Of a DNA stretch of 64,000 bases, positions 1 to 64,000 are shown in pieces (within the stretch, counting starts at the first letter, position 1; each line of letters starts with the position of its first letter). The translations under genes were made by a program, and so were the position numbers. Under the pieces are notes generated by a model. It was not told where the DNA came from. It did not search any database and worked only from the letters and a program-made list of their open reading frames with translations. The stretch covers positions 124,001 to 188,000 of the forward strand of contig JAQGNY010000005.1 of NCBI GenBank assembly GCA_028293825.1, written 5' to 3'. Origin of the DNA: Verrucomicrobiaceae bacterium (lineage in GTDB: Bacteria; Pseudomonadota; Gammaproteobacteria; Pseudomonadales; CAMLJR01).

Positions 1-1097
1 ACAAAGGCCAGACGCTCCGTATCGGGTTGATACAGCACTACATCGGTTTGTGTTTTTTCGCAGCGATAAGCGAGGCCTTTGAAGCTGATCGCACGCGTAA
101 TTATACGGCCGTCAACTTCCGGCAATGCGACCTGCATGGCGATGTCGCGTGGATTTAATCCCTGCGTATCGTCCTGCCAACTTTCGCGGTCGCCGCCGCT
201 TAAAATAATTTGAAATACCGGTGCATTGCCGGCGAGGGGTGCGTGCGTATTTCCATTACTTTCAGTTTCATTAATCGAGGCGACGCAGAACGCGGTGGTA
301 TTTAATACCAGTGCGACGGCGTGATCCGCACACAACTGCTGCAAGGTTTGCATGCACAGCGGATCTTTCAGCGACGTCAATGCAATCGGCAGCGGATTCA
401 GATATTGTTTTTGTAACTCGGTGCAGAGCGCATCGAATACCAGCGTATTGCCGGCCTGCAAATGCGCGCGATAAAAAATAATGGCAACGGTTGCCTGCTC
501 GGCACGCCATTCTTTTTTCCAGTCGTCGATGGTGGCGATGCCATGGGCCGGATGATAAATCGCGATATCCGGCAACGGCTTTGGCGGAAAAATTAAATCG
601 TCGCGCTGAAAAAATTGCTGACCGATAAAATTAAAAAATTGCTGCGCATTGTCGGCACCGCCTTCGCGCAGATAACGCCAAAGCTCGTGGCATTGTGCCG
701 GTGCTGCGGTGCTTTTATTGATGAGGTTGGCGTCTTCACTGCGATCGCCGGAAAACATCACCAGCGTTTTTTTATGCGCGTGTGCCAGTTGAATTAATTG
801 TTCGGTGCCGTACGGCCAATACGATTCGCCGCCGAGGTGATCGACGATAATCACACGTGCGTGTTGCAGCACTTCGTCGAGGTACATATCGATGCTGGCG
901 GCTTGGCGCAAATACAATAAGTTGCACAGGCGCACGCTGGGAAAATCAGCCGGTAATTTTGCATGCGCCGCCGCCAACAATGCGAGCGTGGTATCGGCGG
1001 CGCTGAGAATAATAATATCCGCTGGATCTTGTTCGATCCGAATCAATCCCGCCGTGTCGTCGGCGAGACCGCCCGGTCGCGTCGCCAGCAAATGCAT
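1..1097 (-). CDS. cobN: Cobaltochelatase subunit CobN (N-terminal part, runs off left edge)
   Basis: Reverse-strand reading frame open from ATG at 1097 to the window edge (MHLLATRPGGLADDTAGLIRIEQDPADIIILSAADTTLALL...GGESYWPYGTEQL...); start overlaps the cobW stop (TAATG). CobN-like N-terminus and CobW neighbour. Confidence 0.85.
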   Translation of the reverse strand, partial: MHLLATRPGGLADDTAGLIRIEQDPADIIILSAADTTLALLAAAHAKLPADFPSVRLCNLLYLRQAASIDMYLDEVLQHARVIIVDHLGGESYWPYGTEQLIQLAHAHKKTLVMFSGDRSEDANLINKSTAAPAQCHELWRYLREGGADNAQQFFNFIGQQFFQRDDLIFPPKPLPDIAIYHPAHGIATIDDWKKEWRAEQATVAIIFYRAHLQAGNTLVFDALCTELQKQYLNPLPIALTSLKDPLCMQTLQQLCADHAVALVLNTTAFCVASINETESNGNTHAPLAGNAPVFQIILSGGDRESWQDDTQGLNPRDIAMQVALPEVDGRIITRAISFKGLAYRCEKTQTDVVLYQPDTERLAF

Positions 1098-2152
1098 TAG
1101 GCGGTCTCGGTCAGCGCCGTGTGCTGCAGCGCTTTTTGTAGAACGGCTTGATCGAGCTCCTGACCGATCAGCACGATATGCGTGCTCGGTGTTTCATCGC
1201 TGCGCCAGGCGCGATCGAAATAACTGTCGAAGCGACGACCGACGCCGTGCACGACCAAACGCCGTGGTTTATCCGCCAGTGCGACAAAGCCTTTGACGCG
1301 ATAAATCGTGTGCGCTTCGACCAGCTCGCGCAGCGTTGCCAGCAATTTATCTTTATCGACCAGCGGCAGCTCGACCACGACCGAATCGAATTCGTCGTGA
1401 TCGTGATCTTCTTCCAGATCGTGATGGCTGGTGCGCAAATGAATGTTGTCTTCGGACGCGCTGTTCAGGCCGAGCAGAATATTTAAATCGATCACGCCCT
1501 GATTGGCGCTGGTGATTTTTACCGACGCCGGAATTTCCTCGCGTACTAACACTTCGACTTGGGCGCGCTGCGCGGCATCGATCAAATCGGTTTTGGTCAG
1601 TATCACCAAATCGGCGGCGGATAATTGATCGGCGAACAATTCGTGCAGCGGCGATTCGTGATCGAGGTTCGGATCGGCGCGGCGCTGTTCGTCAACCGCT
1701 TCGGGGTTTTCGGCGAATTGGCCGTCGGCGGTGGCGGGTGCATCGACCACGGTAATGACGGCATCGACGGTAAACGCGCTTTTAATTTCCGGCCAGTTGA
1801 ATGCCTGCACTAACGGTTTCGGTAAGGCGAGGCCGGACGTTTCAATCAACAGATGATCGATTTCATGGCGGCGTTCGGCCAGTTTTTGCATCACCGGGAA
1901 AAACTCTTCCTGCACGGTGCAGCACAGGCAGCCATTGGCGAGTTCGTAGAGTTTGCCTTCGGTCTCCTGTTCTTCGCAGCCGATGTCGCAGCCTTTTAAT
2001 ATTTCGCGATCGATGCCGAGTTCGCCGAATTCATTGATGATGACGGCGATGCGCAGTCCCTGGTTGTTGGCCAGAATGTGGCGCAGCAATGTGGTTTTAC
2101 CGCTGCCTAAAAAACCGGTGACGATGGTGGCGGGGATTTTTCCAGTCTTCAT
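1097..2152 (-). CDS. cobW: CobW family GTPase / metallochaperone
   Basis: 351 aa; P-loop GFLGSGKTTLLRHIL, CLCC motif (ANGCLCCTVQEEF), acidic/His segment HDLEEDHDHDEF, directly upstream of cobN. Confidence 0.93.
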   Translation of the reverse strand: MKTGKIPATIVTGFLGSGKTTLLRHILANNQGLRIAVIINEFGELGIDREILKGCDIGCEEQETEGKLYELANGCLCCTVQEEFFPVMQKLAERRHEIDHLLIETSGLALPKPLVQAFNWPEIKSAFTVDAVITVVDAPATADGQFAENPEAVDEQRRADPNLDHESPLHELFADQLSAADLVILTKTDLIDAAQRAQVEVLVREEIPASVKITSANQGVIDLNILLGLNSASEDNIHLRTSHHDLEEDHDHDEFDSVVVELPLVDKDKLLATLRELVEAHTIYRVKGFVALADKPRRLVVHGVGRRFDSYFDRAWRSDETPSTHIVLIGQELDQAVLQKALQHTALTETA

Positions 2153-2167
2153 CTATTTGTCCTCAAA

Positions 2168-2545
2168 TCACACATCCTCGAAGGGCGGCGTGCGCGCAAT
2201 AAAATGACCTTTGATTCCTTGCGGCCAAGTGCTGTAGGGCACCTGGCCGGTCTCGGATTGCTGGTATTTGCCGACGTAGTCGAGCAGTGTTGCGGCGCAT
2301 TCCGCCGTGGGTTCGAAATCGCCGATGACGTAATTAATTTTGCCGGGCGCGCGTAAATGCACGGTGCAATGGCGCGTGCACGACATCAGGCAGCGCGTTG
2401 CTGTTACTCGAATATCCTGATGCGATTCGCGCGCGAGCTGGTGCTGAATCTGTTCGAGAAAAATCGCGCCGCCATCGCGGCCGTCGTGAGTGCGGCTCGC
2501 GGTGTTGTAACGGCAGGTTTCGCATACGTATACGGTGGTGATCAT
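2168..2545 (-). CDS. DUF1636-like predicted metal-binding protein
   Basis: 125 aa with CETC...CLMSCTRHC cysteine pattern; located between cbtA and cobW. Confidence 0.75.
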   Translation of the reverse strand: MITTVYVCETCRYNTASRTHDGRDGGAIFLEQIQHQLARESHQDIRVTATRCLMSCTRHCTVHLRAPGKINYVIGDFEPTAECAATLLDYVGKYQQSETGQVPYSTWPQGIKGHFIARTPPFEDV

Positions 2546-2591
2546 GCTGAAACCCGATGACGGTCGCTATTGAATTAGCCGACCGATTTAA

Positions 2592-3374
2592 TTAGCTGGC
2601 AAACGGTTGTTGGCGGGAAAATTTTTGCGATGCCAGCGCGGAAATGGCGCCGAGCAATAACCAGAATGCCGCATTGCAAACCGTCGTCGCCACGCGGAAA
2701 TGCGTTTGCAGAGTCTCGGGCGCAAGGCTCGCTTCGGTGGCCAGGTGCGGCGCGCCGATTACATGCGGAGCCACTAATACCGCGACGCCAGCTGCGCGCA
2801 ACAGCCAGTTTTTCTGCGCGAATAACAGCCCCAGGCCAATTGCGGTGGCGATGGCGGTGCCGACCCACCATTGTTGGCGCGCGGCTAAGGCGGCGGCTTC
2901 GGTGCCGGGCAATTCCGGCGGCAGGCCGAGACCCGGTGCGGCGAAAAATACCGCAAATCCCGCCAGTCCGAATAACAGCCCCTGCCCGATACCGCGTGGG
3001 CGCTGCCACAGCGTGTAAATGCCGACCAATACCAGCGCGTAGCCAACGCCCATCACGATATTGCTGACCAGCGTGAACGAGATGCGCTGCCAGCCGTTGT
3101 CCGGCTTCCATTCGTCGGCATCGTGATGATGCTCGTGCGCATTTTCAGGCTCGTGTTCGACGTTCGCCATAACGCCGTGTTCGTCGGCGTGCTCATGGCT
3201 GTGTTCGTGTGCTTCGTCGTTATGCGTGTGCGCGACAGGCGCGGCTTCGGCGGCATCTTCGTAGGTTTCGGCTTGCAATATCAGCGGTGAAATCCACACC
3301 AGTTGCGCCACCGTTAACACGAGCGCGGCGAACAAACCGGCAATTCCCGCCGACAGCAAAGTTTCACGAAGCAT
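2592..3374 (-). CDS. cbtA: CbtA family predicted cobalt transporter subunit
   Basis: 260 aa, multiple TM segments, His-rich insertion, next to a CbtB-like ORF and a cobalamin riboswitch. Confidence 0.88.
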   Translation of the reverse strand: MLRETLLSAGIAGLFAALVLTVAQLVWISPLILQAETYEDAAEAAPVAHTHNDEAHEHSHEHADEHGVMANVEHEPENAHEHHHDADEWKPDNGWQRISFTLVSNIVMGVGYALVLVGIYTLWQRPRGIGQGLLFGLAGFAVFFAAPGLGLPPELPGTEAAALAARQQWWVGTAIATAIGLGLLFAQKNWLLRAAGVAVLVAPHVIGAPHLATEASLAPETLQTHFRVATTVCNAAFWLLLGAISALASQKFSRQQPFAS

Positions 3375-3410
3375 GTTGGGTTATCCGTATTTCAGAAATA
3401 AACAAAACAA

Positions 3411-3439
3411 AAAACCCGGCGCGCAACGGGCCGGGTTTT
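3411..3439 (-). terminator. Intrinsic terminator-like hairpin between cbtB and cbtA
   Basis: AAAACCCGGC ... GCCGGGTTTT perfect 10-bp stem; on the minus strand followed by TTTTTTGTTTTGTTT. Confidence 0.75.
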
Positions 3440-3451
3440 GAGTTCAACCAA

Positions 3452-3637
3452 TCAATGGCAGGGAAACGCGGCGCTGTGGCGGGTGTCGTGCGCAGCGTTG
3501 TGCACGGCCGGCAGCGGCGCAAAGCCGACTAAAAACAGCAGTGCCGAACCGAGCAGCATGGCGGCGCCGCCGGCTGCCAAACGGCGCGAGCCCGCTGCGG
3601 AGGTGGAAGTGGTTTGCGAAATAGTTTGAGTGGCCAT
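3452..3637 (-). CDS. cbtB: CbtB family small cobalt transporter subunit
   Basis: 61 aa from internal ATG (MATQTISQTTSTSAAGSRRLAAGGAAMLLGSALLFLVGFAPLPAVHNAAHDTRHSAAFPCH): one TM plus C-terminal His residues; upstream of cbtA. Confidence 0.85.
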   Translation of the reverse strand: MATQTISQTTSTSAAGSRRLAAGGAAMLLGSALLFLVGFAPLPAVHNAAHDTRHSAAFPCH

Positions 3638-3775
3638 GGAGTGATCTCCCGTCGCTAAAAGTGAACCGGCAAATGCCAAATCGAATTAGGCGCGGGACAA
3701 ACAATAAATAGAGAGGGTGGGCATCGACCCAACACACCAGCCCGCATCCGCCCCACGCGGATCAGTACTTTTTGT

Positions 3776-3981
3776 TCAGGCCGGTCTCCGGGCTTGCGAG
3801 CGGAAGTGTTCATTCCAGAGCACCCCGCCTTCCCGCCGAATTTCATCGCGGCAGTGGCATATGGGGTGTTCAAACTCGATTACCGTTGCGAGGGCAGCGC
3901 CGGACTAGCTGCAGAAACTGTGCTGCGGAGCGCACCGGCTTCCCGTTTCACCCCGCCGACGACTGTCGTTGGGGCACCTGA
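3776..3981 (-). ncRNA. Cobalamin riboswitch upstream of cbtB
   Basis: Minus strand contains GGTGAAACGGGAAGCCGGTGC, GCGCTGCCCTCGCAACGGTAA, CACTGCC...GGGAAGGCGGGGTG, GCAAGCCCGGAGACCGGCCTG, i.e. the conserved B12-box elements in order. Confidence 0.95.
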
Positions 3982-4150
3982 AGTGCAGCCATCATAAAGA
4001 GGCGAGCGGGGCGCGGTCAAACGACGCGATGCCGATAACGGATCGAATAACAAATCCAGCGCGACCGACTGCGCGAATTTGCCGGTTGGCAGCGCGCTGT
4101 CGAGCCGATAAATTGCAGGCTCCGCCATCCCATAAAACGAAGAGACTGCC

Positions 4151-4432
4151 ATGCCCCACGTTTTAATTATTCATGAAGTCGAAGATTATTCAGCGTGGAA
4201 AATAATTTTCGACAATGCAGCCGGCATTAGAGAAGCCGCTGGCGAGCGTTCATACCAAGTGCTGAAGTACGAAGCCGACGCCAATAAAATCGTGCACTTC
4301 TCGGTATGGACCTCGCTTGCCAATGCGAAGCAATTTTTCGAATCCGCCGAATTGATTCAAATTAGAAAAGACGCAGGCGTTAAAGCGCCTGAATTTATTT
4401 ATCTGGAGCAGCTCGAGGCGGGTGCGCTTTAA
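4151..4432 (+). CDS. Small ABM-superfamily-like / hypothetical protein (93 aa)
   Basis: Complete ORF; DYSAWKIIFDNAAGIREAAG...FSVWTSLANAKQFFES pattern typical of dimeric alpha-beta barrel small proteins. Confidence 0.6.
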   Translation: MPHVLIIHEVEDYSAWKIIFDNAAGIREAAGERSYQVLKYEADANKIVHFSVWTSLANAKQFFESAELIQIRKDAGVKAPEFIYLEQLEAGAL

Positions 4433-4488
4433 TGGTTTGAGTCGTTATCGCGCAATGCTGAATTTGTTGCCGTGGTAGGAAATATTTT

Positions 4489-4896
4489 ATGGCTGAGATT
4501 CTGATTAATATCGATGTTGGCGGTATCGACAGCGCCATTAATTTCTATACAGCGGCACTCGGTCTGCAACTCGGACGCCGCCTATTCGACGGCACCGTGG
4601 CGGAAATGCTCGGTGCTTCATCGAAAATATATTTGTTGCTGAAGAGTGCCGGCTCACTGCCCAGTGCGGAAGTAATCGAATCTAGAAATTACCACCGTCA
4701 TTGGACGCCGGTACATATCAACTTTGTCGTCGAAGATATCGACGCCGCCATTAAGCAGGCGCAAGCGGCTGGCGCAAAACTCGAAAGCGAGCCGCAGTCT
4801 TTTGCGTGGGAAAAATTGGCGACGTTGAGCGATCCCTTCGGCCACGGCCTTTGCTTGGTGCAATGGTTGGGCGCTGGTTACGATGAAATTGCGTAG
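4489..4896 (+). CDS. VOC family (glyoxalase-like) protein
   Basis: 135 aa; INIDVGGIDSAINFYTAALGLQLGRR...INFVVEDIDAAIKQAQAAGAKLE...DPFGHGLCLVQW. Confidence 0.85.
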   Translation: MAEILINIDVGGIDSAINFYTAALGLQLGRRLFDGTVAEMLGASSKIYLLLKSAGSLPSAEVIESRNYHRHWTPVHINFVVEDIDAAIKQAQAAGAKLESEPQSFAWEKLATLSDPFGHGLCLVQWLGAGYDEIA

Positions 4897-4959
4897 CGGC
4901 TACAGCATCGCTAATAAAGTTGCTGTTTAAAAGCTGCAAACTAAAAAGTGGAGCGTCGT

Positions 4960-5271
4960 ATGAGCGAATCGAAAACGTACCGCACGTTCAATGAATTTTA
5001 TTCGTTCTATTTGAGTGAGCATGCCAACACAGTTTCGCGCCGACTTCATTTTATCGGCACCAGCATCGTGGTTTTCTTAGTCGTTACCGCGTTTGTGATG
5101 CATATCTATTGGCTTATCGCTGTGGCCTTTGTGCAAGCATATGCATTCGCGTGGATCGGACATTTTTTCTTCGAGCACAATAAGCCCGCGACGTTTAACT
5201 ATCCGCTGTTCAGTTTATTGGGCGATTGGCGTATGTGGTGGGAAGTGTTAACGGGGAAAGTACGGCTTTAA
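4960..5271 (+). CDS. DUF962 / Mpo1-like membrane protein
   Basis: MSESKTYRTFNEFYSFYLSEHANTVSRRLHFIGTS...WIGHFFFEHNKPATFNYPLFSLLGDWRMWWEVLTGKV matches the DUF962 pattern. Confidence 0.88.
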   Translation: MSESKTYRTFNEFYSFYLSEHANTVSRRLHFIGTSIVVFLVVTAFVMHIYWLIAVAFVQAYAFAWIGHFFFEHNKPATFNYPLFSLLGDWRMWWEVLTGKVRL

Positions 5272-5273
5272 TT

Positions 5274-5558
5274 TTAAGACGATTTAATCGCGCGTCGAAT
5301 ATCGCGACTATTCAAATGAAATGCAGTTTTCAGATCAATTTTCTTACGTTCGATTTTTTCAGTCGCAGTACGTTGAAATAAAATTATTTCCTGTTCGAAA
5401 TACGCCAAACAATTTTCCGGCGTCGGCTCGAATCCCAGCAGCGTTCGAAACGCCCGCCGATGCACCACACATAACCCTTCATGCCCTGCCGGCCGAAACG
5501 CCAGCGATTCGATGTCCTCTCGCCAAAAGCACGCCGTTTTTTGTTCGTTGGCGCTCAT
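5274..5558 (-). CDS. Hypothetical protein in cob operon (94 aa)
   Basis: Complete ORF; start codon overlaps the cobM stop by 4 nt, suggesting translational coupling. Confidence 0.6.
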   Translation of the reverse strand: MSANEQKTACFWREDIESLAFRPAGHEGLCVVHRRAFRTLLGFEPTPENCLAYFEQEIILFQRTATEKIERKKIDLKTAFHLNSRDIRRAIKSS

Positions 5559-6289
5559 GTGTTTTTATCGAAGCGATATAATTTCGAATCCGAGAAATCA
5601 TTGGCGGTTAACACTTCGCCCACCACGATTAACGCGGTGCGCTGAAAACCTTTCGCTAACACTTTCGCTTCGATATCCGCGAGCGTGCCGAGTGCGTAAT
5701 CCTGATCGGGCCAACTGGCGCGATGCACCACGGCGACCGGGCAATCGGCGCCGTAATGCGGCAAAAGCTCTTCGACTATATTGTGCAAATGCGGAATGCC
5801 GAGATGAATCGCCATGGTCGCGCGATGGCGGGCGAGATCGTGTAATTGTTCGCCGGCCGGCATGGTGGTTTTGCTGGCGTGGCGCGTGAGAATGACTGTT
5901 TGCGAAATATCCGGCAGCGTTAGTTCAATACCAAGCAATGCAGCGCTGGCAGCGGTGGCGGTGACGCCTGGAATAATTTCGTACGGAATATTTAATACAC
6001 GCAGCCGACGAATTTGCTCGCCGATGGCGCCGTACAAGGACGGATCGCCCGAGTGCACACGCGCAACGTCTTGATTTTTTTTATGTGCGGTTTCGATCAG
6101 CGCGATAATTTCATCGAGCGTTAAATCGGCGCTGTTGACGACTATCTCGGCGGTGTTGCCTTCAAGCAACGCGACCGGGACCAGCGAGCCCGCGTACAGA
6201 ATCGTCGCACAGCTGCGAATTAAACGTTGGCCGCGCACGGTAATTAATTCCGGATCGCCCGGGCCGGCGCCAATAAAATAAACCGTCAT
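5555..6289 (-). CDS. cobM: Precorrin-4 C11-methyltransferase
   Basis: 244 aa; [22 protein letters not shown]...VVNSADLTLDEI...RVHSGDPSLYGAIGEQ...PGVTATAASAALLGIELTLPDISQTVILTR. Confidence 0.93.
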   Translation of the reverse strand: MTVYFIGAGPGDPELITVRGQRLIRSCATILYAGSLVPVALLEGNTAEIVVNSADLTLDEIIALIETAHKKNQDVARVHSGDPSLYGAIGEQIRRLRVLNIPYEIIPGVTATAASAALLGIELTLPDISQTVILTRHASKTTMPAGEQLHDLARHRATMAIHLGIPHLHNIVEELLPHYGADCPVAVVHRASWPDQDYALGTLADIEAKVLAKGFQRTALIVVGEVLTANDFSDSKLYRFDKNT

Positions 6290-6720
6290 GCCGGATCTCG
6301 CTTAACAGATAAATTAATACGCGCGACCGCGCAGGTGGCATCGGAATTTTTTAATTTATTGACGATTAATTTCGGCAGTTCGCCGCGTGTATCTGCCAAT
6401 GCCAGTGCCAACGCCAGCGCGCTGGCTTCGGCGACGCTTTGCGTGCCCGTGGTTTCCAATACATTGGCGGAAGGATCGCTGACCCGGTTGGAAAAAGTAT
6501 TTAAATGTTCCGCGGGGAAAAACGACAGCGGAATGGTCAAGCTCTGCGCCAATTCCAATAAACCGGCTTCGTCTTTTTTTGTATCGATACTAGCGAGCCC
6601 TTCGATCTGTTCGATGGTTATGCCGCATGCGCTTAACGCTTGTTGCAGCACTTTGCGCAAGGATTTTTCTGGGCAGTCGCGACGACAACCGATGCCGACA
6701 AAATAAGTGGCTGTGCTCAT
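6286..6720 (-). CDS. cobE: CobE / CbiG C-terminal domain protein
   Basis: 144 aa; YFVGIGCRRDCPEKSLRKVLQQAL...GLASIDTKKDEAGLLELAQSLTIPLSFFPAEHL, overlaps cobM and cobK by 4 nt. Confidence 0.85.
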   Translation of the reverse strand: MSTATYFVGIGCRRDCPEKSLRKVLQQALSACGITIEQIEGLASIDTKKDEAGLLELAQSLTIPLSFFPAEHLNTFSNRVSDPSANVLETTGTQSVAEASALALALALADTRGELPKLIVNKLKNSDATCAVARINLSVKRDPA

Positions 6721-7460
6721 CGTGAATCCTCGTGCAGTGCGGCAATTAATTCGTCGCTGGAATTAAATTCGCGGGTCGCGAGCGGCAGCGCCGGGCGCTT
6801 CAAAATCAATACCGGTAATTGGCGCGCGCGTGCGATTTGCAATTTCGGTTCGGTGGCAACGCTGCCGCTATTTTTACTAATTAAAATATCGAAATTATTA
6901 GTCGCGAATAAGTCGCGCTCGCCGTCGAGCGTAAATGGCCCGCGCGCGCCAATCACGGTTGCACGCGCATTGCCGGGTTCGGCGTCGAGACAGCGAATGG
7001 TCCAATGCTGGGTCGGTGGAATTTCATCGAGATGCGTCAGCGGTTCGCGGCCCAGCGTAAAAAAAGGGCGTTTAAAGTCGGCGAGCGCCGCGATAATTTC
7101 CGACCAGTTTTCAACATCGCGCCAATCGTCATCGGCTTGCGGCTGCCAATCGGCTCTGCGCAATGCCCAATACGGAGTTTGCGTTTGCTGCGCGGCGTCT
7201 GCTGCATTCGCGCTGATTTGCGCGGCATAGGGATGCGTGGCGTCGAGCAGCAATTCGATATTTCCCGCGCGGATAAATTCAGCTAATCCCACGGCGCCAC
7301 CAAAACCGCCGACGCGCACCGTGCAAGTTAAATCGTCGGGGACTTTGCCGAGTCCGGCGAGACTGTAAATATCCAATGATGTGAGCTGGCGCGCGATGCT
7401 CAATGCTTCGCGCGTGCCGCCCAACAACAAAACACGTTTGCGCCGATGGCTTTTACTCAT
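6717..7460 (-). CDS. cobK: Precorrin-6A reductase
   Basis: Internal ATG start ([26 protein letters not shown]...[18 protein letters not shown]...[14 protein letters not shown]); ORF track extends to 7502 but the internal start gives a short overlap with cbiD. Confidence 0.88.
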
Positions 7461-8628
7461 CGTGAAAGCGCCGCTTGTTGGTGGTTTCAAATGCTTCGCC
7501 AACGATATTGCCGACGCGATCGATGGCGAATACTTCGATACTCACTTCCGTCGGCACAATGCTGCGCGCGAAATTTAATGCGTGCGTACAAACGGCATTG
7601 CCGAGCGCGATATTTTCCGCGCTGGCCAATGCGAGTGCCTGCTGGCTGGTATTGGCCGCGCGTATCGCATTTTGCAATTTGTCGTGGGCGCCAAGTTGCG
7701 CCGCCCACGTTGCGAGTTGCGGCAAATCGATGCTCGAATTGCGGCTGTGCAAATCCATATTGCCGGCGGCCAGTTTGCTGATTTTGCCGAAGCCACCGCA
7801 CAGGCTGAGTTTTGTCACCGGTGCCTTGCGTAAATGTTTGAGCACGGCGCCGACGAAATCGCCCATTTCGATCAATTGCGTTTCGGTTAATTGGTAACGC
7901 GCGCGCATCGCATCTTCGCTGGCGTTGCCGGTACAGGCGGCGATATGTGAAAAACCATTGGCGCGCGCGACGTCGATGCCCTGATGGATCGATGCGATAT
8001 AGGCCGAGCATGAAAACGGTCGCACGATGCCGGTGGTGCCGAGGATCGATAATCCACCGAGAATTCCCAGCCGCGCGTTCATGGTTTTCTTCGCGAGTTC
8101 TGCGCCGTTCTCAATGCCGATGGTGACGTCGAAACCGCCGGCGTAATTAAATTGCGCGGCCAATTGCGTCAGATGCGTTGTCATCATTTGCCGTGGCACC
8201 GGATTGATTGCCGGCTCGCCGACCGGCAATGTCAAACCGGGCAATGTCACCGTGCCGACGCCGGGACCGGCAAAAAAGCGCACGCCCACATCTTTGGTTA
8301 AACGTACCCGCGCAAATACGATGGCACCGTGGGTGACATCGGGATCGTCGCCGGCATCTTTAATTGTGCCGGCTTCGGCGCCACTTTCTTCATCGCTGTC
8401 TTTACTGCTTTCTTCGCTGCTTTTTTTACTAAAAGAAAACGCGCGACAAAATTCCAAACGCATCAATACCTGCTGACCTTTCGGCAGCACGATTTCCACG
8501 GCGTCGTCGGCTACACCGCTCAGCAAAAATTTCGCCGCAGCGAGACTGGTCGCGGTGGCGCAACTGCCGGTGGTATAGCCGCTGCGCAAGGGCGCGGGCT
8601 GTTCGGGTGTTTCGTCGCGCATGGTCAT
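7453..8628 (-). CDS. cbiD: Cobalt-precorrin-5B C1-methyltransferase (CbiD)
   Basis: 391 aa; [25 protein letters not shown]...[38 protein letters not shown]. Confidence 0.93.
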
Positions 8629-8762
8629 GTCTGTTGATCGACGTCTCTCGATAATGGATGACGCGTTATCGCTGCATTGTGCCGATTTCGTACGGGCGCT
8701 GCTTACGCCTGTATTTTTTCATGACATTTCACAGCAGCGCACGGCAAGCGGCGCCCTTACGT

Positions 8763-9935
8763 TTATAGCGCGATTGCTGTCGCTTCGCGCAAGCGTTTGT
8801 TGTACAGCGCCAGAATCAAATCGGATTGCGTGACCATACCGACCAAGCGCAAATCGTCGTCGACAATCGGAATGTGATGATGACCGGCTTCGGCAAACAG
8901 CGGCACCAGATCGATCACCGATTTGTGGGCGGACGCAATCAGCACGCGCCGCGTCATGATCTGGCCGACCACATCAGGCTTGTCCGCGTGCACCGTGCGC
9001 ACGCGCTGCACAAATGCCGCCAGCCGCACCGCCAGCGTTTTATGCGAGTGCACGCCAGTGTGTTTGAGAAAATCCGCCTGCGTAATAATTCCCACCACGC
9101 GTTTGGATTTATCGATCACCGGCAGCGCTTTGATGCCGTGTTTGATCAGCAGCGACCACGCATCTTCCAGCGAATCGCCGAACGCGACCGTGACCACCGG
9201 CGTCGTCATCACATCCGCGCACGTGGTTTCGCCAAATCTACGCCGATACGCATTGGCCTCGGCTTCATGCAGCAGCGTTTCCAGATCGTCGCGATTGATA
9301 TCGAGAATTTCGTTGTAATTCTTCAACGCCAAATCGAGATCGCCCGAGGTAAATCCCAGTTGCGCCGATTGCTTAGTCGTCGGTGCCGTTTTATGCGCGA
9401 CGTGCGGGTAGCTGTGGCGCGTCAACGCGTGGTAGATCATCGCCGCGCCTAACAGCAATGCCGAATTAATCGCGACCGGCATCAGCACGAAGTGATAACC
9501 CGCTGCATGCACGCTCGAACCACCGAGCACCGCCGTCAGTGCCACCGCGCCGGCCGGCGGATGAATGCAGCGCAGCGCGAACATCGCCGCAATCGCCAAT
9601 GCAATCGCAACGGCGGCGGCGAGCAGCGTGATATCGAACCATTTCGCACAGGTCACGCCGACCAGCGCTGCAATAATGTTACCGCCGAGAATCGACCACG
9701 GCTGTGCCAGCGGACTGGCCGGCACCGCAAACAATAAAACGGCGGAGGCGCCCATCGGCGCGATCAGCCACGGCAGTTCGGTAACGCTGCTCGGAAATAA
9801 TCGGTGCGTGATAAAACCGGCGATGGCGATGCCGATTAATGCGCCGCAGCAGGCGCGCAAGCGTTCTTGCCAATTCACTGCAATCGGCGCCGGATAAAAA
9901 CGCAGCAGCCATTCTTTAAATAATTCGATCGACAT
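8763..9935 (-). CDS. HPP family membrane protein with tandem CBS domains
   Basis: 390 aa; ALRCIHPPAGAVALTAVLGG HPP core; C-terminal TCADVMTTPVVTVAFGDSLEDAW...LPVIDKSKRVVGIITQADFL and IMTRRVLIA...LRLVGMVTQSDL. Confidence 0.9.
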   Translation of the reverse strand: MSIELFKEWLLRFYPAPIAVNWQERLRACCGALIGIAIAGFITHRLFPSSVTELPWLIAPMGASAVLLFAVPASPLAQPWSILGGNIIAALVGVTCAKWFDITLLAAAVAIALAIAAMFALRCIHPPAGAVALTAVLGGSSVHAAGYHFVLMPVAINSALLLGAAMIYHALTRHSYPHVAHKTAPTTKQSAQLGFTSGDLDLALKNYNEILDINRDDLETLLHEAEANAYRRRFGETTCADVMTTPVVTVAFGDSLEDAWSLLIKHGIKALPVIDKSKRVVGIITQADFLKHTGVHSHKTLAVRLAAFVQRVRTVHADKPDVVGQIMTRRVLIASAHKSVIDLVPLFAEAGHHHIPIVDDDLRLVGMVTQSDLILALYNKRLREATAIAL

Positions 9936-9980
9936 ACAGCTTCTTAAATTACGGAAAATTTTAACGGTGAGTGGTCCGCG

Positions 9981-11222
9981 CTAACGCGGTTTGTGAATTT
10001 CCAGCAGCGTGATCGGCAGCGCCGCGCGCCAGGTATCGAATTCGCCGAGCGGCTGCGCCTGCGCGACCGTGATTCGAATTAATTCGCCGCCGTGTTGCGC
10101 GCGAAAATTATGCAGCACCATTTCGCTTTGCAGCGTCACGGCATTGGCGATCAGGCGCCCGCCGCCGCGCAACTGTCGCCAGCAGGTTTCGAGCACATCG
10201 GGCACGGTCACGCCGCCGCCGATAAAAATCGCGTCGGGTGTTTCCAAGCCGGCCAACGCGCGCGGCGCTTCGCCGTTGATTAATCGCAGCGCGGGCACGC
10301 CGAGCGCATCGCGATTGTGCTCGATCAACTGCTGGCGCTCGGTGTTGGCTTCAATCGCAATGGCGCGGCAGCGGCGGTGCGCGCGCATCCACTCGATGCC
10401 GATCGAACCGCAACCGGCGCCGACATCCCACAATAATTCGCCCGGCTGCGGTGCCAATCGCGCCAGCGTGATGGCGCGCACATCGCGTTTGGTCAGTTGG
10501 CCGTCGTGACGAAAGGCGGAGTCGGGCAGACCGACCGTGAGCGCTAAATGGCGCGCATCAACATCGGCAACGCATTCGACCGCGACGATATTTAACGCTG
10601 CGGCATCATTTTTATCGAGCGACCATTGCTGCGCGAGCGCATTGATACGCCGCTCCTGCTCGCCGCCTAAATGTTCGAGCACAGTGAGTTTGCTCGCGCC
10701 GAAACCGCGTTCATTTAACAGCGCGGCGATGGTGCGCGGGCTGCTGCCGTCGTTGCTCAGAATCAATAAGCGCGCGCCGGCAAAAATCGCGATGTTCAAC
10801 GCGGCGACCGGACGCGCGACCAGCGACAGCAACTCGACATCCTGCAAGGCCCAGCCGAGACGAGCCGCCGCCAATGAATAAGAAGAGGGCGCAGGTAGCA
10901 CGTTGATTTCAGCGCTGGGAATTTGTTTGGATAAACTCGCGCCGACGCCGAACAACATTGGATCGCCGCTCGCCAATACGCAGGTCGGGGTACCGCGTTG
11001 TTCGAGCACCGGCGTCAGCGCGAACGGGCTCGGCCATGGTTGTTGCTTGGCGACGATGCAGTTCGGCAATAGCGCGAGCTGACGCGGGCTGCCGAAAATC
11101 ACTGTGGCCGCACGCAATGCCGCGCGCGCGGCTTTGCCAAGCTCGGCATAGCCGTCTTCGCCGATGCCAATAATGGTGAGCCAGCGCGCGGCGCTGGTCG
11201 GGGTGTCGGAAGGTGGATTCAC
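9981..11222 (-). CDS. cobL: Precorrin-6Y C5,15-methyltransferase (decarboxylating)
   Basis: [40 protein letters not shown]... plus C-terminal CbiT-like methyltransferase ([20 protein letters not shown]). GTG start at 11222 proposed; ORF track start is 11273. Confidence 0.9.
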
Positions 11223-11301
11223 GTTCTGGGGTGCCGTCGATCGGACAAGCGGGCATAATAACCGCCCCTGCAACGCTCTGCAGCGCTGCTTCCCGCGCCC
11301 T

Positions 11302-12660
11302 GTGCACTCAATTCCGGACCCTTACTTGAAGCTCGAACCGTCCACGCCCACGCAATTCAGCCCGGTACGCCCGTCCGCGTGCCCGGGATTGTTGCGCATT
11401 GTGGCGGCGCGCGACGGCGGCATTTGTCGCATCAAACTGGCGTGCGGACAAATCACTGCGGCACAGGCCTTGGCGATTGCGGCGGCAGCGGAAAATTGCG
11501 GCAGCGGCGTTATCGAAATTACCAATCGCGCCAATCTGCAAATTCGCGGCGTGCGCGCCGAGTGCTCTAACGAATTGATTGAGGCGCTACTGGCGGCGCA
11601 GCTCGGCCCGCAACATCCCGGCGCCGACGATGTGCGCAATTTGATGGTCAGCCCCAGTGCGGGCATAGATACGAAGGCGCGCATCGATGTCGCGCCGCTC
11701 GCGTATGCGCTGCTCGATTTATTGCAGTCGCAAGCGCGCTTTCAGGAATTGTCGCCGAAGTTTGCGCTGCTGCTCGATGGCGGCGAGCGCCTGGCCATGC
11801 TCGAACATCCGCACGATGTGTGGCTGTCGGCAACGGCCGATGGCGAGCATTTTGTTTTTGGTTTCACCGGCTGTCCCGCACGCGATAATCCTGTCGCCAG
11901 GGTTTCGCGCGATAACGTGTTAGCGTTGGTCGATGCGGTGCTGAATAAGTTTCTCGATCTCGCCACGCCCCAGCAAACGCGGATGCGGCATTTATTGCAG
12001 AGCGTTTCGGCGCATGAATTTTTAACGCAGGTACAAACGCATTTGCCGTTTGCATTGAGCGTTGATGTAGACGCCTGGCAGCGCGAACCTTCGATCGCGT
12101 TTGCACATATCGGCATTTATCCGCAACGCCAGCATGAAATGCGTTATGTCGGCGCTGCGTCCGTGCTCGGGCGCATCAATTCGACGCAATTACGCGAGTT
12201 GGCGGCGCTCGCTGAAAAATATGGCGATGGCACGCTGCGCTTTACGCCGTGGCAAAGTGTATTGCTGCCAAATATTTTTGACGCAAATGCAGAAATAGTT
12301 CTGCGTGAATTAAATCAGCTCGGCTTGAGCACGCACATCGACGATCCGCTGGCGCATGTCATCGCGTGCACTGGTTGCAGCGGTTGCGTTAAAGGTTTGG
12401 CCGATACCAAAAGCGACGCCTTGCAGCTGGCCAAATTGCTCGCGGAAAAATCGCTGCTTGCCGATGTACATTTAACCGGCTGCGCGCGTTCCTGTGCTGC
12501 CGCGCATATCGCGCCGTTTACGTTATTGGCCGTAGCGCAAGGTCGTTACGATTTATTTCAACGCGATTTATCGACGCATGGCTTCGGAAAATTAATTGCA
12601 CGCAATTGCGATATTGAAACCAGCGTGGCGCTGCTGACAAATAGTGCAGACACGCGGTGA
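11302..12660 (+). CDS. cobG: Precorrin-3B synthase CobG (nitrite/sulfite reductase-like)
   Basis: [30 protein letters not shown]...[12 protein letters not shown]...[15 protein letters not shown]...[10 protein letters not shown] Fe-S/siroheme cysteines; GTG start at 11302 proposed (ORF track from 11164 overlaps cobL). Confidence 0.88.
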
Positions 12661-12719
12661 TGTAATTGCAGGCATCGCAGTTCGGTTCGCTTTAAAAAAT
12701 TTAACCTTGGATTTAACGA

Positions 12720-13346
12720 ATGATTGATTACATCCGCGATGGTCAGGAAATCTATCGTCGCTCTTTTTCGATAATTCGCAGCGAAGCGAAGCTGGAGCAT
12801 ATTCCCGCCGATCTGGAAAAACTCGCGGTGCGAATTATTCACGCCTGCGGCATGGTCGATATTGTTGACGATTTGCAGTTTTCGGTAGGCGCAGGAACGG
12901 CGGGACGCAACGCATTAGCCAACGGCGCGCCGATTCTGTGCGATGCACGCATGGTCGCCGAAGGCATTACGCGCACACGCTTGCCGGCCAACAACAAAGT
13001 CGTTTGCACATTGCACGACGACAGCGTGCCGCCGTTGGCGCGCGAACTCGGCAATACGCGCTCGGCGGTTGCGCTCGAATTATGGCGCGAGCAATTGGCC
13101 GGCAGCGTCGTCGTCATCGGCAACGCGCCGACTGCATTATTTTATCTATTGGAAATGCTCGACGCCGGCGCACCGAAACCGGCATTGATTCTCGGTTTTC
13201 CGGTCGGCTTTGTTGGTGCGGCGGAATCGAAAGAAATGCTCGCTGCCGACAGTCGCGGCGTACCGTTTGTGATTGTGCGCGGTCGGCGCGGCGGCAGTGC
13301 GATGGCCGCCGCCGCAATTAATGCGCTTGCAACAGAGGTGGAATAA
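12720..13346 (+). CDS. cobH: Precorrin-8X methylmutase
   Basis: 208 aa; YIRDGQEIYRRSFSIIRSEA...VRIIHACGMVDIVDDLQFS...PILCDARMVAEGITR...GFPVGFVGAAESKEML. Confidence 0.95.
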   Translation: MIDYIRDGQEIYRRSFSIIRSEAKLEHIPADLEKLAVRIIHACGMVDIVDDLQFSVGAGTAGRNALANGAPILCDARMVAEGITRTRLPANNKVVCTLHDDSVPPLARELGNTRSAVALELWREQLAGSVVVIGNAPTALFYLLEMLDAGAPKPALILGFPVGFVGAAESKEMLAADSRGVPFVIVRGRRGGSAMAAAAINALATEVE

Positions 13347-14087
13347 ATGGAACGCGAACAACAAAAAGGACAATTATTCGGTTTGGGCGTTGGCCCCGGC
13401 GATCCCGAATTAATCACCGTGAAAGCACTGCGTTTATTGCAGGCGGCGCCGGTCGTTGCGTACTTCGTCGCGAAAGGCAAAAAAAGTAATGCGTTCGGCA
13501 TTATCGAAAATTATCTGAAGGCTGAACAAATAACGGTGCCGCTCGTTTATCCGGTAACAACGGAAAAACTCGAACCGCCGCTGTGCTACGAAAGCATCAT
13601 CGCCGATTTTTACGACACCGCCGCCGCGCAACTCAGCGCCTATTTAAATGTCGGCCGCGATGTTGCGGTGATCTGCGAAGGCGATCCGTTTTTCTACGGC
13701 TCGTACATGTATCTGCACGATCGTCTCGGGGCGCGCTATGTCACCGATGTAGTGCCGGGCGTGTGTTCGATGCTCGGCGGCACTGCCGTGCTGGGCGCAC
13801 CGCTGGTGTATCGCAATCAAAGTTTATCGGTGTTGTCCGGCGTGTTGCCGCATGACGAATTAAAACGCCGTCTCGCCGATGCCGATGCCTCCGTGATCAT
13901 GAAACTCGGCCGCAATTTTCACAAAGTGAAAAACGTGTTGGATGAATTAAATCTGAGCGGTCGCGCGTTGTACGTTGAGCGCGCGACGATGCAAAATCAG
14001 CGCGTCGTGCCGATTAACGACGTCGATCCGATGGCCTCGCCGTATTTTTCGTTGATCGTTATTCCCGGTGAAAAATGGCAGGGCTAA
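13347..14087 (+). CDS. cobI: Precorrin-2 C20-methyltransferase
   Basis: 246 aa; [43 protein letters not shown]...[20 protein letters not shown]. Confidence 0.94.
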
Positions 14088-15859
14088 CCGTGGAAACCGC
14101 GAAGAAAGGCGCAATGAGGAAAATAGCCATCGTCGCGCTCGGTAATGGCAGCGCTGCGACCGCGCGAATAATTAAAGCGTTCTATGCGCAGCAAGAAAAT
14201 TCGCACGTGCGAATTTATGGTTTACAAAATCGTGTCGATAACGCCGATATTTTTTATACAGAGTTCGGCGCGACTGTACGCGATTTGTATCAAAGCGACA
14301 CGGCGATAATTGCATTATGTGCGGCCGGAATTGTTATTCGCACGCTGGCGCCGCTATTAAATGACAAGGGCGTCGAGCCGCCGGTGCTGGCGATTGCGGA
14401 AGATGGCAGCGCAGTGGTGCCGTTGCTCGGCGGCGTCAATGGTGTCAACGCGATGGCGCGCGCTATAGCTGAAGCGTTAGATGTGAATGCGGCCATCACT
14501 ACCAGTGGCGAATTGCGTTTCGGTACTTGTCTGCTGAATCCGCCGGCCGGTTATGCGCTCGCCGATATCGAGCAAGGCAAACGCTTTGTCGCCGATTTGC
14601 TTAATGGCGAACCGGTAAGTATCGATGGCGACGCACCGTGGTTGAACGATGCCGATTTACCGCTCGCGGCAATCGCAGCGCATCGCATAAAAATTACCAC
14701 CGCCGCGCAACTCAAAAACTCAAACGAATTATTAATTCATCCGCGCAGTGTCATTGCATTGATTGAAACGATTAGCGCGGAGCCGGCTGAAGATATTAAA
14801 CATGCTTTGAGCGCAGCCAATATTGCGCAGCAGTCGTTGGCGTGCGTAGTCGCATTGTCGGACGCAATGACCAACATGTTGTTGAGCGATGCAGCTAATA
14901 AATTGCAGGTGCCACTGCGCTTTGTCTCTACGCACGCCGCTCTTATTCCTCGCTCGCAAAACTCGCTGTCCCCTTTGTTTAAGGAGGCTAAGAAAAACGG
15001 CGTTTCGTTGTTTATCGCAGAGCAGCCAATCGATCCAAATTCAATTGGAATTCAACGCGGCAATTTAACCGTAATTGGTCTCGGCCCGGGTGCTGCCGAA
15101 TTTATGGTACCGGCGGCAAAGCAGGCACTCGCCGCAGCGCAAGATATTCTCGGTTACGAAACGTATGTGAATATGGCGGGACCGTTTCGCGCCGATCAGG
15201 TGTTACATTGCACCGATAATCGCGAGGAAATGTTGCGCGCGCGTCACGCCTTCGAATTGGCGGCACAGGGCCGCAATGTTGTCGTGGTTTCATCGGGCGA
15301 TCCCGGTGTATTCGCGATGGCGAGTGCTGTGTTGGAAGCGCTACACGAATCGACCGATCCGCATTGGCATGCGCTTAATCTGCAAATATTTCCCGGTGTT
15401 TCTGCCGCGCTTGCTACCGCTGCGCGCGCCGGTGCGCCGCTCGGTCACGATTTTTGCGTGATGTCGTTATCGGATAATTTAAAGCCGTGGGATGTAATCG
15501 AAAATCGCCTCGATCATGCAGCGGCGGCGGATTTTGCGCTGGCATTCTATAACCCGATTTCAAAAACGCGGCCGTGGCAATTGGGACGCGCGCTGGAAAT
15601 TATTGCGCAGCATCGCAGCGGCGATACCGTGGTAGTGCTGGGTCGCGATATCGGTCGGCCGGCGGAAAAATTAACCACGCTGACGCTGGCCCAATTGCGA
15701 CCGGAACATGTCGATATGCGCACGCTGGTCATTATCGGTTCGTCGACGACGCGCACATTTGCGCGTGGCGATAAATTCTTAGCCGATGATTCTTCCGCGA
15801 GCAATAACGGCGATTGGGTTTATACTCCGCGCTGGTATCCGTTGCCGCCCGCTAAATAG
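14075..15859 (+). CDS. cobJ: Fusion of CbiG-like cobalt-precorrin-5A hydrolase and precorrin-3B C17-methyltransferase (CobJ)
   Basis: 594 aa; N-terminal half CbiG-like ([51 protein letters not shown]), C-terminal half CobJ ([22 protein letters not shown]...[10 protein letters not shown]...[16 protein letters not shown]...[37 protein letters not shown]). Internal ATG at 14114 possible. Confidence 0.9.
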
Positions 15860-15961
15860 CGCGGTTGTTGCGACGATCAATTAGCTATTTTGCAATTCGG
15901 TGTAAAAGAAATTTTCGAATGCTGAAAGTTTCAAAATGATTATTCAGAAATAGAAAACACA

Positions 15962-16177
15962 ACAGGTGTCTCGATGCTTTTCTGTGTCGAGGTGAAACGG
16001 GAAGTCCGGTGACGCGTGGTTTTATTCGGCAACTTATTTGTCGATAACAGCCCGCCAGTCCGGTGCAGCCCCCGCTGCTGTAAGCCTGACGAATTTGCGC
16101 AATGCCACTGTGAAAGAAGATTTCATGGGAAGGTCGCGCAGAGGAGGACGAAGGCGAGCCAGAAGACCGGCCTGTTG
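15962..16177 (+). ncRNA. Cobalamin riboswitch upstream of TonB-dependent receptor
   Basis: ACAGGTG...AGGTGAAACGGGAAGTCCGGTGA ... CCGGTGCAGCCCCCGCTGCTGTAAGC ... CCACTG ... ATGGGAAGGTCGC ... GCGAGCCAGAAGACCGGCCTGT; P1 ACAGG/CCTGT closes it. The core box is variant. Confidence 0.9.
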
Positions 16178-16516
16178 TGTCTATGTGTGCAAAACCCGGG
16201 GAGCGGTTTTTGTCTGCGTGAATGCGCCTGCAATCGATATATTTTTATTCATCGATAGATATCCTCTGCTGTTTTTTTAAGAGGTGATCGCGGCGTGTTT
16301 GATTCAGCGAGCTATTTTGATTCTGTGCATTTAAATCGCGTCAATAAAATTGGCGCTGCTTGTGTACGTAACGAATCGACTTAATTTCGCGGTAATCGCG
16401 CGGTATAAATTAATCACTCAAGTTCCGGGAGTTGCACAAGGCCTCAGTTACATCGCGGTTGGCGATGCACTGGGATTTGACCATCGGCAATCTTGCCGCC
16501 GGAACATGAGGTTCAC

Positions 16517-18517
16517 GTGAGTATCTCTACGAAATATTTCGCGTTATCGCGAAACAAATTGTTGTGCCTTTTTTTATTCAATACGTTACCCGCAACGGCC
16601 GATACAAAACCGGTAATCGATGAAGTTATCGTATTCGGGCGTGGTGAAAACCTGGTCGGCATTGCGCCAGCTGCGAGCGAAGGTGCGGTCAGCGGTGCCG
16701 ATTTAACGGTGCGACCGTTATTGCGAGTCGCCGAATTATTGGAAGTAGTGCCGGGCTTAATCGCGGCGCAACATTCGGGCAGCGGTAAGGCCAATCAATA
16801 TTTTTTGCGCGGTTTTAATCTCGATCACGGCACCGATTTCACCGCGTACATTGACGACGTACCGATGAATTTGCGTACGCACGGGCACGGTCAAGGCTAT
16901 CTGGATATCAACGGTTTAATTCCGGAAACGGTCGAGCGCATCGATTACCGCAAAGGTCCGTATCGCGCCGATGTCGGCGATTTTGCGATGGCGGGCGCAT
17001 CGTATTTACGCACCGTGCAACGTCTCGATACATTTATCAGCGCCGAAACCGGCAGCTACGGTTGGCGTCGTGTCGCCAGCGGCGGTACGTTCGATGCCGG
17101 CAGCGGCAAGCTCACTGTAGCCGGCCAATTAAAATCCTACGATGGGCCGTGGCAAAAATCGGAAGATTTAAAACACGAATCGGTGTACGGAAAATACGCG
17201 CAAGACACCGCAATCGGCGATCTCGAAATTAGTTTTTCCGGTTATCACGCGACGTGGGACCCGACCGAACAAATTCCCGAGCGCGCGATCGGTACATCGG
17301 TATGCGACGATGAATTTTGTGCACTCGATCCATCGGCTACCGGCAAAACGCTGCGCTTTATTACTTCGGCCCGATTAACTGGCGATGACTGGCGCGCGAC
17401 GCTGTACGCACAGCGCTACGATTGGAATATGTTGTCGAATCCCACTTACGATTTTCAAATTAATCAATTCGATCAGCGCTGGACTTACGGCGGTCGCTAC
17501 GAGAAAAATTTCACGCTCAACCCGGTATTGGATTTAACACTGGGCAGTGAAGGTCGTTACGACGATATCGGCAAAGTCGGCGTCGAACACACCGATGCGG
17601 CGCAATTCGTTTCACCGATCAGCAAGCACGCGGTGAAAGAAGGATCGCTCGCGTTGTACACCGAAGCGACGTGGAAACCGATCAACGGTCTGCGCGTACT
17701 CGGCGGCTTGCGTGGCGATTCGTATTCGTTCGATGTCACCGCGCTGGAAGATAATCTGGCAGAAGGCAAAAAAGCCGATACGATTTTTTCGCCGAAAGTA
17801 GGTTTGGCGTACGCGTTAAATTCCAACATCGAGCTGTACGCGAATTGGGGTAAGGGTTTTCATTCCAACGATGCGCGCGGCGTGGTGAATAAAGAAACGC
17901 CGGTGCGCGGCCTTGTGCGCGGCGAAGGAAAAGAGACGGGTGCGCGTTTGCAAATCGGCAATATTTCGTTAACGACAACTTACTGGTGGCTCGATCTCGA
18001 CAGCGAATTAAAATTCGTCGGCGATTCCAATTCGGTGGAACCGTCGAATCCGACCCAGCGACGCGGTTATGAAATTGTCGGCTTTTGGCGGCCGATTTCC
18101 TGGCTGGCAGTCGATGCGGTATGGACTGGCAGTCACGCGCGTTCGCAAGACAGTCCCGGCGCGGAATATGTACCGGGTGCAATCGAGAGCGCGGGTGAGT
18201 TAGGTATTACCGCGTTGCACGAGCGTTGGGAGGCCAGTGTGCGTGTGCGTCATCTCGGCCCGTATCCATTGATCGAAGATAATTCGCAACGCGCCAGCGC
18301 GGAAAATATTGTCAATTTGCACGCGGCCTGGAAGCCAGGGCATTACACCGTGTATGGCGAACTGTTAAATGTGCTCGATCACGACGGCAAGGATATCGTT
18401 TATTACTACGGCAGCAATGTGGCAGGTCTCGATCCCGCCGGCGAGCAAGTGGACGGCCGCTTGAGTCGCGCGGTCGAGCCACGTACGTTGCGCGTCGGTA
18501 TTAAATATACGTTTTGA
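16517..18517 (+). CDS. TonB-dependent receptor (predicted cobalamin/corrinoid-regulated)
   Basis: GTG start after GAGG; signal peptide LLCLFLFNTLPATA; plug IDEVIVFGRGENL...LLEVVPGLIAAQHSGSGKANQYFLRGFNLDHGTDFTAYIDDVPMN; ends PRTLRVGIKYTF. Downstream of a cobalamin riboswitch. Confidence 0.9.
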   Translation: MSISTKYFALSRNKLLCLFLFNTLPATADTKPVIDEVIVFGRGENLVGIAPAASEGAVSGADLTVRPLLRVAELLEVVPGLIAAQHSGSGKANQYFLRGFNLDHGTDFTAYIDDVPMNLRTHGHGQGYLDINGLIPETVERIDYRKGPYRADVGDFAMAGASYLRTVQRLDTFISAETGSYGWRRVASGGTFDAGSGKLTVAGQLKSYDGPWQKSEDLKHESVYGKYAQDTAIGDLEISFSGYHATWDPTEQIPERAIGTSVCDDEFCALDPSATGKTLRFITSARLTGDDWRATLYAQRYDWNMLSNPTYDFQINQFDQRWTYGGRYEKNFTLNPVLDLTLGSEGRYDDIGKVGVEHTDAAQFVSPISKHAVKEGSLALYTEATWKPINGLRVLGGLRGDSYSFDVTALEDNLAEGKKADTIFSPKVGLAYALNSNIELYANWGKGFHSNDARGVVNKETPVRGLVRGEGKETGARLQIGNISLTTTYWWLDLDSELKFVGDSNSVEPSNPTQRRGYEIVGFWRPISWLAVDAVWTGSHARSQDSPGAEYVPGAIESAGELGITALHERWEASVRVRHLGPYPLIEDNSQRASAENIVNLHAAWKPGHYTVYGELLNVLDHDGKDIVYYYGSNVAGLDPAGEQVDGRLSRAVEPRTLRVGIKYTF

Positions 18518-18580
18518 TAATTTTATTCGCGTAAATATTATTTAATTTTTTAGAACGTTCCCACATCGTTTTCTCTCCTT

Positions 18581-18607
18581 GCGCAGTGTTTTTCACTGCG
18601 CTTTTTT
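18581..18607 (+). terminator. Intrinsic terminator after TonB-dependent receptor
   Basis: GCGCAGTG TTTTT CACTGCGC TTTTTT: perfect 8-bp stem followed by a T-run. Confidence 0.9.
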
Positions 18608-18721
18608 GCGTTTATTTTTTTATTAATTGAAATACTTTTCGAATAAATAACGACGATCGAAATTATGTTTTAGGTTTTTTTCGTTGACAATCGATAGTTA
18701 AAAAAACTACATTCATTTCCA

Positions 18722-18896
18722 GCAATGCGCTCCCTCACGGGATTAATAGGGAATTCGGTGCGAATCCGAAGCTGTCCTCGCAACTGTAAGCACGGAGCAG
18801 ATTTCCATAAAGTCACTGTTGTTTTTTTGCATTTAGAAAAAACGATGGGAAGGCGGAATGATGCAATGATGTGCAAGCCAGGAGACCTGCCTTTGC
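18722..18896 (+). ncRNA. Cobalamin riboswitch upstream of siderophore-type TonB receptor
   Basis: TTAATAGGGAATTCGGTGCGAATCCGAAGCTGTCCTCGCAACTGTAAGC ... AGTCACTG ... GATGGGAAGGCGG ... GCAAGCCAGGAGACCTGCC. Confidence 0.96.
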
Positions 18897-19150
18897 GATT
18901 CGTTACTGTGCCTTCGAGCGTGGACTCTCGACGGACGGCAGATCAGCTGCAGTAGCGTAAACACATTCTTTGTTTATGCTGTTGCAGCGAGAGAAATCCT
19001 CAGACATATCGCATTCTTTTAATTTAATTTCGACGCCATCGGCATTTTTTAATGTGCCGAGTTACGCATGTCATCTGTTTTATGACGTGTGCGCGTTTCA
19101 TTGCGATCGTTTGCAGACTCGCTCCGCAGCTTTTTTGTGGAGAAGTTTTT

Positions 19151-21268
19151 ATGCAGTTATTAAAGCCGTTTATGTGCGGCGCGCTGGCCGCGTGTTTATT
19201 GCCGGGTTTGGTTTTCGCCGATGAAGCGAAATCGAAAACCGATGAAGTGATCGTCAACGGCGATCGTATCAATCTGCCTAAACTCACCGACGAAACTGCC
19301 ACCGGCAGTCGTTTAAATATCACCGTGCTGGACACGCCAGCCACCGTGCAAACAATTTCTGGTGACGTCATTCGTCTGCGTGGCGATACCGATATCGTCA
19401 CTTCGGTTACGCGCGCTGCGGGTATTACATCGTCGGCTTCGACCGGCAGCGGCGGCTTCGGTTTCGCCGCGCGCGGTTTTGGTTCGGCATCCGTCACGCT
19501 GTTGTACGACGGCATAAAAAGTTTGATCAATGTCGGCAGCGGCACTTATCCGTATGACACCTGGAACGTCGAGCGCATCGAAGTATTAAACGGACCGGCG
19601 TCGGTGCTTTATGGCAGCGGTGCGATTGGCGCGGCGGTGAATGTGATTCCGCGCAAACCCAGCGCCGTGCAGGAAAATACCATTCGTCTTGCCGCCGGTT
19701 CGCTGGATACCTACAGTGCCGCTCTCGATAGCACCGGTCCTCTGACCGATAAATTGTTGTATCGCATTGATGCCAGTCGCAATACCTCCGACGGTTACGT
19801 GCAGCGCGGCGAATCGCATAGCACGGCTTATTCCGGCGCATTGAAGTACGAGATCGCCGACAACTTAAGTGTGACATTGTCGGGCGATTACGCCGATCGC
19901 GAAAATATCGAATATATCGGCTCACCGCTAATTGATGGCAAGGCAAAAGAATCGCTGCGCCATATTAATTATTCGACCTACGACGGCGAAGTGCCGTTCA
20001 CCGACAGTCGCGGTCAATTATTAATTGAGTGGCAACCGAGTGATGTGATTCACGTGCGCAACGTTTCCTCCTACGTGCGCGGCGAACGCTTATGGAAATA
20101 CGCGAGTCGTTTTGTTTATCGTCCGGCCACCAACGATATTTTGCGCAGCGGTTACGGCACGTTTACGCAGCATCAGGATCAGATCGACAACCACAGCGAA
20201 GTGGCGTGGCAGCACACGCTGTTCGATTTGGAAAATACACTGTCATTTGGCGCGGATTTCGTGCGCCTGTCGAATGATCGCTACGTCGATAATTACGCTG
20301 GCTCCGATATTGTCGATTTGCGCAATTCCAATCCCGGTAAATTTCCCACCACGGTAAGCACGCGTAATTATCAGGATATGAATGTCGATCAACGCGCGTT
20401 ATTTGCAGAAGACCGTTTGCAATTGACGCAGGATTGGTCGGTGATCGGCGGCATTCGTTTCGATCACTCCGATGTGCATCGCAAAGATTTGGTGGCCGAT
20501 ACCATCGTCAGCAAGTTGTACACACCGAAGAGCTGGCGCGTCGGTAGCGTGTATCAATTAACACCGCAATTTAATGTGTATGCGCAATACGCGACGGCGG
20601 TCGATCCAGTCGGCAATTTGTGTTGCATCAGCGCAGCGCAAATGGCATTTGCGCTCAGCGAAGGCAAACAGGCCGAAGTTGGTTTGAAGCAGGTGACGTG
20701 GGACGGAAAACTGGAATGGTCTGCCGCCGCTTATAAAATCACAAAAAATAAATTGCTGACCCCCGATCCGAATAATCTCGGCCTGTCGTTGCAGGTCGGG
20801 CAGCAATCATCGCGCGGCTTGGAAGCAATGATTGCGTTAACGCCGCTCGAAAATTGGCGCGTCGAATTGAACGGCACCATTTTAAAAGCACAGTACGACG
20901 ATTTTGCCGAAGCAGTTTCCGGACAATTAGTGTCACGCGATGGCAATCGTCCGACTAACACACCGCAGAAATCGGCGAATTTGTGGGTGACGTGGGGCTT
21001 TGCACCGCAGTGGCAGGCGCAAGCGGGTGCACGTTATGTCGGCGATATTTATGCGAACACCGATAACACGCAAAAGTTACCGGGCTTCACCGTGGTCGAT
21101 GCGGGATTGCATTGGGATGCGGCGTTGAATATAGGTATCGATGTGCGCGCAAAAAATGTGTTCGATAAATTTTATGCGTACACCACATCGAGCAATGGTG
21201 CGAATGGCGGACAGTGGGTGCTCGGTGCGCCGCGCACCGCTGAAGTCGCATTGACTGCGAAGTTCTGA
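19151..21268 (+). CDS. TonB-dependent siderophore-type receptor
   Basis: ATG 19151 with signal peptide MQLLKPFMCGALAACLLPGLVFA; LDTPATVQTISGDVIRLRG...RGFGSASVTLLYDG...WNVERIEVLNGPASVLYGSGAIGAAVNVIPRKP; ends GAPRTAEVALTAKF. Confidence 0.92.
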   Translation: MQLLKPFMCGALAACLLPGLVFADEAKSKTDEVIVNGDRINLPKLTDETATGSRLNITVLDTPATVQTISGDVIRLRGDTDIVTSVTRAAGITSSASTGSGGFGFAARGFGSASVTLLYDGIKSLINVGSGTYPYDTWNVERIEVLNGPASVLYGSGAIGAAVNVIPRKPSAVQENTIRLAAGSLDTYSAALDSTGPLTDKLLYRIDASRNTSDGYVQRGESHSTAYSGALKYEIADNLSVTLSGDYADRENIEYIGSPLIDGKAKESLRHINYSTYDGEVPFTDSRGQLLIEWQPSDVIHVRNVSSYVRGERLWKYASRFVYRPATNDILRSGYGTFTQHQDQIDNHSEVAWQHTLFDLENTLSFGADFVRLSNDRYVDNYAGSDIVDLRNSNPGKFPTTVSTRNYQDMNVDQRALFAEDRLQLTQDWSVIGGIRFDHSDVHRKDLVADTIVSKLYTPKSWRVGSVYQLTPQFNVYAQYATAVDPVGNLCCISAAQMAFALSEGKQAEVGLKQVTWDGKLEWSAAAYKITKNKLLTPDPNNLGLSLQVGQQSSRGLEAMIALTPLENWRVELNGTILKAQYDDFAEAVSGQLVSRDGNRPTNTPQKSANLWVTWGFAPQWQAQAGARYVGDIYANTDNTQKLPGFTVVDAGLHWDAALNIGIDVRAKNVFDKFYAYTTSSNGANGGQWVLGAPRTAEVALTAKF

Positions 21269-21270
21269 CG

Positions 21271-22620
21271 ATGCGCGACAATTCGGCGGCAAACAATTAT
21301 TCAGCGGTGAAAAGCTATTCGACAGTGAATGCAAGGCGATCGAAGAAACTTAATGTGCGCGGTGTCGTTGTTTTTTTACATCGCTACATGGGTTTGGCGC
21401 TGGCGCTGTTTTTAATTATTGCCGGCGTCACCGGAACTGCGATTGCGTTCTACAAGGAGTTGGATCAAGCGCTGAATCCCGAGTTGTATCGAATCATTGA
21501 GCGCAAGCAACCGGTACTGAATGCAGACGCACTCGTGCAGAAAATTGCGCAGGCGTACCCGCAGGCGTTCGTCAATGTAATGATGCTGGATCGCAGCGTC
21601 GGTGAAAGTGTGCGGGTGCGGCTATCGCCGCTGCGCGACCCAATCAGCGGGAAATATTTTGTTTTAAATTATAACGAAATTTTTCTCGATCCTTTCGATG
21701 GGCGCATTTTGGGTGGACGCGCTCACGGCGAGTTTCATTTCGATCGCGCGCATTTGATGCCGTTTATTTATTCGGTACATTACTCGTTGTATATGCCGGA
21801 TAAATGGGGCGACTGGTTGATGGGGATTGTCGCGCTGATATGGATGTTCGATTGCTTCGTCGGTTTTTATGTGACGTTGCCGGCGCGTGCAATACGCTCC
21901 GGCAGTTCACGCAAAAATTGGTGGCAACGTTGGAAGCCGGCCTGGCAAATAAAGCGCGGTGCCAGCGGCACGCGATTAAATTTCGATATTCACCGCGCCA
22001 CCGGTCTATGGTTATGGCTGGTGTTATTTATGCTCGCATTCACCGGCGTCTATTTTAATTTAACGCGCGAAATATTCAGACCCGTGCTTGGTTGGGTGGC
22101 GCCGCTGACGCCCGAAACAACAACCATTTTGCAGCAACAACCGCAGGCATTTGCGCCGTTAAAAATTTCGTTCGAACAAGCCATCGCGGCGGCACATAAA
22201 GTGCGCTCGCCGCTATCGCAGCGGATGGTACTTTCCTATATCGGTTTGACGCCCGATGCGCCCGGTATTTATCGCGTGCGTTTCGCCGATGCCAACCGCG
22301 GCGATGCCAACTGGAAATTTCACTATGAAAATTTATTTATCGATGGCGCTACCGGTGCGTTAGTACGGCGCGTCGGGTACGACAGCGGCACAGCGGCGGA
22401 TAAATTTATTCTTTGGCAATATCCATTGCATTCAGGACAAGTGTTTGGCTTTTGGGGTCGCGTATTTATCGGTGCGACCGGCATCGCGGTAGCAGTGCTA
22501 TCTATAACCGGCATTATTATTTGGTGGCGCAAGCGGCGCGCTTTGCGCGTGCGCACCGTTGTGCTGGCAAAGGTTCTACTAAAGATGTCGGCAGATTTGA
22601 AGGCTCAGCAATTCAGTTAG
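21271..22620 (+). CDS. PepSY-associated TM-domain protein (PiuB-like)
   Basis: 449 aa; FLHRYMGLALALFLIIAGVTGTAIAFYKELDQALNPEL...DIHRATGLWLWLVLFMLAFTGVYFNL...LSITGIIIWWRKRRAL; starts 2 nt after the receptor stop. Confidence 0.88.
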   Translation: MRDNSAANNYSAVKSYSTVNARRSKKLNVRGVVVFLHRYMGLALALFLIIAGVTGTAIAFYKELDQALNPELYRIIERKQPVLNADALVQKIAQAYPQAFVNVMMLDRSVGESVRVRLSPLRDPISGKYFVLNYNEIFLDPFDGRILGGRAHGEFHFDRAHLMPFIYSVHYSLYMPDKWGDWLMGIVALIWMFDCFVGFYVTLPARAIRSGSSRKNWWQRWKPAWQIKRGASGTRLNFDIHRATGLWLWLVLFMLAFTGVYFNLTREIFRPVLGWVAPLTPETTTILQQQPQAFAPLKISFEQAIAAAHKVRSPLSQRMVLSYIGLTPDAPGIYRVRFADANRGDANWKFHYENLFIDGATGALVRRVGYDSGTAADKFILWQYPLHSGQVFGFWGRVFIGATGIAVAVLSITGIIIWWRKRRALRVRTVVLAKVLLKMSADLKAQQFS

Positions 22621-22721
22621 CGAATTTAATTATTTTATCGAGGTTGCTCAATGGTGCGGATCTCTGTGCGGTCGGCGCAAATCCGAACGCACAGCACTAC
22701 GTAGATTTGAAAAACTATTTT

Positions 22722-23648
22722 CTACAATGTTTTCAGCGGCGGCAAATTCGCGGGCGACCACTTTTCATCGCGGCCGGTGGACCACACCGTAATGTTGATG
22801 TCGCTCGTCATGGCTGTGTCTTCTTTTGTTAAATCATATTTTTTGACAAAGCGAATGATGAAATGGCCGTTGTCGCGATATTCGGTAGTCGCGCCATACA
22901 TCTGGCCCAGTAGTGCCATCGCCCATTCGGCAGTCGGTTGGCTCAACGCTTCTTTTATTTTTGGCAACATCACTTCGCCACCGGCATCTTTCGCTGCGGT
23001 CGGTACAGCATCGACAGTTAGTTCTACACCACAGCCATCGCTGCCATCATCGAAAAATTTAGTTTGATCGCTGCACAGCAGCGGGCGCGACATGGTGGGC
23101 TCGGTATCTACTGACTTTCCGCCAGCCGTAATTTTCGCCGATTGCGTGCCGGCTACAGAGGCGTGAATATTTATTTGCACACTTAAGCCATCGCCGATAC
23201 TCGATGGCTGCGGCATTGAAATGGTGAAGATGCCTTTGTCGGGTTTAGCTAAATTAGCGAAGCTCACCGATTTATCGTAGTTTTCCTGCAATTTGGTGTC
23301 GCCGCTATCTAGATTGGCAGTGCCCTGTCCGTGAACAAATCCCTGCACTTTTTCAGGCGCGTTTTCCTCCTGCATGTAGGTTGCAGATTTGCCCTTGCCA
23401 TCGCGCCGCGCGGGTTCTTGAATTTCCAGCGAGAAAATCGATTTCGATTGCGATAAAGCGCCGGAGTTAGAGGTGCTGACATAGTCTATGCGCGCGTGCA
23501 GCGTAATCGGTTCGGTGCCGTCATTTTGTTCTGCGGGCGCGGTGCTGGCATCGGTTTGCGTTTCCGGTGTGGGATTCGAGGGACGTCCGCAGCCATTCAA
23601 CAAAAATGTACTCATCATTACGGCGCTTAAAAAAATTAATTTCTTCAT
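22722..23648 (-). CDS. Hypothetical lipoprotein
   Basis: Internal ATG giving MKKLIFLSAVMMSTFLLNGCGRPSNPTPETQTDAST, a lipobox-type signal (LLNGC). Confidence 0.7.
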   Translation of the reverse strand: MKKLIFLSAVMMSTFLLNGCGRPSNPTPETQTDASTAPAEQNDGTEPITLHARIDYVSTSNSGALSQSKSIFSLEIQEPARRDGKGKSATYMQEENAPEKVQGFVHGQGTANLDSGDTKLQENYDKSVSFANLAKPDKGIFTISMPQPSSIGDGLSVQINIHASVAGTQSAKITAGGKSVDTEPTMSRPLLCSDQTKFFDDGSDGCGVELTVDAVPTAAKDAGGEVMLPKIKEALSQPTAEWAMALLGQMYGATTEYRDNGHFIIRFVKKYDLTKEDTAMTSDINITVWSTGRDEKWSPANLPPLKTL

Positions 23649-23883
23649 AATCATTCCAGCTGATTTAAATCGGTAGTCGAGGTTGCGCGCGGCGCCGACG
23701 GAGTATATCAACTGAAATATTACGGCTGCACGCACTCAGATTTTCACGCGTGCTGTAGTTCTAAGCTTTCTTCGGTACCGATGGTCCGGTCATTGCTGTA
23801 CCTTTAGCGAACTGTGCGTTGGTCATAAATGACGAATAATTTATAGCGCAGCTGTTCTAATGTGATTGGCTCGGGAGCGCGAT

Positions 23884-24054
23884 ATGAGTACCTCGTTATG
23901 GATCGTCGTCGGCGTGGCCGCATTTTTCTTGGTGGGCTTTATTTTGGCGATGCGCTCGATTCTCAGCGAAAACCGCGAAATCGATAAACATATCGATTAC
24001 AGCAAGGTTAAGCCCTGGGTCGATGATGATGAAGAAGAGGACGACGATAAATAA
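23884..24054 (+). CDS. Small single-TM protein with acidic C-terminus (56 aa)
   Basis: MSTSLWIVVGVAAFFLVGFILAMRSILSENREIDKHIDYSKVKPWVDDDEEEDDDK: one TM helix, acidic tail. Confidence 0.6.
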   Translation: MSTSLWIVVGVAAFFLVGFILAMRSILSENREIDKHIDYSKVKPWVDDDEEEDDDK

Positions 24055-24267
24055 TAGCAGGAAGTTATTTACCCGGCCCAGTTGCGGTTGTTGATAAATT
24101 TGCAAACCCTTTGCAATTACTACCATCAATGATCGAATAATTTCCCCACATTCATCGACTTTGCCACCGCGCTTTCATTTGCAGGGCATAACTATTGCTC
24201 GAGGTGGTAACGTCTTTAATTATTTATTGTCTATCCCTTTCCTTTTGCAACTTGCGGCAATCCAGTT

Positions 24268-26070
24268 ATGGCTTCACGTATTGAGGATTATGCAATTATC
24301 GGCGATTGCCAAACCTCGGCTTTGGTGGCGCGTAATGGTTCTATCGATTGGCTGTGTTGGCCGCGTTTTGATTCCTCGGCGTGTTTTGCTTCATTGCTCG
24401 GCGAGAAGCAAAATGGCTATTGGAAAATCGCACCGCTCGACGAGCCGACACATATCACGCGGCAATATCGCGAAAGCACATTAATTCTTGAAACCCAATT
24501 CGAAACCGAAACCGGCGCGGTATTGGTAATCGACTTTATGCCAATGGGCGCCGCATCCACGAGCATTACGCGCTTGGTCATCGGCAAGCGCGGGCGCGCC
24601 ACGATGAATTGCGAATTAGTCGTGCGCTTCGATTACGGCAACGCAGTGCCGTGGGTGACGCGATTATCCGATGGCGATGGCATCAGCGCGATAGTCGGGC
24701 CAGATATGGTGGTGTTCCGCAGCCCGGTGCCATTATCAGGAAAAGACCTGACCACGCAATGTCAGTTCGATGTTGAAGAGGGGCAGTGTTTTGCGTTTGC
24801 ACTGAGTTACCAGCAATCGCATTTGCCGGTTGCAGGTCCATTCGATATTAAATCCGCGTTGGAAAATACCGAAGCATTTTGGCGCGATTGGTCGTCGCGG
24901 TTTAGCGATGGCGATGAATTGCACGGTGTGATTGAACGCTCGCTGATTACATTGAAAGCGCTGACGTATGCGCCCACCGGCGGAGTGGTCGCGGCGGTGA
25001 CGACCTCATTGCCGGAACAGTTGGGCGGCACGCGCAATTGGGATTATCGGTATTGCTGGCTGCGCGATGCGACGTTGACATTGATGACATTAATGAATGC
25101 GGGTTATTACGAGGAAGCGGAGGCGTGGCGACGCTGGTTGGTGCGCGCCGTTGCCGGCAGTCCGGAGCAAGTGCAAATCATGTACGGCATCGGCGGTGAA
25201 CGACGGCTCGAAGAGTGCGAAATTTCCTGGCTGGCCGGTTATGAAAATGCCAAGCCGGTGCGCATCGGCAACGCCGCATCGAATCAAATGCAAATCGATG
25301 TCTACGGCGAATTGATGGATGCGTTGCACCAAGCGCGTAAGGGCGCTCTCGAAATCGATGAAGCGGCGTGGAGTATTCAATGCGCGCTGTTAAAACATTT
25401 GGAGACAATTTGGAATACGCCCGATGAAGGTATCTGGGAAGTGCGCGGCGGTCGCCAGCATTTTTCGCATTCGAAAATAATGGCCTGGGTTGCGTTCGAT
25501 CGCGCGGTGAAATCGGTCGAGGAATATGGGCTCGAAGGGCCGCTGCAACATTGGCGAGAATTGCGTGATGAAATCCATCGCGATGTCTGCAAGCGCGGAT
25601 TTAATAGTGCGATGAATTCATTTGTGCAGGTGTACGACGGCGACACGCTCGATGCGAGTTTATTGCAAATTGCATTAGTGGGTTTTTTGCCGGCGGATGA
25701 TTCGCGCGTGATTGGCACCGTTGCGGCTATCGAGCGCGATTTGATGGTGGACGGTTTGGTGCGCCGCTATCACACGCATGAAGTGGAAGACGGTTTGCCG
25801 CCCGGCGAAGGAGTTTTCTTAGCCTGTAGTTTTTGGCTGGCGGATAATTACATCTTGCAGGAGCGCTATGGCGAAGCGCGCACTCTGTTCGATCGACTGG
25901 TGAAATTAAGCAACGATGTCGGTTTGCTATCGGAAGAATATGAACCGGTCAGCGGTCGTTTGGTCGGCAATTTTCCGCAGGCGTTTTCGCATCTCGCGTT
26001 AATTCATACGGCAATGAATTTGGCGACGAAAGGAAGAATAGCTAAAAATCGCTGTGAGAAAGCGGCGTAA
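24268..26070 (+). CDS. Glycoside hydrolase family 15 protein (glucoamylase/trehalase-like)
   Basis: 600 aa; RIEDYAIIGDCQTSALVARNGSIDWLCWPRFDSSACFASLLG...GGTRNWDYRYCWLRDATLTL...FSHSKIMAWVAFDRAV. Confidence 0.93.
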   Translation: MASRIEDYAIIGDCQTSALVARNGSIDWLCWPRFDSSACFASLLGEKQNGYWKIAPLDEPTHITRQYRESTLILETQFETETGAVLVIDFMPMGAASTSITRLVIGKRGRATMNCELVVRFDYGNAVPWVTRLSDGDGISAIVGPDMVVFRSPVPLSGKDLTTQCQFDVEEGQCFAFALSYQQSHLPVAGPFDIKSALENTEAFWRDWSSRFSDGDELHGVIERSLITLKALTYAPTGGVVAAVTTSLPEQLGGTRNWDYRYCWLRDATLTLMTLMNAGYYEEAEAWRRWLVRAVAGSPEQVQIMYGIGGERRLEECEISWLAGYENAKPVRIGNAASNQMQIDVYGELMDALHQARKGALEIDEAAWSIQCALLKHLETIWNTPDEGIWEVRGGRQHFSHSKIMAWVAFDRAVKSVEEYGLEGPLQHWRELRDEIHRDVCKRGFNSAMNSFVQVYDGDTLDASLLQIALVGFLPADDSRVIGTVAAIERDLMVDGLVRRYHTHEVEDGLPPGEGVFLACSFWLADNYILQERYGEARTLFDRLVKLSNDVGLLSEEYEPVSGRLVGNFPQAFSHLALIHTAMNLATKGRIAKNRCEKAA

Positions 26071-26097
26071 CTTTTTTATTCATCACAACCACTGTAA

Positions 26098-26134
26098 CGA
26101 AACGCTTTTTTCTCGACCGAGGAAAAGCGTTTCG
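26098..26134. terminator. Bidirectional terminator between convergent GH15 and MFS genes
   Basis: CGAAACGCTTTT ... AAAAGCGTTTCG perfect 12-bp stem. Confidence 0.85.
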
Positions 26135-26145
26135 TCTTCTCTAAA

Positions 26146-27423
26146 TTATTTAACCAGCGCGTACCGGCCATTTTTATTGCCGAGATCGGGCAATAAAATT
26201 GTTAATACACCGAGCAGCGGCAGATAAGCACAAAGGTGATAAACGTAAACGATGCCGTGCAAATCCGCGACCTTGCCGAGCACCGCTGCGCCAATGCCAC
26301 CCATGCCGAACGCAAATCCAAAAAATAATCCCGACACCATGCCGACTTTTCCCGGCATCAATTCCTGCGCGAAAACTAGAATCGCGGAAAATGCCGAGGC
26401 AATAATAAAGCCGATAATAAAAGTCAGGATGATCGTCCAGTGCAGATCGACATGCGGCAATAACAATGTAAACGGGGCGACGCCGAGAATCGATGCCCAT
26501 ATCACCCGTTTGCGGCCGATGCGATCGCCAATCGGCCCGCCCAACACCGTGCCGGCGGCGACAGCGAATAAAAACACAAACAACGGTCCTTGCGCGGCCT
26601 GCGCAGTCAGCTGAAATTTCTGCATCAGATAAAATGTGTAATAGCTGGTAAGACTGGTTAAATAAAAATATTTAGAAAACACCAGCGCCATTAATACCGC
26701 CAACGCGCCCGCTACTTTGCGCGGCGACAGCAATGGTTTAACCGCGCGCTGTGCATCGCGTTGCTTGATATGTTGCGTCTGCGCGTGACGATACCAGCCG
26801 GCGATTTGCACCAGAATAAACATGGCGAGTAATGCCGCTAAAGAAAACCACGCGATGGTGCGCTGCCCGTGCGGAATAATAATCCACGCGGCCAACACCG
26901 GGCCGAATGCACTACCGGCATTGCCGCCCACTTGAAATACCGATTGCGCGAGGCCGTGTTGTCCGCCTGATGCAAGACGCGCGACACGCGATGCCTCCGG
27001 ATGAAATACCGACGAACCGGTGCCGACCAACGCCGATGCAACCAATAGCATGGTGTAGTTTGGCGCAACCGCCAACGTCAGCAAGCCGATAAAAGTAAAT
27101 CCCATCCCGACCGCGAGCGAATACGATTTTGGATAGCGATCGGTATGCAGGCCCACCAACGGCTGTAACAGCGACGCGGTAATTTGATACGTCAGCGTAA
27201 TTAATCCGATTTGCGCAAAGCTGAGCGCGAATGTTCCTTTCAATAGCGGATAGATCGCGAGCAACAGCGACTGCATTAAGTCGTTTAAAAAATGGGAGAA
27301 ACTGATAGCGCCTAAAATTTTGAAACGCATGGTCTCAATTTCAGGTGCGGTAGTGGCGGCTACGTTAATTAACGCTTGCTCCGGCGCGGCTGAGTCGCGC
27401 GCGGGACTGGCACTGCTTGGCAT
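26146..27423 (-). CDS. MFS transporter, fosmidomycin-resistance (Fsr)-like
   Basis: 425 aa, 12-TM pattern; FSHFLNDLMQSLLLAIYPLLKGTFALSFAQIGLITLTYQITASLLQPLVGLHTDR. Confidence 0.88.
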   Translation of the reverse strand: MPSSASPARDSAAPEQALINVAATTAPEIETMRFKILGAISFSHFLNDLMQSLLLAIYPLLKGTFALSFAQIGLITLTYQITASLLQPLVGLHTDRYPKSYSLAVGMGFTFIGLLTLAVAPNYTMLLVASALVGTGSSVFHPEASRVARLASGGQHGLAQSVFQVGGNAGSAFGPVLAAWIIIPHGQRTIAWFSLAALLAMFILVQIAGWYRHAQTQHIKQRDAQRAVKPLLSPRKVAGALAVLMALVFSKYFYLTSLTSYYTFYLMQKFQLTAQAAQGPLFVFLFAVAAGTVLGGPIGDRIGRKRVIWASILGVAPFTLLLPHVDLHWTIILTFIIGFIIASAFSAILVFAQELMPGKVGMVSGLFFGFAFGMGGIGAAVLGKVADLHGIVYVYHLCAYLPLLGVLTILLPDLGNKNGRYALVK

Positions 27424-27539
27424 GATGACCTCCTAAATTAAATGGCCGTTGCGGCAAAAGCATACTCCGCAGTGTAAGGCTACCGCGACAAGGAATGCCT
27501 GTCCTGCGAGAATATGGCAGCAACCTTCGAGAAACGGAC

Positions 27540-28313
27540 ATGCCCTTCCACGATAAGCGCTATCAGCAATTCGATCGAACCTCGTTGCCGGTGACGGCGC
27601 TGGCGGAGGATTACGACGATGGCTATCGCACGCCGACGCATCACCATCCGAATGCGCAGTTAATGCACGCGGTGCGCGGCGTAATGGTGGTCAATACTGA
27701 GCGCGGTCAATGGATCGTGCCGCCTGCGCGCGGACTGTGGATACCGGCCGGCATCGAACACGCGATTCGCATGGTGGGCGAGGTCCATATGCGCACCGCA
27801 TTTATTCGCCACGACGCCGCGCCGGATATTCCGCAGCAATGCGTGGTGTTGAAGATTTCCGCCCTGTTGCGCGAATTAATTTTGGCAGCGATCGAAATTC
27901 CGCTTCCTTACAGCAACGATTCGCGCGATGGGCGTGTCATGCAATTAATTCTTGATGAGATAAAACATCTGCCGTCGCTGCCTTTGCATTTACCGCTGCC
28001 GAGTGATGCGCGGTTGCTGCAAATTTGTAGCGCGCTCACCGATACACCAGACGATGCAACCACGCTTGATGTATGGGCACAGCGTTTGCAAATAAATCCC
28101 AAAACCGTTCAGCGTTTATTTATGCGTGAGACCGGTATGACCTTCGGCCAGTGGCGCATGCAAGCGCGCTTGCTGGTGGCGCTGGAGCGCTTAGGTAGCG
28201 GCGCAAAGGTGATAGATGTTGCATTCGATATGGGTTACGAAAGCCCGAATGCATTCGCAACAATGTTTAAAAAACAATTTGGTGTGACGCCAAGCCAGTT
28301 TTTCAAATCATGA
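27540..28313 (+). CDS. AraC family transcriptional regulator
   Basis: Cupin-like N-terminus (HHHPNAQLMHAVRG) and AraC HTH (WAQRLQINPKTVQRLFMRETGMTFGQWRMQARLLVALERLGSG...VAFDMGYESPNAFATMFKKQFGVTPSQFF). Confidence 0.92.
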   Translation: MPFHDKRYQQFDRTSLPVTALAEDYDDGYRTPTHHHPNAQLMHAVRGVMVVNTERGQWIVPPARGLWIPAGIEHAIRMVGEVHMRTAFIRHDAAPDIPQQCVVLKISALLRELILAAIEIPLPYSNDSRDGRVMQLILDEIKHLPSLPLHLPLPSDARLLQICSALTDTPDDATTLDVWAQRLQINPKTVQRLFMRETGMTFGQWRMQARLLVALERLGSGAKVIDVAFDMGYESPNAFATMFKKQFGVTPSQFFKS

Positions 28314-28373
28314 ACTTTTTACATAATTGGTAAGGATTCATGAAAAATTTGCCATCAAAGCGTCACGACCTAG

Positions 28374-28477
28374 GTTGTACGGTAGTTGAAACCGAGCTGC
28401 ATGTAGTTAAAAACAAGCTGCATGGTAGTTAAAACAAGTCGCACGGTAGTTAAAAACAAGGTGTACGTATTTAAAGC
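28374..28477. repeat. Degenerate 21-22 bp tandem repeat (~4.5 units)
   Basis: Units: GTTGTACGGTAGTTGAAACCGA / GCTGCATGTAGTTAAAAACAA / GCTGCATGGTAGTTAAAACAA / GTCGCACGGTAGTTAAAAACAA / partial GGTGTACGTATTTAAAG. Confidence 0.9.
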
Positions 28478-28543
28478 TCTGGGTAATTTTTGTGGTTTTA
28501 ATAATTTAGTTTATCGAGCAGTTAATAATCCAAGGAGAAAAAA

Positions 28544-28807
28544 ATGAAAGCACTCATCATGACGTTGGCGTTGGTAGGTTTTGTGGGTTCCGTTCATGCC
28601 GATGAAACGGTTAAAGAGAAAGCGCAAGCCACTACTAATGACGCAACGCGCAGTGTTAAAAAGGGTGTTCATCGCGTTGAAGAAGCGGTGTGCACCGAGG
28701 GCGACGCTAAATGCTTAGCTAAAAAAGCCGAGCACCGTGCCCAAGAAGCAGGGGATTACACCAAAGACAAAGCCTCTGAAATTAAAAATGACGTCGATAA
28801 AAAATAA
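28544..28807 (+). CDS. Small secreted protein (87 aa)
   Basis: RBS AAGGAG upstream; signal peptide MKALIMTLALVGFVGSVHA; charged amphipathic repeat-like mature region. Confidence 0.75.
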   Translation: MKALIMTLALVGFVGSVHADETVKEKAQATTNDATRSVKKGVHRVEEAVCTEGDAKCLAKKAEHRAQEAGDYTKDKASEIKNDVDKK

Positions 28808-28810
28808 GAT

Positions 28811-28843
28811 AATCAAGGCGCCATGTTAATTGGCGCCTTGATT
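28811..28843 (+). terminator. Terminator-like hairpin after small secreted protein
   Basis: AATCAAGGCGCCA TGTTAAT TGGCGCCTTGATT, 13-bp perfect stem. Confidence 0.8.
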
Positions 28844-28979
28844 ATGCTGTATCTAATATACAGGCCAAACATCCACTCGTTTACCCCGATACATTGCCAG
28901 CCACATCCTTTTAATTTCTATGATTCATTTAGGTAGCACACTGAGAAATTCCCTTCGTTGTTCCGATTAAGGAGTCATT

Positions 28980-29405
28980 ATGAAAAAGAAAGCTTGGGCA
29001 GTTTGGAGCGGCAGTCTGAAAGACGGTCTTGGTTCGATTTCTACCGAAACCGGCGTGCTTAAAGAAGCGCCTTACGGATTTAAATCGCGGTTCGAAGGCG
29101 GCAAAGGCACAAATCCTGAAGAGTTAATCGGCGCTGCGCACGCGGGGTGTTTTTCGATGGCGCTATCGATGATCCTTGGCAATGAAGGTTTCACCGCCGA
29201 TAAAATTGAAACGCATGCTGAAGTGACGTTGGAAAAAGTCGGCGAGGGTTTTGAAATTACCGCGAGCCATTTAATTTTGACCGCGAAAATTCCCGGTATC
29301 GATCAGGCCAAGTTCGACGAAATTGCGAATAAAGCCAAAGCGGGTTGTCCGGTGTCGAAATTGCTCAACGCTAAAATATCACTGGATGCCACGCTGACGT
29401 CTTAA
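28980..29405 (+). CDS. osmC: OsmC family peroxiredoxin-like protein
   Basis: 141 aa; AVWSGSLKDGLGSISTETGVLKEAPYGFKSRFEGGKGTNPEELIGAAHAGCFSMALSMIL...KAGCPVSKLLNAKISLDATL. Confidence 0.93.
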   Translation: MKKKAWAVWSGSLKDGLGSISTETGVLKEAPYGFKSRFEGGKGTNPEELIGAAHAGCFSMALSMILGNEGFTADKIETHAEVTLEKVGEGFEITASHLILTAKIPGIDQAKFDEIANKAKAGCPVSKLLNAKISLDATLTS

Positions 29406-29419
29406 TTGAGGTCCGAGTG

Positions 29420-29465
29420 GTTTTGCAAAGCAAATGATTGCAGTTTTGCAAAGTAAGCGGTTGCA
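29420..29465. repeat. 23-bp direct repeat, two tandem copies
   Basis: GTTTTGCAAAGCAAATGATTGCA followed immediately by GTTTTGCAAAGTAAGCGGTTGCA (19/23 identical by eye). Confidence 0.8.
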
Positions 29466-29510
29466 ATAGAAAAATGTTGAATAAAATTTTGCGCAAGAAA
29501 GTTTTCAGAA

Positions 29511-29551
29511 AATCGATCCACGTTTTCATTTAATGGATAAGTGGATCGATT
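29511..29551. terminator. Inverted repeat between convergent osmC and FKBP genes
   Basis: AATCGATCCAC ... GTGGATCGATT 11-bp perfect stem. Confidence 0.65.
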
Positions 29552-29573
29552 AATTAATACTGTAATTTTCTAA

Positions 29574-30068
29574 TTACACACCTAGCAATTCGATTTCAAA
29601 CAGCAGTGTGGCATTAGGCGGAATTGAGCTACCTGCGCCGCGCATGCCATAGCCCAGTGCGGATGGCACGATGAGGCGACGAATACCGCCGACGCGCATA
29701 CCTTGCACGCCTTCATCCCAGCCTTGAATAACCTGTCCCATGCCGAGTGGAAATTGAAACGGATCGCCGCGATCGCGACTTGAATCGAATTTTTTGCCGG
29801 TGCTGCCGTCGCGGCTTTTCAACCAGCCGGTGTAATGCACGGTGACCTTCATGCCGGAGCGCGCTTCTTTACCGGTGCCGACTTTTATATCCTCGTATTG
29901 CAAACCAGACTGAGTGACGACGCGTTGCGGGGCAGCGGTCGTGGTGCTGGCCGCGGTATTGTCGGTGGCTGTTTGCGCATTAGCAGTGCCGATCAAACAC
30001 AGCGTGGCAATGACACAGGCTGAAAGGGTACGGCTATATGGAACGATGTTTTTTTTAATCTGTGTCAT
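29574..30068 (-). CDS. FKBP-type peptidyl-prolyl cis-trans isomerase, exported
   Basis: Internal ATG MTQIKKNIVPYSRTLSACVIATLCLIGTANAQ signal; VTVHYTGWLKSRDGSTGKKFDSSRDRGDPFQFPLGMGQVIQGWDEGVQGMRVGGIRRLIVPSALGYG. Confidence 0.94.
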   Translation of the reverse strand: MTQIKKNIVPYSRTLSACVIATLCLIGTANAQTATDNTAASTTTAAPQRVVTQSGLQYEDIKVGTGKEARSGMKVTVHYTGWLKSRDGSTGKKFDSSRDRGDPFQFPLGMGQVIQGWDEGVQGMRVGGIRRLIVPSALGYGMRGAGSSIPPNATLLFEIELLGV

Positions 30069-30157
30069 GGGATGAGTGGCCCGGTTGCTAGCGAGCGGCA
30101 AATCATACCGATTTAAAATGCGCGGCGAAATCGAAAAGCTTTCGACCGGAGCGGCTG

Positions 30158-30829
30158 TTACTTATCGCCGTCAACGTCTGTCGTTGCCGTCCAATAATTT
30201 TCCATCAAGCAATGCGCGAGCGCATCCGGCTCACGCCAGCGCTCCAGTTGCAGCATCGGGGCGGAATAGAACGCGTCGACATGGCCCAAACAAATAATCG
30301 CAATCGGTTCGCTATCTTCCGGCATGCGCAGTAGCTGCGCGAGCGCGGTTGGCTCGAACAGTGAGACCCAGCCCATGCCGAGTCCTTCCGCGCGCGCGGC
30401 CAACCACAAATTTTGAATCGCACAGGCGGCCGACGCTAAATCCATTTGCGGCAACGTGCGTCGCCCAAAAATATGCTGCTCGCGGCGATCCATCAGCGCG
30501 ACGACGAATAGCTCGCCGCAATCGCGAATGCCTTCGACTTTCAGATTAAGAAACTCATCCTCGCGCTCGCCTAACGCATTGGCTGTGGCGCGACGCTCGG
30601 ATTCTGCCAGTGCGTGAATTGCGGCACGCAAAGTGGCATCGGTGATGCGAATAAATCGCCACGGTTGCATCAGCCCGACACTGGGTGCGCAATGCGCTGC
30701 GTGCAACAGGCGCAGCAACACATCGTCAGCGATTGCCTCGCGCTTGAAATGGCGCATATCGCGCCGTTCTGCAATGGCGCGATAAACGGCGGCGCGTTCG
30801 CTTTCGGAAAAGGCCAGTGGATTAGTCAA
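30158..30829 (-). CDS. bluB: 5,6-dimethylbenzimidazole synthase BluB
   Basis: 223 aa; FSESERAAVYRAIAERRDMRHFKREAIADDVLLRLLHAAHCAPSVGLMQPWRFIRI...WLAARAEGLGMGWVSLFEP. Confidence 0.93.
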   Translation of the reverse strand: MTNPLAFSESERAAVYRAIAERRDMRHFKREAIADDVLLRLLHAAHCAPSVGLMQPWRFIRITDATLRAAIHALAESERRATANALGEREDEFLNLKVEGIRDCGELFVVALMDRREQHIFGRRTLPQMDLASAACAIQNLWLAARAEGLGMGWVSLFEPTALAQLLRMPEDSEPIAIICLGHVDAFYSAPMLQLERWREPDALAHCLMENYWTATTDVDGDK

Positions 30830-30881
30830 ATGCGATTTTCCAGAGCGGGCAATTCGGGCCGATGAATGACGTTATGTGCAT

Positions 30882-32822
30882 TTAAAATTTGTAGCCCACG
30901 GTTAAATAAGTTTGGCGTTCGGCGGCTGGATATGCGTACTCCGAATTGCCGAACGAAGAAATAAATGCGCCGCTAAAACCATTGTATTGTTTGGCGGTTA
31001 CATTATTGATGCGCAGCGTCGCGTACCAGTGTTCAACATGCCAGCGCAGATTCGCGTTGTAAATCGTATAGCCGCCCAATTGGCCGAGAATATTGGGATC
31101 GTCGCCGGAACGATAACGTTGTCCGGTGTACTGTGCATCGGCGTAAATATCGAACATAGCACTGAGTTGCCATTCGATACCGAAATTGCCCGTGTATTTT
31201 GCGGCAAATGGAACGGCGCTGCCTTTAAAACTGCCGGCGCGAGTTTCGGCATCGACATAACCGACGCTGCTGCGCACCGTAACGGCTTCATTGATGGCCC
31301 AGTTCAGATCGGCATTAACACCGTCGCGACGCGATTTTGATAAATTGATATTGGCGCCGAAACCAAAGTTCTGCGCGGGATCGAATAACAATTCGTTTTC
31401 GGTATCGAGTCGATACAACACAACACTGGCATCGATCGCTGCTGCGTGCCAGTTAAAACCCAATTCATTGGAGTCGCTGGTTTGCGGTTTTAAAAAAGTA
31501 ACGCCGGGTAAGGTGTAACCGTTTTCATCGGCGTTCGCCCAGCGAAAACTGGAATCGCGCCGCACAAAAATCCGTGCATTGCTATCCATTTGCCACGACA
31601 GTCCAAAACTGCTCACCGTTTTGCTATCGCTATTGGATGCATCGGTGACGCGATTTTTTTCATCGAGCTTGCTGCGACGTGCACCGACGGTTGCGGTGAC
31701 ATCGGTGTAAACAGGGAGTACCAGCTGGCCGTAAACGTCGTCGATATCCTGCTCGATTTTGTTGAAAGTGAGCGTCGACTGATAATCGCTGTTCTGTGCG
31801 TCATAACCGAACGTTAGTGTGGAGAGACCAAAGGGCGTATCGAAATTGCCAATGGCGCGCGGTGTAAATTCTTTCACGCGAGTCGCGTCGGTAAATTGCG
31901 TGCCGAAGAAAATGCCGGTGCTATCGGCATCGCGGTAGCTGTATTCGGCAGCCAATTTCCAGTTTTTGTTGAGCGCGATTTCAGTGCCGATACGATGGCG
32001 ATTAGTATCGATATTGGTGAAATCGTCAGGATGCGTGGTCTGTCTGCGATCCTGTGCGATTTGTGCCGGCGATAACGAGCCGGGCAAATTCATATTGTCG
32101 TTAATTTGCTGCGCTTCGCCGAACACGCGAAAGCTCGCAGCGGTGTAACTGATATTGCCGAGGATATTGTCGTAACCGGATTCGTTATTGTCGCGGTAGT
32201 TATCGCTTAAATGTTTTTCCGCAGAAAGGCGATAAGCAAGACCATTGTCGAATGCTTCGCTGACATTGCCGCGATACGATTCCCAATCTTCAGTGCCGCG
32301 TCCCACTTCTAGATTCACGCTACGTTGTTGCGGTCGCTTGGTAATAATATTGATGACGCCGCCGGTGGCCTGATCGCCGAATAACACTCCGGCGCTGCCT
32401 TGAATAATTTCGACGCGCTCGATATCGGCCATCGAAATGCTGGAAAGATCAGGTGCGGCCAGCGACGGATTGTTGAGTTTCTGCCCATCGAGCAGCACCA
32501 ACGTGTTATTCGCCGCATTGGAGCCAAAGCCGCGCATTACCAGCGTCGTACCGCGCCCGCTAGAGCCGACCACATCCTGCACCTGAATGCCGCCACGACT
32601 GCGCAATAATTCGGTTAGGGTTTTCGCGCCGCTGTGTTCGATGGCGGCGGCATCGATCACTAAAATATTGGCCGGAATATTTACCGCTGTGGTTTGTTCA
32701 AACCGCGTGGCGCTGACAATAACCTGTTCGGAATTGGTTTGATCGGCGAGTGCAAGCGCTGGCCAAAAAGCGACGGCTAGCAGTTGCGGTGCTGTCGTTC
32801 GCAGCGAAATAATTGTTCGCAT
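30882..32822 (-). CDS. btuB: TonB-dependent receptor, BtuB-like (vitamin B12 receptor)
   Basis: Signal MRTIISLRTTAPQLLAVAFWPALALA; EQVIVSATRFEQTTAVNIPANILVIDAAAIEHSGAKTLTELLRSRGGIQVQD...ADIERVEIIQGSAGVLFGDQATGGVINIITKRP; ends TYLTVGYKF. Under a cobalamin riboswitch and followed by bluB. ORF track start is 32891. Confidence 0.85.
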   Translation of the reverse strand: MRTIISLRTTAPQLLAVAFWPALALADQTNSEQVIVSATRFEQTTAVNIPANILVIDAAAIEHSGAKTLTELLRSRGGIQVQDVVGSSGRGTTLVMRGFGSNAANNTLVLLDGQKLNNPSLAAPDLSSISMADIERVEIIQGSAGVLFGDQATGGVINIITKRPQQRSVNLEVGRGTEDWESYRGNVSEAFDNGLAYRLSAEKHLSDNYRDNNESGYDNILGNISYTAASFRVFGEAQQINDNMNLPGSLSPAQIAQDRRQTTHPDDFTNIDTNRHRIGTEIALNKNWKLAAEYSYRDADSTGIFFGTQFTDATRVKEFTPRAIGNFDTPFGLSTLTFGYDAQNSDYQSTLTFNKIEQDIDDVYGQLVLPVYTDVTATVGARRSKLDEKNRVTDASNSDSKTVSSFGLSWQMDSNARIFVRRDSSFRWANADENGYTLPGVTFLKPQTSDSNELGFNWHAAAIDASVVLYRLDTENELLFDPAQNFGFGANINLSKSRRDGVNADLNWAINEAVTVRSSVGYVDAETRAGSFKGSAVPFAAKYTGNFGIEWQLSAMFDIYADAQYTGQRYRSGDDPNILGQLGGYTIYNANLRWHVEHWYATLRINNVTAKQYNGFSGAFISSFGNSEYAYPAAERQTYLTVGYKF

Positions 32823-33054
32823 CGAAATAAAAGCCGGTCTATTTAATAAAGTCGATATGGAGAGGTCGGGCACGGAAAAATAGCGAGACATTTCAAATCC
32901 TCAATTCGTCAAAGGGCGAACGAGGGAGAGCAGCAAAGTGGGAGCACAAAAACCGAATGGACCCGAACCGGGTGCGCGGTGCGACCACCGATGACGCCCT
33001 CCGCATCATCGTTGTAGTGGAGTTCAACAAACAGATGTTTTGCTGAAAACCGTG

Positions 33055-33215
33055 TGCTGCATCTGGCTGGTATCGGGCTGGAAGTTTTTCGAAAAAAACT
33101 TATTACCGTTGCGGGGGCAGCGCTGGTTTTGCGGCGGATCGAAATTGGAATCCGCTCACCAGACTTCCCATTTAATACAGTCCGAAAAATGAAGCGGGCT
33201 GTGAACCAGGTGCAG
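33055..33215 (-). ncRNA. Cobalamin riboswitch upstream of BtuB-like receptor
   Basis: Minus strand: ATGGGAAGTCTGGTGAGCGG...CCAGCGCTGCCCCCGCAACGGTAATAAG...CCAGCCCGATACCAGCCAG. Confidence 0.93.
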
Positions 33216-33254
33216 TGGGGGCGAACTGTACGGAGGGGTGGTAGGGGTGTCAAG

Positions 33255-34187
33255 TTACATGAAGGTGTGTTCTTTTTGCTTGATGGCATCGAATAATTTC
33301 GCGTGCTCGGGGCAGGCAATATTGTGCCGCAACGCGCGTTGCACGATAAAGCCGTTGATGTAATCGATTTCGGTATGGCGCTTGGCGCGGATGTCTTGTT
33401 GCATCGATGAATAATTGGCGGCGGTATCGCGCATGACTTGTTTAATTCGCCCGATTAAAAATTCGGTTGAGAATATGTAACCTTCCGCCTGCGCCAAGGC
33501 GTTAAATTCATGGCTCAGCAGCGCGATAACTTCGTCAATATTGGCAAGCTTCAGTAATTCGCCATTGCGGCATTGACGCAGCGCGGTCAACGGATTGATC
33601 ACGCTGTTGATCGACAATTTCAACCAGAGTTGTTGCGCGATATTTTCTTGCGCAGCGATAGGTAATTCGCACTGCAGTGCCGCTGCTGCGTCTTGTGCGT
33701 ACGGCTGCTCGGCGAGCTCCATTGCGCCAATTAATGTATTGCCGGTACTCGCGTGCACGATATGAAAAGCGGCACGTCGGTAAGCGCCTTCGGTAGTTAT
33801 CGCATTTAATACGATGGCATCGGGAATGAGCTGCAAAATTCGTTCGCGAATGCCCATACCATTTTGCACAAGAATTAATATCGGTTTCGGCGCGAGGTAT
33901 TTTTTCAGCGCGCTCAGCGCCGCTATCGTTTGCGGTGCTTTCGTGCAGATCAAGCAATGCGTAATCGCAGTGGTGATTTTCGTCGGTAGTACGCCGGATA
34001 TTGGAGTGGAAGCTGTTGTTTCCGCGCATTCCAGTAATACGCCGGAATTTTCTTGCAGTTGAGAGAGGCGAACACTATCGCGCACGATTAATTCGACGCG
34101 GTGCTGCGCGCGCTGCAAATAACTGGCGAACAAGCAGCCGATGGCGCCAGCGCCCAAAATATGCCATGTGGGTTGCTCTGCGGTCAC
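33255..34187 (-). CDS. 2-dehydropantoate 2-reductase (PanE/ApbA-like)
   Basis: [30 protein letters not shown]...[16 protein letters not shown]...[13 protein letters not shown]...[25 protein letters not shown] start at 34187 proposed because the longer ORF reaches the yajQ start. Confidence 0.88.
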
Positions 34188-34293
34188 GACGGAAAACTCC
34201 TCGTATGGGAAGCGATTGCCGGCAATGGTAATATCGCCGCATCCAGCGAACCAGCGCTTTATTTCTACCTCTTTTAGTTTTGGAGAAAATACC

Positions 34294-34776
34294 ATGCCGT
34301 CATTCGATGTCGTTTCTGAAGTCGATTTGCATCAATTTACCAACGCTGTCGATCAGGCTTCCCGCGTGGTAGAAACACGTTTCGATTTCAAAGGAATCGA
34401 CGCCAGTTACGCACGCGATAAATTAACGTGCACGATTACCGCGCAAGCTGATTTTCAAATCGATCAAATGGTGGATATCCTGCGCGGCACTTTGATCAAA
34501 AGTAAAATCGATCCACTGGCAATGGAAGTGGGTGATTTACAGGCCACCGGCAAGCTCGTAAAAAAAGAAGTGACGGTTAAGGATGGTCTAGAAATTGAGC
34601 TTGCAAAAAAAATCGTCAAATTAATAAAAGAAGGTAAAACAAAAGTACAGACGGCGATTCAGGATGAGCAGGTACGTGTCACCGGGAAAAAACGCGACGA
34701 CCTGCAAGAAGTAATGGCGATGCTGCGCGAAGCAAAATTAGATCAGCCGCTGCAGTTTACTAACTTCCGCGATTGA
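34294..34776 (+). CDS. yajQ: YajQ family nucleotide-binding protein
   Basis: 161 aa from ATG 34294; [39 protein letters not shown]...[34 protein letters not shown]. Confidence 0.96.
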
Positions 34777-34960
34777 TTCGTTGCCTGGTATTGAATTGCC
34801 AGTATTGAATTCATAGTCGCTAACGGATTGATTCAGTCGTCGTTCAGCCGGTTTTTTCTAGTTTGGCTTGGTATTTATCGTGTGCTGTTACTTAACCAAC
34901 AGATAACGACAGATAAAGCGCGCAGAGATTTTGCGCAACCAGTCTTTTAGGGGAAATGTT

Positions 34961-35197
34961 ATGGCCAGCAATATATCGGGCGTTACGCCGATTATGGATG
35001 AATTCAATATGCGCGAATTGCTTGCGCGCAATATCAAGCGCGATTTGCGTAGTTTATTAATTGCCACGGCGCGCTCGGTGAATAAACATCCGGTTTGTTG
35101 GAGTGACGTCAAAGCGATGATGCCAATTCCTGTCGATAAATCGTTAGCGATGACACTTATCGCGGAAGAAGGTGTCGTAGAGCATTGGGATATTTAG
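34961..35197 (+). CDS. Hypothetical protein (78 aa)
   Basis: ATG with GGGGA RBS; MASNISGVTPIMDEFNMRELLARNIKRDLRSLL... Confidence 0.6.
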   Translation: MASNISGVTPIMDEFNMRELLARNIKRDLRSLLIATARSVNKHPVCWSDVKAMMPIPVDKSLAMTLIAEEGVVEHWDI

Positions 35198-35327
35198 CAC
35201 CGTTAATCAGGTGCATTTCATTTAAAACCGCGCGGCATTACGCGATTTGTGGGCCAGCGCTGAGTTCTACAGGTTATCGGTTGATAAACTCGATAATGAA
35301 ATCTGTGGATATAGGAACGCGCCATTT

Positions 35328-36509
35328 ATGTTAAATATTCGCCCGATAGTTTTGTCTTCATCGTTACGCACTCGTTTATCCACTGTTGTTTTCTGTATTG
35401 TGTTAACTGCCTGTCAAACAACTCCAAAAACTCAAGCGCCAGCCGCGCCGCTGCGGCCGGTCGCAACACACGCGTTTACATTGGCGCAGGATGGCGACGA
35501 CGTAGTGGGGCGGTTGCAAGTAACGCGTGCACACGATGAAGACACGCTGTCTGATATCGCACGTCGATTCAATATCGGTTACGAAGAAATCGTGCGCGCC
35601 AATCCGGGTGTCGATCCGTGGTTGCCGCGCGAAGGCACACCGATCGTGTTGCCGACACAATTTGTGCTGCCCGCCGCGCCCCATAGCGGTATTGTTATAA
35701 ATCTCGCTGCATTGCGAATTTATTATTTCCCGCCGCGCAAAGGCGATGAGCCGCAAACGGTTATTACCCATCCGATAGGCATTGGCATGATCGGCTGGTC
35801 GACGCCAATCGGCACTACCAAAATAGTGAGCAAACGCGCCGATCCGTGGTGGTACCCGCCTGCTTCGGTACGTAAAGAGCACGCCGAGGACGGCGATATT
35901 CTGCCGGCCAAAGTAAAGCCGGGGCCGGATAATCCGCTCGGCCGCTTCGCCATGAATCTCGATTGGCCCAGCTATTTAATTCACGGTACCAATCAGCCGT
36001 ATGGTGTCGGCGTGCGTGCGAGCCACGGTTGTATTCGCTTGTACCCGGAAGATATTGCGCAATTATTTGGCGACATTCCGATTGGCACGCCGGTGACGGT
36101 GGTTAACCAATCGCAGGTATACGGCACCTACAACGGTGTGCGCTATTTGCAGAGTTATCCTGTATTTGAAGATTACGCCGACAAAAAATCGATGGCGGCA
36201 AAAAATAGTACAGCTAAAAAAGATGTAGCGAAAAAAGATGCAATTAAGAAAGAGACGGCAAAAAAAGACGCATTGGCTATCGCGAAAGCAAACAAGTCTG
36301 ATGCAACCAAAGGCGCGGCGAGTGATGAAAACCTAACAATACTGCCACCGCAAATCGACAATCCGGTGGTGACCGATTTAATAAAAAATCCACGCGGTAT
36401 CGCCGTGCCGGTTTCGACGCCCCAAATCAATTTGGAAAAATTAATTGCGGATGCACCGCGTGTGGAAAATCGCCTGCCGGAAAATGCGACGTGGGATGGC
36501 GTGGAGTAA
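35328..36509 (+). CDS. L,D-transpeptidase (YkuD) with LysM-like domain, lipoprotein
   Basis: Lipobox FCIVLTACQ; LysM-like DEDTLSDIARRFNIGYEEIVRANPGVDPWLPREGTPIVLP; catalytic SHGCIRLYPEDIAQLF; Lys-rich C-terminal segment. Confidence 0.92.
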   Translation: MLNIRPIVLSSSLRTRLSTVVFCIVLTACQTTPKTQAPAAPLRPVATHAFTLAQDGDDVVGRLQVTRAHDEDTLSDIARRFNIGYEEIVRANPGVDPWLPREGTPIVLPTQFVLPAAPHSGIVINLAALRIYYFPPRKGDEPQTVITHPIGIGMIGWSTPIGTTKIVSKRADPWWYPPASVRKEHAEDGDILPAKVKPGPDNPLGRFAMNLDWPSYLIHGTNQPYGVGVRASHGCIRLYPEDIAQLFGDIPIGTPVTVVNQSQVYGTYNGVRYLQSYPVFEDYADKKSMAAKNSTAKKDVAKKDAIKKETAKKDALAIAKANKSDATKGAASDENLTILPPQIDNPVVTDLIKNPRGIAVPVSTPQINLEKLIADAPRVENRLPENATWDGVE

Positions 36510-36625
36510 CTATTAGCCGGTAGATTAAGGCGGATCAATTGCGCTATCGTAACTACGGTTGCAGTCGGTACAAATTCATAATCAGTAGAAATTTACGATC
36601 AGCATAAATTTAAATGGAGAGTTAA

Positions 36626-36964
36626 ATGACATTCGAAGAATCGATAAAAACCTGTGTCACCCAAAAATATGCGGACTTTAACGGCCGGGCTTCGCGTTCG
36701 GAGTATTGGTGGTTTGCACTCTGTATCGCAATTGCCGGGCTAGTGCTTTCGCGCGTTAGCACCACACTTGGACTGCTATTTAATTTGGGTCTATTGCTGC
36801 CGTCGCTAGCTGCAGCCGCGCGCCGGCTACACGATACCGGCCGCAGCGGCTGGTGGCAGCTGATTGCATTGATTCCGGTTCTTGGCTGGATTGTGCTGAT
36901 TGTTTTCTTAGCGCTGGAAGGTGAGGCGCAGGACAATCAGCATGGCCCGCGCCCGCTCTCTTAA
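36626..36964 (+). CDS. DUF805 family membrane protein
   Basis: 112 aa; DFNGRASRSEYWWFALCIAIAGLVLS...LPSLAAAARRLHDTGRSGWWQLIALIPVLGWIVLIVFLALEGE. Confidence 0.93.
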   Translation: MTFEESIKTCVTQKYADFNGRASRSEYWWFALCIAIAGLVLSRVSTTLGLLFNLGLLLPSLAAAARRLHDTGRSGWWQLIALIPVLGWIVLIVFLALEGEAQDNQHGPRPLS

Positions 36965-37318
36965 GGGCGTTCCTACTCATCGCCTCTGCCGTCGGTACTT
37001 AATGTTCGTCGGCGGAGGCTCCTGGTAACCTCTCTGTAAACACCGAGCGCTAACAACAAAATTGGTATTCGTTAGTGAGTCGTGTGCTCGATAAATGGCT
37101 GATAAATCTGAGTGACCGAGAATTTCTTCGGTGATGGAGACGGCTTAATAAGCTGCATCCGCCGATAATTTTACCAACCGTCAAATACAAAAATAAAAAG
37201 CATCGTACATTCGCTATTCAATTCCGTTACTCTCTACCGCGGTAACTGCGCCCACGGCGTATGCCGTATACCAAGTCTTTATAACAATAATTTCAGCACC
37301 ATTTCGGAGATCTCCATC

Positions 37319-37840
37319 GTGATCAAATCTCTGCATGAACATATCGTTAAAGAAACGCGCAATTCATTCCTGATCAACCTTGCCATCAATGGCAGCTTGG
37401 CCTGGTTTATCTTTCGGCATCGACCGACTCTGGCGTTATGGGGGCCGAATGGTTTCGGTCAGGATATGTTGGTAACGGCATTGTTATTGTGGCTGTTGCT
37501 CAGCGTGATTGTGATTGCGATCAATCGCAAAAAATCCAAGGCCGGTGAATTTCCGCAAATTGCCGCGTCGGATTATCCATTTATGCGGCGCGCATTGCGT
37601 TGGTTGCCGCGCGGTATTTGGGCGGCATCGACCTGTTTGGGTTTCGTCGGCGTCATCCTGTGCGCACTGCCGCTGCTGATTGCATTTCATGTGCTTGATG
37701 TATCGATGATGAGCCCGCTGAACTATTCAATATTCAAAGGACTTTGGGCCGGTGCCATGGCCGCAGTTGCAACACCGATTGCGATTTTATTTCCGCTGTT
37801 AATTCCGGTGGCTATTGGTAGAACCAATGCGTCAGCGTGA
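37319..37840 (+). CDS. Hypothetical integral membrane protein (173 aa)
   Basis: GTG start, several TM segments, complete ORF. Confidence 0.6.
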   Translation: MIKSLHEHIVKETRNSFLINLAINGSLAWFIFRHRPTLALWGPNGFGQDMLVTALLLWLLLSVIVIAINRKKSKAGEFPQIAASDYPFMRRALRWLPRGIWAASTCLGFVGVILCALPLLIAFHVLDVSMMSPLNYSIFKGLWAGAMAAVATPIAILFPLLIPVAIGRTNASA

Positions 37841-37907
37841 AGTTAAGTCGATCAGGATTTTTTGCTGGATCAAAATTCGTAACCATTCATTTCTGAAGAA
37901 GTTAAAA

Positions 37908-38510
37908 TTAAGTTGAATTTTGATTTCTTCGTTGTCTCTTAAAATAAACCACTAACCCCATCACTGCGCCCGAGACGGCGCCGTATAGGTGTGCGTCTAC
38001 CGCGACTGGCATTTTATAGCTCAGCCACGTTGCGGTACCAATGCCGAGATAGTGTTCTCTAATTATTTTAGATATCAAAATAAAAAAAATAGCTGAACCA
38101 AGGACGCGTATCTTGCCAATGTTCGAAATAGAAAAGTAGGCATAAAGGCCAATAAGAACTCCCGAGTAGCCGAGATACCAATCAATTTTCGGCGATAGAA
38201 AATAAATCGAGCCCCCAATCAATATCGTCAGTAAAAAAACGGTAATGCCGTGCTCTCTGTGTAAAAAATTTTTCGGATAAAGCAAAAATAAGAGCGCATA
38301 TCCTAGTAGATTTAGCATCAAATGCTGCCACGAAAGATGAATAAAATGGCAAGAAAATAATCGCCAAACTTCACCGTTATCTACATCGCCTCTATTGAAT
38401 ATCAGGCGATTAGTTATTTGATTTGAAAATAATTGCAAAGCAGTCATTGCAGCTGCTGGCAGCACAATTGCTGCTATGGGAAACCAGTCTCTTTGTTGTC
38501 TCCAGATCAC
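37908..38510 (-). CDS. rrtA: Rhombosortase (rhomboid-family intramembrane serine protease)
   Basis: 200 aa; SCHFIHLSWQHLMLNLLGYALLF, catalytic Ser in DWYLGYSGVLIGLYAYF, catalytic His in VDAHLYGAVSGAVMG; divergent from a GlyGly-CTERM protein. Confidence 0.82.
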   Translation of the reverse strand: MIWRQQRDWFPIAAIVLPAAAMTALQLFSNQITNRLIFNRGDVDNGEVWRLFSCHFIHLSWQHLMLNLLGYALLFLLYPKNFLHREHGITVFLLTILIGGSIYFLSPKIDWYLGYSGVLIGLYAYFSISNIGKIRVLGSAIFFILISKIIREHYLGIGTATWLSYKMPVAVDAHLYGAVSGAVMGLVVYFKRQRRNQNST

Positions 38511-38716
38511 TAATGTACCTCCTGATTACTGTGATTTCGATAGCATTTTTAGCAAATCGCTTGCCGTATAATCTGCCTCTTCAAGGAATGATACGCGCCA
38601 TCATGGAAGAGGGCATTCGTTTATCTTTGCCTTCCAGTCGCCTCATCCTTGATTCCGATGAATGCTCATTTGAGCGTTTCCCTATTGGGAAAATAATTTG
38701 AATTATGGAGAAAGTT

Positions 38717-40522
38717 ATGCACCTCAAGGAAGGGCGTTTGCTCTCGGCAAGAACAGCGATAGTGTCGGCAATGATGGGTTGCGTATTAAGTGGCGCCGTT
38801 TCAGCGGCGCCGCTGAGCCATGTACAATTTTTAGGCGACAACACCAATGGCACCAATCATATCTCCGCACTACAAGGAACCGTGACCAGCATCGACGGAA
38901 ACTTTGTTTACGCGATTTCAGTGACAGAAGGTGCGATAACGATTTTTTCACGCGATAAAAGCTCGAAACTGCTCAACTTTGTCGGTGAGGTAATTGAAAA
39001 TACGTCGACTCACCAAGGTATTCACAGCCCTACAAGTATTCTCGTTTCACCCGATAACAAATATCTCTACGCGATAGGCATCGAAGCGGGATCTAGCGAC
39101 CACATTATCGCGGTCTTTGAGCGCGATGAATTAACCGGTGGGCTGACTGCGGTTCAGTCTTACAAAGGACGCGGCTTAAACAACCCTGCAGAAATTATTG
39201 TTCCGAAAGACGGCAATCAAATTTATGTATCGAGCTGGAATGGGAATTCCTTCACCGTGCTCAAACGCGCAGTGAACGGCATTCTCAGTGAGTTGCAATT
39301 TATTCTAAAGCCTTCGCAAAGTGTGCCCAGTACTTATGACTATGTTCATTGCGCGACACTTTCGCCGGATCAAAGCAATGTGTACGTCGCGCTTGAAGAT
39401 ACAAATATTCCCGGTGCCACAATTGTCCACTATCGGCGTGATCTTGCTACCGGGCTGTTGACGTTTGTCGACAAAATTGACTCGAGCGTTGCCGATCTGA
39501 AGAAAGCCGACACCATTACCGGTATAGAAGTAAGTCCAGATGGAAAATTTCTTTATGTAACTAATACGGGCGGTGGGAATGGCGCCGACACGGTTCCTGC
39601 AAATATTTTGTCTTTTTCCATCTCCGCAACGGGTTCTTTAGCCCTGGTGGACCGCTATTTTGTAAACGATCCGACTGGAAATCCGATCAAGCTTTATTGG
39701 CCTGAAAATATCGAGATCAGTAATAACGGCAAGCTGGCCTATGTAGCCGATGACGTCACCGATTCGCTGGTATTGTTTTCACGAAATCAGATTACGGGCG
39801 CACTGACTTACTTCGGGGCGGAGCACAGCAATAAGGACGGCGTTGTCGATACCCGAGAGGCAAAGCGAGTTGAGTTGTCGCCCGATAACACGTCGGCATT
39901 TATTTCCGGGCAGTGGGGTCTTACTGTATTTGACGCGTATACTTCGTTGTCGATCACGAACACGCCGTCAGCGGCGAGCGTTGCGCCCGACGCAACAATT
40001 TCATACAGCTTGCAGGTAACGAATAATCACAGCGCGGTCGCCCATCATACGACGATTACTTTCACGCCTCCTGCCGGCACCTCAATTGCCACGATAACGC
40101 CCTCCAGTAGTTCAACAATTTGCTCTCAGGCCGAGGGTGTTGCTTCTTGCGAGGTCGGAAATCTTGTAGTTAAAGCTGCGGAGAAAATTGTTATTACTAT
40201 TATTGCGCCTGCTTCGGTAGGATCAATTAACGCTACCGCCAGTGTTGCAGCCGATGAGGTTGACGACAATCTTGGCGATAATTCCGCGACAGCGAGTATT
40301 TCCATTGCAGATAGTGCCGCCCCAGCTACAAGCCCCGGCTCCGGGGCTAGCGCTGGAACGAACACGGGAACGAGCGCTTCAACGCCACCGACCGCAACCA
40401 GTAGCGATTCCGCCAGTCCAGCTCCGAAGAAAAAAGGTGGGGGCGGGAGCTTCGATTGGATAACTGCAATCGCAACTTCTTTATTGGCTTTATATAGTGC
40501 GATGAAGCGGATTGGAAAATAG
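38717..40522 (+). CDS. Secreted beta-propeller + DUF11-like protein with GlyGly-CTERM tail
   Basis: Signal MHLKEGRLLSARTAIVSAMMGCVLSGAVSAA; YncE/lactonase-like repeats (VSPDNKYLYAIG, LSPDQSNVYVAL, VSPDGKFLYVTN, ISNNGKLAYVAD, LSPDNTSAFISG); DUF11-like segment; C-terminal KKKGGGGSFDWITAIATSLLALYSAMKRIGK. Confidence 0.85.
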   Translation: MHLKEGRLLSARTAIVSAMMGCVLSGAVSAAPLSHVQFLGDNTNGTNHISALQGTVTSIDGNFVYAISVTEGAITIFSRDKSSKLLNFVGEVIENTSTHQGIHSPTSILVSPDNKYLYAIGIEAGSSDHIIAVFERDELTGGLTAVQSYKGRGLNNPAEIIVPKDGNQIYVSSWNGNSFTVLKRAVNGILSELQFILKPSQSVPSTYDYVHCATLSPDQSNVYVALEDTNIPGATIVHYRRDLATGLLTFVDKIDSSVADLKKADTITGIEVSPDGKFLYVTNTGGGNGADTVPANILSFSISATGSLALVDRYFVNDPTGNPIKLYWPENIEISNNGKLAYVADDVTDSLVLFSRNQITGALTYFGAEHSNKDGVVDTREAKRVELSPDNTSAFISGQWGLTVFDAYTSLSITNTPSAASVAPDATISYSLQVTNNHSAVAHHTTITFTPPAGTSIATITPSSSSTICSQAEGVASCEVGNLVVKAAEKIVITIIAPASVGSINATASVAADEVDDNLGDNSATASISIADSAAPATSPGSGASAGTNTGTSASTPPTATSSDSASPAPKKKGGGGSFDWITAIATSLLALYSAMKRIGK

Positions 40523-40553
40523 CTTTTCGATATCAGGATTAGCTAGAAAAATT

Positions 40554-40587
40554 AGCCGGCTGTTAATTACATTAATTAATAGCCGGC
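40554..40587. terminator. Hairpin between convergent GlyGly-CTERM gene and decarboxylase
   Basis: AGCCGGCTGTTAATTA CAT TAATTAATAGCCGGC: long imperfect stem with a 3-nt loop. Confidence 0.75.
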
Positions 40588-40605
40588 CATTGCACGTTTA
40601 ATTAG

Positions 40606-42855
40606 CTACACACTCGCTACACAATCCACGAAATACTCGCTGCGACCATCGGTCACTACTTCAACCAAGCCGTGAATATCCGTTTTCAGGCCGGGGAATT
40701 TCTCGTTGAATTCGCGCGCGAACTGCAGGTATTGCACGATGGTTTTGTTGAAGCGTTCGCCGGGAATTAACAATGGAATTCCGGGCGGATACGGCGTCAA
40801 CAAAATTGCAGTGATGCGGCCTTCGAGAGCGTCGATCGGCACGCGGTCGATTTCGCGGTGGGCCATTTTTGCAAACGCATCGGTCGGTTTCATCGCGGGA
40901 ATCATGTTCGACAAATACATTTCGGTGGTCAGACGCGCGATGTCGTTTTGTTTATATACATCGTGAATCTGGCGACAGAAATCGCGCAGGCCGATACGCT
41001 CGTAACGCGGATGCGCGGCGACGAAATCGGGCAGCACACGCCACAACAATTGATTGCGGTCGTAATCGTCCTTGAATTGCTGTAACGCCGTTACCAGCGT
41101 ATTCCAGCGACCTTTGGTGATGCCGATCGTGAACATGATGAAGAAGCTGTAAAGGCCGCATTTTTCGACGATGACGCCGTGCTCGGCGAGGTACTTGGTG
41201 ACAATGGCGGCGGGAATACCGAAGTCGTCGGAGAATTCGCCATCGACATCGAGGCCGGGCGTGATGATGGTCGCTTTAATCGGATCGAGCAGATTGAAGC
41301 CCTCGGCCAAATCGCCGAAGCCGTGCCATTTTTCACCCGGTTTGAGCATCCACGCTTCGCGCTCTTCGATGCCCTCTTCGGAGAGATCGGTCGGACCCCA
41401 CACCTGGAACCACCAATCGCTGCCCCACTCGGCATCGACTTTGCGCATGGCGCGGCGAAAATCGAGTGCTTCGGCGATTGATTCTTCGACCAGCGCGGTG
41501 CCTCCCGGCGGCTCCATCATCGCGGCTGCGACATCGCACGAGGCAATGATCGAATACTGCGGCGATGTCGACGTGTGCATTAAATACGCTTCGTTGAACG
41601 TGTGTTTGTCGAGCGAGCGGGTTTGTGAATCCTGCGCCAGAATCTGCGACGCCTGCGATAAACCGGCGAGCATTTTGTGCGTCGATTGGGTCGAGAACAC
41701 CATCGATTCGACACAGCGCGGACGGTCGGCGCCAATGGCGTGGAAGTCGCCATAGAAATCGTGGAACGCGGCATGCGGCAGCCACGCTTCATCGAAATGC
41801 AGTGTGTCGATTTTGCCGTCGAGCATTTCTTTAATTTCTTCTACGTTGTAGAGCACGCCGTCGTAGGTGCTTTGCGTGATCGTCAGTACGCGCGGTTTGC
41901 TGGTCGAATGTTTTGCAAACGGATGCGCGGCGATTTTCTTCTGAATATTTTCCCACTCGAATTCCGCTTTCGGAATCGGACCGATGATGCCGTAGTGGTT
42001 GCGCGTCGGCATCAGGAATACCGGAATCGCGCCGGTCATGATGATGGCGTGCAAAATCGATTTATGGCAGTTGCGATCGACCACGACGATATCGCCTGGT
42101 GCAACGGTGCTGTGCCAAACGATTTTGTTCGAGGTCGAGGTGCCGTTGGTGACGAAGAACAAATGGTCGGCGTGAAAAATTCGCGCGGAGTTGGCTTCAC
42201 TCGCCGCCACCGGGCCGGTGTGATCGAGCAGCTGGCCGAGCTCATCGACCGCGTTACACACATCGGCGCGCAACATGTTTTCACCGAAGAATTGGTGAAA
42301 CATTTGCCCGACCGGGCTTTTCAAAAACGCGACGCCGCCGGAGTGACCGGGGCAGTGCCATGAATACGAACCGTCCTGTGCGTAATGCAGCAGCGCGCGG
42401 AAAAACGGCGGCGCCAATGTATCGAGATACGTGCGCGCTTCGCGCACGATCATGCGCGCGACGAATTCCGGCGTGTCCTCGAACATATGAATGAAGCCGT
42501 GCAGCTCTTTCAGGATGTCGTTGGGAATATGGCGCGAGGTGCGTGTTTCGCCGTAAAGAAACAGCGGGATATCCGGGTTGCGGCGCCGGATTTCGATCAC
42601 GAAGTCGCGCAGTTGCTGCACCGCGATATTGGTCGATTCCTCGGATTGGAATTCCTCATCGTCGATCGACAGGATAAAACCGGAGGCGCGGCTCTGCTGC
42701 TGCGCGAAGCTCGACAGATCGCCGTAGCTGGTCACGCCGAGCACTTCGATGCCTTCTGCTTCCACCGCTTCTGCCAGCGCGCGGACGCCAAGACCGCTGG
42801 CGTTTTCCGAGCGGAAATCCTCATCAATAATCACAAGGGGAAAGCGAAACTTCAT
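40606..42855 (-). CDS. Orn/Lys/Arg decarboxylase (PLP-dependent, biodegradative type)
   Basis: 749 aa; HCPGHSGGVAFLKSPVGQMFHQFFGENMLRADV...LTITQSTYDGVLYNVEEI...LHFDEAWLPHAAFHDFYG...FSTQSTHKMLAGLSQASQI (PLP Lys). Confidence 0.94.
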   Translation of the reverse strand: MKFRFPLVIIDEDFRSENASGLGVRALAEAVEAEGIEVLGVTSYGDLSSFAQQQSRASGFILSIDDEEFQSEESTNIAVQQLRDFVIEIRRRNPDIPLFLYGETRTSRHIPNDILKELHGFIHMFEDTPEFVARMIVREARTYLDTLAPPFFRALLHYAQDGSYSWHCPGHSGGVAFLKSPVGQMFHQFFGENMLRADVCNAVDELGQLLDHTGPVAASEANSARIFHADHLFFVTNGTSTSNKIVWHSTVAPGDIVVVDRNCHKSILHAIIMTGAIPVFLMPTRNHYGIIGPIPKAEFEWENIQKKIAAHPFAKHSTSKPRVLTITQSTYDGVLYNVEEIKEMLDGKIDTLHFDEAWLPHAAFHDFYGDFHAIGADRPRCVESMVFSTQSTHKMLAGLSQASQILAQDSQTRSLDKHTFNEAYLMHTSTSPQYSIIASCDVAAAMMEPPGGTALVEESIAEALDFRRAMRKVDAEWGSDWWFQVWGPTDLSEEGIEEREAWMLKPGEKWHGFGDLAEGFNLLDPIKATIITPGLDVDGEFSDDFGIPAAIVTKYLAEHGVIVEKCGLYSFFIMFTIGITKGRWNTLVTALQQFKDDYDRNQLLWRVLPDFVAAHPRYERIGLRDFCRQIHDVYKQNDIARLTTEMYLSNMIPAMKPTDAFAKMAHREIDRVPIDALEGRITAILLTPYPPGIPLLIPGERFNKTIVQYLQFAREFNEKFPGLKTDIHGLVEVVTDGRSEYFVDCVASV

Positions 42856-43085
42856 CGATCGGGCCTCTCATGGGGCGGGGTAAACGAGGTGCGGATTCTC
42901 GCATGAATCCTGTTACAGGGGCGATTCTTGCGGCGGTTCAATTCGGCACTATTTTAGGTTGGGCGTAAATCGGATTTATGTCGGGCGTATTTCAGGTTTG
43001 CGCGCGATTTTATGCGGTTTTTAGTGAGAGAGCGGCGCCGCTCGAATGGGTGCGGCGCTGCTTGAGGATGCGACAGTTTCAACGA

Positions 43086-44003
43086 CTACCGCGTTGTGCC
43101 AGCCATTTCTCGCAGCAAATCGCCGTGTTTCAACGCGTCGGCAAAGCGGTGCGGCTGGGAGAAATCGCTGATCGCAGCCCAGTTTTTGGCAACGTCATCG
43201 GCATTGCAATCAACGCCTAAGCTGATGCCGCGCGCGCCGACCATCTCCGCACAGGCGTAGACACCGCCGCCGGCGGTCAGAATTTTGCCGTTGGGTGCAT
43301 CGCGGCTGGCCAGATAAACCACCCCTGGCGTGACGAAATCCGGGCTGAAGTCCTTGGCGAACGCATTCCATTCGGCTTCTTTAATTACCGCGTCGCGACC
43401 CATGCGCGTGGCGGCAATCGGGCCGATGGCATTGATATGAATACCGGCCGCTTCACCTTCCATGCGCAATGTATTCAGCACGCCGATGACGCCCATCTTG
43501 CCGGCGCAGTAATGGGCGTCGCCGCCAAGTCCAAACAGACCGATGGTCGATGTCGTCATTACCACGCGCCCATAGCGCTGCTTTTGCATGTGCGGCCATA
43601 CCGCTCGCAACGGTTTTACGGTGCCGAGCAAATGCATTTCCATCACGTCTTGAAATTCGGCGACGGTCATATCGGCGAATTGCGCGCCGCGATGAATACC
43701 CGCGTTGGCGACCAGAATATCGATACGACCGAATGCACCGATGGCCTCATCGATCAAACGCGCGACGCCGGCGTCATCGGTGACGGAGCTACCATTGGCG
43801 ATTGCAGTGCCGCCGAACGCTCTAATTTCATCGACAACTTTTTGCGCGACCGCCGGATCTTTGCCACTGCCGTCGCGTTCGCCACCTAAATCGTTAACAA
43901 CTACTTTGGCGCCGCGTCGGGCCAATTCCAATGCATAGGATTTGCCCAGACCATTGCCGGCGCCAGTGACGATGGCAACCTGATCGTCGAATCGAATTGT
44001 CAT
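43086..44003 (-). CDS. SDR family NAD(P)-dependent oxidoreductase
   Basis: 305 aa; VAIVTGAGNGLGKSYALELARRGAKVVVNDLGGERDGSG...VANAGIHRGAQF...YCAGKMGVIGVLNTLRMEGE. Confidence 0.93.
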   Translation of the reverse strand: MTIRFDDQVAIVTGAGNGLGKSYALELARRGAKVVVNDLGGERDGSGKDPAVAQKVVDEIRAFGGTAIANGSSVTDDAGVARLIDEAIGAFGRIDILVANAGIHRGAQFADMTVAEFQDVMEMHLLGTVKPLRAVWPHMQKQRYGRVVMTTSTIGLFGLGGDAHYCAGKMGVIGVLNTLRMEGEAAGIHINAIGPIAATRMGRDAVIKEAEWNAFAKDFSPDFVTPGVVYLASRDAPNGKILTAGGGVYACAEMVGARGISLGVDCNADDVAKNWAAISDFSQPHRFADALKHGDLLREMAGTTR

Positions 44004-44544
44004 TATTTTTATCCCCTAAACAACAGTGACAGAGTTTTGTTGACGCGTAGTTTGAAGCAAAGCAGTAATTTGCTCGACGCTTACTGTTGGTCGATTGGGC
44101 AAATAGTGCGCGTGCTTAAGTAGGTATAAATACTGGGTAGAAAAGAAACAAATATAAATGGGGCGGAATTGATAGAAAATTAAAAATCTGTTTGAAAGGG
44201 TTTAAAATTTTAAATTTATTTAAATGCATTAAATTATTTTTTAAACATTCGTGTAAATTTAAAGCTGTTGGTGCCTAATTTTTCGAGACTTTCTTTAATT
44301 TATGAAATTAAATCGGACGGAAAGATGTAATCGTCGAGCTCGCGGCGAGCAGTCTTTTAAAACTATTTAATTGGGCCAGTGGAAGTTCTTATCACCGTTA
44401 CTATAGTACACATACACCGCACGAAAAATTGTGGCGGGCCGTACCTCTAATAAATCCTCATGATGAGAAAGCTCGACGTTTCTGGATCGCAAGATTCTCA
44501 GGATGTGTTCGCTCGCGTACCGAATTAGAAGAAGAGGTTACAAG

Positions 44545-46692
44545 ATGTCTTTAAAAAGTCGGAGTATGGCTTTGAGTGGCGCGGAGCGCCGTTGGTTGCC
44601 GTGGTTTAGTCGCAACGGAAAATTTTCGCTGGGTTGGTCCTGTTTTTTAAATAGACACACCTATGCAGCAGTCGAAAAAACCTTCGAAGGTATTGCGGCT
44701 ACGCGCGTTAAATTATTGGTCGCGTGGACCGAAAGTCAGTGGGAGCATTTGCGCGCCTTAGCCGATGAGTTAGCGACGCAGCTACCGACTATCGATGCAA
44801 AATTATTGCAGAGCCGCCGTTTGCAGGCGCGCGATTTTTCCGAATTGTTTTTCGTCGATGTACAGGGGCGCGTGGTCGCGTCGACGTATGCCGATCATAT
44901 CGGCGCCAGAGATTTATCGTCGAAGGCATTGGCCGAAGGTTTAAAGCAACCTTTCTTGCAGGGTCCGTATTGCGATCCGCTTACTAACAGCATCGGTCCG
45001 TCGTCGTCACGCTTTCACGATGCAGTGACACTGATGTTTTATTTTCCGGTAATGCGCGGCAATGAATTGCTCGGCTGTTTATGCGGCCGCGTGCCGAACG
45101 ATGTCCTCGGCGATTTAATTCAGCGCGAAGCGGGGCATGTGTATCGCGACTCCGGCGATAATTATTTATTCATGGTGAAATCGAATTTCGATGCAACGAT
45201 AAAACCGGGCACCGCATTATCGCGTTCGCGTTTTGAAGACAGCGCATTCACGCTCGGTGATAACTTGAAGCAAGGTGTGCGTACCGATTGGGGCACGGTG
45301 CGAATTAAAACGCACACCGAACTCGAATTGCGTTTTACCGATCCAGCCACCAATGAATTACATCCCGGTGTGCGCGAAACAATTCGCAACGGCGAAAATT
45401 TATTTGTCACTTATCCTGGTTATTCGGATTACCGCCATATTCCAGTGATCGGCAAAGGCGTGACATTTAATTTGCCGGGCTCGCCGGATCGCTGGGGCAT
45501 GATGTGCGAAGGCGATCTGGAAGAAGTGTATCGCGGTCGTTCGCTGAGTTTTAAATTAATGACGCGCTACGCGTTGATCAGCGCGGTTGTATGGGGCGCG
45601 AATGCCGCGCTGGTGCAACTCACAAACTTACCGAGTGCGGTTAACGAATTACTGACCGCTGCGATGTTGGTGTTGGGTGGAGTAATTTTTAACGGCGTCG
45701 GCCCAAGTCGCTTAGCGCGCGTCGTGCGCGAGATGACCGAAGTGATTCGCGTCATCGCCGAAGGCGGTGGCAATTTGCAACAGCGACTCGATGCAAAACG
45801 GCTGGGCTCGGATGAAACCGGCGATATGGGCCGTTGGATAAATAGTTTTATCGATAATTTAGATGGCACCGTCGCGCAAGTCATCGATGTGTCCTCGGAG
45901 GTGCGCCAAACCAAAGGCGTACTGATGCAACGCAATGAACAATTCAGCGCGACCACTTCGGCGGTGCTCGATGCCATTCAACAAATGCTCAGTCAGATCG
46001 AACGGCAGCTCACTGAAATTCAACGTGCATCCACCACTGTCAATGAATTGCGTGGCGGCATGGACGGCGTTATCGCCAACACCCGCGTGCAGTTTGAAGC
46101 GGTGCGCACACAAACGCAGAATATTCGCGATTCGGTCGGCGCATCGGTGGCAAAAATTCACACGCTGAATCAATGCGCGGACGAAGTAGGCAAAGTGGTG
46201 GGATTAATCAGCTCGATTGCATCGCAGACAAATTTGTTAGCGCTTAATGCAGCCATCGAAGCGGCGCGCGCCGGCGATCAGGGGCGCGGCTTTGCCGTGG
46301 TTGCAGATGAAGTGCGCAATCTGGCCGGGCGCACATCGTCGGCGACTGAAGAAATTCGTCAGATCATGGGCAAAATTGAAGACAACGCGCAGGACGCGGT
46401 AAATACGATGGAAAGCGGCGTGCAAAATTTGGAGGAGGGTTTGCGCATGGCAGAATCGGCTGCGTCGGATAATTCCGGTGTGAACGATTTGGTCGCGCGC
46501 ATGTTGGCAACACTCGAACATATTGCCGACAGCGGTGACAGCCATTTGGAAAGTGCGCGCGGTTTAGCCGCAATTACCGGCGAATTGAAATCGTCGGTGA
46601 TTGAAGTGAAAGCCAGCACGCATTCGGTAAATAACACCGCCAATCGTCTCGATAAATTGGTCGGTCAATTTCAGGTCAGCCCGCGTCGTTAA
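44545..46692 (+). CDS. Methyl-accepting chemotaxis protein
   Basis: Signalling core [55 protein letters not shown]-terminal Cache-like region; two hydrophobic segments near residues 350-400. Confidence 0.93.
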
Positions 46693-46958
46693 TTTTGTAA
46701 GCTCGGTGTTGGTTTTTGAAAATGGTGTCGTATCGATAATTGTTTAAATGGTTCTATAAATAGCTTCAGTCAGCTTACGTTCAAACTCAATGCGGCTTAA
46801 TCGCCGCGTTGAAGTTATAGAACAGATCGGCTGCTATCATCTGTCCCTATGATTTTTCCACGAAAAACTCGGTCATCTTTAATTTCGATCACAATAAATT
46901 TTGAATGTCGGTCGCTAACAAGCTCGGCGGCTACTGAATAAAGCAGCGGAAAATTATT

Positions 46959-47168
46959 ATGCCCAAAGCCATTCGTAGACATCATCGCGAGCGTTTGAAA
47001 AATAAACGACGTTTTCATTGGGGGCGTGATTTGCGTGCGGAACAAAAAGCGTTAGCGCAGGCGATTGACACGCCGGCACCTTGCAGCTGCTGGATTTGCA
47101 AAAACGGTCGCAGTGGCGAAGGGCGGACGTTGCAGGAATTAAAAAGCGATAGCAATTATTGGTGGTGA
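46959..47168 (+). CDS. Small basic protein with CxC..C motif (69 aa)
   Basis: MPKAIRRHHRERLKNKRRFHWGRDLRAEQKALAQAIDTPAPCSCWICKNGRSGEGRTLQEL...; pattern seen in conserved small hypothetical proteins. Confidence 0.65.
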   Translation: MPKAIRRHHRERLKNKRRFHWGRDLRAEQKALAQAIDTPAPCSCWICKNGRSGEGRTLQELKSDSNYWW

Positions 47169-47453
47169 TTTTCCGTTTTTTTTGGCTTTTGTAAAAATTT
47201 TTCGTGCTGTTTTTTATCTTCTCTTTTTTCGCTCTTTTTCTTTATTTTCTTCTCGCACTTTCCTTTCCCACTACGCCCTCAACGGCTTCGTTCAATGTGC
47301 CGATCGTTTGATATAAATACCATTTAATGTAAAGCTCGCTCGACGAGTCGATTGCCGCATTTTTGCAATGCTCTGACGCATTTAATTAGCACGTCGTTAA
47401 TAAATGAATTAATTAATTTGTGAAGTTTTCTTTACGTGGCGTATTTCAACGCG

Positions 47454-48320
47454 ATGAAAAAAATGAAGCTTAAGCAGTGGCTATTTTTTAACGTGCGCAA
47501 TTGCGTGGTCGTCGCGTTGAGTGTTGTTGCCTCTTTTTCTGTACAGGCGGCAACGGCGCCGGCACAGAGCTTGGTCGTCATTCCCGGTATTGAGCCGGCG
47601 TATTGTTTGAAAGTTGCCAAAGGTGCGGCGCAGGCGAATCCCGCCAAGTGTCCTGGATTTATGACGGAAGGTCTGGCCGCCAGTGCCAAAGAATGCGGCG
47701 AAGTCGGCGGTACGTTAAACGGCGAACAGCAGGGCACCGTTTATTCGGTGGATATCGACGGCGACGGCCAGCCGGAATACCTGTGGCAATTCAATGCTAA
47801 TTTCGCGTGCGAGGGTGCGGCCTCTTATTTCTCCTGCGGCAGTTCGAGTTGCCCGTTTGCCTTGGTGCGCAGACAGTCTGGTGAGGGGATGCCTAAACAA
47901 TCGGATGAACAGTGGCGAGCGCTCGGGACGATTCCGATTACTTCCAGCATTACCCCGGTACCGAACACCGGCGTGCCGCATTTTCCCGATTTGCAGATTG
48001 GCTGCGAGGAGTCCTCGTTCTGCGACACAGCGCTTTTGCACTGGAATGGCGAGCAATACGAGTCGATCTCGGTGGTATTGCACAGCGTGACGGTGACGTT
48101 GTTTCCATCGTCCGCGCTGGTTTCACCCCCGCAGGCGGTTGGTGTGTTGGCATCGCCGGCGCGCAATAGCACCGTAATCGGCAACTACGGAGCCGATGCC
48201 ATTTTCGCGGTGCTCGGGCATGTCGTAGGAACCGCCTATCTGCTGGTGTCACCGTGTAATGCGTGTGCGGCCGGCTTCATCGAGCGCCAAATCCTGTATC
48301 CAAACCCCAGCGATAAGTAA
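47454..48320 (+). CDS. Hypothetical exported protein
   Basis: Signal peptide region (MKKMKLKQWLFFNVRNCVVVALSVVASFSVQAA), Cys-containing mature domain. Confidence 0.7.
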   Translation: MKKMKLKQWLFFNVRNCVVVALSVVASFSVQAATAPAQSLVVIPGIEPAYCLKVAKGAAQANPAKCPGFMTEGLAASAKECGEVGGTLNGEQQGTVYSVDIDGDGQPEYLWQFNANFACEGAASYFSCGSSSCPFALVRRQSGEGMPKQSDEQWRALGTIPITSSITPVPNTGVPHFPDLQIGCEESSFCDTALLHWNGEQYESISVVLHSVTVTLFPSSALVSPPQAVGVLASPARNSTVIGNYGADAIFAVLGHVVGTAYLLVSPCNACAAGFIERQILYPNPSDK

Positions 48321-48684
48321 CTGCTTCGATAGGGGTTTTTACCATGCCGAGTATGTATTGGCGGCATTGGTACTACTGCCTATAAGTAAAATCCACCGCT
48401 TTTGATACCGAAAAAATGTGATCCAGTTCCGTTAGCGCTTGTACTTACTGGCTTACGCACTTCCTCCCCGTCGTCTACGCAATGTCCCTTAGCGCACAAA
48501 CAGGCAAAGTCTTAAAAAACATTGAGTTAGGTGTTTCTATTGAGGCTGGTCGGCATTTTTTTACTTTTTGACAATATCCCCGCAACGTCAAGACTCATTC
48601 TCGATGAAACAGTTCTCGCGTTTTGAGCTGTTGCATGCGGGCGCTGAGTCCTGGGACCAGCGGCGACGTTTTAGCGATTAGGAG

Positions 48685-49236
48685 ATGACCATGTTCAATC
48701 GAGCGTTAGGGTTTGTTTTAGTTTGCTTGCTGGCGGCTTCGTCTGCTTTCGCGCATAGCGCGGGCGTCGAGGCGCAGCTGCAAGCGCGTCTGGTGGTGCT
48801 GCAGGCCGATGGCAAAGAAAGTTACCGCGCGGCGGATACCGCCGGCCCCGGCGCTGTAGTCGACTATCAGGTGACTTACTCGAATCGCACTGGCGCCCCG
48901 GTTGCCCATGTACTCGCGACATTGCCGATTCCGGCCGGCGCGATGGTGTATCTGCCCAGCTCCGCTAAACCCGTTCAAGTTCTCACCAGCATCGATGGCA
49001 CCACCTTCGCGCCGACGCCACTGCGCCGCACTGTCGTCAATGCGCAGGGCGCATCGGTGACGCAAATCGTTCCGGTCAGCGAATACCGTTTTTTACGTTG
49101 GGACCTCGGCACCTTGGCTGCCGGTGCATCCAGCATTGTCAGCGCTCGGATGAAAGTGATCGACGCCGACACCGCAGCTTCTGTTTCTACCACCACCAAC
49201 AACACCGATAGCGCTGTGTCTGGAGCACGGAAATGA
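48685..49236 (+). CDS. Secreted single-DUF11-like protein (183 aa)
   Basis: Signal RALGFVLVCLLAASSAFA; VDYQVTYSNRTGAPVAHVLATLPIPAGAMVYLPSS; stop overlaps the next start (ATGATGACC/TGA). Confidence 0.75.
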   Translation: MTMFNRALGFVLVCLLAASSAFAHSAGVEAQLQARLVVLQADGKESYRAADTAGPGAVVDYQVTYSNRTGAPVAHVLATLPIPAGAMVYLPSSAKPVQVLTSIDGTTFAPTPLRRTVVNAQGASVTQIVPVSEYRFLRWDLGTLAAGASSIVSARMKVIDADTAASVSTTTNNTDSAVSGARK

Positions 49237-51881
49237 TGACCTTTGCCGCAATTAAACGTCGCGCCGGCCTTAGCCGGTTTTCTAAATTGGGTGCTGCGGT
49301 GGTATTGGCCAGCGCGCTGATCAATTCGATCGGCGCCGCGTTGGCCGCGCCAGCCGCCGGCACCAGCATCGGCAACCAGGCATCGGCCACGTATTCGGAC
49401 GCGTCCGCCACCGTGCGCACCGTGACCAGCAATACCGTCATCACCATCGTGCAACAGGTGGCGAGCCTGACGTTGACCGCGAACGGCGCTAAAAATGTCG
49501 CGCTCGGCGGGCAAGTCAGCTATCCGCATACCCTGACCAACACCGGTAACGGCACCGATACGTTCGCGCTGTCGGTCGGCAACACCGGTGCTTTCAGCAT
49601 GACTAGCGTACTTCTGTATGCCGATGCGAACGGCGATGGCGTGCCCGATAACGCCGTGCCGATCACCACCAGCGGCGAATTGGCCGCTGGCGCGATCTTC
49701 AAGTTTGTCGCGGTCGGTGTTGTGCCGGTCTCGGCCGTGGCCGGCAACACCAACACGATCACTGTCACCAGCACCAGTACCTTCACCGGTTCAGTGACCG
49801 CCAACAACACCGATGTCACCACCGTGTCCAGCAACGCGGTTATCAACGTCACCAAGGCCATCGACGTTGCCGCCGGCCTGCCAGGCTCCGGTCCGCGTAC
49901 ATACACGTTGACTTACACCAACATCGGCGTCGGCGCGGCTACCAACCTGACCTTGGCCGACGTGATCCCGTCCGGCATGACCTACGTAGCGGCCAGCGCG
50001 CGTTGGAGCAGCACCGGTGCGACCGTCCTCACCGATGCCAACGCAGCGGATAACCAAAGCGGCGTCATTTACGACTTCAACGTCACCACTGCCAACCGCG
50101 TTACCGCTGTTATCGCGTCGGTCCCGGTCGGCGCCAGCGGCACGTTGAGCTTCCAAGTGAATGTGAACGCGAATGCGTTGCCGGGTGCGAACGCTGCGAC
50201 CTTGAACACCGCGTCGTACACCTACAACGACGGCGCCGTGACGACCTCCAGCACCAACACCAACAGCGTGCAGTTCGTGGTGACGCAAGCGGCGGCAGTA
50301 ACATTGAGTGGTTCGACCGTCGCCAGCGCCCCGCAAGGCGGCACTGTGACCTTTACCGACACAGTCACCAACACCGGCAACGGCACCGACAGCTTCGATA
50401 TCACCACCGGCGTTTCGACCTTTCCGGTCGGCACCACCTTCACGTTGTACAAAGCCGATGGCGTAACCCCGCTGATCGATAGCAACGGCAATGGCGTACC
50501 GGATACCGGTCCGCTGGCCCCGGCAGGCACGATGAATGTCGTGATCAAAGCGAACTTGCCGGCCGGCAGCACCGGCGGCTCGTACACCGTCAAAGCGATT
50601 GCGGTATCGAAAGTCGATCCGACCAAAACCGCCAATGCCGATAACACGTTGACGACGATCGCCACCAGCACGGTCGATCTGACCAACAACTCGTTCGGCG
50701 TTGGCGCTCCCGGTTTGGGCGCAGGTCCGGAAGGCAGCCCGGTCGTCACCGTCAGCGCCACCGCCGGCTCCATCGCGCACTTCACCCTGTATGTCGCCAA
50801 CGGCAGCGGCGTGGCCGATACCTTCAACCTGCAAGCCAGCACCGACGTGAATTTCGCCGGCCTGACCTTGCCAACCGGCTGGACGGTCGCGTTCAAGGAC
50901 GTCAACGGCGCCATCATCACCAACACCGGCGTGATCAATGCCGGCAGCAATGTCGCCGTGTATGCCGATGTCACCGTCCCGGCGGGAACGCTGGCCGCTA
51001 CCACCGACGTGTTCTTCCGCGCACTGTCGCCTACTTCCGGCGCCAATGACCGCCTGCACGATGCCATCCAAATCAGCGGCGCCCGCACGTTGACGCTGAC
51101 GCCGAACCACACCGGTCAGGCTTCCAGCGGCGGCACCGTGGTCTACACCCACACCATCACCAACAACGGCAATGTGTTGGAAGGCGATGGCGTGATCAGC
51201 CTGGTTGCACTCACCACCGCCGATTCCGGCAGCGGATTCAGCTCCACCGTGTACTGGGATCAAAACAACAACGGCGTACTCGACGTGACCGATCCGGCCG
51301 TGACCACTCTCGCGCAATTAGTTGGCGGCACCAACGGCGCCAGCACCGCGGCCGGTTTGGCCCCGGGCGAGAAAGCGACGCTGTTCGTGAAAGTGTACTC
51401 AGCGCCGGGCGCCGCTACCGGTGCCAGCGATACCGCGACCCTGACCGCAACCGTTACCGGTTTGGTCGGCGGCGTGGCGGTACCGGCAGCGGTGTCGGCA
51501 GCGGTGTCGGTAACCGACAGCACCACCATCATCGCCGGCGATCTGCAGCTGGTAATTCTGCAAGCGCTCGACGCCGCCTGCGATGGCACCGCCGATACTG
51601 CGTTCGCGGCGACCATCATCAGCGGCGGTGCCATCCCCGGTGCGTGCATTCGCTACCAAATCACCGCGACCAACGTCGGCTCCAGCGATGTCACCGCAGT
51701 GATTATCAGCAACGCCACCCCGGCCAACACCAAGTACCACGCCACTGTGGCGGCGACGACTTCGCGCGGTTCGGTAACCACGCCGAGCGCCAATACGGTC
51801 GGCACGGTACAGGCGACGGTGGGCACGCTGACCCCGACCCAAACCGCCGTGCTGACTTACGGTGTGCGCATCGACCCGTGA
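49233..51881 (+). CDS. Secreted multi-repeat protein (DUF11-like repeats) 882 aa
   Basis: Signal peptide to ALAAPAAG; repeats such as GQVSYPHTLTNTGNGTDTFALSV, GGTVTFTDTVTNTGNGTDSFDIT, GGTVVYTHTITNNGNVLEGDG and DANGDGVPD / DSNGNGVPD / DQNNNGVLD loops. Confidence 0.82.
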   Translation: MMTFAAIKRRAGLSRFSKLGAAVVLASALINSIGAALAAPAAGTSIGNQASATYSDASATVRTVTSNTVITIVQQVASLTLTANGAKNVALGGQVSYPHTLTNTGNGTDTFALSVGNTGAFSMTSVLLYADANGDGVPDNAVPITTSGELAAGAIFKFVAVGVVPVSAVAGNTNTITVTSTSTFTGSVTANNTDVTTVSSNAVINVTKAIDVAAGLPGSGPRTYTLTYTNIGVGAATNLTLADVIPSGMTYVAASARWSSTGATVLTDANAADNQSGVIYDFNVTTANRVTAVIASVPVGASGTLSFQVNVNANALPGANAATLNTASYTYNDGAVTTSSTNTNSVQFVVTQAAAVTLSGSTVASAPQGGTVTFTDTVTNTGNGTDSFDITTGVSTFPVGTTFTLYKADGVTPLIDSNGNGVPDTGPLAPAGTMNVVIKANLPAGSTGGSYTVKAIAVSKVDPTKTANADNTLTTIATSTVDLTNNSFGVGAPGLGAGPEGSPVVTVSATAGSIAHFTLYVANGSGVADTFNLQASTDVNFAGLTLPTGWTVAFKDVNGAIITNTGVINAGSNVAVYADVTVPAGTLAATTDVFFRALSPTSGANDRLHDAIQISGARTLTLTPNHTGQASSGGTVVYTHTITNNGNVLEGDGVISLVALTTADSGSGFSSTVYWDQNNNGVLDVTDPAVTTLAQLVGGTNGASTAAGLAPGEKATLFVKVYSAPGAATGASDTATLTATVTGLVGGVAVPAAVSAAVSVTDSTTIIAGDLQLVILQALDAACDGTADTAFAATIISGGAIPGACIRYQITATNVGSSDVTAVIISNATPANTKYHATVAATTSRGSVTTPSANTVGTVQATVGTLTPTQTAVLTYGVRIDP

Positions 51882-51887
51882 CAATTC

Positions 51888-51904
51888 GCGGGGCAGCGCC
51901 CCGC
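51888..51904 (+). terminator. GC-rich hairpin after 882-aa gene
   Basis: GCGGGGC AGC GCCCCGC then TGATTTT; weak T-tract. Confidence 0.5.
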
Positions 51905-52046
51905 TGATTTTCGCACCAACTAACCACGCAATTTAACGCCTCGTCTTTCGGCCTCCCAACTAGCTCTGGGGGCCGGACGAGGAACGCTCGCGCCTAAAAA
52001 TTGAGTTTTCTCAACTAAAGCGCGGCGAAGCTGACAGGGAACCGCC

Positions 52047-55000
52047 ATGCTCCGCACTGCTGCCCAACAACTGATCGCGACGGTGCTGCTCTGTGCAGCC
52101 ATCGTTGCGCCGGTCGTTGCGGCGCCGGTAGCAGGCAATAGTATCGACAACCAAGCAAGCGTCAGTTATGTCGATCAAAGCACTGGTTTAGCCGCAGTGC
52201 GCACCTCCAGTATCGTCAGCACCATCGTCCAAAGCGCCGATGTCACCCAACTGACACCGGATCGCACCCTCGCTCGCCCGCAAGGCACCGTCGTTACGTT
52301 CGCGCATACCCTGATCAACGCCGGCAACGGCGCCGCCACTTACGCGTTAAGCGCAGTATTGGTCGGCGGTGGCACGGTGAATCTGACCGATCTGCATATC
52401 TATCGCGACGCCAACGGCAATGGCATGCTCGATCCGGGTGAAGCCGAAATCAGCAGTGCTGTGCTGGCGGTCAATCAAAGTATCGATCTCATCGTCAGCG
52501 CACAGATTCCCGCTGCTGCAGTAGTAGGCCAACAGGGCCAAATCCAGCTGCGCGCGCAGAGCAATCTGCAAGCCGCTGCCGTTATCGCTACCGATACCGT
52601 GATCGTCAACGATGGCGCTTCGGTGACGTTAAGTCTGTCCACGCCAAATGCAGAGCGCGTGCGCAATCAGAAAATCCCGCTGCAATTACTGATCAAAAAT
52701 ATCGGCACCGACGCGGTCGGCATCCCGGTCACCGTCGATGATGTCGCGGTCAATCGTGTTCTGGTCGAAATGACCATTCCCGTCGGCACCACATTTGTCT
52801 CCGCCGAGGCACCGGCTGGCGCGCAAGTGCTTTTCCACCGTGTAAACACACCACGCATGGTGCTGGTCAGTGTTGCGCCGGAGCCGAAAAACATCGACGG
52901 CGTGTTTTACTCATTCACCGAATTCAACGCCGGTCGCAGCGCGGAAGTGACGTTGACGGTGAATGTCGAAAGCAACGTCATTTCGCAGATTCAATCGACA
53001 GCGCAGGTCTGGTTTGACGACACCCACGCGGCGCAAATCGAAGGCACCCCGGCGGATATCGACTGGGCGCAATCCAATACCGTGCGCGTTGCCGTGACCG
53101 CGGCGCCGGCCGCGATTCACTACTACAGCAACGATCAGTTCACGACCGAAGCGGCGACCACTGGGTTAGGCACGCCGCTGCATATTCAAGTCGATGCCAT
53201 CGCCTGCAACCAAAATCCGGCTGCCATCGATACGATGAAAATGACGATTCGCTCGTCCTGGTCGGGCGAATCGGAAACCTTCACCGCCACCGAAACCGGC
53301 GCCGATACCAGCGTGTTTCGCATCAATACGGTCGCTACCGTCGATGCCAGCAATGGCGCTACCAAACCCGAGAACGGTGTCGTCGAAACCGTCCACAACG
53401 ATACCCTGACCGCGACGATTAGCGGCTGCGGTGTCGGCGATATTTGGACCTCGATTCTGGTCGATCCGGACGGCGTCGTATTCGACAGCAAAACCAACGA
53501 GCCGATCAGCGGCGCCACCGTGCAATTGATCGACGTCACCGGCGCCGGCAATGGTGGCAGTGCCGGCGGCGCGGCGCGGGTATTTTTCGAAGACGGCGTG
53601 ACCCCGGCGCAAAGCGTGGTTCTGACCGCTGCCGATGGCATGTTCCGGTTCCCGTTGGTCGCTGCCAGCACCTATCGGTTGAAAGTCAGCACACCGCCGG
53701 GCCATGCCTTCGCATCGAAAGTGCCGGCTTCGTTGTTGCCCGCTGGCCGCGCCATCGATAACTCCGCGTCCTACGGTGGCGATTTTGTCGTCAGCGGCGC
53801 GATGGCGGCAGTGCATATCGATCTGCCGGTCGATCCCGCTGCGGTCGATGGTTTGCTGGTCGAAAAAACCACCTCGCGCAGCACCGCTGAGATCGGCGAT
53901 TTCGTCGACTACAGCGTGCAGGTTAAAAACAATTCCGGCACCACGTTCAACCGCCTCGCCGTACGCGACACGCTGCCGCACGGTTTTGCCTATCAGCCCG
54001 ACACGCTGCGTCGCGACGGCGTCCGCGTGGCCGATCCGGTCGGCGGTCGCGGCCCGGTGCTGAGTTTCGCTATCGATTCGCTCGTCGATGGCGCCACCGT
54101 CAAACTGACCTACCGCGTACGCATCGGTGTCGGCGCGCAATTGGGCGACGGCATCAACCGCGCGCAAGCGACCAGCACCGCGCCATTGGCGATCAGCAAC
54201 GTGGCCGAAGCCAAGGTGAAAGTCGAAGGCGGCGTGTTTAGCGATCGCGGTTTCGTGCTTGGCAAAATCTTCGCCGATTGCAACGGCGACAAAATTCAAA
54301 ACGCGGGCGAGCCCGGCGTTCCCGGCGTGCGCGTATGGCTGGAAGATGGCACCTACGCCATCACCGATGGCCTCGGCAAATACAGCTTCTACGGTTTGAG
54401 CCCGCGCACCCACGTCGCCAAAGTCGATCCGTCGACGGTGCCGGCCGGCGCCACTTTCGCCGTGCTGGATCAGCGCAATGCCGGCGTCGGTGACAGCCGC
54501 TTTATCGATTTGAAAAATGGCGAACTGGCGCGCGCCGACTTCGCCTTGACGCAGTGCGACAAAACGCTGCTCGACACGATTGCGCAACGCCGCGTGCAGG
54601 CCGAGCAACATACCGGCGAACTCGAAGCCGGCGTCAACGTTGCGCTGACTTTGGACAACAACGCTGTGGCCGATCCGCGCTCGAAAGCCGCCAGCGGTTT
54701 GATCGCCGACAACAACGCCAACCCGCAGGCGCTGGCCACTGCCATCGCCACCGTTGAAGCCGCGATTCTGGCGCAACGCCCACTTGCCGAAGTGGCCGAC
54801 GCGCTCGATAACAGCACCGATTTCGTCGGCCTGAGCGATGGCGCCGCGGTCGCCGGCACGCAAATTCGGCTGCTGGTAAAAGGCTTGCTCGGCGCGTCGC
54901 TGAATGTGTTGGTCAACGGCGATGCGATTCCCGACAGCCGTCTCGGCACCCGCGTTACCCGCGCCGAAAAACAACTCGAAGTGCTCGAATTTATCGGCGT

Positions 55001-57914
55001 CGAATTGAAGCCAGGCAGCAACACGCTGACGCTGGAACAGCGCGATCCGTTCGGCAATTTGCGCGCAACCAAAACCATCAGCGTGCGCGCGCCGGGCGAG
55101 CTGCGCCGCATCCGTATCGAGCGCGTGGCGACCGACAGCGCGGCTGCCAACGATGCCAGCAACGCAAATGTCAAAGTCGCGGTTTTCCTCGAAGATAAAG
55201 ACGGCTTGCCGGTTTCGTCGCGCACCGCGCTGACGTTGGAAACCAGCAACGGCGCCTGGGCTGCGGAAGATTGCGATCCGACCGAGCCGGGCACGCAGGT
55301 GTTTGTCGAAAGCGGCCGTAGCGAATTCGTGCTGCGCGCGCCAGAGCAGCCCGGCAGCGCCGAGGTGAAAGTATCGAGCGGCAATTTAAGCGCCGAAACC
55401 CACGTCGATTTTCTGCCGACGCTGCGCGATATGGTCGCCGCCGGTGTGATCGAAGGCACGTTGAAATTGGACAAACTCGGCTCCGGCGCATTGCAGCCGG
55501 CGCGTCAGCAGGACGGTTTCGAGCAAGAGTTAAAACAGTTTTCGCGCGATAACGGCAAAGCCGCCGCGCGCGCTGCGGTATTTTTGAAGGGTAAAATCAA
55601 AGGCGATTACCTGCTGACGCTCGGTTACGACTCCGACAAAGAAACGCGCGAGCGTTTGTTCCGCGATATTCAGCCCGATCAGTTTTATCCGGTGTACGGC
55701 GATGCGTCGATCAAAGGTTACGACGCGCAATCGACGCAGAAAATGTACGTGCGCATCGACAAAAATAAATCGTGGTTGCTGTACGGCGATTTCAACACAC
55801 CGACCGCGACCAGCACGCGCGCACTGACCGCTTACAACCGCAGCCTGACCGGCGTGCGCGAGCATTACGAAAACGACAAAGTCGCCGTGAACACTTTCGC
55901 CAGCCGCGACAGCACCCGCCAAGTCGTCGAAGAATTACGTGCGAATGGCACCTCCGGTCCGTATGCGCTGAGCAACAGCGATCTGATCGAAAATAGCGAG
56001 CAGGTCGAAATCATCACCCGCGATCGCAACCAACCGGCGCTAATCATCAAAAGCGTGGCGATGTCGCGCTTCGCCGATTACGAACTCGAACCGTTTACCG
56101 GTCGCATTCTGTTCCGCGCGCCGATCGCCAGTGTCGATGCCGATTTAAATCCGAACTCGGTACGTGTCACTTATGAAGTCGATGCCGGCGGCGCGACCTT
56201 CTGGGTTGGCGGTGTCGATGCCACGATGAAAGTCACCAAGAACATTGCCGTCGGCGCGGTCGATATCGAAGATCGCGATCCTATCGATACCGGCGCATTG
56301 CGCGGCGCCAATATGACGCTGACGTTCGGTGGCGAAAACGGCGCGAAAACTACCGCAATCACCGAAGTCGCGCACAGCGATCGCTTCAGTGTCGGCAGCG
56401 GCGACGCGCAGCGTATCGATATCAAACACGACAGCGACACGCTGCAGGCACGCGTTTACGCCGGGCGCGCCGATGCCGATTTTTATAATCCGTCGGCCAC
56501 GTTATCGAGAGGCCACTCTGAAGCCGGTGCCAAAATTTCGCGCGCAATCGACGAGCGCACACGTTTAGTGGCCGATGCAATTCACAGCGGCGACGATATC
56601 AACCGCGGCCATCGCGAAGGCATATTGGCCGGTGTCGAGCACGCGTTCGATGGCAACGTGAAGCTCGAAGTCGGCGTGCGTCGCACCCACGAAGAAGCCG
56701 GTTCGATCAACACCGGCACACTCGACGGCGTCACCATCAATCCAGCCGATGCGGCTGCGCCGGGCACCACCCAAGACACCACTAGCTACCGCGCCAAATT
56801 GGGCGCGCCGGTTCCGGGTCTGGCCGCTGCATCCGTTTATGGCGAAGCCGAGCAAGCGTTCAACGATGCCGATAAAAAATTACTGGCGCTCGGCGGCGAA
56901 TACCGCATCAACGATAAAAGCCGTTTGTACGGTCGCCACGAATTTATTTCGTCGCTGTCCGGCCCGTACGCGTTCGATACCAATCAACGCCGCGACACCA
57001 CGCTGTTCGGCATCGACAACGAGTACATGAAAGATGGCCGCGCCTACAGCGAATACCGCGCGCGCGATGCGTTCAGCGGCCGCGAAGCGGAAGCGGCGAT
57101 GGGTTTGAAAAACCAATGGGCTGTAGCCGAAGGCGTGCGTATCAACACCAGCGCCGAGCGCGTGCGCACCATCGCCGGCACCGACGACGACAATGCATCG
57201 AGCGCATTGGCCGGCGGCGTCGAATACACGCGCAATCCGAACTGGAAAGGCAGCGCGCGTTTGGAATGGCGCAATGCACCGGGCTCGACCGGCATCCTCA
57301 ACACGCTCGGCTTAGCGTGGAAACTCGATCAAGAGTGGACCTTCCTCGGCCGCAATATTTTGAACAAAATCGATAACAGCGGCGCCAATAGTGGCGATCG
57401 GCTGCAAGATCGTCTGCAATTAGGTTTCGCGTATCGCGATGCCGATACCAACGTGTGGAATGGACTGGGACGTTATGAATTCAAACACGAGCAGGACGAC
57501 ACCGCCGTTACCGGCTTCTGGCATCAGGCGCATATCGTATCGGTACAGGCCAACGTGCAGGCGCAGCGCGCGGTGGTATTCAGCACGCGCTACGCCGGCA
57601 AATACGCGATCGATCAAACCGGCGGTATCGATAGCCGCAGCGTGGTGCATCTGGTCGCCGGTCGAGCCACGTGGGATTTCGCACCGCGTTGGGATGCCGG
57701 TGTGCAAGTCAGCTCGCTGTTTTCCGCCGGCAGCATGCAGAAGGGTGTCGGCGCCGAAATCGGCTATCAAGTTAAAGACAATCTGTGGGTCTCGACCGGC
57801 TACAACGTGTTCGGTTTTCATGATCGCGATTTGGCCTCGGAAGACAACACCGAGCGCGGCGTGTATTTTCGAGTGCGCTTTAAATTCGACGAAAACACGC
57901 TCGGTTTAAATTGA
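52047..57914 (+). CDS. Giant surface protein: DUF11-like + SdrD_B-like domains and putative C-terminal outer-membrane beta-barrel (1955 aa)
   Basis: Signal LIATVLLCAAIVAPVVAAPVAG; DFVDYSVQVKNNSGTTFNRLAVRDTLPHGFAYQPDTLR (DUF11-like); VLGKIFADCNGDKIQNAGEPGVPGVRVWLEDGTYAITDGLGKYSF (SdrD_B-like); C-terminal ~700 aa of alternating short strands ending ERGVYFRVRFKFDENTLGLN. Confidence 0.85.
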   Translation: MLRTAAQQLIATVLLCAAIVAPVVAAPVAGNSIDNQASVSYVDQSTGLAAVRTSSIVSTIVQSADVTQLTPDRTLARPQGTVVTFAHTLINAGNGAATYALSAVLVGGGTVNLTDLHIYRDANGNGMLDPGEAEISSAVLAVNQSIDLIVSAQIPAAAVVGQQGQIQLRAQSNLQAAAVIATDTVIVNDGASVTLSLSTPNAERVRNQKIPLQLLIKNIGTDAVGIPVTVDDVAVNRVLVEMTIPVGTTFVSAEAPAGAQVLFHRVNTPRMVLVSVAPEPKNIDGVFYSFTEFNAGRSAEVTLTVNVESNVISQIQSTAQVWFDDTHAAQIEGTPADIDWAQSNTVRVAVTAAPAAIHYYSNDQFTTEAATTGLGTPLHIQVDAIACNQNPAAIDTMKMTIRSSWSGESETFTATETGADTSVFRINTVATVDASNGATKPENGVVETVHNDTLTATISGCGVGDIWTSILVDPDGVVFDSKTNEPISGATVQLIDVTGAGNGGSAGGAARVFFEDGVTPAQSVVLTAADGMFRFPLVAASTYRLKVSTPPGHAFASKVPASLLPAGRAIDNSASYGGDFVVSGAMAAVHIDLPVDPAAVDGLLVEKTTSRSTAEIGDFVDYSVQVKNNSGTTFNRLAVRDTLPHGFAYQPDTLRRDGVRVADPVGGRGPVLSFAIDSLVDGATVKLTYRVRIGVGAQLGDGINRAQATSTAPLAISNVAEAKVKVEGGVFSDRGFVLGKIFADCNGDKIQNAGEPGVPGVRVWLEDGTYAITDGLGKYSFYGLSPRTHVAKVDPSTVPAGATFAVLDQRNAGVGDSRFIDLKNGELARADFALTQCDKTLLDTIAQRRVQAEQHTGELEAGVNVALTLDNNAVADPRSKAASGLIADNNANPQALATAIATVEAAILAQRPLAEVADALDNSTDFVGLSDGAAVAGTQIRLLVKGLLGASLNVLVNGDAIPDSRLGTRVTRAEKQLEVLEFIGVELKPGSNTLTLEQRDPFGNLRATKTISVRAPGELRRIRIERVATDSAAANDASNANVKVAVFLEDKDGLPVSSRTALTLETSNGAWAAEDCDPTEPGTQVFVESGRSEFVLRAPEQPGSAEVKVSSGNLSAETHVDFLPTLRDMVAAGVIEGTLKLDKLGSGALQPARQQDGFEQELKQFSRDNGKAAARAAVFLKGKIKGDYLLTLGYDSDKETRERLFRDIQPDQFYPVYGDASIKGYDAQSTQKMYVRIDKNKSWLLYGDFNTPTATSTRALTAYNRSLTGVREHYENDKVAVNTFASRDSTRQVVEELRANGTSGPYALSNSDLIENSEQVEIITRDRNQPALIIKSVAMSRFADYELEPFTGRILFRAPIASVDADLNPNSVRVTYEVDAGGATFWVGGVDATMKVTKNIAVGAVDIEDRDPIDTGALRGANMTLTFGGENGAKTTAITEVAHSDRFSVGSGDAQRIDIKHDSDTLQARVYAGRADADFYNPSATLSRGHSEAGAKISRAIDERTRLVADAIHSGDDINRGHREGILAGVEHAFDGNVKLEVGVRRTHEEAGSINTGTLDGVTINPADAAAPGTTQDTTSYRAKLGAPVPGLAAASVYGEAEQAFNDADKKLLALGGEYRINDKSRLYGRHEFISSLSGPYAFDTNQRRDTTLFGIDNEYMKDGRAYSEYRARDAFSGREAEAAMGLKNQWAVAEGVRINTSAERVRTIAGTDDDNASSALAGGVEYTRNPNWKGSARLEWRNAPGSTGILNTLGLAWKLDQEWTFLGRNILNKIDNSGANSGDRLQDRLQLGFAYRDADTNVWNGLGRYEFKHEQDDTAVTGFWHQAHIVSVQANVQAQRAVVFSTRYAGKYAIDQTGGIDSRSVVHLVAGRATWDFAPRWDAGVQVSSLFSAGSMQKGVGAEIGYQVKDNLWVSTGYNVFGFHDRDLASEDNTERGVYFRVRFKFDENTLGLN

Positions 57915-57925
57915 GCAGGCATTTG

Positions 57926-60748
57926 ATGGAAGCGTATGCAGCCGTGACTTTATTGCTCGAATCAGCATTGCTCAAATCAGAGCCGCTAAAAGCAGCGCTG
58001 AAAAAAATCGGACTGGCGCTGTGTCTGAGTTATTTCAGCGCGTTGTTTTTTGTATCGAGTGCGACCGCTTGCACGGTCGGCGCCTGTCTTTCCGCCGGCC
58101 CACGTTTGGCCAGTATCGATACCGCGCACAGCGCGTTATTAAATGGCTTGCTGGGCAGTTTGTTAGGCAGCGGCAGCGGTCTCTCGCTCACCGCGCTCGA
58201 TTGGAATGCCATCGCGCAGAGCAATATTAATTTGTCGGTATTTTTAAATGCGCTGCAAGTGCAAACCAGCACCGCGAGTCCAGCGGCTGCATTAAATGCA
58301 AACGCGACAATTGCACAAATACTCAACGCCGCGGTGACTGCCGCGACGGCCGATAGCAATACTGCGGCAGTGTCGGCATTGGGCAATGCGATTACCAAAA
58401 TCGGTGCACTTGGCGGCTCGATAAAACTCGGCGATTTATTGAATGTGTCGTTGCCGACCGGTGCGCTCGCCACCACCAAAATAAATCTGCTTGAATTAAT
58501 CACTGGCAGTATTCAATTAGCGAATTACAAAAATGTCGCGACCACGCCGACGCCGATTGGCGTTTCGGTTTCCGCGCTCGGTTTAAGTAGCACGTTAACC
58601 GGCGTTAATTTATATGCGCAGGTGGTTGAGCCGCCGGTTTACATTTGCGGCGGCACTGGGGTGCAGTTTTACAGCGCAGCTATTCGCATCAAATTAAATA
58701 TGACGCTGTTGTCGCTGACACCGGATACGGCGTTATTGAATTCAATTGCAGGTTTGCTCGGCACCAGTTTGACGGTCGGCCAGTTGCAGATTTATCTCGA
58801 TGTGGCAAAAGCGCAGGGCACGTTGAATTCGATTAATTCGTTGGCGAATGCAGTGGTTGTGCAAGCCACGCCCGGTGTTGCGAATTTGTATTTGGGCAGC
58901 ATGACCGATTCGGTATTTTTCACGCGCACGCATGCAATAAATGTTGCGGCCGATTTGGGTTACGCCACCATCGCCAATTTAACGGTAACGCTGCCGATTG
59001 TCGGCGCCACGGTGGTGGCGGTGCAGGCAAAAAGCGCGGCATTGGGCACCGCGCCGCTTAGTGATTTTCTGACATTTACTGGCCCGTTTCCGCAGACGAA
59101 AACATCGGGAACATCGACCAGCTTCATCGCGAATTTATTAAGTTCGCTGGCGACAAATCTGCAATTGCAATTGACACCCAGTTTGGGGGGGATTCTCGAC
59201 GCGGCATTGCTGACGCCGCTGAAAACAATTATCAACGGTGCCATCACGCCGGTGTTGACGACGCTCCTCACCAGCCTGGCTGATCCATTATTGGAGTTAC
59301 TCGGTGTGCGTATTGGCGAAGTCGATGTGTCGGTAAACGGCACGGGTTTGGTTTGTAGCCTTTCCGGTTACGGCTACAACGACGCCAATCACAGCTCGTC
59401 GCGCGACAACGGTGAGATCGGTTGCGGCAGCACTTTGTACGCGAAATTAATTCCGGCGAGTACGCCGAGCGGTCCCGCTGTCGACGCCGTTGCAGTGGAT
59501 ACCAGCACCGGCGCCTACAGCTTTTCCAATGTGTATAACGGCAATTACACCGTTGTCATCGACAACAACGCGACGCTCAGCGATATCACACCGACCATGC
59601 CGTCAGGCTGGCTCGGCACCGAAGCGCCAACGCAAATACGCACCGTTGCGGTGGTCACGGATGTATCGAATCAGAACTTCGGTTTTTTCAACGGCAGTCG
59701 CATCAGCGGCAATGTATTTAAAGACAACGGCATTAGCGGTGCCATTCCGAACAATGGCATTCAAGAGGCGAGCGAAAGCGGGGTCGCAGCTGTCATCGTA
59801 AAAGCGATGAACAGTGCCGATGCAGTGCTTTACGACAGCACGCCGACGACAACCAATGGCGCTTACACATTGTGGGTGCCGGCCGCAGCGGGCAATAACG
59901 CGCTGCATATTATCGATGTGCGCCCGGCCGCAACGATTGCGGTGAGCGGCAATGTCGGCACCACCGGCGGCACGTTCACACGCACTACCGATACCGTTAA
60001 TTTCACCAACACGATTGGCACCAGTTACAGCGGCGTTAATTTCGGTTTGGTGCCGGACAATAATTTCAGCAACGACAATCAACAAACGATATTGCCCGGC
60101 GCCATCGCCTATCACCCGCATGCATTTATCGCCGGCGCCGCAGGGCAATTAACTTTTGCCAGCAGTGGTGTCGCCACGCCCACCAGTGCCTGGGGCGCAA
60201 TAATTTATCGCGATACCAACTGCAACAGCGTGGTCGATGCCGGCGAAGTGGCGATCACTGCCGCTATTGCCGTCGTCGCCGATCAGAAAATTTGCATCGT
60301 GATAAAAACCACATCGCCACCCGACGCCGTTTACAACGCGCGTTACGTGCAAACCGTTAGCGCGAGTTTCGTTTACACCACGGCAGCTTTCAGCGGCTTA
60401 CAAAATCGCACCGATATCACCACCGTCGGCCGCGCTGGCGACGCCGGTTTGAGCTTGGTTAAAACCGTCGATAAAGCCACCGCAAAAACCGGCGATGTGA
60501 TCACATACACGATTCGTTATGAAAACAAAAGCAGCGGCGATTTACAAAATTTAAAAATTTACGACGCAACGCCCGCGTTCACTGTATTTGGCTCGGCACT
60601 CTGCGGCGCGTTGCCAACCGGATTAACCGGCTGCTCGTTAACAAAACAACCGACCGCTGGAAACACCGGCGCATTGGAGTGGACATTTGTCGGCGCACTA
60701 ACTTCCGGTTCGTTCGGTACAGTTACTTTTAATGTGACGTTGCAGTAA
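57926..60748 (+). CDS. Secreted protein with TadG-like N-terminal segment, SdrD_B-like and DUF11-like domains
   Basis: ATG 57926 (ORF track start TTG 57911); SLTALDWNAIAQSNINLSVFLNALQVQ...ATIAQILNAAVTAA...LGDLLNVS; SGNVFKDNGISGAIPNNGIQEASESGVAAVIVKAMN; TGDVITYTIRYENKSSGDLQNLKIYDATPAF. Confidence 0.75.
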   Translation: MEAYAAVTLLLESALLKSEPLKAALKKIGLALCLSYFSALFFVSSATACTVGACLSAGPRLASIDTAHSALLNGLLGSLLGSGSGLSLTALDWNAIAQSNINLSVFLNALQVQTSTASPAAALNANATIAQILNAAVTAATADSNTAAVSALGNAITKIGALGGSIKLGDLLNVSLPTGALATTKINLLELITGSIQLANYKNVATTPTPIGVSVSALGLSSTLTGVNLYAQVVEPPVYICGGTGVQFYSAAIRIKLNMTLLSLTPDTALLNSIAGLLGTSLTVGQLQIYLDVAKAQGTLNSINSLANAVVVQATPGVANLYLGSMTDSVFFTRTHAINVAADLGYATIANLTVTLPIVGATVVAVQAKSAALGTAPLSDFLTFTGPFPQTKTSGTSTSFIANLLSSLATNLQLQLTPSLGGILDAALLTPLKTIINGAITPVLTTLLTSLADPLLELLGVRIGEVDVSVNGTGLVCSLSGYGYNDANHSSSRDNGEIGCGSTLYAKLIPASTPSGPAVDAVAVDTSTGAYSFSNVYNGNYTVVIDNNATLSDITPTMPSGWLGTEAPTQIRTVAVVTDVSNQNFGFFNGSRISGNVFKDNGISGAIPNNGIQEASESGVAAVIVKAMNSADAVLYDSTPTTTNGAYTLWVPAAAGNNALHIIDVRPAATIAVSGNVGTTGGTFTRTTDTVNFTNTIGTSYSGVNFGLVPDNNFSNDNQQTILPGAIAYHPHAFIAGAAGQLTFASSGVATPTSAWGAIIYRDTNCNSVVDAGEVAITAAIAVVADQKICIVIKTTSPPDAVYNARYVQTVSASFVYTTAAFSGLQNRTDITTVGRAGDAGLSLVKTVDKATAKTGDVITYTIRYENKSSGDLQNLKIYDATPAFTVFGSALCGALPTGLTGCSLTKQPTAGNTGALEWTFVGALTSGSFGTVTFNVTLQ

Positions 60749-60843
60749 TTGTTGCTTAAACTGAGCACGTCTTCGCCAACAAACACTGCCTAAATTCCGG
60801 TGCTGAAATCAATAAGTACACACAGAGCGATAGGGATATTAAC

Positions 60844-61170
60844 GTGGAAAAAATAATGAGCAGCAAAGCGGTGGTTTTGCTAATTGTGATAATGGCAAAC
60901 GGTTTGCTGACGGGGTGCCTAGCGCAATCGACGCTTCGTGAAAGTGCGGCAAGAAATGATGCGCTCTCTGATAAATATCGGTCGCCTAATGCCGATGAGC
61001 TTGACCTGCATTGGTCGAAGGCCTACCGAGAGCAAGCCGAACAAGATCGACGCGATTCGAATAAGCTTTCCATTGCGGATGAATTTTTCGGCAGCCTAAT
61101 GATTTTATCGTTTGACGCTCTGATCGGAAACAACAACGATAAGTCGCCGAATTTAATCTATCGTCCGTAG
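60844..61170 (+). CDS. Hypothetical lipoprotein (108 aa)
   Basis: GTG start; MSSKAVVLLIVIMANGLLTGCLAQ lipobox. Confidence 0.65.
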   Translation: MEKIMSSKAVVLLIVIMANGLLTGCLAQSTLRESAARNDALSDKYRSPNADELDLHWSKAYREQAEQDRRDSNKLSIADEFFGSLMILSFDALIGNNNDKSPNLIYRP

Positions 61171-61280
61171 ACAATTATTTTTTTCGCGGAATTTAAAGTT
61201 GTGATTTAGTGGAAAGGTTTTACTAGATTGAAATTCATTTAATTTTTATCTGTGATATCTGCTAACGAAAAAAATAGATG

Positions 61281-62144
61281 TTAATTCTGCGCCAAAAAAT
61301 TCAACACCATTGGATTCACTAATTCGGGGCGCTGCTCGAAGGTGGCGTGTCCTGTGTTTGGCAGTACGGATAATTGTGCCTGCGGCAGGGCGCGGTAAAT
61401 TTCCATGGTGTGATCGAGTTTGATGACATCGTGATCGCCGGTTAATACCAATACCGGTTTTTGCAAATGCTGGAGCAGCGCTACATTTAATTCGGTAATG
61501 GTCGGCGCGGATGCCCACAGCTGACGTAGCTTTTCGTCGATAGTGGCTTTCTCATTGATCGGCGCGTTGTCCGCAACTTCTATTTTTTCAGAGTCGATGC
61601 TTGTCGCGGCGGTATTGCGTTGATCGCTTCTGTCGCTGTCAAGTAATCCATCGGGCGCAATGTTTACGCCGCTAATAACTACGCTATGCACCAGATGCGG
61701 ATATTTAACGGCGAGCATCAGCGCGAGAATACCGCCGTCGCTCCAACCGACAACATCGACGTCGGTGACATGTAATTGTTCAAGTAACGCAGCAGTGTCT
61801 TCCATCATTTCGGTGTACGACAGAGGGCCGGAAATGTCCGGTGAGTGACCTTGACCCACTTGTTCGGGCGCGATGATTTTATACGTTGCGGCGAAGGCAT
61901 CGATCTGCCGCGAAAATGAGGCCGAAATACTGGCGCCGCCGCCATGCAACAACAGCAGTGGATGTCCGCTGCCGCGAACTTCGTAATAAATCGAATGCCC
62001 ACGCACATCCGCCCAATGCGCGGTGGCATCGGAAACCGGAATTGATCCAGCGGCTAAGCCGATCAATAAAAATGCAGTGGCAAAAATAAATGTTCTCATC
62101 GACTGGCTCGGTGAGCTCGCAGTCCGTGCGAAAAATAAATTCAA
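61281..62144 (-). CDS. Alpha/beta hydrolase, exported
   Basis: 287 aa; PLLLLHGGGASISASF...DVDVVGWSDGGILALMLAVKYPHLV (GWSDGG elbow)...VLVLTGDHDVI...LPNTGHATFEQRPELV. Confidence 0.92.
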   Translation of the reverse strand: MNLFFARTASSPSQSMRTFIFATAFLLIGLAAGSIPVSDATAHWADVRGHSIYYEVRGSGHPLLLLHGGGASISASFSRQIDAFAATYKIIAPEQVGQGHSPDISGPLSYTEMMEDTAALLEQLHVTDVDVVGWSDGGILALMLAVKYPHLVHSVVISGVNIAPDGLLDSDRSDQRNTAATSIDSEKIEVADNAPINEKATIDEKLRQLWASAPTITELNVALLQHLQKPVLVLTGDHDVIKLDHTMEIYRALPQAQLSVLPNTGHATFEQRPELVNPMVLNFLAQN

Positions 62145-62273
62145 AATGTGAAAAACGATTTGCTGACACCGCCGCGTGGCGCGATGCCATTTCGGCGAAG
62201 AGTCGACAATATTGACTCAGCAGTAAATGGAGTGGCAGATTTCATGCCATGGCGTGATTGCAGGCGCCGGCGT

Positions 62274-62315
62274 ACGGTTTTATCGCGCAGTTTGTAAATT
62301 GAGCGATAAAACCGT
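62274..62315. repeat. 13-bp perfect inverted repeat forming a long hairpin
   Basis: ACGGTTTTATCGC GCAGTTTGTAAATTGA GCGATAAAACCGT; the inner bases can extend the stem. Confidence 0.8.
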
Positions 62316-62458
62316 CGGCTTTTTGCCAAAAAGGAAGGGCTTTCATTTACCTCGCCGCATGGGTTTTCGAAGGCTGCGGTGTGAGGCGTGTCACGTTTGT
62401 GTGCGTGTTGGTTGATTTTGCACCAGTGCAATTCACGCTCAGCTGGTTCGATTAATGA

Positions 62459-63109
62459 TCACGCATGGTTTATTTCACTCGATTGCGCGCTGCTGGCTGC
62501 AGCCAGCGCGAGCGCGTGCTTGCGAATGTCTGCCGGCCATTTCGCCAAACTTGTTTGAAACGTATCGATATCGCCAGCGAATAGCGCGCGCGTTGTGTCT
62601 TCGAACGCGGGCTGATTACCTGCAATTGCCGTCATAAATTTATACGCTGCTTCACGCGCCTGGCGAATACGATCGTCTTCTTTGCTCGCACGCAGGGCGT
62701 GCTCGACCAATTTGCGCAACGCCACCGAAGCGCCGCCGGTTTGCGCGGCTAGCCAATCCCAGTGCCGCGGTAACAGCGTGACTTCACGCGCGGTGACGCC
62801 GAGCTTGGGGCGACCGGCAGTGCGCGGCGCCTCGGCAATTTCTGCTTCCTCTTCTGAATCGGCGGCACTGGTGTGCGGATAAGTAATTGCCAGACGCTTT
62901 AACACGGTAGTTAGCGAGCCGCGCAGATCCAGTTCGATCGGTTGGCTGCTGGTGGCATCGAAAATCAAAATGCTCTGTCGATTATCGGTATCGACAAATG
63001 TTTTTACCTTGGTTGTGACGTCGCGTGCGGGACCAGAGGCGATACGTTTGTTACCGGCAAAGGCGATCCAAGTCGGTTGAGAAGTTATTGTCATCGAATT
63101 AACTGCCAT
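62459..63109 (-). CDS. DUF2239 family protein
   Basis: WIAFAGNKRIASGPARDVTTKVKTFVD...LIFDATSSQPIELDLRGS...AGRPKLGVTAREVTLLPRHWDWLAAQTGGASVALRKLVEHALRASK; internal ATG start (MAVNSMTITSQ). Confidence 0.85.
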   Translation of the reverse strand: MAVNSMTITSQPTWIAFAGNKRIASGPARDVTTKVKTFVDTDNRQSILIFDATSSQPIELDLRGSLTTVLKRLAITYPHTSAADSEEEAEIAEAPRTAGRPKLGVTAREVTLLPRHWDWLAAQTGGASVALRKLVEHALRASKEDDRIRQAREAAYKFMTAIAGNQPAFEDTTRALFAGDIDTFQTSLAKWPADIRKHALALAAASSAQSSEINHA

Positions 63110-63128
63110 TGAAAGTAAGCTGAAATTA

Positions 63129-63170
63129 TACCCGGGTAAAATATGGTCAGTCAATATTACCCGGGTAATA
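63129..63170. promoter_or_regulatory. Two ACCCGGGT palindromes (putative operator pair)
   Basis: TACCCGGGTA (63129-63138) and TATTACCCGGGTAATA (63155-63170), centres 29 bp apart, just upstream of the DUF2239 start. Confidence 0.8.
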
Positions 63171-63269
63171 ATTATCGAGGTCATCGGGCAGCCTTCAGCC
63201 CCGGTTCAGCATGAACTCTATTAACTCGCGCCACTCTTATCTCGTACTGCTCGCCCTGGGACATTTTCC

Positions 63270-64000
63270 ATGAGTCATTCAATTACGCGCGTGCTGGGCT
63301 TTATCGGCATTTTTATTTTTGCAGTGCCGGTATTTGCCGATCCGCCGGCGCGCGTCGGTCGCATCAGTTATATCGAAGGCAAGGCGTCGTTTAGCGCGGG
63401 GCATGCGAGCGCCGAAAATGCCGATGACGATGCGAATCGAGACGATGCCGATCAAGCCGGCGCTAATCAAGAAAGCGCCAATCGAGACAATGTCGATAGA
63501 GACAGTACCGATAGAGGCAGTGCCAATCAAAGCGGCGCAGCGGATGACGATCAATGGAGCGATGCGACGCTGAATTATCCGATAACCACCGGCGATAGTT
63601 TGTGGACCGAGCCGAACGCGCGACTTGAATTGCAAATCGGTTCGGCGGAAGTACGCATGGATCATTCGACCGAATTCAATGTCGTGCAACTCGACGATGA
63701 CGCGACGCAATTGCGCGTCGATCAGGGCGTGATAAATGTGCATTTACATGCGGTGCCGACCGGCGGTATTTCGGTAATAACCCCGCAGGGCCGAATCGAT
63801 TTAGTGAAACCCGGCAGCTACCACATTGACGCCGGCTATCCGCCTGCCGATGAGGTGACCGATAACAACGCCGGCCAAAATAATTCCTCCGCAAATAACG
63901 ACGATTTACAAAACTCAAAAGTAAGAATCACCACGCTCGAAGGCGAGGCGCAAATTAACGAAGCACGCGCTCATTTGGTGATATTGCCGGGCGAAGGCGC
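63270..64000 (+). CDS. FecR-domain / DUF6600-like exported protein (runs off right edge)
   Basis: ATG 63270 open to window end: MSHSITRVLGFIGIFIFAVPVFADPPARVGRISYIEGKASFSAG...WSDATLNYPITTGDSLWTEPNARLELQIGSAEVRMDHSTEFNVVQLDDD...GGISVITPQGRIDLVKPGSYHI. Absent from the ORF track because no stop is reached. Confidence 0.85.
   Translation, partial: MSHSITRVLGFIGIFIFAVPVFADPPARVGRISYIEGKASFSAGHASAENADDDANRDDADQAGANQESANRDNVDRDSTDRGSANQSGAADDDQWSDATLNYPITTGDSLWTEPNARLELQIGSAEVRMDHSTEFNVVQLDDDATQLRVDQGVINVHLHAVPTGGISVITPQGRIDLVKPGSYHIDAGYPPADEVTDNNAGQNNSSANNDDLQNSKVRITTLEGEAQINEARAHLVILPGEG

Follow-up and report, generated by a model that had tools for sequence, protein, structure and literature searches.

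Chaperone-usher pili (type 1 and P pili) are built from an acceptor-only tip and a shaft of subunits that act both as donor and as acceptor; the acceptors miss their last (G) strand, and an N-terminal donor strand takes its place. These pili have an outer-membrane barrel, and it is general knowledge of the fim and pap operons that a hairpin lies after the major-subunit gene. Donor-strand-exchanged fibres are also formed without the chaperone-usher pathway, and TasA and the archaeal bundling pili are named as such in PMC11952670. The archaeal thread of Sulfolobus (Saci_0406; PMC9715654) joins its subunits head to tail by donor-strand complementation, has a separate cap-like protein, and has been proposed to carry an inter-subunit covalent bond that runs from the N-terminal amine to an Asn, subunit n to n+2. 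DUF11 domains, for their part, can form a Lys-Asn bond aided by an Asp, solved in 9IFR with residues Lys715, Asp748 and Asn806 (PMC12617251). The CLIPPER (DUF11) fibrillar adhesins (PMC12617251; 9IFR) are single-chain stalks with intra-domain bonds. The DUF11 grappling hooks GhpA/GhlA (PMC13319060) are surface filaments of DUF11 beads in which one giant polypeptide spans the filament, and the portion of that paper cited here describes neither separate donor and acceptor subunits nor a barrel anchor. Finally, in SpyTag/SpyCatcher, an engineered split of a CnaB domain, a strand docks into an incomplete domain, the strand contributing one reactive residue and the domain the other two.

Here we describe four consecutive genes, g1 to g4, from a 64,000-nucleotide stretch of bacterial DNA (the window), which resemble each of these systems in part. 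No description of this four-gene system was found in a literature search covering mostly openly accessible papers; the nearest precedents are the archaeal thread, the CLIPPER adhesins and the DUF11 grappling hooks. The locus would share with chaperone-usher pili the features listed above, but differs from them in having neither usher homology nor a Pfam chaperone match, in a barrel protein that itself carries a donor strand, in multi-domain DUF11 rod subunits and in the split of Lys/Asp from Asn. The Sulfolobus thread, in contrast, is archaeal, consists of a single small subunit, has no outer membrane or barrel, and its bond is unlike the split triad found here. TasA and the archaeal bundling pili are not known to have DUF11 repeats, a barrel anchor or a split isopeptide triad. 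With the CLIPPER adhesins the locus has in common the domain family and the Lys-Asp-Asn triad, and the DUF11 domain of g3 matches 9IFR (E 9e-6), but here the domains at the protein ends are incomplete and the Asn is found in a different protein. Unlike that of SpyTag/SpyCatcher, the split would be natural and of the CnaA type. Type 11 secretion was set aside as a related system; the paper on it matched mainly through DUF1194, and its single mention of DUF11 is incidental.

We consider it probable (roughly 0.6) that the four genes encode a donor-strand-complemented surface fibre anchored in the outer membrane by g3.

The four genes and their co-occurrence

Four consecutive ORFs were confirmed at 48685-60748; positions are those of the window, and all features given lie on the + strand. 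Gene g1 (48685..49236) codes for 183 aa, an exported single-domain DUF11-like protein of the acceptor type, that is, without the last strand. Gene g2 (49233..51881), which overlaps g1 by 4 nt, codes for a putative shaft subunit of 882 aa with an N-terminal donor and a C-terminal incomplete DUF11 acceptor. The putative outer-membrane anchor, g3 (52047..57914; 1955 aa), consists of a donor strand, an Ig-like region, CarboxypepD_reg, DUF11, SdrD_B, a further Ig-like region and the C-terminal barrel, and g4 (57911..60748), a putative tip protein, of a variable N-terminal region, SdrD_B repeats and a C-terminal DUF11 acceptor, without a donor. The g4 frame can be read from a TTG at 57911, which gives 945 aa and an overlap with g3, or from an ATG at 57926 (940 aa), and the real start may be further in because the signal peptide is near residues 31-53. 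An earlier, sequence-only reading had reported four same-strand genes of 183, 882, 1955 and about 940 aa, the 4-nt overlap and an apparent export signal in all four proteins, all of which were found again, the export signals as judged by eye; its start of g4 at 11 nt after g3 agrees with the ATG and not with the TTG.

That reading had also held that DUF11-like repeats are common to the four proteins. Pfam places DUF11 in g2, g3 and g4 (32.8, 44.2 and 28.7 bits, respectively, against a curated cut-off of 24.6), SdrD_B in g3 and g4, and CarboxypepD_reg in g3. For g1, neither Pfam nor NCBIfam gave a match, and its likeness to DUF11 comes only from a domain model built in this analysis. A PDB search with g1 gave no match either, g1 has no Pfam match to a PapD-like chaperone, and no chaperone-type match was seen among the proteins of the operon. 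A likeness of the N-terminal part of g4 to the TadG C-terminal domain was considered and dropped, as searches of Pfam and NCBIfam stayed empty at cut-offs as loose as E 5 and 0.1. No LPXTG-type end was seen at the C-termini of g1, g2 and g4. The GC content of the island is 0.591 vs 0.522 in the rest of the window, and GC3 reaches 0.80 in g2 vs a mean of 0.59. A sigma-70 scan gave no convincing promoter and fewer matches than in shuffles, and Rfam gave no match.

Only g3 has a barrel-like C-terminus, as had been noted from the sequence. When residues 1144-1955 were modelled with AlphaFold2 on an alignment with 62 relatives, the mean pLDDT was 80 and the pTM 0.72. The predicted outer-membrane beta-barrel (55575..57881) would have about 36-38 strands: about six strands, an inserted beta domain (55914..56150), and about 32 more strands in a meander. 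Foldseek matched it to LptD, SprA, SlpA, SDBC, TonB receptors and PapC, all at low TM-score, and since these are matches to large barrels in general, its fold family was left unassigned. SprA, at a TM of about 0.1-0.23, was at the same level as unrelated barrels, and a PDB sequence search with the barrel profile did not match SprA, its only match being a weak one to an OmpT porin (E 7e-4). The barrel was rejected as an usher: hhalign gave a probability of 0.2 % when its family was compared with E. coli K-12 FimD, and Pfam detected no usher in g3. It was likewise rejected as that of a type V autotransporter, having no Pfam autotransporter match and about 36-38 predicted strands against the 12-strand barrel of that family. 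We predict from these models a giant outer-membrane barrel at the C-terminus of g3, without claiming a particular family.

Relatives of the g3 barrel numbered at least 552 in a scan of one genome per species, of which 80 were kept (L023-L102). They occur in Burkholderiales and other Betaproteobacteria, Acinetobacter, Alkanindiges, Lysobacter and Luteimonas, and also in Desulfuromonadales, Verrucomicrobia, Gemmatimonadetes and an acidobacterium. The usual order among loci with a g3 homologue is g1-g2-g3-[OmpA]-g4. An OmpA-family gene lies between g3 and g4 in many relatives; it is mostly absent where the N-terminal part of g4 resembles that of the window, and it is absent in the window too. In Acinetobacter g4 is often upstream of g1. 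Split-type loci (L054, L064, L085 and others) have a long DUF11 protein and a separate barrel of 1100-1200 aa. OmpA-like stretches were seen by eye inside g3 of distant relatives.

The sequence-only reading had named beforehand two things that would refute it, a lack of co-conservation and the absence of a predicted barrel from the 1955-aa protein; both checks turned out in its favour. The four-gene set is co-conserved far beyond chance: g2 lies directly upstream in at least 43 of the 50 fused-type g3 loci having upstream sequence, and g1 is present in at least 37 of the 46 with enough sequence. Both figures are minimum values, since long antisense frames at times misled the simple ORF caller; like all locus counts given here, they come from loci that are akin to one another, many of them from Acinetobacter, and do not represent independent events. 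A second, independent sample of 295 genomes from the order included 40 with the barrel. Thirty of the barrel matches had E below 1e-100; in 29 of these, g1 lies upstream at a distance of up to about 10 kb and on the same strand, and the single exception is situated where its contig ends. Of the 255 genomes that lack the barrel, only 9 yielded g1. The barrel was absent from the one other genome of the same genus that was searched.

The missing strand and its proposed donor

The Pfam match to the final DUF11 domain of g2 and of g4 goes no further than position 83-84 of 114, and in both proteins a beta strand runs up to the stop codon. These acceptor domains (51516..51878 in g2, 60440..60745 in g4) stop short of the last strand. 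The segment that comes next in the complete internal DUF11 of g2 is an Asn-bearing strand (ATLNTASYTYNDG), and segments of the same kind open the mature N-termini of g2 (AGTSIGNQASATYSD) and g3 (AGNSIDNQASVSYVD). The donor segment of g2 (49347..49412) starts the mature protein with APAAGTSIGNQASATYSD... and holds Asn48; that of g3 (52122..52226) starts with APVAGNSIDNQASVSYVD... and holds Asn35. The donor motif was present after the signal peptide in 47/48 g2 and 44/60 g3 proteins, in 1/33 g4 and in 4/41 g1; the g1 of the window is without it. Most of the about 16/60 g3 proteins without the strict motif carry a looser version.

This shift of phase was scored with a 157-position model of the complete internal DUF11 of g2, each C-terminal domain being scored with and without an added N-terminus and with the best cut point taken every time. 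Alone, the last domain of g2 or g4 covers model positions from about 12-15 to 100-111. Addition of the g2 N-terminus to g2 or g4 acceptors brought +20 bits and that of the g3 N-terminus +14 to +15 bits, and the match then ended at position 154-155; controls (g4 N-termini, g1 N-termini and shuffles) brought about +3 to +6 bits. The g1 acceptors gained on average +17.6 bits with the g2 N-terminus and +12.8 with that of g3, the g1 of this window showing a small gain from donors (10.6 to 15.0 bits). Proteins g2 and g4 end in an Ig-like domain that lacks one strand, as is expected of subunits of donor-strand-complemented fibres.

Since g2 and g3 share one frame, a natural tethered construct could be obtained by reading the intervening stops as Gly; it comprised the C-terminal domain of g2 and the N-terminus of g3, cut before the first domain of g3. 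With the g2 domain as the sole partner on offer, and with g3's own first domain, a possible competing partner for the donor, left out, AlphaFold2 placed the g3 donor segment as strands at pLDDT 82-96. The tether of about 80 residues had a pLDDT of 43-56, and tether and signal peptide were modelled at low confidence. Foldseek aligned the joint model to the solved CLIPPER domain 9IFR over 228 columns (target TM 0.66), an alignment that therefore spans the tether. Sequence logic and the AlphaFold2 model agree that the N-terminal extension of the next subunit would supply the missing strand.

The isopeptide residues and the hairpin behind g2

In the complete DUF11 domains the triad is found in cis. 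The interior of g2 contains such a domain, with Lys208, Asp243 and Asn325, and g3 another (53853..54182), with Lys607, Asp641 and Asn704, an internal isopeptide candidate. For the g2 domain, the Lys column is occupied in 24/32, the Asp column in 33/34 and the Asn column in 34/34. In the incomplete acceptors the Lys was counted on a MAFFT alignment instead of by HMM columns, because an insertion made the latter place it poorly. Both Lys and Asp are present in 45/46 g2 and 33/33 g4 acceptors (Lys851 and Asp885 in the g4 of the window), and the donor Asn in 43/46 g2 (3 unaligned) and 39/42 g3. In g1 the Asp column is occupied in 0/39.

With Lys and Asp in the acceptors and Asn in the g2 and g3 donors, a bond could form from one subunit to another. 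The sole exception among the 46 g2 acceptors is that of this window, where Ile775 replaces the Lys and Asn827 the Asp; the simultaneous loss of both residues fits a coupled function. A covalent shaft of the usual triad is therefore excluded in this genome, in which, going by the residues present, only the joints made by the g4 acceptor could still be covalent.

We hold as a tentative reading, at somewhat less than even odds, that these genes represent a widespread class of Gram-negative fibres, whose subunits would be welded without sortase by a natural tag-and-catcher chemistry and whose base would be linked covalently to a giant outer-membrane barrel. Such welding would pair the Lys and Asp in the incomplete C-terminal DUF11 of one protein with the Asn that the next protein carries in its N-terminal donor strand.

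A strong hairpin (z below -2) follows the stop codon of g2 in 34/45 loci, compared with 2/40 for g1, 4/58 for g3 and 4/32 for g4; in hairpin strength, random stretches inside genes resemble the latter three. In the window the terminator-like hairpin lies between g2 and g3 (51888..51904; z -1.9). Partial terminator hairpins follow the major-subunit gene in pilus operons (fim/pap). By this analogy, the hairpin is probably a partial terminator, through which more would be made of g2, and of g1 ahead of it, than of g3 and g4.

Proposed assembly and alternative explanations

From the computed gene order, barrel model, phase shift, residue conservation, hairpin and modelled seating of g3 on g2, we infer the formation of a fibre and the pairings within it. 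As g2 has a donor strand in front and an incomplete DUF11, lacking that strand, behind, its subunits can chain head to tail, and g2 would be the shaft. With an acceptor end only, g4 would be the tip; g3, with a donor end only and the giant barrel, would be the base. A chain g4-(g2)n-g3 would be balanced, having n+1 acceptors and n+1 donors, and in most relatives its joints may be welded covalently. Protein g1 would be a lone spare acceptor. Its lack of the isopeptide Asp, together with its expected excess, the same as that of g2, suggests that it may reversibly guard or chaperone donor strands, or else serve as a cap, its place in the assembly being guesswork. A protein of the OmpA type would by family bind peptidoglycan, and the OmpA gene of the operon, or the OmpA-like stretches in g3 of distant relatives, suggest that the base might also be tied to peptidoglycan.

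The multi-component surface structure anchored by g3 that had been put forward from the sequence is right as a frame, because the genes are co-conserved and the barrel is predicted; its surface layer gives way, since the missing last strand, the donor strand, the split of Lys/Asp from Asn and the hairpin point to a fibre rather than a layer. A coat in which g1, g2 and g4 would decorate g3, itself above all a large porin or channel bearing surface Ig domains and comparable to Deinococcus SlpA, could draw on SlpA and SDBC among the Foldseek matches of the barrel and on the OmpA-type protein encoded in the operon of many relatives. However, a hairpin behind g2 only and the donor/acceptor logic are more readily reconciled with polymeric g2 than with a g3 coat, and we regard the coat as improbable. 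The last DUF11 shared by g2 and g4 might instead be a C-terminal sorting domain by which the g3 barrel would recognise proteins for export or display, much as type 9 secretion uses C-terminal domains, and the proteins would then sit next to each other on the surface with no exchange of strands. It would suit this explanation that g4 proteins with unrelated N-terminal parts have a conserved C-terminal domain ending at the stop codon, that the barrel is very large and has SprA among its matches, and that split-type loci put the barrel beside one giant DUF11 protein. Yet it is unlikely, for it leaves unexplained why the last strand is absent, why that very strand is found at the mature N-termini of g2 and g3 and not of g4 or g1, and why the Asn has shifted to the donors, and the TM-scores are low for every barrel.

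The same phase of the breaks could also be purely historical, the proteins being fragments of an ancestral giant DUF11 adhesin with no strand exchange today. Split and fused layouts are both found, and DUF11-type repeats are common to all parts, but each part has its own export signal, the loop at which the breaks occur is the same in different phyla, Asn is still conserved in the donors and Lys/Asp in the acceptors, and the hairpin is specific to g2; we regard this explanation as highly improbable. What the donor-strand fibre adds to the sequence-only reading is the assembly logic, that is, the missing last strand, the donor strand and the split Lys/Asp and Asn, together with the hairpin behind g2.

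If this reading is correct, a new class of barrel-anchored donor-strand fibres is present across Betaproteobacteria, Acinetobacter and its relatives, Xanthomonadales, Desulfuromonadales, Verrucomicrobia and others. It supplies a rule, testable in vitro, for how Gram-negative DUF11 proteins assemble, would provide a natural counterpart of SpyTag/SpyCatcher with many orthogonal pairs, and raises the question of how the parts of the fibre get through the outer membrane when no chaperone or usher has been recognised. Such genes are now named only as, for example, 'DUF11 domain-containing protein'; the plasmid p4 of Acinetobacter haemolyticus w12 carries a copy of the locus, with the OmpA gene, which is annotated only as DUF11, NEW3 and OmpA proteins.

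The N-terminal region of g4 and the genes downstream

The N-terminal region of g4, the putative tip protein of the four-gene island, spans about 450 residues (window 58070-59398) and is without a match in Pfam and NCBIfam; its conservation is limited to six of the loci in the set. The N-terminal parts of the remaining g4 proteins are unrelated to it, as would be expected if g4 proteins were variable tips. Directly 3' of g4, on the same strand, lies a gene for a predicted lipoprotein of 108 aa (60844-61170), for which no family match was found. An exported FecR-like protein (63270-64000), whose Pfam match falls slightly under the cut-off, is represented by its 5' portion only and continues past the window end.

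A further DUF11 protein in the window

An exported 605-aa protein (38705-40522) combines propeller-like repeats with one DUF11 domain, and its C-terminus, 'KKKGGGGSFDWITAIATSLLALYSAMKRIGK', is similar to a GlyGly-CTERM sorting tail. By eye, both the donor end (N-terminal strand segment) and the acceptor end (C-terminal DUF11 domain ending before its last strand) are absent.

Gene layouts in relatives

A second layout was found at L054, L064, L071, L076, L078, L085, L095, L097, L098, L100 and L102, where the barrel is encoded by a separate gene (about 1000-1300 aa). The gene preceding it encodes a DUF11-type protein (about 970-3100 aa), and the barrel gene is often followed by one of 335-440 aa, which in L054 belongs to the OmpA family. 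Both g1 and g2 are missing from these 11 loci.

At L012, with three genes beside g3, g1 lies between genes for two g2-like proteins of just 363 and 411 aa, possibly a more compact version of the shaft subunit. In genomes of genus g57 (family f36), g1-like genes number two or three and are located apart from one another; in some of these genomes no barrel was detected.

The gene set also occurs at L109, on plasmid p4 of Acinetobacter haemolyticus w12 (CP085288.1:191166-203531). This plasmid is mobilizable, arsenic-resistance genes and a transposase lie near the set, and the annotation splits its g2 into several pieces.
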